NCBI GenBank assembly: GCA_000720535.1
Contig: JOAZ01000012.1
Span: 124,001-188,000, forward strand
DNA length: 64,000 nucleotides
Reading direction: 5' to 3'
From: Streptomyces halstedii
Lineage (GTDB): Bacteria > Actinomycetota > Actinomycetes > Streptomycetales > Streptomycetaceae
The translations under genes and the position numbers were made by a program. A model generated the notes under the pieces. It did no database searches and had not been told where the DNA came from. It saw nothing but the letters and a program-made list of their open reading frames with translations. Below, piece after piece: positions 1 through 64,000 of the stretch (the stretch's first letter is position 1; every line of letters starts with the position of its first letter).

Positions 1-1
1 C

Positions 2-946
2 ACCCCGGGCCGGCTGTCCGACCTGGTCGGCCGAGGCGACTGCCGGCTCGACCGGGTCACCGTGACCGTCCTCGACGAGGCCGACCAGATGGCCGACATG
101 GGCTTCCTGCCCCAGGTCACCGAACTGCTCGACCTGGTACGGCCCGACGGCCAGCGGATGCTGTTCTCGGCCACCCTGGACCGCGAGGTCGACCAGCTGG
201 TCCAGCGGTACCTGCACGACCCGGTGGTCCACTCCGTCGACCCGGCCGCCGGTGCGGTGACGACGATGGAGCATCACGTGCTCTACGTCGAGGGCGCCGA
301 CAAGTACGCCACGACGACCGAGATCGCGGCGCGCGAGGGCCGGGTGATCATGTTCCTGCACACCAGGCACTCCGTGGACCGGCTCACCGCCCATCTGCTC
401 GGCAGCGGGATACGGGCCGCCGCCCTGCACAGCGGGAAGTCGCAGCCGCAGCGCACCCGCACCCTGGAGCGGTTCCGGAGCGGTGACATCACCGTGCTGG
501 TCGCGACGAACGTCGCCGCACGCGGCATCCACGTCGACCACCTCGACCTGGTCGTCAACGTCGACCCGCCCGCCGACCACAAGGACTACCTGCACCGGGG
601 CGGCCGTACCGCCCGCGCCGGGGAGTCCGGGCAGGTCGTCACCCTGGTGCTGCCCGACCAGCGCCGCGAGGTGGCCCGTCTGATGGCCGACGCCGGGATC
701 ACCCCGCACACCGCGCGGGTCCGCTCCGGTGAGGCCGAGCTGAGCCGCATCACGGGGGCGCGGGCGCCCTCGGGCGTCCCCGTGGCGGGCGCGGCCCCGT
801 CGACCGAGCGGTCAGCCAAGAGCGCTCCCGGTCCGCACCGCCGACGCGGCAGCAAGCCCCCGCAGGGCCGCCGCTCCCACGCGGGCACGGCGACCGCCGA
901 GGCCCGGGCCGCCGCCGCCCAGCGCCGCGCGAACCGGGCCGGGTAG
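2..946 (+). CDS. DEAD-box ATP-dependent RNA helicase, C-terminal part (gene runs off the window start)
   Basis: The reading frame is open from base 2, so the gene starts before the window; the GTG at 62 lies inside it. Visible are motif II (DEAD in VLDEADQMADMGF), motif III (SAT in MLFSATLD), and the helicase C-terminal domain with ATNVAARGIHVD and the HRGGRTARAG motif. The last 60 or so residues form a basic, low-complexity Arg/Ala tail typical of actinobacterial RhlE-like helicases, which unwind structured RNA, often in the cold. It is strikingly similar over its whole visible length to the intact helicase at 14479-15963, so the two are paralogues about 14 kb apart in opposite orientation. 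The Q motif and Walker A are outside the window. Confidence 0.93.
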   Translation, partial: TPGRLSDLVGRGDCRLDRVTVTVLDEADQMADMGFLPQVTELLDLVRPDGQRMLFSATLDREVDQLVQRYLHDPVVHSVDPAAGAVTTMEHHVLYVEGADKYATTTEIAAREGRVIMFLHTRHSVDRLTAHLLGSGIRAAALHSGKSQPQRTRTLERFRSGDITVLVATNVAARGIHVDHLDLVVNVDPPADHKDYLHRGGRTARAGESGQVVTLVLPDQRREVARLMADAGITPHTARVRSGEAELSRITGARAPSGVPVAGAAPSTERSAKSAPGPHRRRGSKPPQGRRSHAGTATAEARAAAAQRRANRAG

Positions 947-1034
947 ACGCCGGGCCGCGTAAAGACCGGGCCGCAGCAGCGGGCGGCCCGCCCGCGCACG
1001 GCACCTTCCGCGCGGAGCGACGGGCCCGGCCGCC

Positions 1035-1943
1035 TCAGGGCCGCAGCACCACCTTGCCGACCGTCCGGCGCGCCAGCAGGTCCTCATGGGCGCGCCGGGC
1101 CTCGGCCAGCGGATAGCCGGGCCCCGTCACCGGCTTCAGGCGCCCCGCGCCGACCAGCTCGAAGAGCTCGCCGAGCGGCTCACTGACGCCTCCCGGAGCG
1201 GCCAGCGCGGGCCGCAGCCAGAAACCCACCACCGACGCGGGCAGCCGCCCCAGCCGGGCCGGATCGACCGGGGTGAAGCCGGCGCGTGCGGCGTTGCCGT
1301 AGGTCACGAGCCGTCCGAAGGGCGCCATCGACTCCAGCGCCCGGTCGAAGAGCTCGCCGCCCACCGCGTCGAGGACGACGTCCGCCTTCCCGGCCAGGGG
1401 ATAGGCGGCCACCGCGTCCGCGCCGAGCTCCAGGGCGAGCCGCTCCTTGGCCGGGGTGGACGCCTGGGCGAGCACCCGGCCCGCACCGAACTCCCGCGCC
1501 AGCTGGACGGCGAGACTGCCCACCCCGCCCGCCGCGGAGTGCACGACGACGGTCTCCCCCTCGCGGAGCCGGGCGGCGGTCCGCAGCAGGTGCCAGGCCG
1601 TCAGCCCCTGCATGAGCAGGGCGAGGGCCTCGGCGGCGCCGAGCTCCTCGGGGACCTCCACGAGCGCGGACTCCTTGGCGGCCACCTGCTCCGCGTAACC
1701 CCCCGAGACCCGGGCCAGCACGCGCCTGCCGTCCGGCGTACGCCCCACGACCTCACTGCCCGGGACGTACGGCAGCGCGGAGGCGTCCAGGTAGGAACCG
1801 TCCACCTGATGGGTGTCCGCGAAATTCACCCCGGCGGCCTCCACGGTGAGCAGCACCTCACCGTCCCGCACGGCGGGGGAGGGGAGTTCGACGGGCCGGA
1901 GCACTTCGGGACCGCCGAAGCGGTCGAACTGGATGGCGAGCAT
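1035..1943 (-). CDS. Zinc-free NADPH:quinone oxidoreductase (MDR family)
   Basis: 302 residues, typical of the QOR branch of medium-chain dehydrogenases. The N-terminus (MLAIQFDRFGGPEVL) is the usual GroES-like start; a nucleotide-binding motif lies in the middle (HSAAGGVGSLAVQLAR) and the C-terminal end reads GKVVLRP. The zinc-ligand cysteines of alcohol dehydrogenases are absent, which suggests reduction of quinones or enones with NADPH. The frame remains open upstream, but the ATG at 1943 begins the conserved domain. It is transcribed divergently from the TetR-type regulator at 2145, and the shared 200-bp region contains a gamma-butyrolactone-receptor-like operator at 2035-2054, so it may be controlled by that regulator (inference). 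Confidence 0.88.
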   Translation of the reverse strand: MLAIQFDRFGGPEVLRPVELPSPAVRDGEVLLTVEAAGVNFADTHQVDGSYLDASALPYVPGSEVVGRTPDGRRVLARVSGGYAEQVAAKESALVEVPEELGAAEALALLMQGLTAWHLLRTAARLREGETVVVHSAAGGVGSLAVQLAREFGAGRVLAQASTPAKERLALELGADAVAAYPLAGKADVVLDAVGGELFDRALESMAPFGRLVTYGNAARAGFTPVDPARLGRLPASVVGFWLRPALAAPGGVSEPLGELFELVGAGRLKPVTGPGYPLAEARRAHEDLLARRTVGKVVLRP

Positions 1944-2034
1944 GGCCGCACGGTATCGCGGACCGCTCCGGGACGGCCGGGGGAGCCCGGGGCCTGCGGA
2001 CAACGGGGACAACGGATTTCCGGAAGTCGTCCGA

Positions 2035-2054
2035 AACAATCCGTCCGGTTTGTT
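2035..2054. promoter_or_regulatory. ARE-like operator for a gamma-butyrolactone receptor
   Basis: The sequence reads AACAATCC-GTCC-GGTTTGTT. The two 8-base arms are inverted repeats with one mismatch. This resembles the AACAAACCG/CGGTTTGTT-type autoregulatory elements bound by ArpA/ScbR-family proteins. It lies between the divergent genes at 1943 and 2145. Confidence 0.68.
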
Positions 2055-2144
2055 AGGCTGGTCACTCTGAGTGTCCGCGCGCCGGGAAGAGCCGGGCGGA
2101 CACCCCTGTAGTCCTCGGATTCCCGTACTCACCGGAGCGGCAGG

Positions 2145-2735
2145 ATGGCCAAGCAGGACCGTGCGGTACGTACCCGGCAGGAGCTCATCCGGTCGGCCGC
2201 CGTCGCCTTCGACCGGAGCGGATACGCCCTGTCGTCCCTCACCGAGATCAGCCGCGGGGCGGGGGTCAGCAGCGGGGCGCTGCACTTCCACTTCAGCAGC
2301 AAGCGGGCGCTCGGCAGGGCGGTCGAGGACTCGGCGGCCCAGACACTCGGGGACATCGTCGCCTCACCCTGCCGTCAACAGCCCCCGCCGCTCGGGCACT
2401 TGGTGTCCACCTCGCACGTCCTGGCCTGCCGGCTCGCCGAGGACGTCGTGCTGCGGGCCGGGTTCGGTCTCGCGGCCGACGCCACCTGGATGGAGGACGT
2501 CACGCTGTGGCGGACATGGCGCAGTTGGGTCCGCTCGACGCTGACCCGGGCCCGCCGCGAGGGCACACTGTCGCCCGACGTCCCGCTGGAGGACGCCGTT
2601 TCGGCGGTGACGGCAGCGGTGGTGGGCGCCCAGGCGCTCGGCCGCTTCGACGTGGAGTGGTCACCGGACTACGCCCTCACCCAGTTCTGGAATCTCATGC
2701 TTCCACGGATATCCGCCATGGTCCCGGCCGAGTAA
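2145..2735 (+). CDS. TetR-family regulator, gamma-butyrolactone receptor type
   Basis: 196 residues. The N-terminal TetR helix-turn-helix (about residues 10-57) has the ArpA/ScbR signature: RTRQELIRSAA, then GVSSGALHFHFSSKRAL. The C-terminal ligand domain is shorter than in most receptors (about 215-230) and carries several tryptophans (TLWRTWRSW), a residue type that lines the ligand pocket in this family. The start is ATG 2145 after GGAGCGG. It reads into the reductase gene 18 bases downstream, so they are probably one transcript. Two receptor-type proteins near one AfsA gene usually means a true receptor plus a pseudoreceptor; this one, further from the synthase, is the better pseudoreceptor candidate (inference). 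Confidence 0.85.
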   Translation: MAKQDRAVRTRQELIRSAAVAFDRSGYALSSLTEISRGAGVSSGALHFHFSSKRALGRAVEDSAAQTLGDIVASPCRQQPPPLGHLVSTSHVLACRLAEDVVLRAGFGLAADATWMEDVTLWRTWRSWVRSTLTRARREGTLSPDVPLEDAVSAVTAAVVGAQALGRFDVEWSPDYALTQFWNLMLPRISAMVPAE

Positions 2736-2753
2736 CGCTGCGAGACTGCGCCC

Positions 2754-3515
2754 ATGAGTGATCTTCTGAACGGCAAATCCGTCCTCATCACCGGGGCGAG
2801 CAGTGGTATCGGCGCGGCGGCGGCACGCGTGTTCGCCCAGGAGGGCGCGCGCGTGGTCCTGGCCGCGCGAAGAGAGGACAGACTGGCGGCGCTGGCCGAG
2901 GAGTTGACGGGCCAGGGCGCGGAGGCGGCGTACGTGGTCTGCGACGTCACCGTGGCCGAGGACGCGGTCCGCGCGGTGGACTTCGCGGTCGACACCTTCG
3001 GGCGCCTGGACGGCGCGTTCAACAACGCGGGGCTCGGGGGCGACCGGACACCCCTGCACCTCATGGGCGACGACGTCTACGACGCGGTCATGGACACCAA
3101 CGTACGCGGCGTCTGGAACTGCCTGCGCCCGGAGATAGCGGCCATGCTGGAGGGCGGCGGCGGCTCCATCGTGAACAACAGCAGTGTGGGCGGGCTGGTG
3201 GCGATACCGGCCGCCGCGGCCTACATAGCGGCCAAGCACGCGGTCGTCGGTCTGACCCGGGCCGCCGCGGACGAGTACGCGAAGCAGGGCGTCCGGGTCA
3301 ACGCCGTCGCCCCCGGAACCACCCGCAGCGAGATCACGGCGGACTGGTTCGGGCGCAACCCCGGTCTGGAGGAGATGGTCAACGGCATGACGCCGCAAGG
3401 CCGTACGGCCGATCCCGCGGAGATCGGCGCCGCCGCCGCGTGGATGCTGAGCGACCGCTGCCCGTTCCTCACGGGCACGGTCATGCCGGTGGACGGCGGG
3501 TTCGTCAATCAGTGA
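2754..3515 (+). CDS. Short-chain dehydrogenase/reductase, possible butyrolactone ketoreductase
   Basis: 253 residues, classical SDR. It has the cofactor motif TGASSGIG at 13-20, NNAG at 90-93, catalytic Ser 143/144, and Tyr157-x3-Lys161. The C-terminal end PVDGGFVNQ is typical. It follows the TetR-type gene by 18 bases and overlaps the convergent AfsA-type gene by 7 bases at the stop codons. SDR enzymes such as BarS1 reduce the 6-keto group in virginiae butanolide synthesis, so placement beside an AfsA homologue suggests a role in making the butyrolactone signal. That role is inferred from context only; the SDR fold itself is certain. Confidence 0.87.
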   Translation: MSDLLNGKSVLITGASSGIGAAAARVFAQEGARVVLAARREDRLAALAEELTGQGAEAAYVVCDVTVAEDAVRAVDFAVDTFGRLDGAFNNAGLGGDRTPLHLMGDDVYDAVMDTNVRGVWNCLRPEIAAMLEGGGGSIVNNSSVGGLVAIPAAAAYIAAKHAVVGLTRAAADEYAKQGVRVNAVAPGTTRSEITADWFGRNPGLEEMVNGMTPQGRTADPAEIGAAAAWMLSDRCPFLTGTVMPVDGGFVNQ

Positions 3516-4459
3516 GAGGGAGCCGGGGCCGTGTGCCCGTCGTCGCGGTGTCCGGTGACTGATCCGGTCAACCGGCCCCGGAACACCGGATCTCCGTCCT
3601 GCGTCCCTGTGACCAGTACGGTGGTCCGGCCGGGGCCGGAGACCGCCTCCGCCGTGATCCAGCAGGGCCGGTCGAACTCGACGTAGCGCTCGAAACTGCT
3701 GGAGAAGGCGGTCATGTCGAAGGGGGAAGGGTGCAGGAACGCGTTGGCCGCCTGGTGCGCGGCCTCCATCAGGACCAGCCCGGGGACGTGGTCGACCGGG
3801 TGGTCGTAGAGCAGGACGTTGTCCACGTCGTTGCGCAACTGCCAGTGGTGCGGGCCGTCTCCGGGTGCCAGGACCACGTCGTGCGCGGTGACACGGCCGA
3901 CCGCGCGGGGGTCGATCGGATCGGGAAGCTCCCAGGTGTTCCAGCCGGCCGTCGGGTGCTCACCGCGGAGGCGGCGGAAGACGGCCGGGGATATCCAGCC
4001 GAAGTCGCAGTCGGCTCTCGCCACCATGACGGTGTCGTGGAACAGGCGGATGTCCATCCCGAGCGAACCGACCGCGCGTCCCCGCTTCTTGGGCTCGGCG
4101 AGGGCGATCTCCACGGTCAGCGCCGCCGGTTCGTCCGAGGGCACGCGGAATCCGGGCACGACGGTGAAGTCGAAGGAGTGCAGCAGGGTTTGGTGCGAGA
4201 GCGGCACTCCGTACTCGGCGTGCGCGATGACCAGGCCGGTCTGGCGGACGGTCTGGGTCAGCACACGGGGGTCGTACGGCATCTCCCCCTCGGGGGCCGG
4301 CCAGCGCACGGTGAGCGAGAACACGCCATCTTCCCGGCGGCGCCAGCCGGTGACGAGAAGCGCCGAATCGCGGCTGAGGTGGGCGTATTCCTTGGGTACC
4401 GCGTCCTGGCCCCTCGCGTCGGGGTGCGGAGCGGGGCGGAAAACAGGAACCTCGGACAC
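3509..4459 (-). CDS. afsA: AfsA/ScbA-family gamma-butyrolactone biosynthesis protein
   Basis: 316 residues, the usual AfsA length. It contains the repeated A-factor biosynthesis hotdog domain; recognisable blocks include SALLVTGW near the N-terminus and DHPVDHVPGLVLMEAAHQAAN in the second repeat. AfsA proteins condense a beta-ketoacyl-ACP with dihydroxyacetone phosphate, the first committed step to butyrolactone autoregulators. It is divergent from a receptor-type gene at 4562 with a candidate receptor operator in between, the same arrangement as scbA/scbR. The gene ends 7 bases inside the convergent SDR gene. The start at ATG 4459 gives a standard N-terminus. Confidence 0.93.
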   Translation of the reverse strand: MSEVPVFRPAPHPDARGQDAVPKEYAHLSRDSALLVTGWRRREDGVFSLTVRWPAPEGEMPYDPRVLTQTVRQTGLVIAHAEYGVPLSHQTLLHSFDFTVVPGFRVPSDEPAALTVEIALAEPKKRGRAVGSLGMDIRLFHDTVMVARADCDFGWISPAVFRRLRGEHPTAGWNTWELPDPIDPRAVGRVTAHDVVLAPGDGPHHWQLRNDVDNVLLYDHPVDHVPGLVLMEAAHQAANAFLHPSPFDMTAFSSSFERYVEFDRPCWITAEAVSGPGRTTVLVTGTQDGDPVFRGRLTGSVTGHRDDGHTAPAPSH

Positions 4460-4505
4460 AGTCCCCCCGGACGTGGCGCAAAACGATTGAAAGGGCGCTG
4501 GTAGG

Positions 4506-4523
4506 ATACCGGCTCACCGGTTT
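4506..4523. promoter_or_regulatory. ARE-like operator between afsA homologue and receptor gene
   Basis: ATACCGG-CTCA-CCGGTTT: 7-base arms with one mismatch and a perfect ACCGG/CCGGT core. It lies in the 102-bp divergent promoter region where ScbR-type receptors repress both scbA and scbR homologues. Confidence 0.6.
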
Positions 4524-4561
4524 TTTTTGAAGCGCACATCCACGATCAAGGGGAGCGCAGG

Positions 4562-5206
4562 TTGGCAAGGCAGCAACGGGCGATCCGGACGCGCAGAATC
4601 TTCCTGGAAGCCGCCGCCGAGGTCTTCGACGAGCACGGGTACGACGCCGCCACCATCGCCGCGATCCTTGAGCGGGCGGGTCTGACCAGGGGCGCGCTGT
4701 ACTTCCACTTCACCTCCAAGGAAGAGCTGGCGCGCGGGGTGCTCCAGGAGGCGGTGACCTCCGACGGAGTCTCCCCGCAGACCTTCAAGCTGCAGGAATG
4801 GGTGGACATAGCGCTTCTGCTCGCCTACCGCCTGCCCCGCGAACCGATGCTCAGCGCCTCGATACGCCTCTCCATCGACCCACGTGCGCGCTCCCTGTTC
4901 GGCACCCGCTGGCCCGACTGGATCAGCCTCGGCGCCGGTCTCCTGGTCGAGGCCAAGGAGCGGGGCGAGCTCCTCCCGCACGTGGACCCGGAGGCGACCT
5001 CCAGGCTCCTCGTCGGGGCCTGGACGGGGGTCCAGCTGGTCACGGAGTCGATGAGCGAGCCGCCGGACCTGGTCTCCGAGATCTCGGCCCTGTTCGAACT
5101 GATCCTTCCCAACGCGGTGGTGCCCGGGGTGCTGGCACGGCTGGACACCTCCCCGCACCGCGCGGAGCGCATCATGGAGGAGAACAGGGTGGCCGCCGCC
5201 TCCTGA
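4562..5206 (+). CDS. Gamma-butyrolactone receptor protein (ScbR/ArpA type, TetR fold)
   Basis: 214 residues, standard for the family. The N-terminal helix-turn-helix reads AAILERAGLTRGALYFHFTSKEELARGV (about residues 34-61 in two halves), matching ArpA/ScbR closely. The ligand domain contains the tryptophan-rich RWPDWISLGAG stretch around residues 119-128, where the conserved ligand-contacting Trp occurs. The start is TTG 4562, chosen because AAGGGGAGC sits 5-12 bases upstream and the protein then begins MARQQRAIRT as in homologues. Divergent from the AfsA-type gene, it most likely represses that gene and itself until the butyrolactone binds. Confidence 0.93.
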   Translation: MARQQRAIRTRRIFLEAAAEVFDEHGYDAATIAAILERAGLTRGALYFHFTSKEELARGVLQEAVTSDGVSPQTFKLQEWVDIALLLAYRLPREPMLSASIRLSIDPRARSLFGTRWPDWISLGAGLLVEAKERGELLPHVDPEATSRLLVGAWTGVQLVTESMSEPPDLVSEISALFELILPNAVVPGVLARLDTSPHRAERIMEENRVAAAS

Positions 5207-5308
5207 CCGCGAGGCCGCCACGGGCGACACCCGCCGGGCCCCTCCCCGCGTCACCCGTCCGGGTGGCCCACACCTGCGAAACGGCTGGTCAACGGTCAGT
5301 GTGAGCCT

Positions 5309-6040
5309 ATGTGGCTTCGCCGAACAGCCCTGGCCGCCGCGGTCGTGCCGCTGGCCCTCCTGGTGTTCCGGGACGCGCCGGTACGGTTCCTCGCGCCCGA
5401 GCGGGCCTCCGCGAAGCCGGCCGTACCGGCGGCGCCGCGCCCCGCGATCGTCGGCCGGGCCCAGTGGCACGCGGACGAGAGCCTGGTCAAGGAGCACGCC
5501 AGCTACACGGGCGAGGTCAACGCGGTCTTCGTCCACCACACCGGACACCCCAACGACTACGACTGCGCCGACGTCCCGAGGATGCTCAGGGCCATGGAGG
5601 AGGACCACGTCCGGGGCGAGGGCTGGGACGACATCGGCTACAACTTCGTCGTCGACCGCTGCGGGACCATTTACGAGGGACGGGGCGGCGGCATCGGGCG
5701 TTCCGTGCGGGGCGCCCACACCACCGGGTTCAACGCCCACAGCGTGGGGATCGCGGCCATCGGCGACTTCGCTCCCGGGGTGCCGGTGCCCAAGGCGCTC
5801 ATCGAGGGGATCGCGAAGGTGGGCGCGTGGAAGCTGCGTCCGGGCATCGACCCGCGCGGCACCGTCCGCATGGTGTCGTCGAACGACGACAGCCTGTTCC
5901 ACCGGGGCCAGGTGGTCCATCTCCATGTCGTCTCCGGCCACCGCGACACCTTCGAGACCAACTGCCCGGGTGACGCCCTCTACGCCCAACTCCCGGCGAT
6001 CCGCGAGGAGATGGCGAGGCTGCGGACCCCTCGTCGATGA
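5309..6040 (+). CDS. Secreted peptidoglycan-recognition N-acetylmuramoyl-L-alanine amidase
   Basis: 243 residues. An N-terminal signal peptide (MWLRRTALAAAVVPLALLVF) is followed by an amidase_2/PGRP domain from about residue 48. Zinc ligands expected for the family are visible: His76 (in VFVHHTGH), His211 (in VSGHRDT) and Cys219 (in NCPGD); Tyr111 in DIGYNFVVD completes the active site. It should cleave the amide between muramic acid and the peptide stem outside the membrane. The short protein has no separate cell-wall-binding domain. The next gene is an Rpf-like wall hydrolase in the same direction 196 bases on, suggesting a wall-remodelling pair. Confidence 0.9.
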   Translation: MWLRRTALAAAVVPLALLVFRDAPVRFLAPERASAKPAVPAAPRPAIVGRAQWHADESLVKEHASYTGEVNAVFVHHTGHPNDYDCADVPRMLRAMEEDHVRGEGWDDIGYNFVVDRCGTIYEGRGGGIGRSVRGAHTTGFNAHSVGIAAIGDFAPGVPVPKALIEGIAKVGAWKLRPGIDPRGTVRMVSSNDDSLFHRGQVVHLHVVSGHRDTFETNCPGDALYAQLPAIREEMARLRTPRR

Positions 6041-6167
6041 CGCGCGGCCGTCCGCCGGCCCGTTCCACGGCCGCCCCGGGCAAGGCGCCGGACGGTCCCG
6101 GGACGGGTCCTGGCCGGGCCACCACCTGGGTGAAATGACGGTCCGTGGACGCGTCGCAGCCACATGA

Positions 6168-6995
<828 letters not shown>

Positions 6996-7165
6996 CGCCC
7001 GTACGCCTGACGCGGCTCACCTGACGCCCGTACGCCTGACGCCCGTACGACGAAGCCCGTACGCCTGACGCCCGTACGACCGAAGCCCGTACGACGAAGC
7101 CTGTACGACGAAGCCCGTACGCCTGACGCCCGTACGACCGAAGCCCGTACCGCTGACACCCGGTA
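6996..7165. repeat. Short tandem repeat array after the Rpf gene
   Basis: About 170 bases of interleaved short units, chiefly CCTGACGCCCGTACG and GACGAAGCCCGTACG or CGACCGAAGCCCGTACG. The shared core GCCCGTACG recurs about every 14-18 bases, with small substitutions. It starts at the stop codon of the Rpf-like gene. Open frames across it give only a Tyr/Gly/Arg repeat shadow with no start signal, so I treat it as noncoding. Confidence 0.8.
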
Positions 7166-7253
7166 CCGGCCCCGCACCCGGAAGCTCCGTGGCGGGGTGG
7201 ACGGCACCGCGGCACAGCGTCCCTCTCCGACTTCTCACCCGGGGGTCCGGTTC

Positions 7254-7577
7254 ATGGCAGCCTCATCGTCCCCGGTCGGGGCCCCGCGAACCGTTCGCGC
7301 CGTCGTCCTCGACACCGACGGAGTGACCACTGATTTCGCCCCCACACACGCGGCGGCCTGGAAGAAGGCGTTCGATGCCTGTCCGGAGACCTACCCGGGG
7401 CCACGCCCCCTCGACGAGAGAGGCGACCACCGGCGCCCTGTGGACGGCCGCTCACGCCAGGAGGTGGGAGTGGACCGCACGGAGACGGACGGCGGCGCCG
7501 ACGACCTGCGGCGGCACGGAGCGGACGCCGTCGTGGCCGGCCCCGGGGACCTGCTGCCCGGCGGGGAGACCGGCTGA
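7254..7577 (+). pseudogene. Internally deleted beta-phosphoglucomutase-type HAD hydrolase
   Basis: A 107-codon in-frame remnant. Its first part matches the start of beta-phosphoglucomutase-family HAD proteins: AVVLDTDGVTTD holds the two aspartates of motif I, followed by THAAAWKKAFD and VDGRSRQE. Its last part (GADAVVAGPGDLL) matches the C-terminal end of the same family. The roughly 140 residues between, with motifs II and III, are missing, so the product should be inactive. The stop overlaps the next start (TGATG), exactly where the intact gene would couple to the GH65 gene. Intact members convert beta-glucose 1-phosphate to glucose 6-phosphate. Confidence 0.72.
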
Positions 7578-10000
7578 TGGCACGACCGGACTGGACCTGG
7601 GCGTACGAGGGGTACGAACCGGCGAAGGAACGCCTGCGCGAGGCGTTGTGCACCCTGGGCAACGGCTACTTCGCGACCCGGGGCGCCGCCCCCGAGACGC
7701 ACGCGGGCGAGTCGCACTACCCGGGCACCTATGTGGCCGGCTGCTACAACCGGCTGGTCTCCGACGTCCAGGGCCGGGACGTGGAGAACGAGGACCTGGT
7801 CAACCTGCCCAACTGGCTGCCGCTGCGCTACCGCCTGCGGCCCGCCGGCACCTCGCCCGGCCCCTGGCTGCACCCCGACCACCCGTCCCTCGTCGACCAC
7901 CGGCAGTGGCTCGACCTGCGGGGCGGCACCCTGAGCCGCCGGTCCGTCTACGAGGACGCGTTCGGCCGCCGGCTCACCGTGGAACAGGACCGCCTGGTGC
8001 ACATGGGCGACCCCCATCTCGCCGCGCTGCACACGGTGTTCACCGCCGAGGGATGGTCGGGTGAGCTGGAGGTGGTGGCCGCCCTCGACGGCGACGTACG
8101 CAACCGGGGGGTCCCCCGCTACCGGGACCTGGCCGACCGTCACCTGACCGGCTGGGAGACCGGTACGGAGCACGGCGACACCGTGTGGCTGCGGTGCCGC
8201 ACCGTGGAGTCGGACATCGGCATCGCGCTGGCCGCCCGGACCGTGGCCGCCCGCGGGCCGGGGCTGAACGGCGGTGAGCACCGGGCCGCCCCCGAACTGC
8301 TGGCCCGGGGCATCCGGCAGAACCTCCTGCTGCCGATCGCCCCCGGCTCCCCGGTCGTCGTGGACAAGACCGTCGCGCTGTACACCTCCCGCGACCCGGC
8401 CATCGGCAGCCCGCTGCGGGCCGCCGTCTCCGCGGTGGGCCGCGCCCCCGCGTACCCGCCGCTGCTGGCCTCGCACCACACGGCCTGGTCCGACCTGTGG
8501 CAGCAGGCCCGTCTTGAGGTGCCGGGCGAACCGGGGCGCATCCTGCGGCTGCACCTGTTCCACGTGCTCCAGACGCTCTCCCCGCACACCGCCGAACTCG
8601 ACGTCGGGGTACCGGCGCGGGGGCTGCACGGGGAGGCGTACCGGGGCCATGTGTTCTGGGACGAGCTGTTCGTCCTGCCCTTCCTGAACCTCCATCTCCC
8701 CGAGGTGTCACGGGCGTTGCTCGACTACCGGCACCGGCGGCTGCCCGCCGCCTGCCGGGCGGCGCGTGGAGCGGGGCGGGTCGGCGCCATGTTCCCGTGG
8801 CAGAGCGCCGACGAGGGACGCGAGGAGACCCAGCAGCTTCACCTCAACCCGAACTCGGGACGCTGGCTGCCGGACCACTCGCACCTCCAGCACCACGTGG
8901 GCTCGGCCGTCGCCTACAACGTGTGGCAGTACTGCCAGGCCACCGGCGACACCGACTACCTGTACGGCAACGGGGCGGAGACCCTGCTCCAGGTCGCCCG
9001 CTTCTGGGCCGACAGCGCCGAGTGGGACGAGTCCCTGGAGCGGTACCGGATCCGGGGCGTGATGGGACCCGACGAATACCACGACGCCTATCCGGACGCC
9101 GAGCGGCCGGGCCTCGACGACAACGCGTACACCAACGTGATGGCGGCCTGGGTGCTGGCACGGGCGGGCGACCTCTGCCGCGACCTGCCCGAGAACAGAT
9201 GCCGCCAGCTGTTCGAGCAGGTCGGGGCGGACCCCGGCGAGCGGGAGCGCTGGGAGGACATCTCCCGCCGGCTGCACGTGCCCTGGCACCGCGGCGTCAT
9301 CAGCCAGTTCGCCGGGTACGGAGAGCTGGCCGAGCTCGACTGGGACGGCTACCGGGCCCGGTACGGGGACATCCGGCGGCTGGACCGGATCCTGGAGGCC
9401 GAGGGCGACACCGTCAACCGCTACCAGGCGTCCAAACAGGCCGACGTGCTGATGCTCGGCTACGTCTTCTCGCCCCGCGAACTCGCCTCCCTGTTCCGGG
9501 GCCTGGGGTACGAACTCGACGACGCGACCTGGCGGGACACCGTCGACTACTACGAGGCCCGCACCAGCCACGGATCCACGCTCAGCTCCCTCGTCCACGC
9601 CCTGGTACTGGCCCGGGTCAACCGCGACGACGCCTGGCGCCACTGCGAGGAGGCGCTGACCGGGGACGTGGCGGACCTCCAGGGCGGTACGACGGAGGAG
9701 GGCATCCACCTCGGTGCGATGGCCGGCACCCTCGACCTCGTCCAGCGCGGGCTGACGGGCCTGGAGGTCCGCGACGACGCCCTCTGGCTCAGCCCGGCCC
9801 TGGTGCCCCAGTTGTCGAAGTTCCGGGTGCGCCTGCGCTTCCGGCGGCACTGGGACGTGGACCTGCGGCTGCGGACCGAGCGGCTCAGGATCGCCGTGCC
9901 GGACTCGGGCCGTCCCGCGGTCCGCGTCCGGCTGGACGGGCAGACGCACGTCGTCGAACCGGGCACGGCCCGCTGGCTGGAGCTGCCCGACGAGGTCTGA
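7577..10000 (+). CDS. Glycoside hydrolase family 65 protein (maltose/trehalose/kojibiose phosphorylase-like)
   Basis: 807 residues, standard for GH65: N-terminal beta-sandwich, then an (alpha/alpha)6 barrel. The general acid is Glu500 in GVMGPDEYHDAY; the barrel motifs HVFWDELFVLPF, ASKQADVLML and TSHGSTLSSLVHA (phosphate-binding region) are present. Such enzymes phosphorolyse alpha-linked disaccharides to beta-glucose 1-phosphate and glucose. The substrate cannot be assigned from sequence. Beta-glucose 1-phosphate normally needs the neighbouring phosphoglucomutase, which here is a deleted remnant just upstream with overlapping stop and start. Either another mutase serves the pathway or the gene is on its way to loss; the GH65 frame itself is intact. 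Confidence 0.92.
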   Translation: MARPDWTWAYEGYEPAKERLREALCTLGNGYFATRGAAPETHAGESHYPGTYVAGCYNRLVSDVQGRDVENEDLVNLPNWLPLRYRLRPAGTSPGPWLHPDHPSLVDHRQWLDLRGGTLSRRSVYEDAFGRRLTVEQDRLVHMGDPHLAALHTVFTAEGWSGELEVVAALDGDVRNRGVPRYRDLADRHLTGWETGTEHGDTVWLRCRTVESDIGIALAARTVAARGPGLNGGEHRAAPELLARGIRQNLLLPIAPGSPVVVDKTVALYTSRDPAIGSPLRAAVSAVGRAPAYPPLLASHHTAWSDLWQQARLEVPGEPGRILRLHLFHVLQTLSPHTAELDVGVPARGLHGEAYRGHVFWDELFVLPFLNLHLPEVSRALLDYRHRRLPAACRAARGAGRVGAMFPWQSADEGREETQQLHLNPNSGRWLPDHSHLQHHVGSAVAYNVWQYCQATGDTDYLYGNGAETLLQVARFWADSAEWDESLERYRIRGVMGPDEYHDAYPDAERPGLDDNAYTNVMAAWVLARAGDLCRDLPENRCRQLFEQVGADPGERERWEDISRRLHVPWHRGVISQFAGYGELAELDWDGYRARYGDIRRLDRILEAEGDTVNRYQASKQADVLMLGYVFSPRELASLFRGLGYELDDATWRDTVDYYEARTSHGSTLSSLVHALVLARVNRDDAWRHCEEALTGDVADLQGGTTEEGIHLGAMAGTLDLVQRGLTGLEVRDDALWLSPALVPQLSKFRVRLRFRRHWDVDLRLRTERLRIAVPDSGRPAVRVRLDGQTHVVEPGTARWLELPDEV

Positions 10001-10022
10001 CAGGCCAGGGGGGGAGACGTGG

Positions 10023-10721
10023 TCAGGAAGGCTTCGAGGCGACCAGGACGCCGATCTTGTCGATGCGGTGCTCCGGGTTGTCGTTGCCGTCGCGCCAGTG
10101 GTTTCCGGCCGCGTCGTCCTCCGGGGTCGCGCAGGTCGACACGGTGATCATCGCCTGTGTGGGCTTCTCGCCCGGAGCACCCGGCACCTCGGCCCGCTGG
10201 GCGGCCAGGGAGTGTGCGGAGCGGAAGGACGTCGTACGGGTCCCGGTGATCCGGTACTCGTAGACCGTGCCGCCCTCCGTGACGAAGACGGAGTCGCCCT
10301 TGTCCAGCGAGGGCAGCTCGCGCAGCGGGCCGCCGGCGACGATCCGGTGGGCGGTCACCAGGTAGTTGCCCTTCTCACCCGGACCGACCCCGCCCCGCTC
10401 GCCGTACGGGCTCGCGGCTTCACCACGGTCCTGGACGCGGGTGCCCGCCCGGTCGTCCGTGGTGCCCTTGTACGGGACGATCCGCAGACCGCCGACGCCG
10501 ATGGCCGGGATGTCCAGGGTCGCGGTCGCGGTGCGCGGATCGGTGCGGTCCGCGGGGACCGGTGTCGGCGACGGGGCCGGGGCGGCGGCCACCGGGGCGG
10601 GCGGCTGCGGGGCGCTGGCGGCGGCCGGACCGGCCGCCGCCAGCACGAGGACGGCGGCGCCCGCGAAGGCCCGGGGGAGATTCTTCGGTCCGTGACGTGG
10701 ATACATGGGGAAGATCCGCAT
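10023..10721 (-). CDS. Class E/F-type sortase
   Basis: 232 residues. A basic N-terminus and one hydrophobic segment (about 18-36) act as signal or anchor, then a Pro/Ala linker, then the sortase barrel. The catalytic triad is visible: His125 in LVTAHRIVAGG, Cys197 in ITVSTCATPED and Arg219 in PEHRID. Sortases link substrate proteins to the peptidoglycan cross-bridge at the outer membrane face. No LPxTG or LAxTG protein is encoded nearby, so its substrates lie elsewhere. ATG 10721 and an in-frame ATG at 10706 are both possible starts; neither has a strong ribosome site. Convergent with the GH65 gene, 22 bases apart. Confidence 0.9.
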   Translation of the reverse strand: MRIFPMYPRHGPKNLPRAFAGAAVLVLAAAGPAAASAPQPPAPVAAAPAPSPTPVPADRTDPRTATATLDIPAIGVGGLRIVPYKGTTDDRAGTRVQDRGEAASPYGERGGVGPGEKGNYLVTAHRIVAGGPLRELPSLDKGDSVFVTEGGTVYEYRITGTRTTSFRSAHSLAAQRAEVPGAPGEKPTQAMITVSTCATPEDDAAGNHWRDGNDNPEHRIDKIGVLVASKPS

Positions 10722-10786
10722 CCGTTGCCGGTGGGAGGACGGCCGTGGTGCGCGCCTCCGCCTCCCAGTACATCACCGGCCCGCCC

Positions 10787-12451
10787 TCAGTCGCGCGCGC
10801 TGGGGGATTCCAGCAGTTCGCGCACCTCCTCCGCCGTGGTCTCCGTCAGCTCCTCGCCGACGAGCAGCCACCGGGTGATGCCGACCGACGCGAGGAAGCC
10901 GAGGTCGTGCCCGGCGATCACGAGCGCGCCCTCGTACGCCTCCAGCGCGCTCGTCAGCTGCCGGACACTGGCCAGATCCAGGTTGTTGGTCGGCTCGTCC
11001 AGCATCAGCAGCTGCGGTGCCGGTTCGGCGAGCAGCACCGAGGCGAGGGCCGCGCGGAAGCGCTCGCCGCCGGAGAGGGTCCCCGCCGGCTGCTCGGCGC
11101 GCGCCCCCTTGAACAGGAAGCGGGCGAGCTGGGCGCGGATCTGGTTGTCGGGGACCCCGGGTGCCGCCCGCGAGACGTTCGCCGCGACGCCGAGAGCGTC
11201 GTCCAGCACGTCCAGACGCTGCGGCAGGAACCTCAGCGGTACGAACGTCCTCGCCTCGCCCTCCAGCGGAGCCAGCTCCCCGGTGAGCGTGCGCAGCAGT
11301 GTCGTCTTGCCGGCGCCGTTGCGGCCGATCAGCGCGACGCGCTCGGGGCCCCGTACCTGGAGAGAGCCCTCGCGCAGCGCGCCGAAGCGGGGCCGCAGCC
11401 CCTCCACGGTGAGGACCGTGCGGCCCGCCGGGACGGACGTGCGCGGGAGCCGCACCCGGATCTCGGCGTCGTCGCGGATCGCGTCGGAGGCCTCGTCGAG
11501 CCGTTCCCGTGCTTCCTGGAGGCGGTCCTCGTGCAGGCCCTTGAGCTTGCCCGCCGCCTCCTGCGACGACCGCTTGTGCGCGCCCGCGACGATCTTCGGG
11601 GCGCGGTTCTGGGCGTCCATCTTCTTGTTGTGCCGCTGCCGCCGGGCGATCTTGGTCCGGGCCTCCTCCAGCTCGCGTTTCTGCCGGCGCACGTCGGACT
11701 CGGCGGCCCGCAGCATCCGTCCGGCGGCCTCCTGCTGGGTGGCCAGCGCCTCCTCGTACGCCAAATAGCCGCCGCCGTACCAGCTCACCGAGCCGGCGCG
11801 CAGGTCGGCGATGCGGTCGACGCGTTCCAGCAGGTCACGGTCGTGACTGACCACGAGGAGGATGCCGGAGCGCCAGGAGTCGACGGCCTCGTACAGCCTG
11901 CGGCGCGCGAACACGTCGAGGTTGTTGGTCGGCTCGTCGAGCAGCAGGACGTCGGGGCGCTCCAGCAGCAGGGCGGCCAGGCGCAGCAGCACGCTCTCGC
12001 CGCCGGACAGCTGACCCACGGTGCGGTCCAGGCCGATGCCGTCGAGGCCGAGCGTGCCGAGCGTCGCCAGGGCGCGCTCCTCGACGTCCCAGTCGTCGGC
12101 GAGCGTCTCGAAGTGCTCCACGGCGACGTCCCCGGACTCGATGGCGCGCAGCGCGGCCCGCCGCTCGGCGATGCCGAGGGCCGCGTCGACCCGGAGCGAG
12201 GTGTCCAGGGTGAGGTTCTGCGGCAGGTAGGCGAGGCGGCCACCGACGGTGACCGACCCCGCCGAGGGCCGCAGCCGGCCGGCCAGCAGCCGCAGCAGGG
12301 TGGACTTCCCGGAGCCGTTGGTGCCGACGAGGCCGGTGCGGCCGGGGCCCACCGTGAGGGACAGGCCGTCGAAGACCTCGGTGCCGTCCGGCCACCGGAA
12401 GGACAGCGCGGAGCAGGTGAGGGAGGTGGCGGGGGCGAGTGGCTGGGACAT
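10787..12451 (-). CDS. ABC-F family ATPase (ribosome-associated, possible antibiotic-resistance type)
   Basis: 554 residues with two fused ABC ATPase domains and no membrane segments. The first has Walker A GTNGSGKST (43-51), LSGGES and LLLDEPTNNLD; the second has GRNGAGKTT, LSGGERFR and LMLDEPTNNLD. A basic, coiled-coil-like linker (EEARTKIARRQRHNKKMD) separates them, as expected of ABC-F proteins, which act on the ribosome: some are housekeeping translation factors, others protect against antibiotics. The start ATG 12451 has GAGGATC just upstream; the longer open frame upstream is not needed. A 389-bp leader precedes it, which in resistance-type ABC-F genes often carries an attenuator. Confidence 0.92.
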   Translation of the reverse strand: MSQPLAPATSLTCSALSFRWPDGTEVFDGLSLTVGPGRTGLVGTNGSGKSTLLRLLAGRLRPSAGSVTVGGRLAYLPQNLTLDTSLRVDAALGIAERRAALRAIESGDVAVEHFETLADDWDVEERALATLGTLGLDGIGLDRTVGQLSGGESVLLRLAALLLERPDVLLLDEPTNNLDVFARRRLYEAVDSWRSGILLVVSHDRDLLERVDRIADLRAGSVSWYGGGYLAYEEALATQQEAAGRMLRAAESDVRRQKRELEEARTKIARRQRHNKKMDAQNRAPKIVAGAHKRSSQEAAGKLKGLHEDRLQEARERLDEASDAIRDDAEIRVRLPRTSVPAGRTVLTVEGLRPRFGALREGSLQVRGPERVALIGRNGAGKTTLLRTLTGELAPLEGEARTFVPLRFLPQRLDVLDDALGVAANVSRAAPGVPDNQIRAQLARFLFKGARAEQPAGTLSGGERFRAALASVLLAEPAPQLLMLDEPTNNLDLASVRQLTSALEAYEGALVIAGHDLGFLASVGITRWLLVGEELTETTAEEVRELLESPSARD

Positions 12452-12840
12452 GGTGATCCTCGCAGGCGTCAGCGTGTGAACAGGGGCTACGTATGCGAGC
12501 ACCACGCGGCGACCGGGCCAGGTGAGGAAAGGGGGTGCGGTCCGGTCTCCGGAGACCGGGGACGGCAGGGGCACCGAGGTCGCATCCACGCGGGGGTCAC
12601 GGGGCGGCCGGAAAGCCGGCGGCGGCGTGACGGGTCACGGCAGGAGCCGTACCGCGCGATGATCGCGGACCTCAGATGCGCAACGTCCACCTCTATCGGA
12701 GACGACAGGACCCTACGACTGTAGCGCAGCGGTCCCGGCCCGGGCGGGGGTTTTCCGGGCGGGGGCGGACCCTCGCCGGTCCGGGGCGGCGGGACGGCGA
12801 GGGTGGCGAGGTCCGCCGGGGAGGGGGTACGGGGCCGTGC
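12452..12840 (-). other. Long leader upstream of the ABC-F gene, no gene recognised
   Basis: 389 bases between the ABC-F gene and the MerR-type gene, both on the minus strand. A short minus-strand frame starts at GTG 12690 after GATAGAG and could be a leader peptide, but it has no recognised homologue and stays open for 67 codons. I see no convincing terminator/antiterminator pair. Noted because ABC-F resistance genes are often controlled by attenuation in such leaders. Confidence 0.3.
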
Positions 12841-13236
12841 TCAGCCGGTGTTCTCGGTGCCGGTGCTCGTGCCCATGCCCGTCTCCGTGCCGGTGTTCGT
12901 GCCGGTTCCCGCGCCCGCTCCGCCCGCCGCCGCCCGGTACTCGGCATTGATGCGCTGGGCCTCTTCGAGCTGGTCCTCAAGGATGATGATGCGGCAGGCG
13001 GCCTCGATCGGGGTGCCCTGGTCGACGAGCTCCCGGGCGCGGGCCGCGATCCGCAGCTGATACCGGGAGTAACGCCGGTGGCCGCCCTCGGAGCGGAGCG
13101 GGGTGATGAGCCTGGCCTCCCCGAGGGCGCGGAGGAAACCGGCGGTGGTGCCGAGCATCTCGACCGCCCTGCCCATCGTGTAGGCGGGGTAGTCGTCGTC
13201 GTCGAGCCTGCCGCCGAGCGGACTTTCCGCTGTCAT
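12841..13236 (-). CDS. MerR-family helix-turn-helix protein with Gly-Thr repeat tail
   Basis: 131 residues. A MerR-type DNA-binding domain spans about 19-80 (YTMGRAVEMLGTTAGFLRALGEARLI, then HRRYSRYQL), followed by a short helix (IIILEDQLEEAQRINAEY) likely to form the dimer coiled coil. There is no ligand domain. The last 25 residues are a Gly-Thr repeat (GTGTNTGTETGMGTSTG) of unknown role. The start ATG 13236 follows GAGGTGCAG. This small type is common near cold-shock and helicase genes in Streptomyces; the target is not known. The repeat tail is probably variable in length between strains. Confidence 0.85.
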   Translation of the reverse strand: MTAESPLGGRLDDDDYPAYTMGRAVEMLGTTAGFLRALGEARLITPLRSEGGHRRYSRYQLRIAARARELVDQGTPIEAACRIIILEDQLEEAQRINAEYRAAAGGAGAGTGTNTGTETGMGTSTGTENTG

Positions 13237-13486
13237 CTGCACCTCTTCGTGGGGGACGCGTGTCGGGGCCTCGACGCCGTACGGCACCGGAGCCCCGAAA
13301 GGAATACAACACCATCCCCCGGTACCGGTGACGGGCCGACGTCCGGTTTCGCGCGCTGGAGGGGAGGGAGGGGCGGCCGGTGCGTCGCGGCGGCGGTGGT
13401 GTCCGGTGCGCCGGAGGGCGAGCGGCGTGGGGGTGAGGCCGACGCCCCCCGGACGCCCGTGGACCCGCCGGATAGAATCCGCTCTC

Positions 13487-13840
13487 ATGTCACAGCCTGA
13501 CGAACTGCTCGTCGACGTCGCCGCCATGGTGGAGTCCGGGCAAAGCAATCAGATGTCCCTGACCGTCGTCACCGGTGGCGCGGTCATCACCGGCCGGCTG
13601 GCCCCCGAAGCGGTCTGGCGGCAGCGGGTCTCGGAGGTGCTGACGGACTCGGCCCAGCTGGGCGAGTTCGCGAAGGCCTTCACCGCCCGCGGCCCGGCGG
13701 AAGGGCCGCCCACACATCTGCACTTCCACGTCGCACGCATCCTCCAGGGCACGGTGGGCATCCCCGAGACGGGCGGGATGTACCGGGTCTCGATCGAGGA
13801 CGTGAGCGCCTGGACCATGGGGGACTTCAGCTACCACTGA
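13487..13840 (+). CDS. Conserved hypothetical protein (possible GvpU-like)
   Basis: 117 residues, soluble, no signal peptide or membrane segment. The order of blocks (LLVDVAAMVESG, then SLTVVTGGAVITGRL, then a long helix and a C-terminal GMYRVSIEDVSAWTMG) resembles the small proteins annotated as gas-vesicle accessory protein GvpU, but no gas-vesicle genes are present here, so a function is not claimed. The start ATG 13487 was chosen as the first methionine of the conserved part; the frame is open further upstream. A large perfect hairpin follows 45 bases after the stop. Confidence 0.7.
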   Translation: MSQPDELLVDVAAMVESGQSNQMSLTVVTGGAVITGRLAPEAVWRQRVSEVLTDSAQLGEFAKAFTARGPAEGPPTHLHFHVARILQGTVGIPETGGMYRVSIEDVSAWTMGDFSYH

Positions 13841-13884
13841 CCTGTCGGACGTGAGCGCCGGAGCGCTGCCCGCCGGGCGGTGCT

Positions 13885-13941
13885 CCGGCACACCGAAGAG
13901 GGCCCGACCACCAGGTGGTCGGGCCCTCTTCGGTGTGCCGG
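13885..13941. terminator. Bidirectional terminator: perfect 57-bp palindrome
   Basis: Two 28-base arms are perfectly complementary around a single central base (A at 13913). It sits between convergent genes ending at 13840 and 13963 and should terminate both. Its length and perfection are unusual. Confidence 0.9.
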
Positions 13942-13962
13942 GCACCCGGGCGGGCGGGGTTC

Positions 13963-14268
13963 TCAGCCGGTGGGCGTGCCGAGGTCCGCGGAGGCCCGCT
14001 CCAGCGGGCTGAGGGCGCGCGCCGGCACGGCCGCAGGAAGCGTGTGGCAGGTGAACCCGAGCATGGTCATGGCCCGGATGACCTCACCGGCGCTGAAATC
14101 CCGGCGGTCCTGGCGGGTGACGACCTCGCCCACCTGCTTGGCGGGGTACTGACGGCGGCCGATGGTCACGGACTCACCGGTGATCGGCTCGGGCTTGACC
14201 GACCGCATCGACTCCAGCACGCCGCTCTTGGTCAGATCGAACGGGAAACGGGCGATGACACAGCGCAT
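13963..14268 (-). CDS. SCO5918-family small conserved protein
   Basis: 101 residues beginning MRCVIARFPFDLTKSGVLES, with an SVTIGRRQYPAKQVGEV central block. I recognise this as the actinobacterial family named after S. coelicolor SCO5918, which is commonly encoded beside a DEAD-box helicase, as here (helicase 210 bases upstream in the same direction). The function is unknown; the association suggests a part in RNA metabolism or cold response. A perfect palindromic terminator lies just after the stop. No membrane segment or known domain is visible. Confidence 0.8.
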   Translation of the reverse strand: MRCVIARFPFDLTKSGVLESMRSVKPEPITGESVTIGRRQYPAKQVGEVVTRQDRRDFSAGEVIRAMTMLGFTCHTLPAAVPARALSPLERASADLGTPTG

Positions 14269-14478
14269 GATGCCTCACAGCGGGTAGAGGGGGTACGGAG
14301 CCGGGAGCGCGGTTCAGACGGTGACGGCGCGAGGGCCACCTCGACGGTCATGCCGTCCCGGACCTCCGGGACGGCACGCTCCGGTGCGTCGGGGAAACGG
14401 GGCCCCCGCCGGCCGCGGTCGCGCCTGAAGCGGCGTCACAAGGTGCCTCCTACGGGGACGGACATCAGGGACACGGTC

Positions 14479-15963
14479 TCAGGCCGCCGGGTCGAAGGCG
14501 GGACGTCGCGGGGTCGCGGCGCGGCGCGCGGACTGCGCGGGGCGCCCGCGCCGGGGGCGCGAGGCGCCGGCGCGCTTGGGCCGCTCGGTGACCGGGGCGG
14601 CGATCACGACCGGTACACCGGAGGGGGCCTGGGCGCCGGTGATACGGCTCAACTCGGCCTCGCCGGACCGGACCTGGGTGACCAGCGGCCGGATACCGGC
14701 GTCCGACATGAGCCGGGTCACCGCCCGCCGCTGGCCGGGGGTGACCAGGGTGACGACGCTGCCGGACTCGCCCGCGCGGGCGGTACGGCCGCCCCGGTGC
14801 AGGTAGTCCTTGTGGTCGGTCGGCGGATCGACGTTGACGACCAGGTCGAGGTGGTCGACGTGGATGCCGCGTGCGGCGACGTTCGTGGCGACGAGCACCG
14901 TGACGTGCCCGGACTTGAACTGCGTCAGGGTGCGGGTGCGCTGCGGCTGCGACTTCCCGCCGTGCAGCGCGGCGGCCCGCACCCCGCTGTTCAGCAGGTC
15001 ACGGGTCAGCCGGTCGACGGCGTGCTTGGTGTCCAGGAACATGATCACCCGGCCCTCGCGCGCCGCGATCTCGGTCGTCGTGGCGTGCTTGTCGGAGCCG
15101 TGCACATGCAGGACGTGGTGCTCCATCGTCGTGACCGTGGCGGCCGAGGGGTCGACGGAGTGCACGACCGGATCGGTCAGGTAGCGGCGGACCAGCAGAT
15201 CGACGTTGCGGTCCAGGGTCGCGGAGAACAGCATGCGCTGGCCTCCCGGGCGGACCTGGTCGAGCAGTGCCGTGACCTGCGGCATGAAGCCCATGTCGGC
15301 CATCTGGTCGGCCTCGTCCAGGACGGTGATGTCCACCTGGTCCAGCCGGCAGTCGCCACGGTCGATGAGGTCCTTGAGCCGGCCGGGCGTCGCGATGACG
15401 ATCTCCGTACCGGTGCGCAGCGCACCGGCCTGCCTGCCGATCGACATCCCGCCGACGACGGTGGCCAGCCGCAGCCGGACGGAACGGGCGTACGGCGTGA
15501 GAGCGTCGGTCACCTGCTGGGCCAGCTCACGGGTGGGGACGAGGACCAGGGCGAGCGGCTGCCGGGGTTCGGCACGCCGCCCGGCGGTACGGGCGAGCAG
15601 CGCCAGCCCGAAGGCCAGCGTCTTGCCGGAGCCGGTCCGGCCACGGCCGAGGACGTCACGGCCCGCGAGCGTGTTGGGCAGGGTCGCACCCTGGATCGGG
15701 AACGGTACGGTCACGCCCTCGGCCCCGAGCGCGGCGAGAAGCTGTTCCGGCATGCCGAGATCGGCGAAGGCCTCGACGGCGGGCAGCGCGGGGGTGACGG
15801 TCTTCGGGAGCGCGAACTCGCCCCGCACCGGGGCGGATCGGTGACCGTTGCCGCCCGGCCTGGAAGCGCCGGAACGGCCGCCGCCCCCACGGGTCCGGGA
15901 GGAGCGGTCATCCGTGCGATTACTGTTCGTGCGGGTGCTGTGGTTCGTACGTGTGCGGTTCAT
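14479..15963 (-). CDS. DEAD-box ATP-dependent RNA helicase (RhlE-like)
   Basis: 494 residues. Basic Arg/Asn/Ser-rich N-terminus (1-60), Q motif region (PFPIQGATLP), Walker A GRGRTGSGKT, PTRELA, TPGR, DEAD (VLDEADQMADMGF), SAT, then the C-terminal helicase domain with HRGGRTARAG and a basic Arg-rich tail. It unwinds structured RNA using ATP. The start ATG 15963 is preferred over the in-frame ATG at 15987 because AGGAAGG lies 6-12 bases upstream. Upstream on the same strand, across a 350-bp leader, is a cold-shock protein gene, a pairing typical of cold-adaptation loci. Nearly identical in its C-terminal half to the truncated helicase at 2-946. Confidence 0.96.
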   Translation of the reverse strand: MNRTRTNHSTRTNSNRTDDRSSRTRGGGGRSGASRPGGNGHRSAPVRGEFALPKTVTPALPAVEAFADLGMPEQLLAALGAEGVTVPFPIQGATLPNTLAGRDVLGRGRTGSGKTLAFGLALLARTAGRRAEPRQPLALVLVPTRELAQQVTDALTPYARSVRLRLATVVGGMSIGRQAGALRTGTEIVIATPGRLKDLIDRGDCRLDQVDITVLDEADQMADMGFMPQVTALLDQVRPGGQRMLFSATLDRNVDLLVRRYLTDPVVHSVDPSAATVTTMEHHVLHVHGSDKHATTTEIAAREGRVIMFLDTKHAVDRLTRDLLNSGVRAAALHGGKSQPQRTRTLTQFKSGHVTVLVATNVAARGIHVDHLDLVVNVDPPTDHKDYLHRGGRTARAGESGSVVTLVTPGQRRAVTRLMSDAGIRPLVTQVRSGEAELSRITGAQAPSGVPVVIAAPVTERPKRAGASRPRRGRPAQSARRAATPRRPAFDPAA

Positions 15964-16310
15964 GCGGAACCTTCCTCGACGAGGCACGTATCAAGGTATT
16001 CCCGCAGCGAATGAGCAGCACGGCGAATCGCGAGAACGAGCCGGAACGAAAGTGAAAACAGAAGCCGGACAGGCCGGGGAAAAAGCGAAACCGAAAGCCT
16101 GGGCGGAAAAGGAGGCGGATCCTGCCGGTGGAGGAATCGGCGTCCCGGTCCGGATGCGTGAGCCCCTGGGCGGGACCTGGTTCCGGAGCGGGATCTCGTA
16201 CGGAACACAGGGTGCCGGGGCCGGGCGGGGTCTGCCGTGGGCCGGGCGGGGGTCCGCCGCGGGGCGGGGCGTAAGGGCGGAGGCGGTCGGAACACGCCCT
16301 CGAACGAAAC
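15964..16310 (-). other. Leader region of the helicase gene, no gene seen
   Basis: About 350 bases between the helicase start and the cold-shock terminator. It is A-rich compared with its surroundings (several GAA/GAAA runs on the plus strand) and may be a long 5' untranslated leader of the helicase transcript. No open frame with a ribosome site is convincing. Confidence 0.4.
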
Positions 16311-16347
16311 GAGCCGGGGCCCGCACCCAAGGTGCGGGCCCCAGCTC
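16311..16347 (-). terminator. Intrinsic terminator after the cold-shock gene
   Basis: Perfect 12-base arms (16316-16327 and 16331-16342, GGGGCCCGCACC/GGTGCGGGCCCC) with a 3-base loop; the stem extends to about 17 pairs with one mismatch. It lies 16 bases after the cold-shock stop. Confidence 0.85.
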
Positions 16348-16362
16348 GTGCTGCGCTTCTGA

Positions 16363-16566
16363 TCAGGCGGGAACGATGTTCTCCGCCGTCGGGCCCTTCT
16401 GGCCCTGCGCGATGTCGAAGTTCACCTTCTGGCCTTCCTGGAGCTCACGGAAGCCCTGGGCGGCGATGTTCGAGTAGTGGGCGAACACGTCAGCGCCGCC
16501 ACCGTCCTGCTCGATGAAACCGAAACCCTTTTCGGCGTTGAACCACTTCACGGTGCCAGATGCCAT
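16363..16566 (-). CDS. Cold-shock protein (CspA family)
   Basis: 67 residues, exact family size. It begins [20 protein letters not shown] and contains RNP1 (KGFGFI) and RNP2 (DVFAHYSNI), giving a single OB-fold that binds single-stranded RNA or DNA and melts RNA structure. The start ATG 16566 follows GAAGGAGA. A long upstream leader (about 130 bases or more) is present, as in many cold-shock genes where the leader acts as an RNA thermosensor. It is followed by a strong terminator and the DEAD-box helicase gene in the same direction. Confidence 0.97.
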
Positions 16567-17069
16567 GTCAAATCTCCTTCGGGGCTGTGCCCGGAATCCA
16601 CACTGTGCGGAATCCGTGTCGCGTGATGATCGCCCCGACCGGTTGATGACCGGACATACAAAAGCGCTCCTCGGCGGTGGGGACCGCCGTGGAAGCACTT
16701 GGAGTTTTTGGGAACCACAACTGCAACTGACTTCGACAGTACCACGGTGAGATCGGCTCCGCGTGGTACTGAATTATGCCCGGTCCGTCGTTTCGAATAT
16801 CTTCATCGCGCGTCATTCCTCTTTCTCATCCGGCGGGCACAGATATGTATCCACCCTGGGTGGAGTGTCTCTCGCCCTCGCCCTCGCCCTCGCCCCCCGC
16901 TCCCCGCCCGCGTCCCCGCCCCCCGCTCGGGTCCCTGTTCGCTCTTGACCGCCATGTAGTTTGTGACGCAAAGTTGGTCCGGTCGCCGCCGGTCCGGCGG
17001 CCCGCTTCCACGTACCGGCCACGTACCGGCCGCGTGTCCACACACGAGAGCGACCACCGGGGGACATCC
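16567..17069. other. 503-bp region: cold-shock leader and divergent upstream region
   Basis: The part next to 16566 is probably the 5' leader of the cold-shock gene; it contains GCGGTCCCCACCGC, able to form a short hairpin. Around 16867-16898 is a hexanucleotide run of CTCGCC units. The right end should hold the promoter of the gene at 17070. No further gene is supported. Confidence 0.4.
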
Positions 17070-17903
17070 ATGGAGACATCCACAACAAGCGGCCCGGACG
17101 CGTCCGCGGCCAGGGAGCGCGCGGCCGGTCTGCTGGCGGCGACGGAAGGCCTGCGGGCCAGGACCCGTACGCAGGTGAACGGCTCGTGGGTTCCCCTGCT
17201 CGGGTTCGGCCTCCTGGCGCTGGCGGCCGCGCCGATCGCCGAGTACGCGTACAACTTCGGCGCGCACGGCCGCTCCGTCGCCTCCTACCCGGCCTTCGCC
17301 TACGCGGAGTTGACGGGGCTGTGTGTGGTCCACGAGCCGGGAACCCCGTGCCTCCAGGGCGAGTTCGACGGGGCGGTCCTGCGCTTCGCGGGCTGGGGAG
17401 TCTGGTTCGCGCTGCTTCCCCTCGCGTGGATCGCCTGTGCCCGCTGGTACCGGGTGCGCGGGGAGAAGCGGGGCGTCGTCCCCCGGCTGTGGGGATGGGC
17501 CGGTGTCGTCGCGGTCGCCGCCGTGGCGGTCGCGGCGGCCCTGGGAGCGCTCCTGTTCGGCCGGAACCAGCCGTGGGAGGTGGAGATGCTGGAGAACACG
17601 TACGCCACTCCGTGGTACGTGGTCGGCATCGGCCTGCTCGCTCTCGGTCTGACCGAACGCAGCTGGGCCACGGCGGCGGCCGGGGCGGCGCACGCCCTGC
17701 TCCTCACCGGGTACCTGAGTGCCTCCTGGGGCACGGGGTGGCTCCCCTGGGTCCATCCCGCGCGGCAGGGCGCGCTCGACGGACCGGGTGCCAAGGCGCT
17801 CCTGCTGGCAGCGGTCCTGCTGGTCCCCGGCCTGGTCCTGCGGGCGGCGGCCCGGCGGCGGACCGGACCGGTCGCCGACGTCCCGCGTACGGTCGTTCCA
17901 TGA
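17070..17903 (+). CDS. Multi-pass membrane protein, function unknown
   Basis: 277 residues with about six hydrophobic segments: VPLLGFGLLALAAAPIAEYA, GWGVWFALLPLAWIA, WAGVVAVAAVAVAAALGALL, PWYVVGIGLLALGL, ATAAAGAAHALLLTGYL and ALLLAAVLLVPGLVL. The first 35 residues are a cytosolic Ala/Arg/Thr-rich tail. No family motif is recognised. The start ATG 17070 follows CGGGGGACATCC. Its stop overlaps the start of the winged-helix regulator (ATGA), so the two are translationally coupled, an arrangement usual for a membrane protein and its own repressor in streptomycetes. Confidence 0.8.
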   Translation: METSTTSGPDASAARERAAGLLAATEGLRARTRTQVNGSWVPLLGFGLLALAAAPIAEYAYNFGAHGRSVASYPAFAYAELTGLCVVHEPGTPCLQGEFDGAVLRFAGWGVWFALLPLAWIACARWYRVRGEKRGVVPRLWGWAGVVAVAAVAVAAALGALLFGRNQPWEVEMLENTYATPWYVVGIGLLALGLTERSWATAAAGAAHALLLTGYLSASWGTGWLPWVHPARQGALDGPGAKALLLAAVLLVPGLVLRAAARRRTGPVADVPRTVVP

Positions 17904-18253
17904 GCGTCGAGGACCCGCCGGCAGCGCGGGACGATCACGAGAGCCCGCATCCGACCCGGGCGCTGGACGACACCGTCCACCAGCGCGTACGGCTCGGCGT
18001 CCTCGCCGTCGCCCGTGAGGTGGAGCGCGTCGACTTCGGCTTCCTGAAGAAGCAGTTGGCCGTCACCGACGGCAACCTCTCCCGGCATCTGAAGGTGCTG
18101 GAGGACTCGGGACTGATCACCCTGGAGAAGGGGTACGCGGGCCGCCGCCCCCGTACGTGGATCACCCTCACCCGGGACGGCGCGCAGGCGCTCGACACCG
18201 AACTCCGGGCCCTGCGCGCACTCGTCGACCGCCTGGACGTGCCCCGCCCGTAA
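17900..18253 (+). CDS. Winged-helix transcriptional regulator (MarR/ArsR-like)
   Basis: 117 residues, essentially one winged helix-turn-helix domain: HQRVRLGVLAVAREVERVDFGFLKKQL, recognition helix DGNLSRHLKVLEDSGLITLEKGY, and wing RRPRTWITLTRDG. No ligand domain is visible; the remainder is a C-terminal helix (ALDTELRALRALVDRL) likely used to dimerise. It overlaps the preceding membrane-protein gene by 4 bases and probably controls that operon. Regulators of this length (HTH_27/MarR_2 type) are frequently paired with membrane proteins of unknown function. Confidence 0.87.
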   Translation: MSVEDPPAARDDHESPHPTRALDDTVHQRVRLGVLAVAREVERVDFGFLKKQLAVTDGNLSRHLKVLEDSGLITLEKGYAGRRPRTWITLTRDGAQALDTELRALRALVDRLDVPRP

Positions 18254-18256
18254 GCC

Positions 18257-18288
18257 GCCCGGGCCGGCTCCGCCCCGTGCGGCCCGGG
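18257..18288 (+). terminator. Possible terminator after the winged-helix gene
   Basis: CCCGGGCC (18258-18265) and GGCCCGGG (18281-18288) form an 8-bp stem with a 15-base loop, immediately after the stop codon. Confidence 0.45.
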
Positions 18289-18397
18289 TGACGGGCGGAG
18301 GCGGAAGCGGAAGCGCGTGAGGGGGCCGAGGGGCGGGCCGGGGCCGGGGTTCACGTGAGGGTCCCGGAATTCCTTCGAGGGTCCGCCGCGCACAGTC

Positions 18398-18426
18398 TTG
18401 TCAGGTACACGATTCGCTTCTACAGT
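18398..18426 (+). promoter_or_regulatory. Likely promoter of the LPMO gene
   Basis: TTGTCA (18398-18403), 17-base spacer, TACAGT (18421-18426), close to the housekeeping sigma consensus. The CebR-type operator at 18445-18458 begins 19 bases beyond the -10 box, so a repressor bound there would cover the start of the transcript. Confidence 0.55.
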
Positions 18427-18444
18427 CCGTCCCAAGCCGAATGA

Positions 18445-18458
18445 TGGGAGCGCTCCCA
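18445..18458. promoter_or_regulatory. CebR operator (perfect palindrome)
   Basis: TGGGAGCGCTCCCA, an exact match to the 14-bp palindrome bound by CebR, the LacI-family repressor that is released by cello-oligosaccharides in Streptomyces. It lies 127 bases upstream of the LPMO start codon. Confidence 0.9.
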
Positions 18459-18585
18459 TTCCGAAGGGTGCGGACGACACCTCGCCCGCCCCCGGGAACG
18501 GACCGGGCTCCCGGCTTTCGGGCACACCGCTACGCAATGCCTCCGACGACTCGTCGCACATCCTCGGAAAAGGAGACTTCCCTCC

Positions 18586-19680
18586 ATGGCTGGACGCAGC
18601 AGACTCATCTCCCTGGCAGCGGTGCTGGCCACCCTGCTCGGCGCCTTAGGCCTCACCGCCCTCTGGCAGGGCAAGGCGGAGGCCCACGGTGTCGCGATGA
18701 TGCCGGGCTCGCGCACCTATCTGTGTCAGGTGGACGCCCTCAGCGGCACCGGCGCCCTGAACCCGACGAACCCGGCCTGCCGGGACGCACTGAGCAAGAG
18801 CGGCGCGAACGCGCTGTACAACTGGTTCGCCGTGCTCGACTCCAACGCGGGCGGGCGGGGAGCCGGTTACGTGCCGGACGGCACACTGTGCAGCGCCGGT
18901 GACCGCTCCCCGTACGACTTCTCCGCCTACAACGCCGCACGCGCCGACTGGCCCAAGACGCACCTGACCTCCGGCGCCGGAATCCAGCTCCAGTACAGCA
19001 ACTGGGCCGCCCACCCGGGTGACTTCCGGGTGTATGTCACCAAGCCGTCGTGGTCGCCCACGTCCGCGCTGGGCTGGAACGACCTCCAGTTGGTGCAGAC
19101 CGTCTCCAACCCGCCCCAGCAGGGCTCGCCGGGCGCCAACGGCGGTCACTACTACTGGGACCTGACGCTCCCCTCGGGCCGTTCCGGTGACGCGCTGATG
19201 TTCATCCAGTGGGTGCGCTCGGACAGCCAGGAGAACTTTTTCTCCTGCTCGGACATCGTCTTCGACGGTGGCAAGGGCGAGGTGACCGGGATCGGCGGCT
19301 CCGGCAACGGCACGCCGACCCCCACCCCGACTCCCACCCCGACTCCCACCCCGACGGACCCTGAGCACTCCGGCTCGTGCATGGCCGTGTACAACGTCGA
19401 GAGCTCCTGGAACGGTGGCTTCCAGGCGTCCGTCGAGGTCATGAACCACGGTACGGAGCCTCGCAACGGCTGGGCCGTCCAGTGGAAGCCCGGTACGGGC
19501 ACACAGATCAACTCCGTCTGGAACGGCACGCTGTCGACCGGCTCGGACGGCACCGTGACCGTGCGCAACGTGGACCACAACCGGGTCATCGCCCCGGACG
19601 GCAGTGTCACCTTCGGATTCACCGCCAACTCGACGGGCAACGACTTCCCGGCGGGGACGATCGGCTGCGTGACGTCGTGA
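18586..19680 (+). CDS. Secreted lytic polysaccharide monooxygenase AA10 with CBM2, cellulose-type
   Basis: 364 residues. The signal peptide ends AEA, so the mature protein starts at His34, which with His143 (SNWAAHPGDF) forms the copper histidine brace. The N-terminal HGVAMMPGSRTYLCQ is that of cellulose-active AA10 enzymes such as CelS2. The catalytic domain ends near residue 240, then a Pro-Thr repeat linker (12-base DNA repeat at 19312-19355), then a family 2 carbohydrate-binding module (about 262-364) with two terminal cysteines and surface tryptophans (SSWNGGFQ, NGWAVQW). It oxidatively cleaves crystalline cellulose outside the cell. The perfect CebR operator upstream implies induction by cellulose breakdown products. 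Confidence 0.95.
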   Translation: MAGRSRLISLAAVLATLLGALGLTALWQGKAEAHGVAMMPGSRTYLCQVDALSGTGALNPTNPACRDALSKSGANALYNWFAVLDSNAGGRGAGYVPDGTLCSAGDRSPYDFSAYNAARADWPKTHLTSGAGIQLQYSNWAAHPGDFRVYVTKPSWSPTSALGWNDLQLVQTVSNPPQQGSPGANGGHYYWDLTLPSGRSGDALMFIQWVRSDSQENFFSCSDIVFDGGKGEVTGIGGSGNGTPTPTPTPTPTPTPTDPEHSGSCMAVYNVESSWNGGFQASVEVMNHGTEPRNGWAVQWKPGTGTQINSVWNGTLSTGSDGTVTVRNVDHNRVIAPDGSVTFGFTANSTGNDFPAGTIGCVTS

Positions 19681-19804
19681 CGTCGTGACGCGGTGATGGC
19701 GTGACGCATTGACGCATTGACGTCGGGACATCGGGACGTCGGGACGTCGTGTTCGGTGCCGTGGCGCCGTTGTGCCGTGGTGCTTCCGCGCGGGCCGTGG
19801 CCGT

Positions 19805-19839
19805 GCCGCGTGCCGACCGGAGCGCGGTCGGCACGCGGC
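19805..19839 (+). terminator. Hairpin terminator downstream of the LPMO gene
   Basis: 15-base perfect arms (GCCGCGTGCCGACCG at 19805-19819 and its complement at 19825-19839) with a 5-base loop. Confidence 0.7.
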
Positions 19840-20126
19840 AGGCGACCACCGCCGGTCACGCACGGACCGATGACCGACGGTGGATGGCCCGGCCCACGGG
19901 CGGGGGAGACGTGAGCCCTCGCCCGTGGGCCGGCGCGCCCGCCCCGGACGGTGCTCGCGGGCGGCACGCCTCACGGCTCGGCCCGCGGTCGCGGGCCCGC
20001 GCAGTTCTCGCGCGGTACCTGGCTCTGAGCGGACGGGGCCATGTACGCGCGCGCCACATCACACGCCGTTCCTTCCGCCCGGTCAGGCCGTCGCCCCGCT
20101 GTCCACGACGAGCTACGACGGGGGTG

Positions 20127-20182
20127 CGACACCCCCAGCCCGACACCCCCAGCCCGACACCCCCAGCCCGACACCCCCGGCC
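20127..20182. repeat. Four tandem copies of a 14-bp unit
   Basis: CGACACCCCCAGCC is repeated at 20127, 20141, 20155 and, with one change, 20169. It lies 110 bases before the gene at 20293. Confidence 0.9.
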
Positions 20183-20292
20183 GGCACCGGCTCGCAGTGA
20201 CCAACGACCGCCGAATATTCATGAGTTGACGCACGGTCACCGCCGCTAGAATCGTCAGGTCCGATCAGGCCACTGACCCCGGAGGTTGCACG

Positions 20293-20967
20293 GTGTCCGA
20301 ACCCGGCGGCGCTGGCCCCTCACCCGGCGCACCTTCCCCGCCTCCGCCCCCGGCGCACCCGCCGCTCCCTTCGGTGCCGCCTCCGCCGGCCAACGCACCC
20401 CTCGTCCCGCACGGCGGGGCGAACAGAGGCGCGGTGACGGCGGCACTGGTCACCGCCGCGGCCACTGTCGTGGCCGCGGTCATCACGGCCGTGGCGGTGG
20501 GTGGTGACGGCAAGCCCGCCGCGCAACCCGGCCCGGCCGCGGTCACCTCCACCCAGGAGTCGATCAGCTCGGCCTCCCCGTCCACGTCCGCCTCGGAGCC
20601 CGCGTCCGAGGAGGCGTCCGACGAGCCGTCCGAGGCGCAGCCGGTCCAGACCCTGCCTGTCGAGAGTCCGGCCCCGGAGGCGTCGGCGAACGCCCGGATC
20701 GAGGCGACCCCGGACAGCGGCCCGGCGGGTTCGAAGATCACCCTCACCGGCTCGGGCTTCGCGGCGGACGAGCGCGTACGGATCACGTTCAACGGCGCCT
20801 ACGCCGCGAGCTGGGACCTCCGGGACGTCACGGCCTCCGACGAAGGTGGCTTCGTCGCGGAGATCAAGGTCCCCCCGACCTACGCCGACCGCTCGCAGAA
20901 GTCGATCGAGGTCAAGGGGCTGGACAGCGACAAGCGGGCGGACACACCCTTCACCGTCACCAAGTGA
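20293..20967 (+). CDS. Membrane-anchored or secreted protein with C-terminal beta-sandwich, function unknown
   Basis: 224 residues. The first 45 residues are Pro-rich and cytosolic, followed by one transmembrane segment (GAVTAALVTAAATVVAAVITAVAVG), a Ser/Glu/Pro-rich outer linker, and a domain from about 133 beginning ARIEATPDSGPAGSKITLTGSGF, which looks like the start of an IPT/TIG-type immunoglobulin fold. No enzyme motif is present. The start is GTG 20293 with GGAGGTTGCAC in front. The topology suggests an exported domain held by an N-terminal anchor; what it binds is unknown. Confidence 0.75.
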   Translation: MSEPGGAGPSPGAPSPPPPPAHPPLPSVPPPPANAPLVPHGGANRGAVTAALVTAAATVVAAVITAVAVGGDGKPAAQPGPAAVTSTQESISSASPSTSASEPASEEASDEPSEAQPVQTLPVESPAPEASANARIEATPDSGPAGSKITLTGSGFAADERVRITFNGAYAASWDLRDVTASDEGGFVAEIKVPPTYADRSQKSIEVKGLDSDKRADTPFTVTK

Positions 20968-20973
20968 CCCGTT

Positions 20974-20998
20974 CGCCCGGCCGGGTGGGGGCCGGGCG
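20974..20998. terminator. Hairpin between convergent genes
   Basis: CGCCCGGCC and GGCCGGGCG, 9-bp perfect stem with a 7-base loop, between the genes ending at 20967 and 21053. Confidence 0.65.
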
Positions 20999-21052
20999 AG
21001 GCGGGGCGTCGGCCCGGACGGGGCGGGGCGGCGGCGGGGGAAGCCCGGCGGG

Positions 21053-21799
21053 CTACTTCGGCGGATGGAGCTTGCGGAAGTATGTCCAGCTGGTCTCGTT
21101 CGGCTCGCTCCACTTCTCCGGGGCGTGGGCGAACTCCGGGTGACGGTCGGCGATGTAGGCACGGGTGCGCTCGGGGACCTCGGCGTACGAGCCCAGCTTG
21201 CGGCCCCGGCAGTGGAAGGTGAGGCCGCCGGGCGCCTGGCCACGGGCCATCCACGGGAGCCACGGGGACATCCGGGTCCACGACATGGTGGCCGGGACAC
21301 CGGGAGCCGAGCCCGCCAGATCGGCACGGTCGGCGAAGAACTGGAAGAGCTCCAGGGCCTTGTACGTGTCACCGGACGAGTGGACGGGGTACTGGGCGAC
21401 CGGCAGCGGCGAGGGATAGGCGAGCGGGATCTCCAGGCTGAAGCAGACCTGCCCGCCGAGCTCGGTCGTCGGAACGGGGAAAGGGCGCCACTTCTGGTTC
21501 GCCGGGTCGTTCCAGACGTGGACCACCGGCACGTCCTGCCAGGTCTCCAGGATCTCGCGGGTGACGGGGTCCAGGTAGAAGGCGGCCTCGCGGGTGAGGA
21601 GTTGGTAGGCGTCGGGACCGGCCTCGGAGTCCCGTGCCAGACGGGCGACGTTGAGTCCTTCGAACCCGAAGACCCGCTGGTAGGGCTGGTCGGGGGCCCA
21701 GGAGTACACGTCTCCGGACCACCAGTACGTGACCTCCTCGCCGTCGAGCGAGGCGCGGGTACGGGCGAGGGAGCGGAGCAGCTCTACGGGTGTCGTCAT
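21053..21799 (-). CDS. DUF1838 family protein
   Basis: 248 residues. The block EVTYWWSGDVYSWAPDQPYQRVFGFEG is characteristic of the DUF1838 family, and the length fits. No signal peptide or membrane segment is visible. The family has no assigned activity; many tryptophans, tyrosines and prolines suggest a beta-rich, lipocalin-like fold, but this is a guess. The start is set at ATG 21799 (MTTPVELL); an in-frame GTG at 21808 is possible. Convergent with the gene at 20293, with a terminator between. Upstream lies a long, AT-richer noncoding stretch. Confidence 0.82.
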   Translation of the reverse strand: MTTPVELLRSLARTRASLDGEEVTYWWSGDVYSWAPDQPYQRVFGFEGLNVARLARDSEAGPDAYQLLTREAAFYLDPVTREILETWQDVPVVHVWNDPANQKWRPFPVPTTELGGQVCFSLEIPLAYPSPLPVAQYPVHSSGDTYKALELFQFFADRADLAGSAPGVPATMSWTRMSPWLPWMARGQAPGGLTFHCRGRKLGSYAEVPERTRAYIADRHPEFAHAPEKWSEPNETSWTYFRKLHPPK

Positions 21800-22908
21800 A
21801 CGGACCACTCTGCGCGGTCACGGCCTCCGCCGGGACCCGAAACACCCCGGCCGGGCCGGAAGCGTCAGGAAGAGGCCGCTACCGTCGCGCCACCGGGCCT
21901 GGCGAGAGCCGACCGTTTCTACAGGCAAATTCCACAGCAAATTCTACAGGCAAACGATGTCTGCAAGGAGAGGCGGAGGAGGTGTGTACTCCGAGTCGAC
22001 GCGGGACCCGAACCGGAGAGGTGGTGAAATGCGCCTTCGGAGCCGAGGGTGGCCTTCCATTTCTCCGCGATGGCCTTCGCAAGGCGCATAGGGCGCGTGT
22101 TCCTCCCCGTCGTGTGACGATTCACGCCTTTCTGGGGCTGAGGGATTCCAGCTCGGGGATATGAGGCCTCGGGCGGCGATTTCTTCACTGCCGGTCGGAG
22201 TGTCAGCGATTTTGACCCAGGGGCGTTCGAGTGGATCGCGCTCGTCATGGATCGCATCGGACTCGTATGTGTGCGCATTGTGTGTGACGGTGTTCATCCG
22301 TCAGACCACCTCCGCACGTGGAGTCGGAATGCTCCCGCGCGGTGACGTTGTGAAGGAAAGCCGTTCCGGCCTTCCGGTGTTCTGCGGTCGTATCCTTTCC
22401 CCATGCCGGGTGAGGGGTGTGCCCGCCCCCCCCACCTCTGTCTTCCAGAGAGTGCCACCGCTGTCCGCCATGTGAATTCGCTGTTCGCGCATACGGGTCC
22501 GCAGATGTGCCGGGCCGGTGGAAGGGCCGGTTCCACCTTCGCTCCGAAGGCGGCCTTCACCGGCTGCCGGAGGGCGCCCGTGCCCAACCCCACCTGGCTC
22601 GCAGTCGGCGGCACGGTCCTCGCGCCGGCACTCCGAGTGGCTGCTCGTTGGCGGCCGGCTTCGTTACCGAAAGCAGTGCCGAAGCGAGAGGGCCGCCTCC
22701 TGAATGTGACTGTCGCATTGCTCTATGTGTGCCGCGTTGCCCAGGTGGTGCGGGAGGAGTCGTCCGCTGGTTCTCCCGGAAGGGATTACTCGGCTGATTG
22801 GTCCGTACTGTCGTGATCGTGAAGGCATGCGCAACAGCAAGTCGTTGATCGTTTTCGTGGTAGAGTGTTAATGAATTCACCGGACGCCACGATTAAAAGG
22901 GGAATGGC
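21800..22908. other. 1.1-kb AT-richer stretch with little coding evidence
   Basis: Base composition drops relative to the flanks and no recognised gene is present. A 13-base direct repeat TTCTACAGGCAAA occurs at 21917-21929 and 21942-21954. One minus-strand frame (21944-22297) has a good ribosome site and is listed separately. Plus-strand frames between 22400 and 22800 overlap in several phases and lack ribosome sites, so I do not call them. The stretch may be a remnant of transferred DNA. Confidence 0.5.
21944..22297 (-). CDS. Candidate small hypothetical gene
   Basis: 117 codons starting ATG 22297 with GGAGGT placed 10 bases upstream. The first 50 residues are hydrophilic and protein-like (MNTVTHNAHTYESDAIHDER, ending AARGLISPSWNP), with codons favouring G or C in the third position at roughly two in three, lower than typical host genes. 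After that point composition becomes random-looking, so the real product may be shorter or the gene decayed. No homologue is recognised. Confidence 0.35.
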   Translation of the reverse strand: MNTVTHNAHTYESDAIHDERDPLERPWVKIADTPTGSEEIAARGLISPSWNPSAPERRESSHDGEEHAPYAPCEGHRGEMEGHPRLRRRISPPLRFGSRVDSEYTPPPPLLADIVCL

Positions 22909-23505
22909 GTGCACACTGAGAAGGTTACGGCCCGACGTCTTACGGCCGAAGAAATTTCGGAGTTGGGCCTTCAGGACGGCATCTTCGTCTCGGCAGGGAT
23001 GGAAGACCTTCCTCTCGACTGCTACGCCCCGGCCTTCCTTACGGAGCCGGGTAAGAACTTTGAGGGAGGGTCCTTCGCGGCGAGGACGGTCTTCGGCGAG
23101 GAAGTCCATGTCCTCCCGGACAATGCCGAAGAAGGCGGGATCTGGATCGCCGACAAGGAGGGGGAGGAAATCGAGGTTCTCCAGAGTGCCGGTGTCCTCC
23201 TGAACCTCGCTCTCTTCGTGCCCAACGGGAACACGGAGGCCCTCGGCGCCCTCTACTCCGCCGCTCGGGACGCGTTCGGCGCGGGGGTCGTCCAGCGCTG
23301 GAGCGAGGAAGTCGTCGCCGTTCCGGACATCAAGATCGACCTGTACGAGGAGCCCGTCCGGGGCCGGAAGAACAACAGCCAGAACCGCGACCGCCGCGCC
23401 CTGGACATCTACCCGACCCGGGTGCGGTTCCTGGAACCCAGTGAGGGCTGGAAGTTCATCGTCGAACCGCACAAGGAGATCGTCGACGACACACCGACGA
23501 TCTGA
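22909..23505 (+). CDS. Hypothetical protein
   Basis: 198 residues, acidic, soluble, no signal peptide or membrane segment. The start is GTG 22909 with AAAAGGGG in front. The N-terminal part (TARRLTAEEISELGLQDGIF) and a central strand-rich part (VHVLPDNAEEGGIWIADKEG) are followed by a charged C-terminus. No family motif is recognised. Codon use is less GC-biased than in the neighbouring core genes, consistent with the AT-richer region upstream and possible transfer. A MITE-like element begins 15 bases after its stop. Confidence 0.7.
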   Translation: MHTEKVTARRLTAEEISELGLQDGIFVSAGMEDLPLDCYAPAFLTEPGKNFEGGSFAARTVFGEEVHVLPDNAEEGGIWIADKEGEEIEVLQSAGVLLNLALFVPNGNTEALGALYSAARDAFGAGVVQRWSEEVVAVPDIKIDLYEEPVRGRKNNSQNRDRRALDIYPTRVRFLEPSEGWKFIVEPHKEIVDDTPTI

Positions 23506-23519
23506 GCGGGTGGCAGCCT

Positions 23520-23717
23520 AAGGGCTGTCCCGATCATCCCTGGCGGGCGCACGACGACAGCTACGGCACTTCGCCGCGTTGTCGGAACGCCCGAATACAT
23601 CCAGTACGCGGACGTCCCCCCGCCTTGCGACGCTCGCCCACAGCCTGAACGGCGTGGGAGGTGCCCCCACCATCTGACGTCGTGCGCTGATCCACCAGGG
23701 ATCACGGGACAGCCCTT
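23520..23717. mobile_element. MITE-like element, 198 bp, with terminal inverted repeats
   Basis: The ends are imperfect inverted repeats: left AAGGGCTGTCCCGATCATCC and so on (23520-23543), right the complement of AAGGGCTGTCCCGTGATCCC and so on (23695-23717); 20 or more of about 23 positions match. It contains no transposase. The terminal sequence AGGGCTGTCCC resembles ends I associate with short non-autonomous elements in Streptomyces genomes. No clear target-site duplication is seen. It inserted between the gene ending at 23505 and the terminator at 23817. Confidence 0.75.
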
Positions 23718-23816
23718 GAAAACCACCCCGGCGGCATGAGCCCCCTTTCCGGTAGCGAATTCAAGAGGGCATAGCAACCTGCTGGTCGAGCGGCTGTTGT
23801 CAGCGGCTGAGCCGGA

Positions 23817-23848
23817 ACGGCCCGGCTGGGTCCTCCCAGCCGGGCCGT
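23817..23848. terminator. Strong hairpin terminator
   Basis: ACGGCCCGGCTGGG and its perfect complement (14 bp each) with a TCCT loop. It probably served the gene ending at 23505 before the MITE-like element inserted between them. Confidence 0.8.
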
Positions 23849-24065
23849 TACGCGTTCCGCGTGGGCGGGGGTCTCGGGTTCGTAGCGGCAGTGCCCGGAC
23901 GGGGCGTTGCGGCGGAGGGGGCCCTCCTCTGTCGCGGAACTCCTGTGTTTGTCGCCGGCCCCCTCCAGGTTCGTCCGCGATCGGTAACCGAGGGATCTTG
24001 CCGGGGTGTCTGTGTGTCTTCATGGGTGCACGGCATCGGCGAAGGCAGCAAAGGGGCGGGCGGAC

Positions 24066-24842
24066 ATGGCGAAGCACAAGGGAAGGGCATGGCACAGCCG
24101 GCTCCTCGCGGCGGCGCTCGGAGTGACGGCGGTGGCCGCTGCCACCTCGGTGTGGACCGCCCAGGCCGACCCCGCCGGAGGAAGGCCTCAAGCGAGCGCC
24201 TCGGCGCCGGAGGCCCAGCCGCAGGACCAGGTGGCCAAGGTGGCGGAGGACATCGCGCACGCCTCGGACCGCGGTGCCAAGGGCGTCAACATCACCATCG
24301 ACGACGGACCGGACCCGGTCTGGACGCCGCAGGTGCTGGAGCTGCTGAAGGACAGCGGTGTGAAGGCCACGTTCTGCATGGTGGGCACGCAGGCCGAGGC
24401 GTACCCGGACCTGGTCAAGGCGGTTGTGGCAGACGGGCACCGGCTGTGCAACCACACCGTCTCGCACGACACCGCGATGGACACCAAGTCCGAGGCCTAC
24501 CAGCGCCAGCAGATCCTCGATGCCGAGCGCATGATCACCAAGGCCTCCGGAGGCGTCCGGCCGCAGTACTACCGGGCCCCGGGCGGTGCCTTCACCCCGT
24601 ACAGCCGGCATCTCGCCGCGTCCCGGGGTATGCGGCCGCTGGGCTGGAACGTCGACACCAAGGACTTCGAGCACCCCGGTGTGGAGACCATGGTCGCCAC
24701 CGTCAAGAGCGAGATCTCCAACGGGCCCACCATCCTCTTCCACGACGCGGGAGGGGAACGCTCCCAGACCTTGGCCGCCCTGCGCCAGGTGCTGCCCTGG
24801 CTGAAGGAGGAGGGCTACTCCTTCGGCTTCCCCGTACGGTGA
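24066..24842 (+). CDS. Secreted polysaccharide deacetylase (NodB domain, CE4)
   Basis: 258 residues. Signal peptide about 1-35 (RLLAAALGVTAVAAATSVWTAQA), short linker, then a NodB domain. All five CE4 motifs are visible: ITIDDGPD with Asp79 (base) and Asp80 (metal), HTVSH with metal ligands His130 and His134, RAPGG at 170-174, DTKDFEHPG at 197-205, and ILFHDAGG with His226. These metal-dependent enzymes remove acetyl groups from peptidoglycan, chitin or xylan; the substrate is not predictable here. The start ATG 24066 follows AAAGGGGCGGGC. It is a single gene flanked by noncoding DNA. Confidence 0.92.
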   Translation: MAKHKGRAWHSRLLAAALGVTAVAAATSVWTAQADPAGGRPQASASAPEAQPQDQVAKVAEDIAHASDRGAKGVNITIDDGPDPVWTPQVLELLKDSGVKATFCMVGTQAEAYPDLVKAVVADGHRLCNHTVSHDTAMDTKSEAYQRQQILDAERMITKASGGVRPQYYRAPGGAFTPYSRHLAASRGMRPLGWNVDTKDFEHPGVETMVATVKSEISNGPTILFHDAGGERSQTLAALRQVLPWLKEEGYSFGFPVR

Positions 24843-25266
24843 ACGAGGCTCGCCCGCACGGGAGTCCGGGCCCGCCCGCCCGGTACGGGCGGACGGGCGT
24901 GAGCAGCGGAACCCACCCCTGACGAGTGGCCGCCGGAAAGCCCGGCCCTCCTCCCGGACGCCGACCCGCCATCGAGCCGGTCGCCGAAGACTCGGTCATC
25001 CGCGGACTCGTCTGCCCGCCGATCCGGTCACCCGCCGAGCCGTACGCCCGCTGATCCGGGCGCCCGGGTGCCCCGCCAATCAGCAGGCACGCCGAACGGA
25101 ACAGAGGACTCATTCGGGCCTCCGGGAACTCAGGGAAAGGCGCCCTCCTCGGACTGCCTCATCGGCCGCCTCCTCTCACCTGCACCCTTCAGATGCCGTG
25201 AGCGCCGGGAGATGTTTCACCCCTGATCCCTGGAGCGGTCCCGATCTGCCGGATGCCCGAACCGCC
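24843..25266. other. Intergenic region, no gene seen
   Basis: About 420 bases after the deacetylase gene. Just past the stop there are CCCGCCCG/CGGGCGG stretches that could pair as a terminator, but the match is loose. The rest is repetitive in CCGCCG/GATCCGG-type words without a convincing frame. Confidence 0.4.
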
Positions 25267-25297
25267 TTGACGTCAACTTTGGTTGAGGTCTTAGCGT
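25267..25297 (+). promoter_or_regulatory. MerR-type promoter with dyad in a 19-bp spacer
   Basis: TTGACG (25267-25272), 19-base spacer, TAGCGT (25292-25297). Inside the spacer lies TCAAC-TTTG-GTTGA, a perfect dyad. Overlong spacers with a centred dyad are the hallmark of MerR/SoxR-controlled promoters. Confidence 0.65.
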
Positions 25298-25345
25298 CAG
25301 GCCGGCGCCGACCACCGCCGGTGCCTGATGACGGGAGAAGACCTC

Positions 25346-26179
25346 ATGATGCTTGTGACCGGGGCCATCGGAAATATTGGACGAGCCCTCGTGGAGGAGC
25401 TGCACGCGCTCGGCGCCGGACCGTTGAGGGGGCTCACCCGTGACACCGCGAAGGCCGTGTTTCCGAAGGGGGTCGAAGCGGTCGAGGGCGACCTCGCGCG
25501 GGCAGCGTCGCTGAAGTCGGCGCTGGAGGGCGTGCGTTCACTGTTCCTCGTGTCACGGGTGGGGGCGGACGCCGACATCCTCGACGCGGCGGGGCGGGCG
25601 GGCGTGGACCATGTGGTGCTGGTGTCGTCCATCACCGTCCAGACCCATCCGCATCTCGGTCCCGCCGGTGAGAACGTGGCCGTCGAGCGCCTGCTCAAGG
25701 ACAGCGGCATGGCGTGGACGATCTTGCGGCCGACCCAGTTCGCCTCGAACGTCATGTGGTGGGCGGACGCGATCCGCGGGCACGAAACGGTCCGTGTGCC
25801 GTATGCGGACGTCGGCCTCCCCACGATCCACCCCGCGGACATCGCGTCGGTGGCCCGGGTCGCGCTGACCGAACCCGGCCACCGAGAGCGGACGTACGCC
25901 CTGACCGGCCCGGAGAGGATCACCCCTCGTCAGCAGGTCGAGGCGATCGCGGCGGTACTGGGACGGGACGTGCCGTTCGCCGAGATCAGCCGGGAGGAGG
26001 CCCATCGCGAGATGGCCACCTTCCTCGGCGACGAAGCCGCTGACGCGGTGCTCGACCTGACCGGCGGCGACCTCAACGATGAACTGCTCACCGTGCGTGA
26101 CACCGTCTCCCGGATCACCGGCGCCCCGGCTAAGAGCTTTCCGCAATGGGTCTCGGAAAATGCTGCCGCCTTCGCCTGA
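25346..26179 (+). CDS. NmrA-like NAD(P)-binding oxidoreductase
   Basis: 277 residues. A Rossmann start MMLVTGAIGNIGRAL carries the GxxGxxG-type cofactor motif; the order of blocks (GDLARAASLKSALEGVRSLFLVS, VVLVSSITVQ, WTILRPTQFASN) matches the NmrA/YtfG-type atypical SDR family, which includes quinone reductases and redox sensors and lacks the classical YxxxK tyrosine pair. The start ATG 25346 is preceded by GGGAGAAG. The promoter about 50 bases upstream looks MerR/SoxR-type, so expression may respond to redox-active or thiol-reactive compounds, which would suit a quinone reductase (inference). Confidence 0.87.
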   Translation: MMLVTGAIGNIGRALVEELHALGAGPLRGLTRDTAKAVFPKGVEAVEGDLARAASLKSALEGVRSLFLVSRVGADADILDAAGRAGVDHVVLVSSITVQTHPHLGPAGENVAVERLLKDSGMAWTILRPTQFASNVMWWADAIRGHETVRVPYADVGLPTIHPADIASVARVALTEPGHRERTYALTGPERITPRQQVEAIAAVLGRDVPFAEISREEAHREMATFLGDEAADAVLDLTGGDLNDELLTVRDTVSRITGAPAKSFPQWVSENAAAFA

Positions 26180-26343
26180 GAGGTCATCTCGCTTGGGTGG
26201 GTGGGCTGTTGGACGGGGCGGAACGGGTGAGCGGTTGGTGCCGGACGGGCTGTGGGGGCCGTGGGGGCCTGCGGGGTGGTGCCCGGAGGGGCCGTCCGCG
26301 CAGGACCTTCCTGGTGCCGGTCCAGGCAGGGCATACTCGCGGG

Positions 26344-27210
26344 ATGGGGTCGATCTACCGTGACGAGAGGGGCCGTCGGTCCGTCCAGAGCTGGTGCGCC
26401 GATCAGCTCGAACGGTGGACGGTTCCGCACGAGCGCGTGGAGGTGACCGCCCAGGGGGCGCACACGCACATCGTGGCGGCGGGCTCCGGCGCGACGACGG
26501 TGGTCTTCCTCCCCGGAACCAATTTCAACGCCGCTTCCTCCTTGCCGTTGGCGACCGCTCTGGTCACCGCCGGACACCGGGTCCTCCTCGTGGACGTACC
26601 GGGGCAGCCCGGTCTCAGTTCCGCCGGACGTGGGCCCTCCGACGGCAGACTCTCCTGGTACGGCGCCTGGTTGGCCGAGACGTTGAAGGAGTTGTCGGTC
26701 GGGCCCGTGACGGTCCTGGGGCATTCCTTCGGCGCGGCCGTCGCCGTCTCGTGCGCCTCGCCGGGCGTCGAACGACAGGTACTCGTGTGTCCAGGCGGGC
26801 TGACCAGGCTCCGCGTCAGCGCCGGCGTGATGGCCGTATCAGCCGCCTGGTACCTGCGTCCGACGCCGCAACGCAGTGCCCGGCTCCTGCGAGCCATGCA
26901 CGCGCCCGGCCACCAGCCACGCGCTGAGCTGGTGGAATGGATGACACTGGTCGGGCGACACGTCCGCTCCAGCGGATCCCCAGGGGTCGCGGATGTGCCC
27001 CCGACGCCGCTTCGCCGCTGTGTCGTCGCGGGCGAGCATGACACCTTCCTGCCCCCTCGACGCCTCGGCCCGGCCGTGCGTGCGGCGTTCGGCATCGACC
27101 TTGACGTGGTTCCCCGCGGTGGTCATCTCCTGGTTGACGAAGCCCCCGCATACGTGGCTGCTCTCATCGACCACGCGGGCGGGACCCGGGCCTCCCCCGA
27201 GGCGACCTGA
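26344..27210 (+). CDS. Alpha/beta-fold hydrolase
   Basis: 288 residues. The oxyanion region VVFLPGTNFN, nucleophile elbow VLGHSFGAA with Ser128, a late acid (AGEHDTF) and the catalytic His in PRGGHLLVDE are all present, giving a complete triad. The N-terminal 40 residues are a charged extension. The substrate is unknown. The start ATG 26344 has no strong ribosome site, so translation may be weak or begin at a nearby alternative codon. It is 164 bases after the NmrA-like gene in the same direction; co-transcription is possible but not evident. Confidence 0.82.
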   Translation: MGSIYRDERGRRSVQSWCADQLERWTVPHERVEVTAQGAHTHIVAAGSGATTVVFLPGTNFNAASSLPLATALVTAGHRVLLVDVPGQPGLSSAGRGPSDGRLSWYGAWLAETLKELSVGPVTVLGHSFGAAVAVSCASPGVERQVLVCPGGLTRLRVSAGVMAVSAAWYLRPTPQRSARLLRAMHAPGHQPRAELVEWMTLVGRHVRSSGSPGVADVPPTPLRRCVVAGEHDTFLPPRRLGPAVRAAFGIDLDVVPRGGHLLVDEAPAYVAALIDHAGGTRASPEAT

Positions 27211-27250
27211 GAAGGCGGCCTGAGGAGGGGTCCTGAGGCGGTCCCGAGGA

Positions 27251-27272
27251 GGGGCCCCGGGGAAAGGGCCCC
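27251..27272. terminator. Possible terminator between convergent genes
   Basis: GGGGCCC and GGGCCCC separated by 8 bases, between the genes ending at 27210 and 27290. Confidence 0.45.
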
Positions 27273-27289
27273 CCGGCCGGCCGGACGGA

Positions 27290-28123
27290 TCAGCGCAGTC
27301 CGGCGAAGAGGTCGTTCTCGGGTACGGCCGCGCCGGTGGCGTCCTTGACACGTACGAAGGTCTCCGTGCCCATCCACTCGCGGAACCTCTCCTTGCCCAT
27401 CTTGAGGAAGAAGATGTTCTCGCCCTGACTGGAGTGCGCGGCCAGCGAGTCGAACTTCTGATCACTGAACGCGGTGGTGTCCACCCACGTGGTGATCTCG
27501 TCGTCGGGGAGGCCCATCTCGGCCAGCGCGGCGGCCTCGGCGGGATCCGGCTCCGGCATGTCCTCCTGGAACTCACGCATGGTCTCCCCGAACCGCTGCA
27601 TCATCGAGCGGGGCATCGTCGTCCAGTACACCTTCGGTGTCAGCGAGGTCATCTCCAGCGCCGCCATGGTGATGCGGTGGGCCTGGATGTGGTCGGGGTG
27701 GCCGTAGAAGCCGTTCTCGTCGTAGGTGACGACGACATCGGGCCGGTAGTGCCGCATGAGTTCCGCGAGGCGGGCGGCGCCCTCCTCCACGGGGGTCTGC
27801 CAGAAGGCCCCGGGGGCCTCGTTGCTCGGCCAGCCGGTCATCCCGGAGTCGGCGTAGTCCAGCATCTCCAGATCGCTGATCTTCAGGACGTCACAGCTCG
27901 CCTGGAGTTCCTGGCGCCGCATCGAGGCGACGGCCGCCGCATCGTGTCCCGGATCGCCTGGTTTGACACCCCCCGGTCCGTCACCGCAACCGCCGTCGGT
28001 ACACGTCACGAGGACCGTGCGGATGCCTTCCGCCGCGTACCGCGCGAGGACCCCACCGGTGCTGGTGGCCTCGTCGTCGGGGTGGGCGTGTACTGCCATG
28101 AGGGTCAGGGGCCGGTCAGTCAT
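27290..28123 (-). CDS. PIG-L/LmbE-family N-acetyl-sugar deacetylase
   Basis: 277 residues. The N-terminal metal site is AVHAHPDDEAT (His14, Asp17) with a second site NGFYGHPDHIQAH (His142, His145), the zinc-binding pattern of PIG-L deacetylases. The family includes mycothiol biosynthesis enzyme MshB and mycothiol-conjugate amidase Mca, which share the CTDGGCGD-type loop seen here at 41-48; the length (about 290 in Mca) also fits, so a mycothiol-related role is plausible. The start ATG 28123 follows AGGAGGACTG. It is preceded on the same strand by a serine-hydrolase gene with a terminator between. Confidence 0.88.
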   Translation of the reverse strand: MTDRPLTLMAVHAHPDDEATSTGGVLARYAAEGIRTVLVTCTDGGCGDGPGGVKPGDPGHDAAAVASMRRQELQASCDVLKISDLEMLDYADSGMTGWPSNEAPGAFWQTPVEEGAARLAELMRHYRPDVVVTYDENGFYGHPDHIQAHRITMAALEMTSLTPKVYWTTMPRSMMQRFGETMREFQEDMPEPDPAEAAALAEMGLPDDEITTWVDTTAFSDQKFDSLAAHSSQGENIFFLKMGKERFREWMGTETFVRVKDATGAAVPENDLFAGLR

Positions 28124-28399
28124 GGAAAACAGTCCTCCTGCGGAACTACGTCTCGGTCCGAGTGCGCGGCGGGCGTACCGCGATCGCGGGCCCGGGGCCT
28201 GGTGGGGCGGACGGCCTCGTGGACTCCGTGTCCCCGCGTGGTCTCCATGTTCCCCGCCCGTGCGGCGCCGGTCCCTCGGTTGCAACCGTGCCGACCGGAC
28301 GGGTTGTTCCCGGCGCGGCCGCTCGCCTTCGAGGCGTCGGCGTCGCGAGGAGGCCAGGGCCGCGCCGGTGCCTCGTACCGGGCTCCCGGGCAACGGCGA

Positions 28400-28436
28400 C
28401 CGCGTCGCCGCCCGGGATCTTCGGGCGGCGACGCGG
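28400..28436 (-). terminator. Terminator of the serine hydrolase gene
   Basis: 15-bp perfect stem (CCGCGTCGCCGCCCG and complement) with a 7-base loop, 32 bases after the stop at 28468. The rest of the 344-bp gap down to 28123 shows no gene. Confidence 0.85.
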
Positions 28437-28467
28437 AGGGTGGCAGGTGGGTGGTGGCCGGGGGCGG

Positions 28468-29685
28468 CTACTGACAGATGGCCGTATCCACCAGGTCCTG
28501 TACGTGCTGGTGCGCCTCCAGAATCCCGTCGAGGTCGGCGGCCACCGCGCTCGACAGTGCCGTGACGGCCACCGTGGCCGCGCGGCCGTCGTCCGTGACG
28601 CCGCCGAAGGTCTCGTAACCGTGGATCGAACCGCCGTGGCCCCACAGGTCGCCACCGCAGGACAGGGGCGTACGGAAGAGGCCCAGGCCGTACTCGGTGC
28701 CGGGCGTCGGAGATCCCTCGGCGGCCGGGACCGTGGTCGTCATCTCCTTCAGCTCGGCGGCGTCCAGCACCTCGCCGCCGAGCAGGGCGGAGAAGAAGTG
28801 GTTGAGGTCGCGCGGCGTGGTGACGAGCTGCCCGGCGGCCCAGGCCTGGGACGGGTCGAGGCGGGTGATGTCCTCCAGCGGGCTGCCGGGCGTCGAGGCG
28901 CCGTAGCCCTTGGGGTGGGTGCCCCGGATGTCGCGCTCGCCCGCGTTCGGCCAGTAGGTGTCCTTCAGGCCGAGGGGGCGGATGATCCGGTTCGTGATCT
29001 CCTCACCGAAGGGCCGGCCGGTGACCTTTTCGACGAGGAGCCCCGCCAGGACGTAATTGGTATTGCTGTACTGCCACTTCGCGCCGGGCTCGAACACCGC
29101 CTTCTCAGCCAGGGCGAGGTCGAGCATCTCGCGCGGGTTGTAGTACGTGTCGCGGATCTCGAACGGGTTCGGGGGCAGCGACTGGGTGTAGTCGGGCAGA
29201 CCGCTGGTGTGCTGGAGCAGGTTCCGTACGGTGATCCGCGACCCGTCGATGCCGTCGCCTCGCACCAGACCCGGCAGGTAGGTCTCGATCGGTTCGTCCA
29301 GGTCCACCGTGCCCTCACCGACCAACTGGAGCACGACCGCCGAAGTGAACGCCTTGGTGTTGCTGCCGGCCCGCACCCGGCCGTTCACCGGCACGGCGGC
29401 GCCGGTCTCCAGGTCACCGGTGCCGACGGTGTAGTCACGGACCCGTCCGTCCCGGCCCCCGACGGCGGCCAGCACGGCGGGGAAACCGTCCTCGCGCACC
29501 AGGTCCTTCGCGCCCTCGCTCACGGCGTCACGGTGACCGGCGCGGCCCTGGGCGCCATAGGCCAGGGAGCCGCCCACAGCGAGACCGCCGCCCAGGACCG
29601 CCAGCGCGGCGACCACCGACAACACGCGGCGGGCGCGCTGCTTCCTCGGCTTGTTCGGGGCGGAGGTGTGAAGACGAACGGACAC
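28468..29685 (-). CDS. Serine hydrolase, D-alanyl-D-alanine carboxypeptidase R61-like
   Basis: 405 residues, almost exactly the precursor length of the Streptomyces R61 DD-peptidase. A basic N-terminus plus one hydrophobic segment (about 22-44) directs export. The active-site motifs are SxxK at Ser108-Lys111 (AGSNTKAFT), YxN in WQYSNTNYVLAGLL, and HGG in LWGHGGSIHGY. Other R61-like blocks are ITVRNLLQHTSGLPDYT and GTHPKGYG. It belongs to the class C beta-lactamase fold and probably trims D-alanine from peptidoglycan stems. The start is GTG 29685, preceded by GGAAGGAAG; the frame is open further upstream but without a ribosome site. Confidence 0.92.
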   Translation of the reverse strand: MSVRLHTSAPNKPRKQRARRVLSVVAALAVLGGGLAVGGSLAYGAQGRAGHRDAVSEGAKDLVREDGFPAVLAAVGGRDGRVRDYTVGTGDLETGAAVPVNGRVRAGSNTKAFTSAVVLQLVGEGTVDLDEPIETYLPGLVRGDGIDGSRITVRNLLQHTSGLPDYTQSLPPNPFEIRDTYYNPREMLDLALAEKAVFEPGAKWQYSNTNYVLAGLLVEKVTGRPFGEEITNRIIRPLGLKDTYWPNAGERDIRGTHPKGYGASTPGSPLEDITRLDPSQAWAAGQLVTTPRDLNHFFSALLGGEVLDAAELKEMTTTVPAAEGSPTPGTEYGLGLFRTPLSCGGDLWGHGGSIHGYETFGGVTDDGRAATVAVTALSSAVAADLDGILEAHQHVQDLVDTAICQ

Positions 29686-30013
29686 GGGGCTTCCTTCCAA
29701 CAGGGCTTGCTCGGCGACCCGTTGAGCATGTCGCGGACCGTCCACCCGCTCGATGGCCCCAGCCTGCGGAAACGGGGTGTATCCAGCACCACCCCCGGCC
29801 GTGAGGACTTCCACAGCGTCCGGGCCCCAGGCGGGTCATCGGTGGAACCCGCGGGGATGCTGAGACGCGGGTGGTGGGCCGAGCTGAAGGGGGCCGGCCG
29901 CGCCCGGTAGGGCAGCGGGGCCCGGACCGTTGTGTTGCGGTCCGCCGTGCCCCATGCGGTACCGCCCTGGGCAGTAGTCCCATGCGGCGCCACCCTGCGG
30001 CAGTAGTGGTGTG
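29686..30013. other. 328-bp gap with no recognised gene
   Basis: It lies upstream of the serine hydrolase and downstream of the DUF6243 gene, both on the minus strand. Small repeats of GCAGTAGT occur near 29971-30009, and GGACCG/CGGTCC (29924-29943) could form a weak hairpin. Nothing else is supported. Confidence 0.4.
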
Positions 30014-30229
30014 TCAGCCCTGCGCGGTGTCGTTGTCCGTCTGCCCTGAGCCCTCGTCTGTGGCTGCCTTCTCGCGCATCTTGCGTACGAGTTCCGCTTT
30101 CTGGTCGGCGGCGCTCTTGCGGTCGAGGTTGCGGTGCGGGCCGTTGTTCTGCCGTTCAGTGCGGGACAGCCTCTTGCGCTGGCCGCCGCCCATGCCCACG
30201 GGGTTGTTGATGTTCTTGCTCACGGTCAT
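30014..30229 (-). CDS. DUF6243 family small basic protein
   Basis: 71 residues starting MTVSKNINNPVGMGGGQRKR, which I recognise as the DUF6243 family, widespread in Streptomyces and of unknown function. Strongly charged, probably disordered, with a basic middle (RKRLSRTERQNNGPHRNLDR) that could bind nucleic acid. The start ATG 30229 follows AGGAGAACCC; an upstream in-frame start gives only a poor extension. It lies just outside the decayed tRNA-Gly att trace at 30321 and therefore marks the left edge of the accessory region. Confidence 0.82.
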   Translation of the reverse strand: MTVSKNINNPVGMGGGQRKRLSRTERQNNGPHRNLDRKSAADQKAELVRKMREKAATDEGSGQTDNDTAQG

Positions 30230-30320
30230 GGGTTCTCCTGGGAGGGTGCGAAGTGGTCTGGCCTGCGGATTCATCGTTGGGGGCGGGCGCCGCGGCCTCG
30301 GGGGACGTTAGCAGGGGCCC

Positions 30321-30349
30321 ACCCGTCGAACTCGCGCTCCGAGCTTGGA
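30321..30349. repeat. Decayed tRNA-Gly att copy (site A)
   Basis: TCGAACTCGCGCTCCGAGCT (30326-30345) and the following TGG match the T-loop to anticodon part of the tRNA-Gly gene at 44604-44677 with one substitution. The acceptor-stem part is lost. At 35 bases beyond the core is CCTGACCTGC, and 53 bases beyond that GACCGCTG, which occur at nearly the same spacing after sites B and C. Confidence 0.6.
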
Positions 30350-30578
30350 TGACAGGCGCCACCTATCCCCGTGTATCGCGCCTGACCTGCGGGAACGTAC
30401 ACCCGGTGACATCGTCCTGACTGCTCCGTCAGCACTCTTGGTGACCGCTGTTCACCGCCCCTTCTGGCACGTTGTGGCATGGGCTTCCACGCGGGCAACC
30501 GCTCGGAGGGGCTGCCCGGCCGGAGCTACATGGCTGTGGCCGACGGTGATCGCCGGGTGGTGTGCGGCCGGGCCTGGG

Positions 30579-30977
30579 TCAGGCCGGCGGGGTGTCGGGG
30601 CGGGCGTCGTACGCGGCGCGGGCGGCGTCGATGTGGGTCAGGTGGGTGATGCTCCACTCCAGCAGGGGCGCGGTGGCTTCGCGGAGGGTCCTGCCCATCG
30701 GAGTGAGTTCGTAACTGACGTGCGGTGGCATGACATTGCGGACGGTCCGTGTGAGGATCCCATCGCGTTCCAGGCCGCGCAGGGTGACGGTGAGCATGCG
30801 CTGGCTGATCCCGTCGACGGCCCGCTTGAGTTCGGTGAAGCGGCGTGGCCCCTGGCTGAGATTGCGCACGATCAGCAGCGACCACTTGTCCCCGACGATG
30901 CCGAGCACTTCACGGGCCTGGCACGGGTCGTCCTCCGGCTGTGCCGCCCGCGACTCGCCGCCCGCTGTGCCGTTCAC
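30579..30977 (-). CDS. HxlR-family transcriptional regulator
   Basis: 132 residues, a single winged-helix domain. Signature blocks: VLGIVGDKWSLLIVRNLSQGPRRFTELKRAVDGI (read in two parts, about 24-58), SQRMLTVTLRGLERDGILTRTV, and VSYELTPMGRTL. A cysteine before the domain (DDPCQAREVL) sits where redox-sensing HxlR/HypR proteins often have one. The start is GTG 30977 with GGAGGTAACC in front. It is divergent from an alpha/beta hydrolase gene and the 158-bp gap contains a dyad (30998-31013) likely to be its operator. It lies between att traces A and B, so it may be transferred cargo. Confidence 0.9.
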   Translation of the reverse strand: MNGTAGGESRAAQPEDDPCQAREVLGIVGDKWSLLIVRNLSQGPRRFTELKRAVDGISQRMLTVTLRGLERDGILTRTVRNVMPPHVSYELTPMGRTLREATAPLLEWSITHLTHIDAARAAYDARPDTPPA

Positions 30978-30997
30978 GGTTACCTCCAGAGAACCAG

Positions 30998-31013
30998 GGC
31001 ACGTAAATGTGCC
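30998..31013. promoter_or_regulatory. Probable HxlR operator
   Basis: GGCAC-GTAAAT-GTGCC, a 5-bp-arm dyad 21 bases upstream of the HxlR start codon, in the divergent promoter region. Confidence 0.5.
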
Positions 31014-31135
31014 TTATTGATCGGGGTGCGGCAGGTGCAGCACGATGATGACGGTTCCCAAAGAGTACCGAGGCACAAACAGGAACCGCGATGTTCCCGT
31101 GCCGTCACGCCCCGAAGAGGAAGAGAAATCCCCTC

Positions 31136-31915
31136 ATGGCAACTTTTCTGCTCGTGCACGGTGCCTGGCACAGCGGCCGCTGCTGGGAGCGGGTGGTTCC
31201 ACTGCTGGAGTCGGCCGGACACCGCGTGTTCGCACCCTCGCTGACCGGCTACGGCGACAAGGCGCACCTGCTCGGCCCCGAGGTGGGGCTCGACACGCAC
31301 GTCGAGGACGTCGTGAAGCTGATCCACGAGGAGGACCTGAGCGAGGTGGTGCTCGTGGGGCACAGCTACGCGGGGCTGGTCGTCTCCTCCGTGGCCAACG
31401 AGGTGCCGGAACGGATCGCGCATCTGGTGTACCTGGACGCGATGGTCCCGGAGCACGGCGAGACCGCCGTCGACGTGCAGCCCATGACTCAGAACCTGAT
31501 CGACCTGGCCGCCAAGTCCGACAACGGCTGGCGCATTCCGCCACTGCCCGAGATGCCTCCGCCCCTAGGGCTGTTCGGGGTCACCGACCCGGTGGACATC
31601 GCATGGCTGCGTGCGATGCTCTCCGACCAACCGGTGCGCTGCCTGCGGCAACCGGTCCGGCTGGACAACCCCGCCTTGGACTCGGTCCCGCGTACGCATA
31701 TCCACTGTGTCAGTGCGGAGGTGGAAGGCATCGTGCGGCGGCCTGTCCCCGCGACACAGCCCAACGGCTCCCCGGCACGGATACGGGAACTGCCGACCGG
31801 ACACGACTGCATGATCACCATGCCGTCGGACCTGAGCGAGCTGCTGCTTGAATCCACACTCCGTCAGCGTCCGGACGGTGACTGCGGTAGCGAGCCGCAC
31901 ACGGCCCGCCGCTGA
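31136..31915 (+). CDS. Alpha/beta-fold hydrolase (esterase-like)
   Basis: 259 residues. It begins MATFLLVHGAWHSGRCWERV (oxyanion HG), has the nucleophile elbow VLVGHSYAGLV with Ser77 and the late catalytic His in LPTGHDCMIT. This pattern matches the methyl-esterase/hydroxynitrile-lyase-like subgroup (EstC/SABP2 type) that acts on small aromatic esters; the exact substrate is unknown. The ATG 31136 is the start of the conserved domain, with GAGGAAGAG about 12 bases upstream. It is divergent from and probably repressed by the HxlR-type regulator. About 30 C-terminal residues are a charged tail without homology. Confidence 0.87.
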   Translation: MATFLLVHGAWHSGRCWERVVPLLESAGHRVFAPSLTGYGDKAHLLGPEVGLDTHVEDVVKLIHEEDLSEVVLVGHSYAGLVVSSVANEVPERIAHLVYLDAMVPEHGETAVDVQPMTQNLIDLAAKSDNGWRIPPLPEMPPPLGLFGVTDPVDIAWLRAMLSDQPVRCLRQPVRLDNPALDSVPRTHIHCVSAEVEGIVRRPVPATQPNGSPARIRELPTGHDCMITMPSDLSELLLESTLRQRPDGDCGSEPHTARR

Positions 31916-32093
31916 CGGACGGTGAACCTGGGCCACGATTCCGCCCGCTCCCAACGAGCTGGGGCGTAGGAGGGCCTCGGCGCCCGCATCGTTGTACGCG
32001 TGGTCGCGGCTGATCGACCTTGTGCGAACCGCCCGGGAGAAGACGGAGGGAGAAGCCTTCTGGTGCCGATCCGGTGCGGGCCCCTGAACGGTG
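31916..32093. other. Short region left of att site B, no gene seen
   Basis: No frame with a ribosome site and no recognised motif. It ends at the repeat copy starting 32094. Confidence 0.3.
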
Positions 32094-32182
32094 CCGGACA
32101 ACAAAGAAGCCCCCGGCCGCTGGCCTAGGGCTTTCTCATGGAGCGGGTGACGAGAATCGAACTCGCGCTCTGAGCTTGGGAA
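32094..32182. repeat. tRNA-Gly 3'-end direct repeat (att site B)
   Basis: Contains the tRNA-Gly downstream terminator (AGCCCCCGGCCGCTGGCCTAGGGCT region) and the 3' part of the tRNA including encoded CCA, up to CCCAAGCTC of the anticodon arm. Nearly identical to site C (43296-43382) and to the tRNA locus itself. The sequence diverges exactly after TTGGGAA, inside the anticodon stem-loop. Confidence 0.85.
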
Positions 32183-32367
32183 TCAGCGGTGCTTGAACGA
32201 CAGCATTGGCTCTGACCTGCATGTTTGGTTGAGACGTGCGAGGCCGGAGTGGTCTCCGGGCACCGCACATGACCGCTGTTGTCCGTCCCGCTGGGTACGG
32301 ATGGGGCACGAGCGGCGGCAGCCGCAACAGAACCCGCCGAGGTACACGCTCCGGGTGGGCTGGCGGG
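32183..32367. other. Former attP arm region next to site B
   Basis: From 32183 the sequence keeps short blocks in common with the region after site C: GGCTCTGACCTGCAT, then 51 bases, then TGACCGCTG and TGTCCGTCC or close variants. This looks like the phage-type att arm where an integrase gene would normally end, but no integrase coding sequence follows. Confidence 0.45.
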
Positions 32368-32767
32368 TCAGAGAGGGACGATGCGGACCTGTTTACCGCA
32401 GAGCTTGGCCATGTCGTCGCTGTCGGAGGTCAGCAGGGCGACCGGTTTCGGCTGGCGGAGCGCGACCTCGGCGACCGTGGCGTCGATGGCGTACTCGTGT
32501 CCGTGCAGCCGGCGCCGTTGAGGAGCTCCGCTGCCGCTTTGGCCGCTTGCTCGGTGACCGTTCTACCTTGATGCGGGACAGGGCCCAGTTCAGACGGGGG
32601 ATGTCGGTACGGGAGTGACTGGCTTCCACGATGGTGTTCGCCCCGATCACGAGGTCAGCTCCCATGCCGTGGAAGACCTGCAACATCGCGAGAAGCCTGC
32701 GGTCCTGCGCGATCCAGGCGGAGAGCTCTTCCGAGTCCAGGACGACGGTCTCGATGCGCTCGCTCAC
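32368..32767 (-). pseudogene. PIN-domain (VapC-like) toxin, two frameshifts
   Basis: GTG 32767 overlaps the antitoxin stop (GTGA). The first 67 residues are a good PIN N-terminus: IETVVLDSEELSAWIAQDRR, with an acidic residue for metal, and ADLVIGANTIVEASHSRTD. The frame then runs into non-protein sequence, but VTEQAAKAAAELL is found in a second frame and HGHEYAIDATVAEVAL plus the C-terminal LLTSDSDDMAKLCGKQVRIV in a third, ending at the stop at 32368-32370. Thus at least two frameshifts interrupt a VapC-type ribonuclease gene. A sequencing error is possible but two in 60 bases is less likely. The antitoxin is intact. Confidence 0.75.
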
Positions 32768-33012
32768 GCGGCGTCCGCGTCTTCGGTGGAACCGGCGGTG
32801 CCAAAGATCTTCGAGTGGGCCTCGGCGAGCTCCTCGTCTCTGAAGCCTCCGTGCTCTTCCTCGTACCGGCGAAGGGCGTTGCCCAGAAGCTGGTGCCGGA
32901 TCTGGCGGGCGACGGCTTCCGCTACATAGCCGGAGACGTTGTCCGTGAGCTTGCGAAGCTCCGCCACCTGATCGCTGGGGAGTGTGAGGGTAATGCGAGT
33001 CGTTGAGGACAT
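32764..33012 (-). CDS. Ribbon-helix-helix antitoxin of the PIN pair
   Basis: 82 residues. The N-terminus MSSTTRITLTLPSDQVAELRK followed by VSGYVAEAVARQI is a ribbon-helix-helix DNA-binding domain; the C-terminal half (EEEHGGFRDEELAEAHSKIFG) is the acidic arm expected to wrap the toxin. It overlaps the PIN toxin gene by 4 bases, the usual order antitoxin then toxin. It should repress its own operon. Because the toxin frame is broken, the antitoxin may now be a free-standing remnant, or may protect against a similar toxin elsewhere. Confidence 0.85.
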   Translation of the reverse strand: MSSTTRITLTLPSDQVAELRKLTDNVSGYVAEAVARQIRHQLLGNALRRYEEEHGGFRDEELAEAHSKIFGTAGSTEDADAA

Positions 33013-33144
33013 ACGTCAAGCATGCTGGAGTATGCGCGAGAGGGCTTGGGTTTGCGGCACCGACCGTTCCGGTCAAGGCTTCGCGACTGGAGGGTGCGGC
33101 TTCCGGCGTGGGAGTATTCCGCCCGCAGGCCATGCGCGTATCGG

Positions 33145-33897
33145 TCAGAAGGGCGGTTCGAGATCGCCGCGGCCATCGCGATATGACCGCCAGTCCCAGT
33201 GCTCCTCCAAGAAAGGCTCAGGGGCGGGGACGTCGTGGCCCCATGCTTCGAGTGCTTTCCAGACAACACGCCGGTTGGGGTCGTCGCTGCTGGTGTCCAG
33301 GATGGCGCGCGCGTGCACGGCAAGGAGATCGCGGTGCTCGGCGAGCGCGGGGTGCTCGGCGAGGATGAGCGCGGCGACAACGGCGGCTTCCCTCACGTCC
33401 GCGTGGCTGTCCTGCAGGAAGGGCGAGACGGCCCGATAAAGCATCGGGCGCAGGTCCCGGAAGGACGCCATGGTGGTGCCGGGGGTGAGGTAGCCAGGGA
33501 AGTACTGTTCCGTGCGGCTAACAATCTCATCGGAGGCGTCGTAGGCCGTGGAAGCCAACCAGTTCAACAGGGCTGCGCGGATGGGAACGTTGCGATAGGG
33601 CCGGGGGGTCGTAGCCGCCGGGTGGGTGAGGATGCCGGCGACATACATGGCGACGGGGGCAGTGGCTTCGTAGATGGTGTTCTGATGGCCGACCATCTCA
33701 CCCAGCTCTGACAAAGCGGTGACCTGGGTCTTGGGATCGGGCGTCAACAGCCGTGCAAGGACCTTGGGAAGGTCGCTACCGCTCCCGAAAGCCGTCTGGA
33801 GCGAACCCCAATCAGTCTCTGCCAGGACTACCTGATACGGCGGCACGTCAGACTCGCGGGGCGCGTCGGCGTTGGAACGGCTGTGGTTCACAGGCAA
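33145..33897 (-). CDS. HEAT-repeat-like hypothetical protein
   Basis: 250 residues. Helical repeats are suggested by LPKVLARLLTPDPKTQVTALSELGEMVG, VPIRAALLNWLASTAYDASDEIV and RDLRPMLYRAVSPFLQDSHADVREAAVVAALILAEHP (blocks around 45-75, 105-130 and 145-185), a pattern of HEAT/armadillo-type scaffolds. No catalytic motif or signal peptide. Such proteins occur as immunity proteins of polymorphic toxins and as scaffolds in mobile-element cargo; neither role can be claimed here. It stands alone, facing away from the STAND NTPase gene across a 312-bp gap. Confidence 0.7.
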   Translation of the reverse strand: MPVNHSRSNADAPRESDVPPYQVVLAETDWGSLQTAFGSGSDLPKVLARLLTPDPKTQVTALSELGEMVGHQNTIYEATAPVAMYVAGILTHPAATTPRPYRNVPIRAALLNWLASTAYDASDEIVSRTEQYFPGYLTPGTTMASFRDLRPMLYRAVSPFLQDSHADVREAAVVAALILAEHPALAEHRDLLAVHARAILDTSSDDPNRRVVWKALEAWGHDVPAPEPFLEEHWDWRSYRDGRGDLEPPF

Positions 33898-34209
33898 AAC
33901 CTAGACCAGACTTCGGACGCAACCCCCGCCGTATCCGGGGCGCGAGACAAGAAACCGCGACCGAACGATCCGTTGCCACCGGCGCCCAGGTCGACGCGGT
34001 CGCCGACGCCCAACGTCCCTGTTGGCGGCTGATGGTCGACCGCGGTGCGGACGGACCTCGTCGCCCCCAGGGGACAGGCCGAACTCCGCTGAAAGGACTT
34101 AGCACAGAGACTCGCGGCGCATAGGATGAGGACCCATCAGGCGTCCGGGGGACACGGTCGGTGCGCTGAGTCGCATGTCAGGTCATGGACGCGGTGAAGA
34201 GGGGGACCA
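33898..34209. other. 312-bp divergent region, no gene seen
   Basis: Lies between the HEAT-like gene (minus) and the STAND NTPase gene (plus). GC content is falling toward the right. The promoter of the NTPase gene should be here, but I cannot place -35/-10 boxes with confidence; GAAGAGGGGGACC before 34210 is a plausible ribosome site. Confidence 0.4.
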
Positions 34210-36825
34210 ATGAGCAAAACGGCGTTTCTTCCCGTCAACCGCATGCTCGAGCGAGCAAACCTAGCGCGGCAAGAGTCGGACACCGCATACTTCTTCGATC
34301 TCCTCTACCTCGGCGAAATGCTCGTCAAGGTGCTCGCTGTGGAGCTGCTTGCCGCGCTTCAGTCGGACCGTGAACGTCACCGCTACGCAGCCGTCTCAGA
34401 GCTAGTCAGGGCGGAGAGTATAGGGAGATGGGCTGAGCTACTAGACCAACTGGCCTCCGGCCCGGCCAGCCAGCACTTGGTGCCTGCCGGCCGAGATTCG
34501 CAGCGCGCGATCACTATCGCCTTCGGTCCGGACAGCGAGAGTTGGCAGCGTAGAGCAGTCGACGCCCTTAACGCTGTCTGTGTCTGCTTGGACGCAAGCT
34601 ACGAGGACATGTCTGGGAAGAAGGTGAGCTTCCGCAGATGGGCCCACGACTTCAGCTGGCTGCGTAACCGAACTCGTGGTCATGGAGCGCCCCGCGGGGC
34701 GGCGCTTTCTACCATCTGTCCTCAACTGGCGGAATCGCTTAATGCGGTCATTGAAAATGCGCCAGCTTTTAGTCGCTCGTGGGTCCACCTCCGGCGCAAT
34801 CTGTCTGGCAGGTATCGAATAAGCCCATTCGGCAACGGTCAGGATAGCTTCGCTTATCTGGCGCGTGAAAGCGAGCACAGTCTTCCCGACGGCGCGTACG
34901 TTGACCTTGATGGCCCACGAGCCAGTGAGCTGCTTTTCACAGACCCTGATCTTACAGATTTTTTCTTGCCTAACGGGAACTTCCGGAATGGCAAGTATGA
35001 AACTCTCTCCTACATCAGTGACGAGAGGCGTCCCGGAGATGGGGTCCCGTACCTCCTACCCGTTGAAGCTCAGCCGCGTAGTGAGACTGCAGCGCAGCCA
35101 GACATGGCATATGTGGGAAACCTGTTTAGCAATATGCCGCCTCTTCCCGAGTACTATGTACAACGCGCTGAACTTGAGCAGCAACTCACTGAACGGCTTT
35201 GCGACGACCGCTATCCAGTAATCACCCTGCAAGGTCGGGGAGGCGTGGGGAAGACATCGCTCGCCCTGGAAGTACTGCACAAAATATCTCGAATGAACGA
35301 ATTCTTCGGAATTGTTTGGTTCAGTGCGAGGGACATTGACCTGCTACCTGAGGGTCCCAAAATAGTGCGCCCGGATGTCCTTTCCACGGAAGACATTGCC
35401 ATGGACTTCTCGCAACTGATGGCTAACCCATCGGCGCGCAAGTCGAAGGAGGCGCGAATTTATTTCGCTGATTGTCTTTCTGGGAGTGCTGGCGAGGGGC
35501 CATTTATATTCGTCTTCGATAACTTCGAGACCGTACGAGAGCAAGCCGAGCTATACCAGTTCGTTAGTAATTCAGTAAGGCTCCCAAATAAAGTACTCAT
35601 CACCACTCGTACGCGCGAGTTCAAGGCTGATTACCCCATCGAGGTCGGCGGCATGCGCCGCCGAGAATACTCCGAACTGGTCGCAGCTATCGCGGGCAGG
35701 CTGGGCATCTCTCATCTCATCGATGCAAATTACGAGGAGGCGCTTTTTCTGGAGTCGGACGGGCATCCCTACATCACGAAGGTGCTGCTGGGCGAGGTAG
35801 CCGAAGAAGGGCACAGGGTTGCCGTCAAGAGGGTTGTAGCAGCCAAGGACGCTATGCTCGATGCACTCTTCGAGCGCTCCTTTGCCTCACTCTCTTCCGC
35901 AGCCCAGCGGGTCTTTCTCACACTCTGTGGTTGGCGCTCACTGGTTCCCCGCCTGGGACTTGAGGCTGTGTTGCTGCGGCCGGAAAATGACCGCTTTGAT
36001 GTGGAAGGTGCCATAAGTGATCTGGAAAAACGATCGCTAGTTGAAGTGGTGTCATCGCAGGGAACGGGAGGTGAGGAGTTTCTCTCTGTGCCGCTCGCAG
36101 CTTCGATTTTCGGAAAAAAGAAGCTTGTGACGAGTCCAGCCAGAATTGCTGTCAACTCCGATCTCAAGCTGATCCAAGGTTTTGGCCCGACGACTGACGC
36201 CGCTCATGGACTAGCCTCACGCATCGAGCGACTAGCTAGGTCGGCAGCGAAGCAGATGGAACTTGGTAAGGATATCAGTCAGGAGCTATCAGTAATCGAG
36301 TACATGGCGACGGGCTACCCCAAAGCATGGCTGACCCTGGCTGAATTTCAACGCAATCAGATGTCTGATAATTCTAAGGCAATTCGATCGGTTAACCGTT
36401 TTCTGGAGAATTGTCCAGATGATCAATACGGTTGGGGTCTGCTTGTCACGCTTTGTCGCGCCACGGATGACCCGCTGGCCGAGATGAATGCCCGGCTGCG
36501 GCTTGCAGAACTTGCCGAACCGCCATTCCATGACCTTAGTTCCGCTGCTTCCCGACTCAACGGACTGCTGAGTCGAAGAGAGCTCGTACTAGAGGCCGAC
36601 GAGCGACGGCACATAGTGCGGAGATTGCGCGAGCTTCTCGAAGATAGGCACACTGAAGGCGACGCCACCGACCTATCCCGCCTTGCTTGGCTATGCATGC
36701 ACGATGAGCAGGACACCGATGCTGCTGACCGGTGGGTGACTGAAGGGCTAAGGCGAGAGCCCGCTAACGAGCACTGCTTGCGTTTGAAACGCCGCCTCGC
36801 GAGTAACGGTTCCGAGATGGCATAA
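34210..36825 (+). CDS. HEPN-domain STAND NTPase (NB-ARC-like), candidate anti-phage defence protein
   Basis: 871 residues in three parts. (1) An N-terminal helical region, about 1-200, has WLRNRTRGHGAPRG: Arg152-Asn153-x4-His158 fits the R-polar-x4-H motif of HEPN ribonucleases. (2) An NB-ARC-like STAND ATPase, about 315-600, has VQRAELEQQL, Walker A GRGGVGKTS at 342-350, Walker B FIFVFDNFE at 432-440, the TTRTRE sensor at 465-470, GHPYITK at 518, and a winged-helix block (FLTLCGWRSLVPRLGLEAVLL). (3) A C-terminal helical, TPR-like sensor region runs to 871. STAND proteins with effector domains sense phage proteins and then trigger cell suicide; here the effector would cut RNA. Base composition is far lower in GC than the host, so it was acquired. 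Start ATG 34210. Confidence 0.8.
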   Translation: MSKTAFLPVNRMLERANLARQESDTAYFFDLLYLGEMLVKVLAVELLAALQSDRERHRYAAVSELVRAESIGRWAELLDQLASGPASQHLVPAGRDSQRAITIAFGPDSESWQRRAVDALNAVCVCLDASYEDMSGKKVSFRRWAHDFSWLRNRTRGHGAPRGAALSTICPQLAESLNAVIENAPAFSRSWVHLRRNLSGRYRISPFGNGQDSFAYLARESEHSLPDGAYVDLDGPRASELLFTDPDLTDFFLPNGNFRNGKYETLSYISDERRPGDGVPYLLPVEAQPRSETAAQPDMAYVGNLFSNMPPLPEYYVQRAELEQQLTERLCDDRYPVITLQGRGGVGKTSLALEVLHKISRMNEFFGIVWFSARDIDLLPEGPKIVRPDVLSTEDIAMDFSQLMANPSARKSKEARIYFADCLSGSAGEGPFIFVFDNFETVREQAELYQFVSNSVRLPNKVLITTRTREFKADYPIEVGGMRRREYSELVAAIAGRLGISHLIDANYEEALFLESDGHPYITKVLLGEVAEEGHRVAVKRVVAAKDAMLDALFERSFASLSSAAQRVFLTLCGWRSLVPRLGLEAVLLRPENDRFDVEGAISDLEKRSLVEVVSSQGTGGEEFLSVPLAASIFGKKKLVTSPARIAVNSDLKLIQGFGPTTDAAHGLASRIERLARSAAKQMELGKDISQELSVIEYMATGYPKAWLTLAEFQRNQMSDNSKAIRSVNRFLENCPDDQYGWGLLVTLCRATDDPLAEMNARLRLAELAEPPFHDLSSAASRLNGLLSRRELVLEADERRHIVRRLRELLEDRHTEGDATDLSRLAWLCMHDEQDTDAADRWVTEGLRREPANEHCLRLKRRLASNGSEMA

Positions 36826-37040
36826 ACAGGCGGCTCGGGACTAGTCTCGTCTTCCCATGCAGACCTGAGACGGTCTTTCCGCTGTTAAATTCCACTTAAC
36901 TGCGGCAAGCCGGGTCCACACTTCTGATTCTGGTGCGGATATCTTGCCTAGCGTTTCGGTGCGAGAGACCCGAATCAGCCGGAGACGCCATCTCTACCAG
37001 CCCGATCACTCGTCCCCGGGGCTGTGGTGGCACGTGATCG
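36826..37040. other. Downstream of the STAND gene, no gene seen
   Basis: About 215 bases with GC rising to the host level. No frame is supported. Confidence 0.3.
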
Positions 37041-37085
37041 CATGGTCCTTCAGCCGCACGCACAAGGTGCGGCTGAAGGACCATG
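37041..37085. terminator. Large bidirectional terminator
   Basis: Perfect 19-bp arms (CATGGTCCTTCAGCCGCAC at 37041-37059 and its complement at 37067-37085) with a 7-base loop. It lies between the convergent STAND and MazG-like genes. Confidence 0.88.
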
Positions 37086-37096
37086 GGCGGAAGTTG

Positions 37097-37432
37097 TCAG
37101 GCGGATGCAGGTGTGGCTGCCTCCCGGGCCCTTCGCGTCCACCGGTGGAGGATCTCGTCGAAGGTGGCGCGGGCGCCCGTGGGATCGATGTAGTGCTTCG
37201 CTAGGAGGGCGGCGATGACGGCGCCGACGAGGTCGTTCTGGACCTCGGACCAGGCGTGGTCGTCGCCGCAGGTGGTGAGGCCCTTCAGGCCGTGGAGGGC
37301 GTGCATGGCCTCGCCTGCTTCCTCGGCGACCTTGCCGACCTGGAGGGCTTTGAGCTCCTCGTCGGGGAGGTGGGCGCCGGCCGCTCGGCAGACGGCGGAG
37401 AGCTTCTCGATGTTGTCCCACAGGGTGTCCAC
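37097..37432 (-). CDS. MazG-like nucleotide pyrophosphohydrolase-type protein
   Basis: 111 residues. The EExxE-type metal site VAEEAGEAMHAL (about 34-45) and the second helix with SEVQNDLVGAVIAAL fit the all-alpha NTP pyrophosphatase fold (MazG-like family). These enzymes hydrolyse nucleoside triphosphates to monophosphates; some lower alarmone levels or clean damaged nucleotides. The start is GTG 37432, read from the beginning of homology (MDTLWDNIEKL); no other start fits better. It is 26 bases downstream of the UDP-glucose-type dehydrogenase gene and probably co-transcribed with it. Confidence 0.8.
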   Translation of the reverse strand: MDTLWDNIEKLSAVCRAAGAHLPDEELKALQVGKVAEEAGEAMHALHGLKGLTTCGDDHAWSEVQNDLVGAVIAALLAKHYIDPTGARATFDEILHRWTRRAREAATPASA

Positions 37433-37458
37433 GTCGGACCTCCGGTCGATGGGTTCGG

Positions 37459-38781
37459 CTATTCCTGTGCGGGGCGTCCGAGCTGGCGTACGGTCCATCC
37501 GGCCATGCGCCAGGCGTCGGCGTCGATGAGGTTGCGGAGGTCGACGAGGACCTGGTCCGCGACCAGTGGGGCGAGGGCCTTGGGGTCGGCCTCGCGGAAG
37601 TGGGGCCATTCGGTGGCCAGGACGATCAACTCGGCTGCAGCGAGTGAGCCTTCGAGGGTCTCGCAGTAGTCGAGTTCGGGGTGACGGCGCACTGCCGTGG
37701 GCACCGCGTGCGGGTCGTGGACGGTGACGGCCGCGCCGCGCTGGTGCATGAGCGCGGCGATCGCCAGGGCCGGGGATTCCCGGACGTCGTCGGTTCCGGC
37801 CTTGAAGGAAGCGCCCCAGACGGTGATGCGTACGCCGTCGACGGGTCGGCCGAGCGTCTGCTCGATGAGCCTCAGCGCGGCGGCGGGTCGGGACTCGTTG
37901 ACCTCCTCCGCCGCCCGCAGCATGGTCGCTGCCTCGGCGGCACCCAAGGTTCGGGCGGAGGCGGTGAAGGCGCGGACGTCCTTCGGGAGGCAGCCGCCGC
38001 CGTAGCCGGGGCCGGCGTTGAGGCCACCGCGGCCGATGCGGGGGTCCAGGCCGATGGCCTCGGTGAGCTGCTGGACGTCGGCTCCGGCGGCGGTGCACAT
38101 GTCGGCGACGCCGTTGATGAAGGAGATCTTCATGCCGAGGTAGGCGTTGGCGGCACCCTTGATGAGTTCGGCGGTGGCGGGGTCGGTCACGAACAGCGGG
38201 ATGCCGTTCGCCAGGAGGGGTGCGTAGACCTCACGTACCGCGTCCTCGGCGCGGGCCGAGGGGACGCCCACGACGATGCGGTCTGGGCGCAGGGTGTCGT
38301 CGATGGCGTGGCCCTCGCGCAGGAACTCGGGGTTCCAAACGACCTCCACGTCCTCACCTGCCGGGGAGAGACGGGCGAGCAGAGCACCGAGGTCGCGGGA
38401 GGTGCCGACGGTAACCGTGGACTTGCCGACGATGATGGTCGGGCGGGTCAGGTGCGGGGCGAGGGCGCGGGCTGCGCCGAAGACCTGTCCGGTGTCGTAG
38501 CTCCGCCCGTCCGCGTCGATCGGCGTGCCCACGGCCAGGAAGTGGATGTCGGCGAACTCGGCCGCCTCCGCGAGGCTGTTGGTGAACCGCAGCCGTCCAG
38601 TGGCGGTGTGGGTGCTGAGGAGTTCGGGCAGGCCGTCCTCGTAGATGGGGCACTCGCCGGCGTTGAGGCGGTCGATCTTCGCCTGGTCCAGGTCCACGCC
38701 GATGACCTCGTGGCCGATCTCGGCCATGGCAGCGGCGTGGGGGATGCCCAGGTGACCACAGCCGATGACGGATACGCGCAT
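37459..38781 (-). CDS. UDP-glucose/GDP-mannose dehydrogenase family protein
   Basis: 440 residues, complete. N-terminal Rossmann motif VIGCGHLGIP (5-14), central helical domain, and the catalytic cysteine Cys264 in PGYGGGCLPKDVRAF with the family Lys upstream (KGAANAYLGMK). C-terminal domain with WGASFKAGTDDVRESP. These NAD-dependent enzymes oxidise a nucleotide sugar to its uronic acid in two steps. The nucleotide sugar is not predictable. No glycosyltransferase or polysaccharide cluster is adjacent, which is unusual; the neighbours are a MazG-like and a SIR2-like gene, which use nucleotides and NAD. Located inside the tRNA-Gly island. Confidence 0.92.
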   Translation of the reverse strand: MRVSVIGCGHLGIPHAAAMAEIGHEVIGVDLDQAKIDRLNAGECPIYEDGLPELLSTHTATGRLRFTNSLAEAAEFADIHFLAVGTPIDADGRSYDTGQVFGAARALAPHLTRPTIIVGKSTVTVGTSRDLGALLARLSPAGEDVEVVWNPEFLREGHAIDDTLRPDRIVVGVPSARAEDAVREVYAPLLANGIPLFVTDPATAELIKGAANAYLGMKISFINGVADMCTAAGADVQQLTEAIGLDPRIGRGGLNAGPGYGGGCLPKDVRAFTASARTLGAAEAATMLRAAEEVNESRPAAALRLIEQTLGRPVDGVRITVWGASFKAGTDDVRESPALAIAALMHQRGAAVTVHDPHAVPTAVRRHPELDYCETLEGSLAAAELIVLATEWPHFREADPKALAPLVADQVLVDLRNLIDADAWRMAGWTVRQLGRPAQE

Positions 38782-38888
38782 GGGTCGACGCTCCTTTCCT
38801 TGTCCCTCGCCCGCCCAGGGGAGTCCGGGCCGGCCGGGTGCGTCACGCTAGCGCCAACACCCGGCAGAGACCTCTTCGTGCAGGTGGA

Positions 38889-40121
38889 TCAACCAGCCTG
38901 CTGCTTCAGCAGGTTGACGAGTGCAGGCAGTGCCTCGACGGCGGTTGCCCGGCACAACAGGTCGCCGTCCTGGGGCCCTTCCAGCGGGTACGGCATGAAC
39001 TGGCCGTCGTGCCAGAAGCCCTCCGGATCCAGGTAGACGACCTGCATGCCGCGAGCGCGGGCTCGGGCCTGGACCTTGCGGCGGTCGGCGTGCAGGCCGA
39101 CGACGAGAAGGGCCTTGGCACCGTCGACCCACTCGACATCGGGTACGGCCTGGTCGTAGCGGCGCATGAAGCACTCGTCGAGCCCGGCGCGCGCCGCGAG
39201 CACGTCGAAGTTGTTGGTGATGACCGGGCCGACGAGGTGCCCGGCGTCCATCAGTTCCTTCAGCGCCCACATGGCCGGAGTCGGTTCGGCCAGGAAGCAG
39301 GCACGGAACATCTCCACGAACTCCGCCGTCTTCTCCTCCGGCTCCGTCAGCACCTCGTGGAGGAGCGTGTCTGCGGTCGGGGAGAGAGTGAAGCGGTGTT
39401 CCCGAGGCTCGTGGCCGTGGCGGTCGGTGACCCGGTAGATCTCGTGAAGCCGGTGCAGGGGCGGAATACCCGCCTCCACCGACGTACCGCAGCCGATCTC
39501 CACCTGGAACGGTCGCAGGTCCGCGAGGACTGACAGGTCCGGGACGCGGGTCGGCGTACCGGGGCGGTCCTTGCCCCTGATCCCAGTGGAGAGGACGTTC
39601 CATGGCAGCTGCCGGACGGCGGGCGGCGGTGCGTAGGACACCGAGGCGATCTGCACGTCCAGGCTCCGGTAGCCGGCGGGCAGGGTACGGCCCGCAGACG
39701 CGTCCTGGGGGTGGACGTCGTGCTCGGTGATCCGGCACTTCAGATCCCGACGTGTCCATAAGAATCCACCGGGAGCCTCCTTCCAGCCGCCGGTGGCGAG
39801 CGAGTCCCACAGGGCGTCGTGGTGCGCGTCGATCTCGTCCGCGGGAGCGGTAGCGGAGTGGTAGAGGTACAGGTCGGTCAGGCCGATGGCCGGCGCGGCG
39901 GTGGTGGGGACCAGGCCGTACCGGTAGCGGTAGTGGATGATCCGCCGCCGGGCGTCGTCGGCGGCCGTCCAGCCGCTCTGTTCGGCCGTGGCCTTCTCCT
40001 GCGTACGGCGCCAGATGCCTTCCTCGATGTAGCGGGGTCGGTCGGCGTCGCCGAAGTAGGTCTTCCAGACCTGCTGCTGTTCGGGGGTGAGCTGGTCGAT
40101 GACGATGTATGGGATGTCCAT
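38889..40121 (-). CDS. SIR2-like NAD-binding protein with novel N-terminal domain
   Basis: 410 residues. The C-terminal half has a degenerate sirtuin pattern: EIGCGTSVEAGIPPL (210-222, like GAGxS..GIPDF), VITNNFDVLAARAG (300-313, like TQNID), and ALLVVGLHADRRKVQARARARG (338-358, where sirtuins bind the NAD ribose). The catalytic histidine block is not clearly identified. The first 190 residues contain tryptophan- and arginine-rich segments and match nothing I recognise. SIR2 domains in mobile islands commonly serve as NAD-depleting effectors in phage defence, but deacetylase-like or purely binding roles are possible. The start ATG 40121 follows AGGGAGGG. Confidence 0.65.
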   Translation of the reverse strand: MDIPYIVIDQLTPEQQQVWKTYFGDADRPRYIEEGIWRRTQEKATAEQSGWTAADDARRRIIHYRYRYGLVPTTAAPAIGLTDLYLYHSATAPADEIDAHHDALWDSLATGGWKEAPGGFLWTRRDLKCRITEHDVHPQDASAGRTLPAGYRSLDVQIASVSYAPPPAVRQLPWNVLSTGIRGKDRPGTPTRVPDLSVLADLRPFQVEIGCGTSVEAGIPPLHRLHEIYRVTDRHGHEPREHRFTLSPTADTLLHEVLTEPEEKTAEFVEMFRACFLAEPTPAMWALKELMDAGHLVGPVITNNFDVLAARAGLDECFMRRYDQAVPDVEWVDGAKALLVVGLHADRRKVQARARARGMQVVYLDPEGFWHDGQFMPYPLEGPQDGDLLCRATAVEALPALVNLLKQQAG

Positions 40122-40231
40122 GATCCCTCCCTGGGGAATCACGCGTGGATGTTCCAGGTAGCTGACGAGGCGCAGGCCGTCGAGCTCCGGGCAGCCGAAG
40201 CGGGCAGGCAGCGTCGGTGTCGGGCGCGGCT

Positions 40232-40444
40232 TCAGCGGTCGGAGTGCAGGCTCGCGTCCGGTGCGACTGCGGAGGACCGGTGGTCGGCGCCTTCGAGGAG
40301 CGGGCCGGCGTGCTCACGTAGTGCCCAGGCCGGGCCAACCAGGCCGGCGACACCCAGGAACGTGAGCGCGATTCGACCTCCGTGGTCGGCCCGTGCGGTC
40401 TTGGACGCCGCGATTCGGGCATGGCGGCGCCGCGCCCCGGTCAC
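40232..40444 (-). CDS. Small single-span membrane protein
   Basis: 70 residues starting GTG 40444, which overlaps the stop of the upstream gene (GTGA), implying translational coupling. A basic N-terminus (MTGARRRHARIAASKTARAD) leads to a short hydrophobic segment RIALTFLGVAGLVGPAWAL, then a polar tail. It has no recognised family. The coupling to the 148-residue protein suggests they function together; otherwise nothing is known. Confidence 0.5.
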   Translation of the reverse strand: MTGARRRHARIAASKTARADHGGRIALTFLGVAGLVGPAWALREHAGPLLEGADHRSSAVAPDASLHSDR

Positions 40445-40887
40445 GAGGTGCCGCCGAGGGCGCGTTCGTGTGCATCCAAGAGGCGGCTGGTTTGCGCGTA
40501 CAACCGCTCCAGCTCCGCCGTGGTGAGGATGAGGGCGCCATCAAGGGTTGAGCCGTCATCGAAGTGGAACTCGACGGGAACGGACCCTTGCCGGGCCCTC
40601 CGGTCGTAGACCGCGTCCCGACCGGCCAGCAGCGTGGCGTGTGTGGCCGTCACCGGCACGGGCCTGAGCGTCGTCCCGTCGGCGGGCGCGGACCACTGGG
40701 TCCCGCCCCCGGGCGGGCGCAGGTGGTAGGTCGTGGCAGAGCCCTCACCAGGGAGAGCGACCACGACCCCCACACGGTCCTCGCGGGCGCTGTCGGTGGC
40801 GAGGTCGCCAAGCCGGGGAACGAAGGGAGCTGCGGTACCTAACCCGGATCCCTGCGAGGGAAGGTGAGGAGAACGTCGTCGCGTCAT
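40441..40887 (-). CDS. Conserved hypothetical protein of Streptomyces
   Basis: 148 residues, soluble. The central part GDLATDSAREDRVGVVVALPG and YHLRPPGGGTQWSAP resembles small proteins often encoded beside XRE-type regulators and mobile elements in streptomycetes; the C-terminus is a helical LILTTAELERLYAQTSRLLDAHERAL. No catalytic motif. It lies downstream of the XRE-TPR regulator (55 bases) on the same strand, and overlaps the small membrane-protein gene by 4 bases. Function unknown. Confidence 0.68.
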   Translation of the reverse strand: MTRRRSPHLPSQGSGLGTAAPFVPRLGDLATDSAREDRVGVVVALPGEGSATTYHLRPPGGGTQWSAPADGTTLRPVPVTATHATLLAGRDAVYDRRARQGSVPVEFHFDDGSTLDGALILTTAELERLYAQTSRLLDAHERALGGTS

Positions 40888-40942
40888 GCCCTGAAGTTAG
40901 GGACAGGGCAACCCTCGAATATGAGCCGGAGGAATACGACCC

Positions 40943-42172
40943 CTATCCGTCCAGGTGAAAGCGGTCGGACATGCGCCGCAGCTTCTCCCGCGTGGCTGCT
41001 CGTTCCGCGTAGACGATGCTGCGAAGCGTCGAGCGGGCGATGGGGTGGTTCCGTACGAGCTGGGGCGCGATCCGCTCAGCCGTCTCCAACTCGGCCAGGG
41101 CCTTTCCTCGGTTCCCGTCCCACAGCCAGGCACGCGCGACGTCCATGTGGTGGTGCCCTTGGCGGGAGTTGGGCAGCGATCCCACCAGCTCCGGGCTGGT
41201 ACGGCGGTGCATCTCCAGTGCCTTGCCCTGCTCGCCCGTTTCCAGAGCCACGCTGATCGCGTGGATCTGCACGTTCCCGGCGGAGAACGTCAGCGAATGC
41301 CGGTCGTACACCGGTGCCCCGACGTACGCGTCCATGCGTTCGGCAGCGTCCTTCGCGTGCTCGATCCGGTCCTCGGCCTCCGAGGTACGGCCGCCTCGGG
41401 CGGCGGAGACCGCGGCCCGTAGCTGCAGCGTGCCCCAGGCCCGAACGGCCAGCGGCTCGCCACGGTCGTACTCCTGTTCCACCGAGGTGATCGCCTTGTC
41501 CGAAAGCGTCAGAGCGTCGGCCCAGTCAGCCGTTGCCCACATGTCCCAGACCCTCATCCAGTCAGCGACGGCAGGCAGCACCGGATCTCCCGACAACCTG
41601 GCTGACCATGCGGCCCGCTCGCACGCCATGGCGACCAGTTCGGGGTGCCCGAGGGCGTGGGCAGCGGTGTGTGCGAACTTGCAGCACACGGCGTAGATGG
41701 AATAAGCCTCCTCCCTCTCGTGTCCCTCCGAATCCTCCGCCAAGGCGCGCGCCTCGCGAAACAGGTCCGGGAGAACCCGGAGGATTGCCACGTTGGAGGC
41801 GGTGTCCCGCAGGCGGTGCAGCCGGGTCACCTCACGCCACAGCTGTGATGCGGGCCGCGGTGCCCCGTCGAAGACGGGGACGAGGTCGTAGCGGCGCAGC
41901 TCGCGCAGGATCGACGAGGCGGCAACCTGCCACTGGTTGTCGTCGGGGGAGCTGCTGTACGGGCGCCCGATCAGGTCGTTCGGATGGACGTGCAGCTCTG
42001 CGGCCACCTGATTGAGCAGCCCGACCCTGTCCAGCTCGATCAGGCCACGTTCCATCTTCGACACCCAGCCCTGCGACTTTCCCAGGGCCGTCGCCAGGTC
42101 GGCCTGCGGCATACCCAACCGCAACCTCGCCCTGCGGACGCGCTTGCCGATCTCCTCGGCTTCCTCCAGCAT
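40943..42172 (-). CDS. XRE-family regulator with TPR-like domain
   Basis: 409 residues. An N-terminal Cro/CI-type helix-turn-helix (about 7-60: EIGKRVRRARLRLGMPQADLA, then SQGWVSKMERG) is followed by a long helical region with TPR-like repeats (for example HPELVAMACERAAWSARL, EDRIEHAKDAAERM, GNRGKALAELETAERIAP). This is the common large streptomycete regulator whose TPR part probably binds a peptide or protein. It is divergent from an oxidoreductase gene; a TTGCC/GGCAA dyad lies in the gap. It probably controls the minus-strand genes below it. The start at ATG 42172 gives the standard N-terminus. Confidence 0.87.
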   Translation of the reverse strand: MLEEAEEIGKRVRRARLRLGMPQADLATALGKSQGWVSKMERGLIELDRVGLLNQVAAELHVHPNDLIGRPYSSSPDDNQWQVAASSILRELRRYDLVPVFDGAPRPASQLWREVTRLHRLRDTASNVAILRVLPDLFREARALAEDSEGHEREEAYSIYAVCCKFAHTAAHALGHPELVAMACERAAWSARLSGDPVLPAVADWMRVWDMWATADWADALTLSDKAITSVEQEYDRGEPLAVRAWGTLQLRAAVSAARGGRTSEAEDRIEHAKDAAERMDAYVGAPVYDRHSLTFSAGNVQIHAISVALETGEQGKALEMHRRTSPELVGSLPNSRQGHHHMDVARAWLWDGNRGKALAELETAERIAPQLVRNHPIARSTLRSIVYAERAATREKLRRMSDRFHLDG

Positions 42173-42349
42173 CAGGACACCTCCCGGCCGCCGGACGATC
42201 CGGCGCTATCGCCGGTCTGTCCGTACAGAGTTCGTCCCCAGCACGGTACCCATGACGCGGCTTCCGCGTGAGACGAGCTGCCGGGACAGGGGTGCCACAG
42301 CCGTGTTCCCCGTCTCGCCGAGAAGGGCCAACACAAGGCAGGGCGACTT

Positions 42350-42363
42350 TTGCCTTACGGCAA
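42350..42363. promoter_or_regulatory. Dyad in the divergent promoter region (possible XRE operator)
   Basis: TTGCC-TTAC-GGCAA, 5-bp perfect arms, 51 bases upstream of the oxidoreductase start. Confidence 0.4.
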
Positions 42364-42413
42364 CGGATCATGTTGATGAGCAACACACTTCGCACTTTGC
42401 CGGAGGTAGCCCA

Positions 42414-43256
42414 GTGACCGTCGTGACCGTCTTGCACCCTGGAACCATGGGCGCGGCCGTCTCCGCCGAGATTGTCGCCGGCGGCCACGAGGTGCTGTGG
42501 GTGCCCAAGGAACGCAGTGAGAACACGTGGCGCCGCGCGAGGGAGGTCCGCGCCACAGCTTGCGACTCGCTCGCGGAAGCGCTGTCCCATAGCGCGGTCG
42601 TTCTCTCGGTCTGCCCACCGCAGGCGGCGGAGGATGTGGCGGCGGCCGTGGCTGCGCACGCCTTCGCTGGGGTGTACGTCGATGTCAATGCCATCAGTCC
42701 CCAGCGCGTGCGGCGCATCGCGGAGGTGACCCGCCCCGGCTCCGAGGCCGTCGACGGCGCCGTCTTCGGTCAGCCGCCAGGTGAAGGGCGTACGGCACGG
42801 CTTTATCTCGCAGGGGCCGACTCCGCCGTCCACCTGGTAGAGCCACTGTTCGCGAACTCTTCGCTGGATGTACGCCGGGCAGGCGAGGCCATCGGTTCCG
42901 CTTCCGCCCTGAAGATGGCCTTCGCCAGTTACCAGAAGGCCGCGCGTACTCTCGCAGCGGTCTCCCACGCGCTCGCACACGCCCATGGAGTCGGCGACCA
43001 GCTCACGGCTGAAGCCGAGATCATGGTCTCCGCGATCCTCTCCGATCCGGAGTATGTGCCGAGCGTGGCGGCCCGAGCCTGGCGCTGGGCGCCCGAGATG
43101 GAAGAGGTCGCCGATACTCTCCGCGCGGCCGGCCTGCCCACGGACATGGCTGAGGCCACGGCTCGGGTGCTCGCTTACTGGGAGCAGGACAAGGAGCAGT
43201 ACGACTTGCCGGTCGTGCATGCCCTTTCTCAGCTCCGGTCAGAAAGGAGCAGTTGA
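42414..43256 (+). CDS. NAD(P)-binding dehydrogenase with DUF1932 domain
   Basis: 280 residues. The N-terminal Rossmann domain (VTVLHPGTMGAAVSAEIVAGGH, GxMGxxx motif) resembles 6-phosphogluconate/3-hydroxyisobutyrate dehydrogenases; the C-terminal helical part (SASALKMAFASYQKAARTLAAV) is the DUF1932 type. The lysine in ALKMAFASYQK occupies the usual catalytic position. The substrate is unknown. The start is GTG 42414 with CGGAGGTAG in front; the frame is open upstream but without start signals. It is divergent from the XRE regulator and is the last gene before att site C. Confidence 0.85.
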   Translation: MTVVTVLHPGTMGAAVSAEIVAGGHEVLWVPKERSENTWRRAREVRATACDSLAEALSHSAVVLSVCPPQAAEDVAAAVAAHAFAGVYVDVNAISPQRVRRIAEVTRPGSEAVDGAVFGQPPGEGRTARLYLAGADSAVHLVEPLFANSSLDVRRAGEAIGSASALKMAFASYQKAARTLAAVSHALAHAHGVGDQLTAEAEIMVSAILSDPEYVPSVAARAWRWAPEMEEVADTLRAAGLPTDMAEATARVLAYWEQDKEQYDLPVVHALSQLRSERSS

Positions 43257-43295
43257 TTCGTTGATGCTGAGGGAACGCGACGCCTGGACAGGCCC

Positions 43296-43382
43296 GGACA
43301 ACGAAGAAGCCCCCGACCGCAGGCCTGGGGCTTTCTCATGGAGCGGGTGACGAGAATCGAACTCGCGCTCTGAGCTTGGGAA
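43296..43382. repeat. tRNA-Gly 3'-end direct repeat (att site C)
   Basis: The second copy of the terminator plus tRNA-Gly 3' part, matching sites B and D with a few substitutions in the hairpin. It diverges from the tRNA after TTGGGAA, as does site B. It divides the island into an 11.1-kb interval (B-C) and a 1.2-kb interval (C-D). Confidence 0.85.
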
Positions 43383-43601
43383 TCACCGCTGCTTACGCTG
43401 CCATGGTGGCTCTGACCTGCATTTTAGGGTGGATTGGGCAAGGTCGGCGAGATCTCTGGATGCTGTACCTGACCGCTGCCGTCCGCTCAGAAGGGCACGG
43501 ATCGGGCACGTCGACGGATGGTCATCAACCTGAGGTTGTGTGCTGGAGAGGGTGACAGGAAATGGAAGCCACCCGTGGTGCAGACGCCGCGGGCGGCCCA
43601 C

Positions 43602-43855
43602 CTGTCAGGCCCAGAAGGCTTCGGTGACGACGATCTGCCACCGGGGCTCGTGGAGGCCAGCGGTCGGACGGTCATCCAGTGCGGGAGCGAGGCATCGGCG
43701 TCGATTCCCCGAAAGTAGGGGTCTTCGGCCCTGATCAGTTCCGCACGGGCACTCATGACCAGGTCACTGGCTTCGGCGGGCATGTTCTGGAAGTCGTGCT
43801 GCGCTTGCTTCGTCCAGTCCATTTGCCAAGGCGGCCGGGGTGGTTCGTCGGTCAC
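43602..43855 (-). pseudogene. RelE/ParE-like toxin remnant, probable frameshift
   Basis: GTG 43855 overlaps the DUF6247 stop by 4 bases. The first 60 residues read as a small toxin-like protein: WTKQAQHDFQNMPAEASDLV, then SARAELIRAEDPYFRGIDADASLPHWMTVRPL. After that the frame gives a Ser/Pro-rich string, while another frame yields LHEPRWQIVVTEAFWA followed by a stop near 43609, the kind of ending expected of the protein. A frameshift near 43660 is therefore likely; the exact end is uncertain. Family membership is inferred from size, position beside an antitoxin-like gene and the strand-rich pattern. Confidence 0.5.
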
Positions 43856-44217
43856 TCTCCGGGCTTCCTCTCGGCGGCTTCGTGCCGGAGGCGGCTGTAC
43901 TCCTCCAGAAGCTGGATGGACTCCTCGGGATCCTTGGACTTGGCGGCGCGGGCTTCGAGGTCGCGAAGGTGCGAGTCGAGGACGGGGTTCCGTGCGATGG
44001 CGTACTGCGTCCACCACAGGCGCATGAAGGCGGGCACTGGGGTGATGTTGAAGGCGTCGCCGATGACGCGCTTCCAGTGAGCCTCAAAGTCCGGGAGGAG
44101 GTGCGGAGTGTGTTCCTGAATCGCCAACCGAAGTGCTTGGGGTGTGTGTTCGGGCATGGGTGGCAACCGCAGGGGCTCCCCGTCGTACCCATCGAAGTGG
44201 AGTGCGTGGGCGGGCAT
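43852..44217 (-). CDS. DUF6247 family protein (antitoxin-like)
   Basis: 121 residues. The blocks PHLLPDFEAHWKRVIGDAFN, PVPAFMRLWWTQYAIARNP and LDSHLRDLEARAAKSKDPEES match the DUF6247 family of Streptomyces, which is usually found in two-gene units with a small toxin-like protein, as here with a 4-base overlap. All-alpha prediction with a charged C-terminus. The start is ATG 44217 preceded by a GGAG-containing stretch. It lies within the 1.2-kb C-D interval, the smallest putative integrated segment. Confidence 0.75.
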   Translation of the reverse strand: MPAHALHFDGYDGEPLRLPPMPEHTPQALRLAIQEHTPHLLPDFEAHWKRVIGDAFNITPVPAFMRLWWTQYAIARNPVLDSHLRDLEARAAKSKDPEESIQLLEEYSRLRHEAAERKPGE

Positions 44218-44248
44218 GGTCTTCAGGCTCCTTGGTATGGAGGGTGGG

Positions 44249-44443
44249 TCAGGCAGCCTCGTGCCGGTCCTCGTGCGACTGGTGCGGACGGGCCATCTGC
44301 TCGAACCACTCGGCCGGCACCAGGTAGGCGACCGTCTTCCCCTTGCGGGTGATGGCGGCGGCCTCACCGGCGATCCGGGTCCGGTCCAGGATCTCGCCCA
44401 TCCCCTTGCGCAGGTCGATGGTTGTGTACGTCTTCGTCTCCAT
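44249..44443 (-). CDS. Phd/YefM-family antitoxin
   Basis: 64 residues. METKTYTTIDLRKGMGEIL with AAAITRKGKTVAYLVPAEWFEQM is a typical Phd/YefM N-terminal DNA-binding domain (the TRxGKPVA-type block is clear). The C-terminal toxin-binding tail is short and charged (HQSHEDRHEAA). No Doc or RelE toxin gene follows directly; the next gene is the DUF6247 unit 31 bases downstream, so these three may be one compound locus. Two palindromes overlap its start codon and upstream region, as expected for autoregulation. Confidence 0.83.
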   Translation of the reverse strand: METKTYTTIDLRKGMGEILDRTRIAGEAAAITRKGKTVAYLVPAEWFEQMARPHQSHEDRHEAA

Positions 44444-44474
44444 ATGCTGAAGCATATAGCAACTATCATAGTTG
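44442..44474. promoter_or_regulatory. Two adjacent palindromes, Phd-type operators
   Basis: ATATGC-TGAA-GCATAT (44442-44457) overlaps the start codon; CAACTAT-C-ATAGTTG (44460-44474) follows at once. Both have perfect arms and are AT-rich against a GC-rich background. Phd-family antitoxins bind paired palindromes like these. Confidence 0.7.
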
Positions 44475-44564
44475 ACATACGTGCCCGTGGGGTGCGACGG
44501 CTGGAGGAAGCCGACGGGCACGTCGGGTGGAGAGCGGGTGCGGGGTGCCTGATCGTGCTTGCGG

Positions 44565-44647
44565 CAACAAAGAAGCCCCCGGCCGCTGGCCTGGGGCTTT
44601 TCGTGGAGCGGGTGACGAGAATCGAACTCGCGCTCTGAGCTTGGGAA
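44565..44647. repeat. tRNA-Gly locus copy of the direct repeat (att site D)
   Basis: The copy that belongs to the intact tRNA-Gly gene, including its terminator hairpin AGCCCCCGGCCGCTGGCCTGGGGCT (positions 44573-44599). Sites B and C repeat this block. Confidence 0.85.
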
Positions 44648-44677
44648 GCTCATGTTCTACCATTAAACTACACCCGC
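44604..44677 (-). tRNA. tRNA-Gly (anticodon CCC)
   Basis: Acceptor stem GCGGGTG/CACCCGC, D arm with GGTAGAAC, anticodon arm TGAGC-TTCCCAA-GCTCA giving anticodon CCC, T arm CGCGAGTTCGATTCTCG, discriminator T and encoded CCA. Minus strand, intact. It is the integration target that explains repeats B, C and A. Confidence 0.95.
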
Positions 44678-44900
44678 GAAGCGTTCCGTATGAGCGGCAC
44701 CGCATCGCCGCACACTCTACCCCATCGCAGGCCCCCGGCGTGTCCGCCAGTGGGCCTGTGTGGCGTTCGCGGGGTGGACGCGGTTGTCGGGGGCGGGAGT
44801 TGGGGGCGTAGCGTGGGTGGGCGGAGTGCCGCGTGGAGTGGCGTCCCGTTCATCCCCTAATGTGGCGGTCTCGTCCATGGCTGGTTGGGGAAGGGACTTG

Positions 44901-45074
44901 ATGGAGTCGATGGAGCGCACCGTCGTCCGCTGTGCCGAAGGGCACGTTTTCGCTACCTCGTCGTTCCCGATGCAGCAGCTCGGGTCCGGCCGGATCGGGC
45001 CCGGACGGCTGTTGCGGTGTCCGCGGTGTGCCCGGTTGAGGCAGGCCGTGCCCGTGGGGGCCGAGCAGCGATGA
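44901..45074 (+). CDS. Small zinc-ribbon-like protein
   Basis: 57 residues starting ATG 44901 after GGGAAGGGA. Cys and His residues are arranged as CAEGH near the start and CPRC further on (VVRCAEGHVFATSS, LLRCPRCARLR), suitable for binding one zinc ion. Its composition is normal for the host. The function is unknown; it is the first core gene after the tRNA and precedes dcd in the same direction. An open frame extends upstream to 44760 but lacks a ribosome site. Confidence 0.7.
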   Translation: MESMERTVVRCAEGHVFATSSFPMQQLGSGRIGPGRLLRCPRCARLRQAVPVGAEQR

Positions 45075-45166
45075 CGGTCCGGTAGCGGGTCGGTAGCAGG
45101 TGAAGGGAGCAGACGCGCGGGTGGTCCGGTTGGGGTCGGCTCGCGCGTTCTGCGTATCCTCGGTGC

Positions 45167-45742
45167 GTGCTTCTCTCAGATAAGGACCTCCGGGCCGAGA
45201 TCGACGCCGGGCGGGTCCGCATTGACCCGTTCGACGCTTCGATGGTGCAGCCTTCGAGCATCGACGTGCGGCTCGACCGCTACTTCCGGGTGTTCGAGAA
45301 CCACCGCTATCCGCACATCGATCCCGCGGTCGAGCAGGTCGATCTGACCCGCATGGTCGAGCCGGACGGCGACGAGGCGTTCATCCTGCACCCCGGGGAG
45401 TTCGTCCTGGCGTCCACGTACGAGGTCGTCTCGCTTCCCGACGATCTCGCCTCGCGGCTGGAGGGGAAGAGTTCGCTGGGGCGGCTCGGGCTGGTGACGC
45501 ATTCCACGGCCGGGTTCATCGACCCCGGGTTCTCGGGGCACGTGACGCTGGAGCTGTCGAATCTGGCGACCCTTCCGATCAAGCTCTGGCCCGGTATGAA
45601 GATCGGGCAGCTGTGTATGTTCCGGCTGAGCACGCCCTCGGAGTTCCCGTACGGCTCCGAGCGGTACGGGTCGCGGTACCAGGGGCAGCGGGGGCCGACC
45701 GCCTCGCGTTCGTACATGAACTTCCATCGGACCCAGGTGTGA
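45167..45742 (+). CDS. dcd: dCTP deaminase
   Basis: 191 residues, the standard size. It begins [23 protein letters not shown] and contains the dUTPase-like core: [37 protein letters not shown], and the catalytic-site block [21 protein letters not shown] with the general-base glutamate, ending [12 protein letters not shown]. It deaminates dCTP to dUTP for thymidylate synthesis. The start is GTG 45167. It is 6 bases ahead of the phosphoribosyltransferase gene, so both nucleotide-metabolism genes are likely co-transcribed. Confidence 0.97.
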
Positions 45743-45748
45743 TGCGGT

Positions 45749-46249
45749 ATGGCTGCTGAGGAGCGGGAGAACCTGACGTACGAGGCCTTCGGGCACGCCG
45801 TACGCGAGCTGGCGCAGACGGTCGCCGACGACGGGTACGTGCCCGACGTCGTGCTGAGCATCGCGCGGGGCGGGGTGTTCGTCGCCGGTGGCCTGGCGTA
45901 CGCGCTGGACTGCAAGAACATCCACCTGGTGAACGTGGAGTTCTACACCGGCGTGGGAACCACCCTGGACATGCCCGTGATGCTGGCGCCGGTGCCGAAC
46001 GCCATCGACTTCACCCGCAAGAAGGTCCTCATCGCCGACGACGTCGCCGACACCGGGAAGACGCTGAAGCTGGTCCGCGACTTCTGTATCGATCACGTGG
46101 CCGAGGTGCGCAGCGCGGTTATCTACGAGAAGCCGCAGTCGCTCGTGAAGTGCGAGTACGTGTGGAAGAAGACCGACCGGTGGATCAACTTCCCGTGGAG
46201 TGTGGAGAAGCCCGTCGTGCGCCGTCGGGGGCAGGTCCTCGACGCCTAG
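45749..46249 (+). CDS. Phosphoribosyltransferase (purine type)
   Basis: 166 residues. The PRPP-binding motif is VLIADDVADTGKTLKLV (about 93-109), with the flexible-loop and PPi-loop region VVLSIARGGVFVAGGLAYAL before it. This is the type I fold used in purine salvage (hypoxanthine/xanthine-guanine type); several actinobacterial proteins of this length are annotated xanthine phosphoribosyltransferase, but the base specificity is not decided by sequence. It follows dcd with a 6-base gap. After its stop comes a repeat stretch and a strong terminator at 46360. Confidence 0.9.
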   Translation: MAAEERENLTYEAFGHAVRELAQTVADDGYVPDVVLSIARGGVFVAGGLAYALDCKNIHLVNVEFYTGVGTTLDMPVMLAPVPNAIDFTRKKVLIADDVADTGKTLKLVRDFCIDHVAEVRSAVIYEKPQSLVKCEYVWKKTDRWINFPWSVEKPVVRRRGQVLDA

Positions 46250-46359
46250 GCGGACGCCGGGGGAGCGGACGCCAGGGGGCGGACGCCTGGGGAGCGGACG
46301 CCGGGGGAGTGCGGGACCTCACGACTTCGTGACCTCATGACTTCGTGACCTCATGACTT
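46250..46359. repeat. Short tandem repeats after the phosphoribosyltransferase gene
   Basis: Four units of GCGGACGCC(A/G/T)GGGGA-like sequence at about 46250-46305, then three units of CATGACTTCGTGACCT-like sequence at 46315-46362. Noncoding. Confidence 0.8.
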
Positions 46360-46409
46360 CGTGACGAAGGGCCCGGTCACCATGTGTGGTGAACGGGCCC
46401 TTCGTCACG
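46360..46409. terminator. Strong bidirectional terminator
   Basis: 22-bp arms with one mismatch (46360-46381 and 46388-46409, core CGTGACGAAGGGCCCG) and a 6-base loop, between convergent genes. Confidence 0.9.
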
Positions 46410-46434
46410 TCGTCACGCGCGCGCGGAAGCGTCA

Positions 46435-47370
46435 GATCGTGCCGAGCTTGATGATCGACAGCAGCGCGATCAGCTGGATCGCGGAGGCGCCCAGGGCCTT
46501 CGGCCACGGCAGGTCGTGCGACTTGCTCACCATCGACGTGAACAGCGCGCCGGCCGCGAGCCAGGTGATCCAGCCGAGGATCTGGACCAGGGAGTTCTCG
46601 CCGCCCAGGAACAGGGCGAAGACGAGCCGGGGCGCGTCCGTGATCGACATGATCAGCATGGACAGGCCCACGGTCGGCTGCCAGGAACCGGTGCCGCCGA
46701 GCTGGCGGGCCAGGGTGTGCGTGACGGCGCCGAGCACCAGGCCGCCGATGACGAAGCCGACGCCCGTGAAGATCACGTACGGGGCCGCGGTGGAGACCTC
46801 CGCGTGGATCGCCTCGTCGCGGGCCTGGTCGAAGCCGAACAGCGCGAGCAGCCCGTAGACGAACGTCACGATCAGCGCGGGGCCCCACACCGGGTAGTCG
46901 CGCATCTGCCAGAACGTCGGTCCCGGGCGCAGCACGATGCCGCTGAGCAGCTGCTTCCAGCCGAGCCGGGGGCCCGAGGGCGGGGCGGGAGCGTTGCCTG
47001 CCTGGTACGTGCTGCCGTCGCCGTACGGGTCCTCGTCGAGGCGGAACGCCTGGGTGTGCCCGGGGGCGTTGGCGTACGGGTCGTGCGCCGGGGGCTGGTG
47101 GTACGGGTCGCCGAAGTACTCGGGCTCCCCCTGCCCGCCGTTGCCCTGCGCGCCGCCCCCGTGTCCCCCGGCGTACGGGGCCGGGCCGCCCCCCTGCGCG
47201 CCGCCGTACGGGGCGCCCTGGGGGCCGCCGTACGGCGCCCCGCCGCCCGCCGGGGGCCACGACTGACCGCCGTACGGCGGCGACGGCGCCTGCCCGTACG
47301 GCTGTTGCTGCCGTGGGTGTTGTTGCGGTGTGCGGTTGTCCCGGCCGCGTCCGATCCTGAATCCAGCCAC
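46435..47370 (-). CDS. Yip1-domain membrane protein with Gly/Pro/Tyr-rich N-terminus
   Basis: About 311 residues. The first 140 are low-complexity and rich in Gly, Pro, Gln and Tyr, with repeated PYGG/APYG units, and are probably cytosolic and disordered. The rest is a Yip1-type membrane domain with about five hydrophobic segments (ALIVTFVYGLLALFGF, YVIFTGVGFVIGGLVLGAV, LVQILGWITWLAAGALFTSM, and a last one ending in AIQLIALLSIIKLGTI). Function in bacteria is unknown. Start ATG 47370. Tyrosine-rich N-terminal tails can mediate protein self-association at membranes (speculative). Confidence 0.83.
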
Positions 47371-47517
47371 CCGTCGAACGTACCTGGTCCGGGCGTGTGG
47401 GGTACGGGGGGCCGGGGAACCGGCGGCCTTTGCGTCCTAGCTGTGACATCCCCTAGGGGACCGGGGGCGGGCTCCCCGACGGGCCTCAGGCATCCCCCAG
47501 GATGTCTCAGGGCATAC

Positions 47518-47560
47518 GGAAGCGGCCGGTCCTGCCCCCGAGGCAGGTCCGGCCGCTTCC
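47518..47560. terminator. Hairpin terminator after the Fe-S oxidoreductase gene
   Basis: 19-bp arms with one mismatch (GGAAGCGGCCGG start) and a 5-base loop, 20 bases beyond the stop at 47581. Confidence 0.85.
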
Positions 47561-47580
47561 GGTCGGGGCGGTGCCGCGCC

Positions 47581-49848
47581 CTACTTCACGGGCTCGGGCT
47601 CCGGCCGGCCGGCCGGGTCCTCCTCGCCCGCCGGGTCGGCGGGTGCCTTCACCGATTCCAGGAGCAGCTGCGAGACGTCGACCACCTGGATCGATTCCTT
47701 CGCCTGGCCGTCGTTCTTCTTGCCGTTGACCGAGTCGGTCAGCATGACGAGGCAGAACGGGCAGGCCGTGGAGACGATGTCGGGGTTGAGGGAGAGGGCT
47801 TCGTCGACGCGCTCGTTGTTGACGCGCTTGCCGATCCGCTCCTCCATCCACATCCGCGCGCCGCCGGCGCCGCAGCAGAAGCCGCGCTCCTTGTGGCGGT
47901 GCATCTCCTCGTTCCGCAGGCCCGGGACCTTCGCGATGATCTCGCGCGGGGGCGTGTAGATCTTGTTGTGCCGGCCCAGGTAGCACGGGTCGTGGTACGT
48001 GATCAGACCCTCGACCGGGGTCACCGGGATCAGCTTGCCCTCGTCCACCAGGTGCTGGAGCAGCTGCGTGTGGTGGATGACCTCGTACTCGCCGCCGAGC
48101 TGCGGGTACTCGTTCGCGATCGTGTTGAAGCAGTGCGGGCAGGTCGCGACGATCTTCTTCGAAGCCTTCGGCTTCTTCGTCTCCGGGTCGTCGTCGTCCT
48201 CGCCGAACGCCATGTTCAGCATCGCGACGTTCTCCTGGCCGAGCTGCTGGAACAGCGGCTCGTTGCCGAGGCGGCGGGCCGAGTCACCGGTGCACTTCTC
48301 GTCGCCGCCCATGATCGCGAACTTGACGCCCGCGATGTGCAGGAGCTCCGCGAAGGCCTTGGTGGTCTTCTTGGCGCGGTCCTCCAGGGCGCCGGCGCAG
48401 CCGACCCAGTACAGGTAGTCGATCTCGCTGAGGTCCTCGACGTCCTTGCCGACGACCGGGACCTCGAAGTCGACCTCCTTGGTCCACGCGACGCGCTGCT
48501 TCTTGGCCAGCCCCCAGGGGTTGCCCTTCTTCTCCAGGTTCTTGAGCATCGTGCCCGCCTCGGACGGGAACGAGGACTCGATCATCACCTGGTAGCGGCG
48601 CATGTCCACGATGTGGTCGATGTGCTCGATGTCCACCGGGCACTGCTCGACGCACGCGCCGCAGGTGGTGCAGGACCACAGCACGTCCGGGTCGATGACG
48701 CCGTTCTCCTCGGCGGTGCCGATCAGCGGGCGCTCGGCCTCCGCGAGGGCGGTGGCGGGAACGTCCTTGAGCTGCTCCGCGGTGGCCTTCTCGGTGCCCT
48801 CCATGTCCTTGCCGCCGCCGGCCAGCAGATACGGCGCCTTGGCGTGCGCGTGGTCGCGCAGGGACATGATCAGGAGCTTGGGGGAGAGCGGCTTGCCGGT
48901 GTTCCAGGCGGGGCACTGCGACTGGCAGCGGCCGCACTCGGTGCACGTGGAGAAGTCGAGGATGCCCTTCCAGGAGAACTGCTCGACCTGGGAGACACCG
49001 AAGACGGCGTCCTCGGCCGGGTCCTCCCAGTCGATCTCCTGGCCGCCCGAGGTCATGGGCTGGAGCGCGCCGAGCGCGGCCTCGCCGTCGGCGTTCCGCT
49101 TGAACCAGATGTTCGGGAAGCCGAGGAAGCGGTGCCAGGCGACACCCATGTTGGTGTTGAGCGAGACGGTGATCATCCAGATCAGCGAGGTGCCGATCTT
49201 GATCATCGCGACGAAGTAGATGAGGTTCTGGAGGGTGCCGAGGCCCAGGCCCTTGAAGGCCAGCACCAGGGGGTACGACACGAAGTACGAGGCCCCGTAG
49301 CCGTCGACGTGGTGGATCGCGCCTTCCAGGCCCCGCAGGGTGAGGATCGCCAGGCCGATGACGAGGATGACGTACTCGACGAAGTACGCCTGCCAGGCCT
49401 TGGAACCGGCGAAGCGGGACTTGCGGCCGGCCCGGGACGGCAGGTTGAGCAGCCGGATGGCCATCAGCGTGACGATGCCGAGCACGGTCATGAGGCCGAT
49501 GAACTCGATGTACATCTCGAACGGCAGCCAGTCGCCGATGACCGGCAGCACCCAGTCGGCCCGGAAGAGCTGCCCGTAGGCCTGGAGCAGGGTCGGCGGC
49601 AGGGTCAGGAAGCCGATGGCGACGAACCAGTGCGCGAAGCCGACGATGCCCCACCGGTTCATCCGGGTGTGGCCGAGGAACTCCTTGGCCAGGGTGATCG
49701 TGCGCTGCTTCGGGTCGTCGGTGCGGCTGCCTGCCGGTACCGGCTGTCCGATCCGGACGAATCGGTAGATCTGCGCGACGGCTCGGGCGATGAGCGCAAC
49801 GCCGACGACCGTCAGCACCAGCGACACGATGATCGCGGCGAGTTGCAT
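47581..49848 (-). CDS. Membrane Fe-S oxidoreductase, EtfD-like
   Basis: 755 residues. The N-terminal third has about five membrane spans (first: IIVSLVLTVVGVALIARAV) with histidines suited to haem or quinone sites. Two Fe-S clusters follow: CTECGRCQSQCP and CTTCGACVEQCP. The C-terminal half has two CCG (cysteine-rich, HdrB-type) domains: CAGALED with CPHCFNT, and HDPCYLGRHN with FCCGAGG and CPFC. The arrangement is that of actinobacterial EtfD (Rv0338c type), thought to pass electrons from the electron-transfer flavoprotein of fatty-acid oxidation to menaquinone. Start ATG 49848. A dyad 48 bases upstream may be a regulator site. Confidence 0.88.
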   Translation of the reverse strand: MQLAAIIVSLVLTVVGVALIARAVAQIYRFVRIGQPVPAGSRTDDPKQRTITLAKEFLGHTRMNRWGIVGFAHWFVAIGFLTLPPTLLQAYGQLFRADWVLPVIGDWLPFEMYIEFIGLMTVLGIVTLMAIRLLNLPSRAGRKSRFAGSKAWQAYFVEYVILVIGLAILTLRGLEGAIHHVDGYGASYFVSYPLVLAFKGLGLGTLQNLIYFVAMIKIGTSLIWMITVSLNTNMGVAWHRFLGFPNIWFKRNADGEAALGALQPMTSGGQEIDWEDPAEDAVFGVSQVEQFSWKGILDFSTCTECGRCQSQCPAWNTGKPLSPKLLIMSLRDHAHAKAPYLLAGGGKDMEGTEKATAEQLKDVPATALAEAERPLIGTAEENGVIDPDVLWSCTTCGACVEQCPVDIEHIDHIVDMRRYQVMIESSFPSEAGTMLKNLEKKGNPWGLAKKQRVAWTKEVDFEVPVVGKDVEDLSEIDYLYWVGCAGALEDRAKKTTKAFAELLHIAGVKFAIMGGDEKCTGDSARRLGNEPLFQQLGQENVAMLNMAFGEDDDDPETKKPKASKKIVATCPHCFNTIANEYPQLGGEYEVIHHTQLLQHLVDEGKLIPVTPVEGLITYHDPCYLGRHNKIYTPPREIIAKVPGLRNEEMHRHKERGFCCGAGGARMWMEERIGKRVNNERVDEALSLNPDIVSTACPFCLVMLTDSVNGKKNDGQAKESIQVVDVSQLLLESVKAPADPAGEEDPAGRPEPEPVK

Positions 49849-49892
49849 GGGTGGCTCCTCGGGCCTGCGAGGTGGGATCCAGCACGTACAAG

Positions 49893-49917
49893 TGATTACT
49901 AAGCAGTAACTTAATCA
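49893..49917. promoter_or_regulatory. Nested dyad upstream of the EtfD-like gene
   Basis: Outer arms TGATTA (49893-49898) and TAATCA (49912-49917) and a nested inner dyad TTACT-AAGC-AGTAA (49896-49909). AT-rich in a GC-rich setting; TetR-type operators look like this. Confidence 0.5.
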
Positions 49918-49938
49918 GTCTGTGCTGACACTATCCAT

Positions 49939-50754
49939 TTAGTCCACCCCGCTGTAGCCGGGCGGGCGGTGATCTGTGTCGCTCAGGCGTGCCTTGCCCC
50001 GGCGGGCTTCACGCAGTTCGGTGCGCAGGTGGATGCGCGCGCTCCGCACGAGGATCGCCAGGTCGAGACCTGTCCCATGATGCTCCGCGTAGTGCGCGTC
50101 CAGGAGCGCGGGTTCGTCCCAGGGCATTCCGGAGCGGGCGCGGACCTGGGCCAGGCCGGTCAGTCCGGGGCGCAGTTCCCGCCGCCAGGGGTCGGTCCGC
50201 GGGGCGCTCAGCGCCGGGTCGTCGGGGCGCAGGGGCGGCGGGCCGACCAGGGAGAGGTCGCCGCGTACGACGTGCGGCAGCCGGGACAGCAGGTCGAGGC
50301 GGAACCGCCGGGTGCGCAGCGAGCGCAGCTCGAACGGGCGGCCGCCCATGCCGACGCGGGCCTCGCGGAGGAGCACCGACCCCCGGCCGTGGGGCGCGCG
50401 TACGGCCAGGACCAGGGTGGCGAGCGCGAGGGCGGGCGCGGTCAGGAGCAGCAGGGCCGAGCCGAGCGCCAGGTCCAGGGCCCGCTTCCTGGTCAACGCC
50501 GCCACCCGGTCGGCCAGGGAGCCGACCGCGCGCCCCAGGGCCTCCCGTACTGCCCTCAGGGCTCCCCGTACCGCCGTGGCGCGCCCCAGGGCTTCGCGTA
50601 CCGCCGTGGCGCGCCCCAGGGCGCCCCTTGGCGCCGCCTCGCGCCCGAGGTCCTCCCGTACGGCCGTGGCGCGCCCCCCGCCGCCCCTCGTCGCCGTCGC
50701 GTATGCGGTGGTGCTCTTCGTGCTCCGTACCGCGGTCCGCCTCGCGCTTCGCAT
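49939..50754 (-). CDS. Bacterial sugar transferase (undecaprenyl-phosphate type) with repeat N-terminus
   Basis: About 271 residues. The C-terminal part has the family signature: KRALDLALGSALLLLTAPALALATLVLAV (one membrane anchor), REARVGMGGRPFELRSLRT, LPHVVRGDLSLVGPPPLRPD and RPGLTGLAQVRARSG. These enzymes load the first sugar phosphate on to the lipid carrier for exopolysaccharide or wall polymers. The first 85 residues are Arg/Ala-rich repeats (GRATAVREAL type) produced by a 30-bp tandem DNA repeat at 50567-50683. The start ATG 50754 is the best of several; the N-terminal extent is uncertain. It is divergent from dnaK. Confidence 0.78.
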   Translation of the reverse strand: MRSARRTAVRSTKSTTAYATATRGGGGRATAVREDLGREAAPRGALGRATAVREALGRATAVRGALRAVREALGRAVGSLADRVAALTRKRALDLALGSALLLLTAPALALATLVLAVRAPHGRGSVLLREARVGMGGRPFELRSLRTRRFRLDLLSRLPHVVRGDLSLVGPPPLRPDDPALSAPRTDPWRRELRPGLTGLAQVRARSGMPWDEPALLDAHYAEHHGTGLDLAILVRSARIHLRTELREARRGKARLSDTDHRPPGYSGVD

Positions 50755-50957
50755 CCGCACCTGCCCGGTGGTCCATGGGCGTGCCGTATTTGACCGGCTC
50801 GCCGCAATTTGTGACAGAACAATCCCACGGTGCGATGGTGGGTGGGGAGTGTGTGACGCGCGACGCCCTCCGGTGTCGCGGGAAGCGGGCCCCGGGAGCG
50901 GGCCGCGCGCGCCGTTCTCCACGAAAACGCCTGGTGGATGCGGTTGTCTGCATTTAA
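50755..50957. other. Region between sugar transferase and dnaK promoter
   Basis: About 200 bases; no gene is supported. The minus-strand frame of the sugar transferase stays open through it but without a credible start. Confidence 0.35.
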
Positions 50958-50978
50958 GTTGAGCCCAACCCGCTCAAG
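50958..50978. promoter_or_regulatory. HAIR-like element 1 upstream of dnaK
   Basis: GTTGAGC-N7-GCTCAAG, matching the HspR-binding HAIR consensus in the TTGAG/CTCAA core. Confidence 0.8.
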
Positions 50979-51009
50979 TCCTTTGACTCTGCCGCCGGTG
51001 TGATGCATC

Positions 51010-51030
51010 CTTGAGTCAGATCCACTCAAG
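51010..51030. promoter_or_regulatory. HAIR element 2 upstream of dnaK (exact consensus)
   Basis: CTTGAGT-N7-ACTCAAG, the exact HAIR consensus, 22 bases before the dnaK start. HspR bound here should block the operon until heat or misfolded protein titrates DnaK away. Confidence 0.95.
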
Positions 51031-51051
51031 TAGTCAGTTGGAGGAATCGAA

Positions 51052-52905
51052 ATGGCACGTGCGGTCGGCATCGACCTGGGCACGACTAACTCCGTCGTCA
51101 GCGTTCTCGAAGGCGGCGAGCCCACCGTCATCACCAACGCCGAGGGCGCCAGGACCACGCCGTCCGTCGTCGCCTTCGCGAAGAACGGCGAGGTGCTCGT
51201 CGGCGAGGTGGCCAAGCGTCAGGCGGTCACCAACGTCGACAGGACGATCCGTTCGGTCAAGCGCCACATGGGCACGGACTGGAAGATCGAGCTCGACGGC
51301 AAGAACTTCAACCCGCAGCAGATGAGCGCCTTCATCCTGCAGAAGCTGAAGCGGGACGCGGAGGCGTACCTGGGCGAGAAGGTCACCGACGCGGTGATCA
51401 CCGTCCCGGCGTACTTCAACGACTCCGAGCGCCAGGCCACGAAAGAGGCCGGTGAGATCGCGGGTCTGAACGTCCTGCGCATCGTCAACGAGCCGACCGC
51501 CGCCGCGCTGGCGTACGGCCTCGACAAGGACGACCAGACGATCCTCGTCTTCGACCTCGGTGGCGGCACCTTCGACGTCTCCCTCCTGGAGATCGGTGAC
51601 GGCGTCGTCGAGGTGAAGGCCACCAACGGTGACAACCACCTCGGTGGTGACGACTGGGACCAGCGGGTCGTCGACTACCTGGTGAAGCAGTTCGCCAACG
51701 GGCACGGCGTGGACCTGTCCAAGGACAAGATGGCTCTCCAGCGTCTCCGCGAGGCCGCGGAGAAGGCGAAGATCGAGCTGTCGTCCTCGACCGAGACCAC
51801 GATCAACCTGCCGTACATCACGGCGTCCGCCGAGGGCCCGCTGCACCTGGACGAGAAGCTCACGCGCTCGCAGTTCCAGCAGCTGACCGCGGACCTGCTG
51901 GAGCGGTGCAAGACCCCGTTCAACAACGTCGTCAAGGACGCGGGCATCCAGCTCTCCGAGATCGACCACGTCGTCCTCGTCGGTGGCTCGACCCGTATGC
52001 CCGCCGTCGCGGAGCTCGTCAAGGAGCTGACCGCCGGCCGCGAGGCGAACAAGGGCGTCAACCCGGACGAGGTCGTCGCCATCGGCGCCTCGCTCCAGGC
52101 CGGTGTCCTCAAGGGCGAGGTCAAGGACGTCCTGCTCCTCGACGTCACCCCGCTGTCCCTCGGTATCGAGACCAAGGGCGGCATCATGACGAAGCTCATC
52201 GAGCGCAACACCACGATCCCGACCAAGCGCTCCGAGATCTTCACGACGGCCGAGGACAACCAGCCGTCCGTGCAGATCCAGGTCTACCAGGGCGAGCGCG
52301 AGATCGCGGCGTACAACAAGAAGCTCGGGATGTTCGAGCTGACCGGTCTGCCGCCGGCCCCGCGCGGTGTGCCGCAGATCGAGGTCGCCTTCGACATCGA
52401 CGCCAACGGCATCATGCACGTCGCCGCGAAGGACCTCGGCACCGGCAAGGAGCAGAAGATGACCGTCACCGGCGGCTCCTCGCTGCCGAAGGACGAGGTC
52501 AACCGGATGCGTGAGGAGGCCGAGCAGTACGCGGAGGAGGACCACCGCCGCCGCGAGGCCGCCGAGTCGCGCAACCAGGGCGAGCAGCTCGTCTACCAGA
52601 CGGAGAAGTTCCTCAAGGACAACGAGGACAAGGTCCCCGGTGACGTGAAGACGGAGGTGGAGGCCGCGCTCACCGAGCTGAAGGAGAAGCTCAAGGGCGA
52701 GGACACCGCCGAGATCCGCACGGCCACCGAGAAGGTCGCGGCCGTCTCCCAGAAGCTGGGCCAGGCGATGTACGCCGGTGCCCAGGGCGAGGGTGCCACG
52801 CCCGGCGCGGACGCCGCGGGTGACGCCCAGGGCAAGGCCGACGACGATGTCGTCGACGCGGAGATCGTGGACGACGAGAAGGACCAGAAGGGCGGTGCGG
52901 CGTGA
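51052..52905 (+). CDS. dnaK: Chaperone DnaK (Hsp70)
   Basis: 617 residues. N-terminal ATPase domain with [19 protein letters not shown] and [17 protein letters not shown], the third signature [20 protein letters not shown], then the substrate-binding domain ([12 protein letters not shown]) and an acidic disordered tail rich in Ala/Gly/Asp. The 24-residue insertion seen in proteobacterial DnaK is absent, as in Gram-positives. First gene of the dnaK-grpE-dnaJ-hspR operon; the grpE start overlaps its stop (GTGA). Two HAIR boxes precede it. Start ATG 51052 after TTGGAGGAATC. Confidence 0.99.
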
Positions 52906-53552
52906 CCGAGGAGACTCCGGGCTTCGAAGAGGAGCCCGACGTCCCCTCCGGCACCGGCTCCGACGAAGCCGAGCCGAAGGCCGCCACCCCCTCCGGCAAG
53001 GAGGAGGCGGCCCCGGCCGGGGACGTGCAGCAGACAGCGGCACTGACGGCTCAGCTGGACCAGGTCCGTACGGCGCTCGGTGAGCGCACGTCCGACCTCC
53101 AGCGCTTGCAGGCCGAGTACCAGAACTACCGGCGACGCGTGGAGCGTGACCGGGTGGCGGTCAAGGAGGTCGCGGTCGCGGGCCTCCTGAGCGAACTGCT
53201 TCCGGTGCTCGACGACATCGGCCGGGCACGGGAACACGGCGAGCTCGTCGGCGGCTTCAAGTCGGTGGCCGAGTCCGTGGAGACGGTGGTCGCGAAGCTG
53301 GGCCTCCAGCAGTTCGGCAAGGAGGGCGAGCCCTTCGACCCGACGATCCACGAGGCCCTGATGCACAGCTACGCGCCGGACGTCACCGAGACGACCTGCG
53401 TGGCGATCCTGCAGCCTGGGTACCGCATCGGGGAACGGACCATCCGCCCCGCGCGGGTGGCCGTGGCCGAGCCGCAGCCGGGCGCCGCGCCCGCGGCGGC
53501 CAAGGAAGAGAAAGCGGACGACGAGGAGAGCGGTGGCACCGAGGAGGTCTGA
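52902..53552 (+). CDS. grpE: Nucleotide exchange factor GrpE
   Basis: 216 residues. An acidic N-terminus (1-60), a long coiled-coil with [31 protein letters not shown] (read across about 46-78), then the beta domain including [13 protein letters not shown] and [19 protein letters not shown]. GrpE releases ADP from DnaK and serves as a thermosensor. It overlaps dnaK by 4 bases, with start GTG 52902. The C-terminal tail is Ala/Glu-rich, slightly longer than in model species. Confidence 0.98.
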
Positions 53553-53589
53553 CATCAGGTCCGACCACCGCGGTGTACACCGACAGGGC

Positions 53590-53617
53590 GTGCGGCCGGC
53601 CACAGGGCCGGCCGCAC
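53590..53617 (+). terminator. Hairpin between grpE and dnaJ (possible attenuator or processing site)
   Basis: GTGCGGCCGGCC and its complement, perfect 12-bp stem with an ACAG loop, in the 93-bp gap inside the operon. Confidence 0.6.
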
Positions 53618-53645
53618 GGCCGATCGTCCGGAAGGAGGGACGTCG

Positions 53646-54845
53646 ATGAGCACGAAGGACTTCGTCGAGAAGGACTACTACAAGGTCCTCGGCGTCCCCA
53701 AGGACGCCACCGACGCCGAGGTCAAGAAGGCCTACCGGAAGCTCGCCCGCGAGTACCACCCGGACGCCAACAAGGGCGACGCGAAGGCGGAGGAGCGCTT
53801 CAAGGAGATCTCCGAGGCCAACGACATCCTCGGCGACCCCAAGAAGCGCAAGGAGTACGACGAGGCGCGCGCCCTCTTCGGCAACGGAGGCTTCCGGGCG
53901 GGTCCCGGCGGCGGGGGCGGCGCGGGCGGCAACTTCAACTTCGACCTGGGTGACCTCTTCGGAGGCGGCGGGCCCCCGCCCGGCGGTGGCCCGGGCGGTG
54001 CCGGCGGCTTCGGCGGCGGTGGACTGGGCGACGTCTTCGGCGGCCTGTTCAACCGCGGCGGCGCGGGCACCCGTGTCCAGCCGCGCCGCGGCCAGGACGT
54101 CGAGTCCGAGGTGACGCTCAGCTTCACCGAGGCCGTCGACGGGGCCACGGTCCCGCTCCGGATGTCCAGCCAGGCGCCCTGCAAGGCCTGTTCGGGCACC
54201 GGCGACAAGAACGGCACCCCCAGGGTCTGCCCGACCTGTGTCGGTACGGGGCAGGTCTCCCGCGGCACCGGCGGCGGGTTCTCGCTCACCGATCCCTGTG
54301 TGGACTGCAAGGGCCGCGGGCTCATCGCCCAGGACCCCTGTGAGGTCTGCAAGGGCAGCGGCCGGGCCAAGTCGGCCCGCACGATGCAGGTGAGGATCCC
54401 GGCCGGGGTCACCGACGGGCAGCGGATCCGGCTGCGCGGCAAGGGCGGTCCGGGCGAGCGCGGCGGCCCGGCCGGCGACCTCTACGTCGTCGTCCACGTC
54501 GACGCCCACCCGGTCTTCGGCCGCAAGGGCGACAACCTCACGGTCACCGTGCCCGTCACCTTCGTGGAGGCGGCGCTCGGCGGCGAGGTGCGGGTGCCCA
54601 CCCTGGGCGGCCCGCCGGTCACCCTGAAACTGCCCGCCGGCACACCGAACGGGCGTACGATGCGGGCCCGCGGCAAGGGCGCCGTGCGCAAGGACGGCAC
54701 CCGGGGCGACCTGCTGGTCACGGTCGAGGTGTCCGTACCCACGGACCTCGGCGCGGACGCACAGGACGCCCTGGAGGCCTACCGCAAGGCGACCGCGGGG
54801 GAGGACCCGCGGGCGGAGCTGTTCCAGGCGGCGAAGGGAGCTTGA
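53646..54845 (+). CDS. dnaJ: Co-chaperone DnaJ
   Basis: 399 residues. J domain (about 8-75) with the HPD motif in EYHPDANKGD, Gly/Phe-rich region (85-145), zinc-binding domain with four CxxCxGxG-type repeats (CKACSGTG, CPTCVGTG, CVDCKGRG, CEVCKGSG), and the C-terminal peptide-binding domain (RIPAGVTDGQRIRLRGKGG). It delivers substrates to DnaK and stimulates its ATPase. Start ATG 53646 after GGAAGGAGG. Third gene of the operon; hspR starts two bases after its stop codon. Confidence 0.98.
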   Translation: MSTKDFVEKDYYKVLGVPKDATDAEVKKAYRKLAREYHPDANKGDAKAEERFKEISEANDILGDPKKRKEYDEARALFGNGGFRAGPGGGGGAGGNFNFDLGDLFGGGGPPPGGGPGGAGGFGGGGLGDVFGGLFNRGGAGTRVQPRRGQDVESEVTLSFTEAVDGATVPLRMSSQAPCKACSGTGDKNGTPRVCPTCVGTGQVSRGTGGGFSLTDPCVDCKGRGLIAQDPCEVCKGSGRAKSARTMQVRIPAGVTDGQRIRLRGKGGPGERGGPAGDLYVVVHVDAHPVFGRKGDNLTVTVPVTFVEAALGGEVRVPTLGGPPVTLKLPAGTPNGRTMRARGKGAVRKDGTRGDLLVTVEVSVPTDLGADAQDALEAYRKATAGEDPRAELFQAAKGA

Positions 54846-54846
54846 G

Positions 54847-55293
54847 ATGGACGGCCGTCGACGTAATCCGTACCAGCTGACCGACGAATCACCGGTGTAC
54901 GTGATCTCGATCGCGGCCCAGCTCTCGGGCCTGCACCCGCAGACCTTGCGTCAGTACGACCGCTTGGGCCTGGTCTCGCCGGACCGCACGGCCGGGCGTG
55001 GCCGGCGCTACTCGGCCCGCGACATCGAACTGCTGCGCACCGTCCAGCAGTTGTCGCAGGACGAGGGCATCAACCTCGCGGGCATCAAGCGCATCATCGA
55101 GCTGGAGAACCAGGTCGCCGCGCTCCAGCAGCGCGTCGCCGAGCTCTCGGCGGCGGTGGACGGCGCGGCCGTGGCCATGCAGCAGCGCGAGGCCCAGGTG
55201 CACGCCTCCTACCGCCGGGACCTGGTGCCCTACCAGGACGTGCAGCAGACGAGCGCCCTGGTGGTCTGGCGGCCCAAGCGGCAGTCGGACTGA
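54847..55293 (+). CDS. hspR: Heat-shock repressor HspR (MerR family)
   Basis: 148 residues. MerR-type helix-turn-helix: VYVISIAAQLSGLHPQTLRQYDRLGLV with wing TAGRGRRYSARDIELLRTVQQL, then a coiled-coil (IIELENQVAALQQRVAELSAAV). It binds the HAIR boxes of dnaK and clpB, with DnaK as co-repressor. Last gene of its own operon, giving feedback control. The C-terminal tail (ALVVWRPKRQSD) matches actinobacterial HspR. A start at ATG 54847 lies two bases after the dnaJ stop. Confidence 0.97.
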   Translation: MDGRRRNPYQLTDESPVYVISIAAQLSGLHPQTLRQYDRLGLVSPDRTAGRGRRYSARDIELLRTVQQLSQDEGINLAGIKRIIELENQVAALQQRVAELSAAVDGAAVAMQQREAQVHASYRRDLVPYQDVQQTSALVVWRPKRQSD

Positions 55294-55325
55294 CCGCGTT
55301 CGGCGCCTCGGGCCCGCCCCGGAGT

Positions 55326-56336
55326 TCAGGCTCCGGCGGCGGGCCTTCGCGTCGTCTCCCCGGCTTCGGTGCCCGCGACGCCGGACCGGACGAGCAGCGC
55401 GCCCAGATGGGTGCGGCTGCGGGCGTCGAGGGTCTGCATGAGCTTGGAGATGTGCGCGCGGCAGGTGCGGACGCTGATGCCCAGCTTGCGGGCCACCACG
55501 TCGTCGACGTCGCCCTCGGCCAGGAGCCGGGCGACGCTCTGCTGGACGGCGGTGACCGGAAGGCCGGGGACCGCCGCGGGCAACTGCCGGGTGAGCGGGG
55601 TGGCCTGCGCCCAGAGGACCTCGTAGACCTGGGTCAGATAGGCGACGAGCGCCGGGTGCCGGATCTCCAGGGCGGCGTCCCGTGAGGGGGTCGCCGGGAC
55701 GTAGGCGACGGTGCGGTCGAAGATGATGAGCCGGTCGACGGTCTGCTCGACGGTCCGCACCTGGAGGCGGTCGGCGGGTATCTGGGCCAGGTAGTCCTTC
55801 AGGCCGGGGCTGTAGCGCGCCGGGTGCTGGTAGAGGTGGCGCAGCCGGGCGCCCGAGGCGATCGCGGTGCGGGCGTTCTCCAGGCCCTGACGCATGTTGT
55901 GGGTGAGCCGGTTGCCTCCCGGCTGCGCGGTCAGGACCTCCTCCTTGGCGTGGGTGGAGGCCTCCCGGAGCACGGAGATGATCAGCGAGCGTCCTTCGAG
56001 CACGGTGATCGCGAGGTTGGGGTCCTCGTCGGCGACCCCCGCCAGCGGAGCCAGCGCCCCGGCCAGGGCTGCCGTCAGCCGTATCCGCTCGTCTATCTCC
56101 CGGGTGATGGGTTGCAGCAGGTGGGCCAGCGCGGAGGACGGCGGGACCGGGCGCAGCCACGCGTCGTCGCCCGGGTCGGGCTGGACGAGGGCCATGTCCA
56201 GCAGACACGGGGCCGAGGCCAGGGCGGCGCGGGGCAGGCGGCCCGCGCGCAGCGCCTCCTCGTACAGGCGTATCGCCGGGTCGCACAGCTCGCGGTTGCT
56301 GTGCGTGTGCGCCGGTTTTGCCCTGTCCGCGTGAAT
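55326..56336 (-). CDS. LuxR-type helix-turn-helix regulator, paralogue 1, no ordinary start codon
   Basis: The C-terminal HTH (LAEGDVDDVVARKLGISVRTCRAHISKLMQTL) is LuxR-type; the N-terminal 200 residues resemble the TrmB/phospholipase-D-like sensor region of similar Streptomyces regulators (EVLTAQPGGNRLTHNM, VRTVEQTVDRLIIFDRTVAYVPA). The first ATG is 56195, but homology with the paralogue at 56499-57479 continues 35-40 residues further upstream in the same frame (HTHSNRELCDPAIRLYEEAL against HPHGITELCDEGGRLYASAL). No ATG, GTG or TTG exists there; the only plausible start is ATT at 56336, six bases after a G-run. It may use a rare ATT start or be start-codon impaired. Confidence 0.75.
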   Translation of the reverse strand: MHADRAKPAHTHSNRELCDPAIRLYEEALRAGRLPRAALASAPCLLDMALVQPDPGDDAWLRPVPPSSALAHLLQPITREIDERIRLTAALAGALAPLAGVADEDPNLAITVLEGRSLIISVLREASTHAKEEVLTAQPGGNRLTHNMRQGLENARTAIASGARLRHLYQHPARYSPGLKDYLAQIPADRLQVRTVEQTVDRLIIFDRTVAYVPATPSRDAALEIRHPALVAYLTQVYEVLWAQATPLTRQLPAAVPGLPVTAVQQSVARLLAEGDVDDVVARKLGISVRTCRAHISKLMQTLDARSRTHLGALLVRSGVAGTEAGETTRRPAAGA

Positions 56337-56349
56337 TTGGGACCCCCCA

Positions 56350-56368
56350 CTTTTTGCAGTGCAACAAG
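56350..56368. promoter_or_regulatory. Dyad upstream of LuxR paralogue 1
   Basis: On the minus strand CTTGTTGCA-C-TGCAAAAAG, 9-base arms with one mismatch. It lies 14 bases upstream of the proposed ATT start. Confidence 0.5.
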
Positions 56369-56498
56369 ATGACGGTGGTGGAAGCCTAGCCGCGGGAGGA
56401 TCGTGGGTCCTGCCGTGGGAGCGGGGAACTCCTTCGGCGCTTCCACGGCGAGGCCGTGTCTCTCCCCGGCGCGGCGGCGTCCGGTGGCGGGACCCCGG

Positions 56499-57479
56499 TC
56501 ACTCCTGGTTCAGGATTCCCGACTGCGCGATCAGATAGCCGAGTTGGGCCCGGCTGTTGCTGCCGAGCGCCGCGTTCAGTTTGGCCACGTGCGCGCGGCA
56601 GGTGCGGACGTTCATTCCGAGGCGGCGTGCGATCGAGTCGTCCACGTGCCCTTCGACGAGGAGTTGGGCAATCGACCGCTGAACTCCGCTGATGCCGAGG
56701 GGAGTCGGTTGGTACTTCACTTCCTCCAGCAGCGGTGCGGCGCGCGCCCACAGCTGCTCGAATACCTTGACGAGATATTCGACCAGGCCCGAATGGCGGA
56801 GTTCCAGAGCGATTTGGCGGTCGTCCGTGGCGGGAATGAAAGCGACGGTACGGTCGAAGATGATGAGGCGCTCGATGAGTTCTTCGAGTGTGCGGATTTC
56901 CACGTTCTCGTCGGCGATGCGTTCCGCGTACGCGAGCGTGCCGGGGCTGTGCCGCACGGTGTGCTGATAGAGCGTACGGAGGCGTACTCCGCGGTGCACG
57001 ACGGACAGTCCGCGCTCCAGGGCCTCGCTGAGGCGGTCCTCGCTGCGGCCGCCGCCGGGCTGGACGGTGAGGACTTCGGTCCGGCACTCTGCCGTGGCGA
57101 GGTCCAGGGCGGCGTTGATCCGGTTGGCGCCTTCCAGGACGGTGATGGCGTGGGTGGTCGGCGGGTCCTGGGCGCTGATGTCCATGAACGGCTCGAAGGA
57201 CTCCGTGAGCAGCACGGATCGCCGCCGGCGGTCCTGGATCTCCCGTTCGAGCGGGTGCAGGTGTTTGGCCAGCGCCGCGGACGGCGGGACCGGACGGAGC
57301 CATTCCGCGTCGTCCGGATCGGGGTGCAGCAGGGCGAAGTCGATGAGGCACGGGGCCGCCGCCGCCTCGGAGCGGGCGATGCGGCCGGAGCGAAGCGCGC
57401 TGGCGTACAGACGGCCCCCTTCGTCACACAGTTCGGTGATCCCGTGAGGATGTGTCGGCTTTATGTAGCTTGTGGTCAT
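56499..57479 (-). CDS. LuxR-type helix-turn-helix regulator, paralogue 2
   Basis: 326 residues, ATG 57479. Same layout as its neighbour: N-terminal ELCDEGGRLYASALRSGRIA, a central sensor-like domain (TEVLTVQPGGGRSEDRL, IRTLEELIERLIIFDRTVAFIPA), and the C-terminal LuxR HTH (LVEGHVDDSIARRLGMNVRTCRAHVAKLNAALG). The two paralogues are about half identical by eye. It is divergent from the DIAW-repeat operon; a perfect 8-bp-arm palindrome lies 15 bases upstream of its start. It is thus the likely regulator of that operon. No response-regulator receiver domain is present, so the signal would be sensed directly. Confidence 0.88.
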   Translation of the reverse strand: MTTSYIKPTHPHGITELCDEGGRLYASALRSGRIARSEAAAAPCLIDFALLHPDPDDAEWLRPVPPSAALAKHLHPLEREIQDRRRRSVLLTESFEPFMDISAQDPPTTHAITVLEGANRINAALDLATAECRTEVLTVQPGGGRSEDRLSEALERGLSVVHRGVRLRTLYQHTVRHSPGTLAYAERIADENVEIRTLEELIERLIIFDRTVAFIPATDDRQIALELRHSGLVEYLVKVFEQLWARAAPLLEEVKYQPTPLGISGVQRSIAQLLVEGHVDDSIARRLGMNVRTCRAHVAKLNAALGSNSRAQLGYLIAQSGILNQE

Positions 57480-57494
57480 ATCTCCACCCCCCAG

Positions 57495-57514
57495 GTTCCT
57501 GAACATTCAGGAAC
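57495..57514. promoter_or_regulatory. Perfect palindrome between LuxR paralogue 2 and the DIAW operon
   Basis: GTTCCTGA-ACAT-TCAGGAAC, perfect 8-bp arms, in the divergent promoter region. Candidate operator for the adjacent regulators. Confidence 0.7.
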
Positions 57515-57608
57515 ATGATGCATCGACTCGGTGGTGTTCGAGTGCCTGGGTGAGACATCGTCTTTGGTGCGGGGGACGAAGAATCCACAAGTGAGGACGA
57601 AGCCGACT

Positions 57609-58031
57609 ATGTATAAGCGAATGCTTCGCTCGGCGCTTGCCGCCTCGTTCGTTGCAGCCCTGGGCATTGGACTGGCGGGCGGGGGCGACATCGCCTGGGG
57701 CGGGGAGGCCGCAGCGGTACCGGGTGACATCGCCTGGAGTGTCGAGGCCGCACGTGCGCCGGGTGACATCGCCTGGAACGTCCGGGCCGTGTCCGCGCCG
57801 GACGACATCGCTTGGAGCGCCAAGCCCGGTGACATCGCCTGGAGTGCCAAGCCCGGTGACATCGCCTGGGGCGCTCAGTCCGGTGACATCGCTTGGGGCG
57901 CTCAGTCCGGTGACATCGCTTGGGGCGCTCAGTCCGGTGACATCGCTTGGGGCGCTCAGTCCGGCGACATCGCCTGGGGTACCCAGTCCGGTGACATCGC
58001 CTGGTCCACTCCGGCCGGCTCGGTCGCATGA
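57609..58031 (+). CDS. Secreted DIAW-repeat protein (possible multicopy peptide precursor)
   Basis: 140 residues, ATG 57609. A signal peptide (MYKRMLRSALAASFVAALGIG) is followed at once by eleven units beginning GDIAW (once DDIAW): three of 13 residues (for example GDIAWSVEAARAP), then seven of 9 residues (SAKP, GAQS x4, GTQS types), then a last one ending STPAGSVA. Unit starts are 57684, 57723, 57762, 57801, 57828, 57855, 57882, 57909, 57936, 57963 and 57990; units 6-9 differ by almost nothing at DNA level. Nothing but repeats forms the mature protein, so it is either a repetitive wall/surface polymer or a precursor cut into short Trp-containing peptides. The next start overlaps its stop (ATGA). 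Confidence 0.85.
   Translation: MYKRMLRSALAASFVAALGIGLAGGGDIAWGGEAAAVPGDIAWSVEAARAPGDIAWNVRAVSAPDDIAWSAKPGDIAWSAKPGDIAWGAQSGDIAWGAQSGDIAWGAQSGDIAWGAQSGDIAWGTQSGDIAWSTPAGSVA
57684..58016 (+). repeat. Coding tandem repeat: 39-bp and 27-bp units
   Basis: Three 39-bp units, then seven 27-bp units, then a partial unit, all in frame. Units 6-9 share the 27-bp sequence GG(T)GACATCGC(T/C)TGGGGCGCTCAGTCC. Confidence 0.95.
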
Positions 58032-58348
58032 CCACCCCGCCGGACGACCGTACCTTCCGCCGTGAGATGGCGACGGCGTACCGGTCAGGGTGGCACTTCA
58101 TCGATCTGCTCACGGCGCTGACGCGCCAGGGCGATTCGTTGATGGTCACCCTGTTCGGGGAGCCGATCGTCGTCGTGATGGAGGCCGAGGACGACATCCG
58201 CGCCTACCGGTGCCTCCGTCGCCCCCGAGGCGCCCCGCAACCGGTCCGCTGTGCCGTGAGGTACGGCATGATCTTCGTCAATCTCGATCAGCGCGACCAC
58301 GAGCTGTTCGAACAAGAAGCCATTTCCGCCACCCCCCGCAGCGCCTGA
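58028..58348 (+). CDS. Hypothetical partner of the DIAW-repeat protein
   Basis: 106 residues, cytosolic, ATG 58028 overlapping the stop of the repeat protein gene by 4 bases (ATGA), so it is translationally coupled. It has a helix (FRREMATAYRSGWHFIDLLTALTRQG), then beta strands (SLMVTLFGEPIVVVMEAEDD, and VRYGMIFVNLDQRDHELFEQ). No cysteine pair, metal motif or membrane segment is visible and I recognise no family. Its strict coupling suggests it handles the repeat protein (processing, chaperoning or immunity), but nothing in its sequence decides between these. Confidence 0.72.
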   Translation: MTTPPDDRTFRREMATAYRSGWHFIDLLTALTRQGDSLMVTLFGEPIVVVMEAEDDIRAYRCLRRPRGAPQPVRCAVRYGMIFVNLDQRDHELFEQEAISATPRSA

Positions 58349-58390
58349 ACGATTCCCCCGTCGTTCCATGTCGTTCAGGCGCTTCCCCCA

Positions 58391-58433
58391 CACAACGGCG
58401 CCATCGTGACCTGAACACGATGGCGCCGTTGTG
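58391..58433. terminator. Bidirectional terminator after the DIAW operon
   Basis: 18-bp perfect arms (CACAACGGCGCCATCGTG and complement) with a 7-base loop, between convergent genes. Confidence 0.92.
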
Positions 58434-58448
58434 CTGCCCCGGGGCGGT

Positions 58449-58850
58449 TCAGCCCCTGCCGAGCGCCCGGTCCACGGCGATCTCGATGACCACCCGGTGC
58501 GGGTTGTGCGCCGGAGTGCGTTCGTACCGCACCGCGTAGCGCCGTACCGCGTCCTCGACCTGCTCGGGCTCCGTACGGATCACCGCGCGCCCCTCCAGGG
58601 TCGCCCAGCGACGGCCCTGCGTCTGGCAGACCGCGACCCGTGCCCCTTCCGGGCCGGCCGCCAGGACATGGGCCACCTTCCTGCTCTTCCCGCTCGTGAT
58701 GACCCGCGCCGTCCTGGTGTCCGGGTCGTACGTCACGCCGACCGGCACCACGTGCGGGGTCCCGTCCGGGCGGAGCGTGGTCAGGGTGCACACATGGCGC
58801 TCCCGCCAGAAGGCGAGGTAGTCGGTTCCGGGGTTGCGTACGTCAGGCAT
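58449..58850 (-). CDS. Pyridoxamine 5'-phosphate oxidase-family protein (split-barrel flavin/F420 type)
   Basis: 133 residues. The N-terminal FWRERHVCTLTTLRPDGTPHVVPVGVTY and RVITSGKSRKVAHVLAA blocks are those of small split-barrel proteins (TIGR03618/F420-dependent group); C-terminal RRYAVRYERTP. These bind FMN or coenzyme F420 and reduce small molecules; streptomycetes make F420, so that cofactor is likely. Start ATG 58850. It is divergent from clpB, with 143 bases between the start codons, which hold the clpB HAIR box. Confidence 0.88.
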   Translation of the reverse strand: MPDVRNPGTDYLAFWRERHVCTLTTLRPDGTPHVVPVGVTYDPDTRTARVITSGKSRKVAHVLAAGPEGARVAVCQTQGRRWATLEGRAVIRTEPEQVEDAVRRYAVRYERTPAHNPHRVVIEIAVDRALGRG

Positions 58851-58904
58851 GGGGTCAGCCTAGAGAGAGGGCCTCCGACGGACGCGGGGTGGCGGCGTTT
58901 CAAG

Positions 58905-58925
58905 CTTGAGTGGACTAGACTCAAC
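58905..58925. promoter_or_regulatory. HAIR element upstream of clpB
   Basis: CTTGAGT-N7-ACTCAAC, one base from the exact HspR consensus, 69 bases before the clpB start. Confidence 0.93.
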
Positions 58926-58993
58926 TTTGTACCCGTTGACCGAGTCACAGTTCTCCGGAGCACCCGTTCCCGTACAAGGAGGAGACAGCGCCC

Positions 58994-61639
58994 GTGGACG
59001 CCGAGCTGACCAACAAGAGCAGGGACGCCCTCAACGCGGCCACCAGCAGGGCCGTCAAGGACGGACACCCCGACCTGACCTCCGGCCACCTGCTGCTGGC
59101 GCTGCTCGCGGGCGAGGACAACGCGAACGTCACCGACCTGCTGGCCGCCGTCGAGGCCGACCAGGTGGCCGTACGCGAGGAGACGGAGCGTTTCCTCGGC
59201 TCGCTGCCCAGCGTCACCGGGTCGACCGTCGGCCCGCCGCAGCCCAGCCGCGACCTGCTCGCCGTCCTCGCCGACGCGGACCAGCGGGCGAAGGAGCTGG
59301 GTGACGACTACCTCTCCACCGAGCACCTGCTGATCGCCGTCGCGGCGCGGGGCGGCCGCGCCGGTGAGATCCTCCAGGCACAGGGAGCCAGTGCCGAGAA
59401 GCTGCTGGACGCGTTCGAGAAGAGCAGGGGAGGGCGCCGGGTGACCACTCCCGACCCCGAGGGGCAGTACAAGGCCCTGGAGAAGTTCGGCACCGACTTC
59501 ACCGCCGCCGCCCGCGAGGGCAAGCTCGACCCGGTCATCGGCCGGGACCAGGAGATCCGCCGCGTGGTGCAGGTGCTCTCCCGCCGTACGAAGAACAACC
59601 CCGTGCTCATCGGTGAGCCCGGCGTCGGCAAGACCGCCGTGGTGGAAGGGCTCGCCCAGCGCATCGTCAAGGGCGACGTGCCGGAGTCCCTGCGCAACAA
59701 GCGGCTCGTCTCGCTGGACCTCGGCGCGATGGTCGCGGGCGCCAAGTACCGCGGCGAGTTCGAGGAGCGGCTCAAGACCGTCCTCTCCGAGATCAAGGAG
59801 AGCGACGGCCAGATCATCACCTTCATCGACGAGCTGCACACCGTGGTCGGCGCGGGCGCCGGCGGCGACTCCGCGATGGACGCGGGCAACATGCTCAAGC
59901 CGATGCTCGCCCGCGGTGAGCTGCGCATGGTCGGCGCCACCACGCTGGACGAGTACCGCGAGCGCATCGAGAAGGACCCGGCCCTGGAACGCCGCTTCCA
60001 GCAGGTCCTGGTCGCCGAGCCGTCCGTCGAGGACACCATCGCGATCCTGCGCGGACTCAAGGGCCGCTACGAGGCCCACCACAAGGTCCAGATCGCGGAC
60101 TCCGCGCTGGTGGCCGCGGCGACGCTCTCCGACCGCTACATCACCTCGCGCTTCCTCCCCGACAAGGCCATCGACCTGGTCGACGAGGCGGCGTCCCGGC
60201 TCCGCATGGAGATCGACTCCTCCCCGCTGGAGATCGACGAGCTCCAGCGTGCCGTGGACCGGCTGCACATGGAGGAGCTGGCCCTCAAGAACGAGACCGA
60301 CGAAGGGTCCAAGCAGCGCCTGGAGAAGATCCGCCGCGACCTCGCCGACAAGGAGGAGGAGCTGCGCGGCCTCACCGCCCGCTGGGAGAAGGAGAAGCAG
60401 GGCCTCAACCGGGTCGGGGAGCTGAAGGAGCGCCTCGACGACCTGCGCGGCCAGGCCGAACGCGCCCAGCGCGACGGGGACTTCGACACCGCCTCCAAGC
60501 TGCTGTACGGGGAGATCCCCGGGCTGGAACGGGAGCTGGCCGAGGCCGACGAGGCCGAGCAGGAGGCGGCCAGGGACACCATGGTCAAGGACGAGGTCGG
60601 TCCGGACGACATCGCGGACGTCGTGGGCGCGTGGACCGGGATCCCCGCTGGGCGGCTCCTGGAGGGCGAGACGCAGAAGCTGCTGCGGATGGAGGCGGAG
60701 CTGGGCCGGCGTCTGATCGGCCAGACCGAGGCCGTGCGGGCCGTGTCCGACGCCGTGCGGCGCACCCGGGCCGGGATCGCCGACCCGGACCGGCCGACCG
60801 GTTCGTTCCTCTTCCTCGGCCCCACCGGGGTCGGCAAGACCGAGCTGGCCAAGGCGCTGGCGGACTTCCTGTTCGACGACGAGCGGGCCATGATCCGCAT
60901 CGACATGAGCGAATACGGCGAGAAGCACAGCGTCGCCCGCCTCGTCGGCGCCCCGCCCGGATACGTCGGCTACGAGGAGGGCGGCCAGCTCACGGAGGCG
61001 GTCCGCCGCCGCCCGTACAGCGTCGTCCTGCTGGACGAGGTGGAGAAGGCCCACCCCGAGGTCTTCGACATCCTGCTCCAGGTGCTCGACGACGGGCGGC
61101 TCACCGACGGGCAGGGGCGGACGGTGGACTTCCGCAACACCATCCTGGTGCTCACGTCGAACCTCGGCAGCCAGTTCCTGGTGGACCCGCTGACGGAGCC
61201 CGAAGTGAAGAAGGAGCGGGTGCTGGAGGTCGTCCGGGCCTCGTTCAAGCCGGAGTTCCTCAACCGGCTCGACGACCTGGTCGTCTTCTCGGCCCTGTCC
61301 GGTGACGAGCTGGCCCACATCGCGGGCCTCCAGGTGGACCGCCTCGCCGACCGCCTGGCCGACCGGCGGATCAGCCTCGACGTCACACCGGAGGCGCTGG
61401 CCTGGCTGGCGGAGGAGGGCAACGACCCGGCGTACGGCGCCCGGCCGCTGCGCCGTCTCATCCAGACCGCGATCGGGGACCGGCTCGCCAGGGAGATCCT
61501 CGCGGGCGAGATCAAGGACGGCGACACGGTGCGGGTGGACCGCGCCGGGGACGGCCTGATCGTGGGGTCGGCGTCGGCGTCGGCGTCGGCAGCGTCAGAG
61601 TCGGCGGCCTCGTCCGGCTCCGGGGCGAAGACGCTGTAG
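58994..61639 (+). CDS. clpB: ATP-dependent disaggregase ClpB
   Basis: 881 residues. N-terminal double Clp-N repeat (about 1-145), first AAA+ domain with [13 protein letters not shown] (Walker A) and [14 protein letters not shown], the coiled-coil M domain (about 405-530, helical [19 protein letters not shown] region), second AAA+ domain with [14 protein letters not shown], ClpB C-terminal domain ending in a Ser/Ala tail. It rescues aggregated proteins with DnaK. Start GTG 58994 after AAGGAGGAGAC. Controlled by HspR through the upstream HAIR box, together with the DnaK operon 6 kb away. Confidence 0.98.
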
Positions 61640-62084
61640 CCCGTCGGCGGACCGTGCGTCCGCCGTGCTGTCCCCGGCCCGGACGTCGGACGTCCCGGCC
61701 GGGGACAGCTGTGTGTACGGCGGGGGAGGGCGTCCTGGGGCGGGGGCGGACGGCGGGAAGTGCGGCGCGGTGGCCGGACCCGCCCGCCGGGGCGCCGGGG
61801 GCGCGCGGCCGGGGCGCGTGAAGCGTGCATCTGACACCGATGTCCGGCGGTCCGGCCGGGGGAGCGCCCGCGAAATCGCGCCGAAAATCTCCATTGTGTG
61901 GCTGAATGCCTGGTGCTCCGGCGGCGATTTGTATCGCAGCCATACATACCCGTGCCCACGCATTCAAGGGTGCCGACTCTCCTCGGACCGGCCGAATTCC
62001 GTTCAATACCGGGACACTCCGGGCCCCCTTTCCGGAGATGTCCCGAGGGTTTAGGGCTAATTAGCCAGCCGGTAGGCTGCGCGC
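61640..62084. other. 445-bp region, clpB terminator then AT-richer promoter region
   Basis: The strong hairpin at 61667-61709 is listed separately. From about 61860 GC content falls and short AT-rich words appear (AAAATCTCCATTGTGTGG, TTTGTATCGCAGCC), probably the MFS gene promoter region. No gene is supported. Confidence 0.45.
61667..61709 (+). terminator. clpB terminator
   Basis: 20-bp arms with one mismatch (GCTGTCCCCGGCC start and complement) and a 3-base loop, 28 bases after the clpB stop. Confidence 0.88.
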
Positions 62085-63350
62085 ATGACGGAACGGAAAC
62101 CTGATGAGATAAGTCCCGACTCGGAAGATTGCAAAAGAGACAATCTCATTCGCCTCGGTGAATTCCGTACCTTGTGGACGGCATATGCCCAGTCGGTCCT
62201 CGGTGACCAGCTGGCCCGCGTGGCACTGTCGCTGCTGGTCTTCGAACGCACCGAGTCGGCGGGCTGGACCGCGGCGACCTATGCCCTGACGACCCTGCCC
62301 GCCCTCCTGTCCGGGGTCCTGCTGTCCGGACTCGCGGACCGGTTCCCCCGGCGCACGGTCATGGTCGGATGCGATCTGGTGCGTGCCGTCATCGTCGGCC
62401 TGATGGCCCTGCCCGGGACGCCCCTTCCGCTGCTCGCCGGTCTCCTGGTGCTCGCGCAGCTCGCCGAGGCGCCCTTCGGCGCCGCCCAGGGCGCCCTGCT
62501 GCCCAGTGTGCTCGGCGCGCACCGCTACGAGCGGGGCCAGCGGGTCATGCTGATCACCCATCAGGCCGGGCAGCTGGTCGGCTTCGCCGGTGGCGGTGTG
62601 CTGGTCGTGTGGCTGGGCAGCCATGTCTCCCTGGGACTGAACGCGGTGACGTTCCTGCTCTCCGCGACGCTCATCCGGTTCGGTGTGAAGGCGCGGCCCG
62701 TCGAGGGCACGGCCACCGGACAGAAGCGGGTGCACCTCCAGGTCCGCAGCGCGGTCGCGCTGATCTGGTCGGACCCGAGACTGCGGTCGCTGGTCGCCCT
62801 GGGCTGGCTGGCCGGCTTCATCGTGCTGCCGGAGGGCTTGGCGGCCCCCTTCGCCGAGGAGGCCGGCGGCGGCGGGGCCTCCGTCGGACTGCTGCTGGCC
62901 GCGCACCCGGCGGGCATGGTGGTGGGCGCCGCCCTGCTGGGCAGGGTGGGCGTCGGGGACGACCGGCGGCGCAGGCTGCTGGGGCCGCTGGCGATCGGCG
63001 CGAACCTGCCGCTGGTTTTCTACTGGGCGGGCCCCGGCGTCGGGGCGGCGGTGCTGCTGCTGATGCTGTCGGGCGTGTGCTCGGCGTACCAGATCACCGC
63101 CGGAGCCACGTTCGTCCTCCTCACGCCCGTGGACCAGCGCGGACAGGCGCTGGGGCTGGCGAGATCGGGGCTGATCGCCATGCAGGGCATCGGGGTCGCC
63201 TCGGGCGGCGTGATCACGGAGCTCTCCGGGTCGTCGGCGGCCACCATCGCCGGGGCCGGCCTGCTGGGTACGCTCTGCGCGGTCCTGGTCGCGGTCGGCT
63301 GGGCGCGGGCCCGCGACACCGGCACGGGGACGATTCCCCTGAGGGCGTAG
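62085..63350 (+). CDS. Major facilitator superfamily transporter
   Basis: 421 residues with about 12 hydrophobic segments. The MFS motif A loop GLADRFPRRTVMVGCDLVRA is between segments 2 and 3, as is usual. The first 30 residues are polar (MTERKPDEISPDSEDCKRDN). This is the drug-efflux-like (MFS_3/DHA3-type) group; substrate unknown. The start is ATG 62085; the N-terminal coding part is less GC-rich than the rest. It stands alone, after the clpB terminator, and 71 bases ahead of the YbjN-type gene. Confidence 0.9.
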   Translation: MTERKPDEISPDSEDCKRDNLIRLGEFRTLWTAYAQSVLGDQLARVALSLLVFERTESAGWTAATYALTTLPALLSGVLLSGLADRFPRRTVMVGCDLVRAVIVGLMALPGTPLPLLAGLLVLAQLAEAPFGAAQGALLPSVLGAHRYERGQRVMLITHQAGQLVGFAGGGVLVVWLGSHVSLGLNAVTFLLSATLIRFGVKARPVEGTATGQKRVHLQVRSAVALIWSDPRLRSLVALGWLAGFIVLPEGLAAPFAEEAGGGGASVGLLLAAHPAGMVVGAALLGRVGVGDDRRRRLLGPLAIGANLPLVFYWAGPGVGAAVLLLMLSGVCSAYQITAGATFVLLTPVDQRGQALGLARSGLIAMQGIGVASGGVITELSGSSAATIAGAGLLGTLCAVLVAVGWARARDTGTGTIPLRA

Positions 63351-63421
63351 GACTGCCGACCGCCGATCGCGGCTAGGGTCGGGAGCAGGAAACCACGAGC
63401 GATTTACAGGAGTACCCAGCG

Positions 63422-63982
63422 ATGTCTATCGACCCGTCCTCGATCCCCAGCTTCGGGGGCCAGCCCGAGCCGCAGCCGACGGCACCCGAGGGCCCCGTCG
63501 TCCCGGACCAGGACCTCGTCAAGCAGCTTCTTGAGCAGATGGAGCTGAAGTACGTCGTCGATGACGAGGGCGACCTCGCCGCGCCGTGGGAGGAGTTCCG
63601 CACGTACTTCATGTTCCGCGGCGAGGCGGAGCAGCAGGTCTTTTCGGTCCGTACGTTCTACGACCGCCCGCACGCCGCGGACCAGCGCGCCGTCCTGCTG
63701 GACGCGATCGACGACTGGAACCGCCGCACCCTGTGGCCCAAGGTCTACACGCACTCCCACGAGGGCGAGGAGGGCGCTGCCGCCTCCGTCCGCCTGATCG
63801 GTGAGGCGCAGATGCTCATCGGCACCGGCGTCAGCCTGGAGCACTTCGTCTCCTCGACGGTCAGCTGGGTCCGCGCCTCGATCGAGTTCGACAAGTGGCT
63901 CGTGGAGCGCCTGGGCCTGGAGCCCGCGGAGAAGAAGGCCGAGACCGGCGACGCGGGCACGGAGCAGACCCCGGAGGGCTGA
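63422..63982 (+). CDS. YbjN domain-containing protein
   Basis: 186 residues. A Pro-rich N-terminus (1-30) precedes a YbjN domain: LVKQLLEQMELKYVVDDEGD, FRTYFMFRGEAEQQVFSVRTFYDRP, LLDAIDDWNRRTLWPKVYTH and MLIGTGVSLEHFVSSTVSWV. The fold is tetrameric or dimeric and related to type III secretion chaperones; YbjN proteins are thought to help protein stability or signalling. The start is ATG 63422 after TACAGGAGTACCC. The stop is at 63982, so the gene is complete, with only 28 bases of the window beyond it. Confidence 0.92.
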   Translation: MSIDPSSIPSFGGQPEPQPTAPEGPVVPDQDLVKQLLEQMELKYVVDDEGDLAAPWEEFRTYFMFRGEAEQQVFSVRTFYDRPHAADQRAVLLDAIDDWNRRTLWPKVYTHSHEGEEGAAASVRLIGEAQMLIGTGVSLEHFVSSTVSWVRASIEFDKWLVERLGLEPAEKKAETGDAGTEQTPEG

Positions 63983-64000
63983 TCCGGCACCGCGGCGCGA

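Follow-up and report, generated by a model that had tools for sequence, protein, structure and literature searches.

In the window, i.e., the whole stretch of 64,000 nucleotides of Streptomyces halstedii DNA that was analyzed, a repeat gene sits between hspR and clpB, and five genes are predicted in this interval (Table 1). The gene layout given by the first-pass annotation, a 140-residue repeat ORF with an overlapping 106-residue ORF and two divergent LuxR-type regulators, was borne out, and so was the description of the two regulators as paralogues without a receiver domain, since none was found in Pfam and NCBIfam scans. The precursor and partner genes share 4 nt (ATGA). The eleven [G/D]DIAW units of the precursor are spaced by 13, 13 and 13 and then seven times by 9 residues; Pfam matches of the repeat protein to DUF5114 and DUF2345 were below the cut-off, and neither identity was accepted. 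Besides the PPOX-class protein, no histidine kinase, transporter or modification enzyme was recognized by Pfam among the five predicted genes, and scans for sigma-70 promoters and for terminators gave no match.

Table 1. Features of the hspR-clpB locus, in window coordinates
Feature	Position	Strand	Basis or remark
hspR	54847..55293	+	Conserved left flank; served as control gene
LuxR2, paralogue of LuxR1 (48% identical)	55326..56195	-	ORF list and alignment
LuxR1, proposed receptor-regulator: TrmBL2-like sensor domain plus LuxR HTH	56499..57479	-	Profile comparisons
LuxR1 codon 145 (Val in the window); its residue tracks core position 2	57072..57074	-	Covariation
Operator-like inverted repeat in the divergent promoter region	57495..57514	.	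9 of 10 positions pair
Precursor, 140 aa: basic and hydrophobic N terminus, eleven DIAW units	57609..58031	+	ORF and 198 distinct loci
The eleven [GD]DIAW units, from the first G through the last W; period of 39 nt, later of 27 nt	57684..58004	+	DNA repeats
Partner of 106 aa, its gene overlapping that of the precursor; similar to the N terminus of Rieske alpha subunits	58028..58348	+	Profile match
F420-dependent PPOX-class oxidoreductase, convergent right flank	58449..58850	-	Pfam and NCBIfam scans; control gene
clpB	58994..61639	+	Conserved right flank

The regulator next to the precursor, LuxR1, comprises 326 residues from the ATG at 57479 and 335 residues from an in-frame ATG at 57506; residue numbers given here refer to the 335-residue form. 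The start is probably the ATG at 57479, behind GGGGGGTGGAG, which places the inverted repeat upstream of LuxR1, whereas a start at 57506 would overlap it. The LuxR1 family profile matches archaeal TrmBL2 (E 3e-7, profile positions 56-251), and the C terminus matches the GerE-type HTH, with Pfam GerE in 102 of 109 aligned members (E 0.01); the window protein itself scores 18.3 bits for GerE, below the cut-off of 23.5, and its matches to Pfam DUF7436 and TbsP_N are both under the cut-offs. The PDB profile matches of the family are TrmBL2 and GerE-type HTH proteins. A TPR domain was found neither in the Pfam matches of the window protein nor in the family table of 109 members, Pfam scans gave no autoinducer-binding family, and an N-terminal TrmB winged helix was not matched, the HTH that was found being C-terminal and GerE-like. 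By these comparisons, LuxR1 is a predicted TrmBL2-like (PLD-fold) sensor domain joined to a LuxR HTH.

The partner gene was matched in 249 of 295 Streptomyces genomes (E 0.001 or better). Altogether 201 loci, i.e., the window, 80 named loci and 120 loci fetched by place, were read, and 198 of them are distinct. In each of the 201, a reverse-strand LuxR match lies directly upstream of the precursor, and the adjacent propeptide-type ORF, which is predicted to be secreted, diverges from LuxR1. When 20 of the 46 partner-negative Streptomyces genomes were searched with the LuxR profile, the top scores did not exceed 249 bits, compared with 459 to 569 bits in five positives; on these scores, the 20 genomes appear to be without a LuxR1 orthologue. 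The co-occurrence of repeat gene and regulator, which the first-pass annotation had set as a refutation test of its own proposal, is therefore favorable to it.

The repeat architecture noticed in the window is not a product of chance, as the relatives keep the same layout and the homogeneity of the core is far above permutation. In the script-chosen precursors of the 198 distinct loci, the motif [DEN]xxW is present without exception, in 1 to 12 copies behind a basic-hydrophobic start. There are 37 dominant cores, e.g., DIAW, DITW, DIGW, EISW, DSTW, DTVW, EPTW, DPIW, and NSSW, and none of the 37 contains Cys. A single core is used throughout in 152 of the 163 multi-unit precursors (mean of 4.5 and maximum of 12 in 1000 permutations of units among proteins), and the remaining 11 have mixed cores. 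Within proteins, identity at the four core positions is 1.00/0.97/0.95/1.00 and at the residue after the Trp (W+1) 0.72, compared with 0.61/0.22/0.20/1.0 and 0.12 between proteins. The other positions tested, those of the spacers, are 0.19 to 0.45 identical within proteins and contain no obvious constant protease site. Single-unit precursors (35 of 198) often carry the unit at the C-terminal end, and 36 of the 198 precursors stop exactly one residue past the last Trp. Because conservation ends at the core and partly at W+1, and because these 36 proteins end at W+1, it is suggested that the precursor releases a pentapeptide-type signal consisting of the core and one further residue. The variable tails (SAKP, GAQS, GTQS), which had originally been counted as part of the signal, find no support, the conserved unit being the core and, in part, W+1.

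The relation between core and regulator was compared with that of the neighboring genes in 104 loci with all control genes (hspR, partner, and PPOX), corresponding to 5,356 pairs. Where the control genes averaged at least 95% identity, LuxR1 identity was 0.963 between loci with the same core (58 pairs) versus 0.758 between those with different cores (106 pairs). By parsimony, the core of the same 173 loci changes 46 times on the LuxR1 tree, compared with 97 times on the partner-plus-PPOX tree; with hspR added (104 loci), the numbers were 26 on the LuxR1 tree versus 56 on the control tree. The pair L066 (DLAW) and L091 (DIGW) may serve as an example, with DNA identities of 99.3% for hspR, 99.0% for the partner and 96.5% for PPOX versus 70.5% for the LuxR1 sensor and 60.8% for the repeats. 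In the ten closest different-core pairs, the DNA of the partner gene is 97 to 99.7% identical, and neither partner nor PPOX tracks the core. Judged from these identities and trees, core type tracks the adjacent LuxR1 rather than ancestry, and LuxR1 and precursor appear to be exchanged as a cassette between conserved flanks.

The correspondence can be traced to a single position of the regulator. LuxR1 residue 145, located within the TrmBL2-like part (segment EVLTVQPGG), matches position 2 of the core in 190 of the 192 loci with a LuxR1 long enough for the comparison. Ser in the core goes with Met145 (56/56), Pro with Leu (31/31), and Ile (54/54), Leu (12/12), Thr (28/29), and Val (9/10) with Val; the two exceptions are L104 (Val core, Ile145) and L226 (Thr core, Leu145). 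The Ser-Met association ranked first among 15,760 tests (phi 1.00) with 17 switches on the tree. No other residue association shows many independent switches: one or two were counted for Pro-Leu and for the residues linked to Ile, and the residue columns associated with Pro, Ile, or Asn cores are confounded with clade. Independent pairs on supported branches of a LuxR1 tree calculated without column 145 were concordant in 9 of 9 cases (p 0.004). The same holds for 11 of 11 pairs on the partner-plus-PPOX tree (p 0.001), for 6 of 6 on a tree leaving out 14 columns (p 0.03), and for the three pairs on supported branches of a poorly supported tree from which the sensor domain was left out (3/3, p 0.25).

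In pairs of loci that differ only by Ser and Thr, residue 145 flips between Met and Val in 24 of 24 disjoint, though not all independent, pairs from eight core contexts, the expectation from same-core pairs of like identity being 0.0. For core position 3, the largest excess was found at LuxR1 residue 162 (39 of 67 pairs versus 7.9 expected). Held-out new distinct loci fitted the residue 145 rule in 34 of 36 cases, and both misses were failures of the parser, i.e., a match that did not span residue 145 in L249 and a wrongly picked core in L383, whose visible DLAW with Val agrees with the rule. The combination of the small Ser with the large Met, and of the larger Thr, Ile, Val, or Leu with the smaller Val, suggests a contact between residue 145 and core position 2, and it is very probable from this covariation that LuxR1 recognizes [DEN]xxW peptides. 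The earlier proposal that Trp-containing peptides are sensed by both adjacent regulators accordingly stands in part: covariation beyond ancestry and residue 145 provide strong comparative support for LuxR1, and a role of LuxR2 as co-receptor is not supported. Two diverged Streptomyces lineages (L326:4166-4324, minus strand, and L327), whose LuxR1 is 57 to 58% identical and which possess several LuxR copies, have DPTW or DPAW cores with Leu145, in agreement with the rule.

The promoter region between LuxR1 and the precursor is strongly conserved across 192 loci. The inverted repeat in this region, initially described as a perfect palindrome, proved to be imperfect (Table 1). Among 48 sampled loci, 36 with I- and S/T-type cores, among others, pair at 7 to 9 of 10 positions, and the 12 that score nothing have L or P cores except for one DVVW; the consensus of the P type is shorter by one base, and that of the L type has an altered left arm. 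The inverted repeat is the sole site of the genome with fewer than two mismatches. The search for a regulon by means of the operator failed, as 11 matches with at most three mismatches (two of them the locus itself) compare with 9 for the reversed pattern.

The second regulator presents a different picture. In the window, LuxR2 has no ATG, GTG, or TTG in frame upstream of the ATG at 56195, and similarity to LuxR1 extends to about 56348 (approximately 50 codons); the gene may be truncated or use another, unusual start. The palindrome TTGCAGTGCAA at 56354-56364, close to the 5' end of LuxR2, is a candidate operator. An extra full-length LuxR copy is missing from 38 of 81 loci, and 10 of 81 contain fragmentary copies. 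The residue 145 rule fits 23 of 50 LuxR2-type copies (Ile 19/30, Thr 3/4, Val 1/4, Ser 0/5, Pro 0/5, Leu 0/2). Identity among these copies is 0.651 between same-core loci (119 pairs) versus 0.525 between different-core loci (1098 pairs), values in which ancestry is not controlled. A co-receptor function of LuxR2, which does not follow the rule and is often absent, was not supported; the LuxR2-type copies rather resemble a fast-changing set of spare regulators. They are multiplied in some and fragmentary in others of the loci L104, L076, L078, L114, L117, and L125 to L127, and in some DSTW/DTSW-type loci they are located on the opposite strand.

The partner is well conserved, with a mean column identity of 79% (38 rows). 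Its profile matches the alpha subunits of Rieske oxygenases (positions 5-69, E 1e-4), Pfam Rieske is weakly matched in 24 of 38 partners (best E 0.0068), and weak matches to Imm35 were obtained in 14 of 38 (best E 0.019). Neither the Cys-x-His nor the Cys-x-x-His cluster ligands were seen by eye in the 38 aligned partners. The protein resembles the beginning of such an alpha subunit minus the iron-sulfur part, and it may act as a chaperone, in processing or in immunity. Outside Streptomyces, the matches are long ORFs of 387 to 672 residues (7 genomes in one search and 12 in another), aligned mostly over residues 9 to 70, which we take for probable Rieske oxygenases on account of the profile match of the partner family. 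The partner is not tied to the system: the single match in the S. halstedii genome leaves none for the second locus L339 described below, and genome G321 with the locus L357 has none.

Overall, the repeat gene is probably a multicopy pheromone precursor that is read by LuxR1, with a switching of specificity like that of pherotypes, and we hold this complete model with considerable confidence; that the signal is secreted, processed, and re-imported is likely as well. From the architecture, the single core per protein, the matched LuxR1, residue 145, and the conserved promoter region, all observed in the comparison, we infer the following course of events up to the response and the direction of control. 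Export of the precursor would rely on the hydrophobic segment at its N terminus, and cleavage would yield short [DEN]-x-x-W-(x) peptides, here DIAW plus one residue. These would re-enter the cytoplasm, probably by an oligopeptide permease, and bind to the TrmB-like (PLD-fold) domain of LuxR1, where residue 145 would read core position 2. Within the divergent promoter, the inverted repeat would be the probable site of action of LuxR1, which would thereby regulate both its own expression and the operon of precursor and partner. Changes of specificity would come about in lineages that swap the LuxR1-precursor cassette or alter its two members together, as is the case for pherotypes.

Four other explanations have to be weighed against this model. 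It is unlikely that the locus primarily makes a ribosomal peptide product, a bacteriocin or other RiPP, whose level is sensed by LuxR1 to achieve autoregulation; the partner or the oxidoreductase would then serve in modification or immunity, and signaling would be secondary. RiPP systems with multicore precursors and with regulators that sense the product are known, a PPOX-class gene adjoins on the other strand, and the partner is Rieske-like with its weak Imm35 matches; however, within the hspR-clpB interval of five genes, Pfam recognized no transporter and no modification enzyme other than PPOX, the cluster motifs of Rieske proteins are absent from the partner, which is also missing at L339 and in G321, both partner and PPOX fail to follow the core, and Cys is absent from all dominant cores. 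We likewise give little credence to a repeat protein that does not diffuse and instead, membrane-anchored or intracellular, binds LuxR1 as a private regulator before export. The hydrophobic segment is indeed short and, by eye, not followed by a clear signal-peptidase site in all members, and covariation indicates recognition but is silent on where it takes place. The positive-inside rule, on the other hand, places the cores outside, several cores per protein fit the release of copies, the species-specific cores and the cassette replacement are the pattern of pherotype systems, and there is no evident reason for a private regulator to diversify in 37 ways.

The two remaining readings were tested and are very improbable. 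A structural protein of the cell wall or surface, whose units expand by unequal crossing-over, would be in accordance with the tandem DNA repeats and the range of 1 to 12 units, but not with the 35 single-unit precursors, many with the unit at the C-terminal end, nor with a homogenized core between differing spacers, and the prediction of core position 2 by LuxR1 residue 145 would be left unexplained. The last point also bears on the possibility that the match between LuxR1 and core reflects genetic linkage only, i.e., neighbors that recombined together without contact of their products. The cassette is swapped as a block and most residue associations are confounded with clade, as linkage would have it; yet the equally close partner gene stays put across different-core pairs, the nearby LuxR2-type copies do not obey the residue 145 rule, and a difference of Ser versus Thr alone is repeatedly accompanied by a flip of residue 145, in eight core contexts.

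The multicopy pheromone model shares traits with several known systems. In the RRNPP family (Rap, NprR, PlcR, PrgX, and Rgg of Firmicutes), the signal is a short peptide, located at the precursor C terminus in some members, and the specificities of signal and receptor are matched, as proposed here. A propeptide gene adjoining the gene of a presumed intracellular receptor-regulator is common to our locus and to RRNPP systems, following the two-gene definition of PMC10075063. The differences are that no TPR was found here, the sensor being TrmBL2-like, that the precursor holds many copies in some species, and that the hosts are Streptomycetales; because the receptor domain differs, the system would not be a member of RRNPP despite working like an RRNPP pherotype system. 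LuxR-LuxI systems based on AHL have the LuxR (GerE) HTH at the C terminus of the regulator in common with LuxR1, in which no autoinducer-binding domain was found and whose adjacent gene encodes a peptide precursor. TrmB regulators possess an N-terminal winged helix and have sugar ligands. The likeness of LuxR1 to TrmB/TrmBL2 lies in the PLD-like sensor domain, in contrast to its C-terminal LuxR-type HTH and proposed peptide ligand. Yeast alpha-factor precursors also consist of a hydrophobic leader followed by tandem signal copies, and their receptor is a GPCR; here, the spacers offer no constant processing site, the copy number goes down to one, and the proposed receptor is a transcription factor. 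The systems comQXPA, comCDE, and agr are pherotype systems, in which a polymorphic signal and its receptor are exchanged as a cassette between conserved flanks as in our loci, but agr- and ComD-type systems have a membrane histidine kinase receptor next to the signal gene, and neither a histidine kinase nor a peptide-modifying gene was recognized among the five predicted genes of the hspR-clpB interval. We conclude that the locus encodes a putative peptide pheromone-receptor system outside RRNPP, AHL-LuxR, and agr.

All 61 family genomes that were searched, representing 17 of 17 genera, contain matches to the LuxR profile, in some perhaps via the HTH alone. Of the 37 secretion-like ORFs in 41 distant LuxR loci (20 from partner-negative Streptomyces and 21 from further genera), 11 terminate in [DEN]xxW plus 0 to 3 residues. 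Replacement of the Trp in the motif by Tyr, Phe, His, Arg, or Leu gave 1, 0, 0, 2, and 1 ORFs, the reversed motif gave 1, and shuffled tails gave a mean of 0.53 and a maximum of 4. Control DNA contained motif-ending ORFs in 0 of 69 cases, from redundant loci, and in 1 of 20 cases in a second set, this one being a spurious-looking ORF. The signal is weak in the remaining families of this order (3 of 28 ORFs; shuffled mean 0.26, maximum 3), and 22 loci of organisms that do not belong to the order yielded no motif ORF. When the motif was accepted anywhere in the final 14 residues, Thr cores of distant loci occurred with Val (7), Ile (1), and Met (1, L360), and Ser cores of distant loci occurred twice with Met, three times with Leu and never with Val; these counts include several close relatives of each other. 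The loci L357 and L360 from other genera adjoin an hspR-like gene, L357 being situated between the N terminus of ClpB and hspR, and neither genome has a partner match.

A further pair is found in the S. halstedii genome itself. On contig C1 (L339:2203-5000), a LuxR relative diverges from a 68-residue secretion-like ORF ending in DFGWQ, and the next gene is of the SARP type (BTAD, E 3e-35); this is likely another peptide channel, distinct from the first, next to a type of regulator familiar from secondary metabolism. Genes for acyl-carrier proteins, aminotransferases, TauD-type dioxygenases, and AMP-ligases near the LuxR-peptide pairs of L355, L347, L353, and L361 suggest biosynthetic neighborhoods. 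The locus may be one channel of a large unrecognized quorum-sensing class of Streptomycetales, a view to which we incline slightly. The class would comprise PLD-domain LuxR regulators, often many per genome and in many cases paired with a secreted precursor that ends in or repeats [DEN]xxWx, with channels separated by a short code including residue 145 and several of them placed beside biosynthetic or SARP genes that they would time.

Streptomyces is known for hormones of the gamma-butyrolactone type. A search of one antibiotic producer for gamma-butyrolactone-type genes and peptide signals was reported to give no strong candidates (PMC11019849), and no prior description of a system like the present one was found in the open-licence literature. 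In Streptomyces coelicolor, transposon insertions in the annotated regulator SCO3664 raised actinorhodin more than 50-fold (PMC6585502), SCO3665 and SCO3666 are LuxR proteins of 327 and 394 residues (PMC3282765), and clpB is SCO3661 (PMC2687793). The gene numbering near clpB leads us to infer that SCO3664 to SCO3666 belong to this locus and that SCO3664 is perhaps LuxR1; the rise of actinorhodin would then be a possible output of the system. If the model is true, it describes an unrecognized form of cell-to-cell communication in antibiotic-producing soil bacteria, which would supply a receptor-ligand code with a named residue as well as simple synthetic inducers for silent gene clusters. Part of the density-dependent control of antibiotics could be explained by a peptide channel that is both conserved and species-specific.
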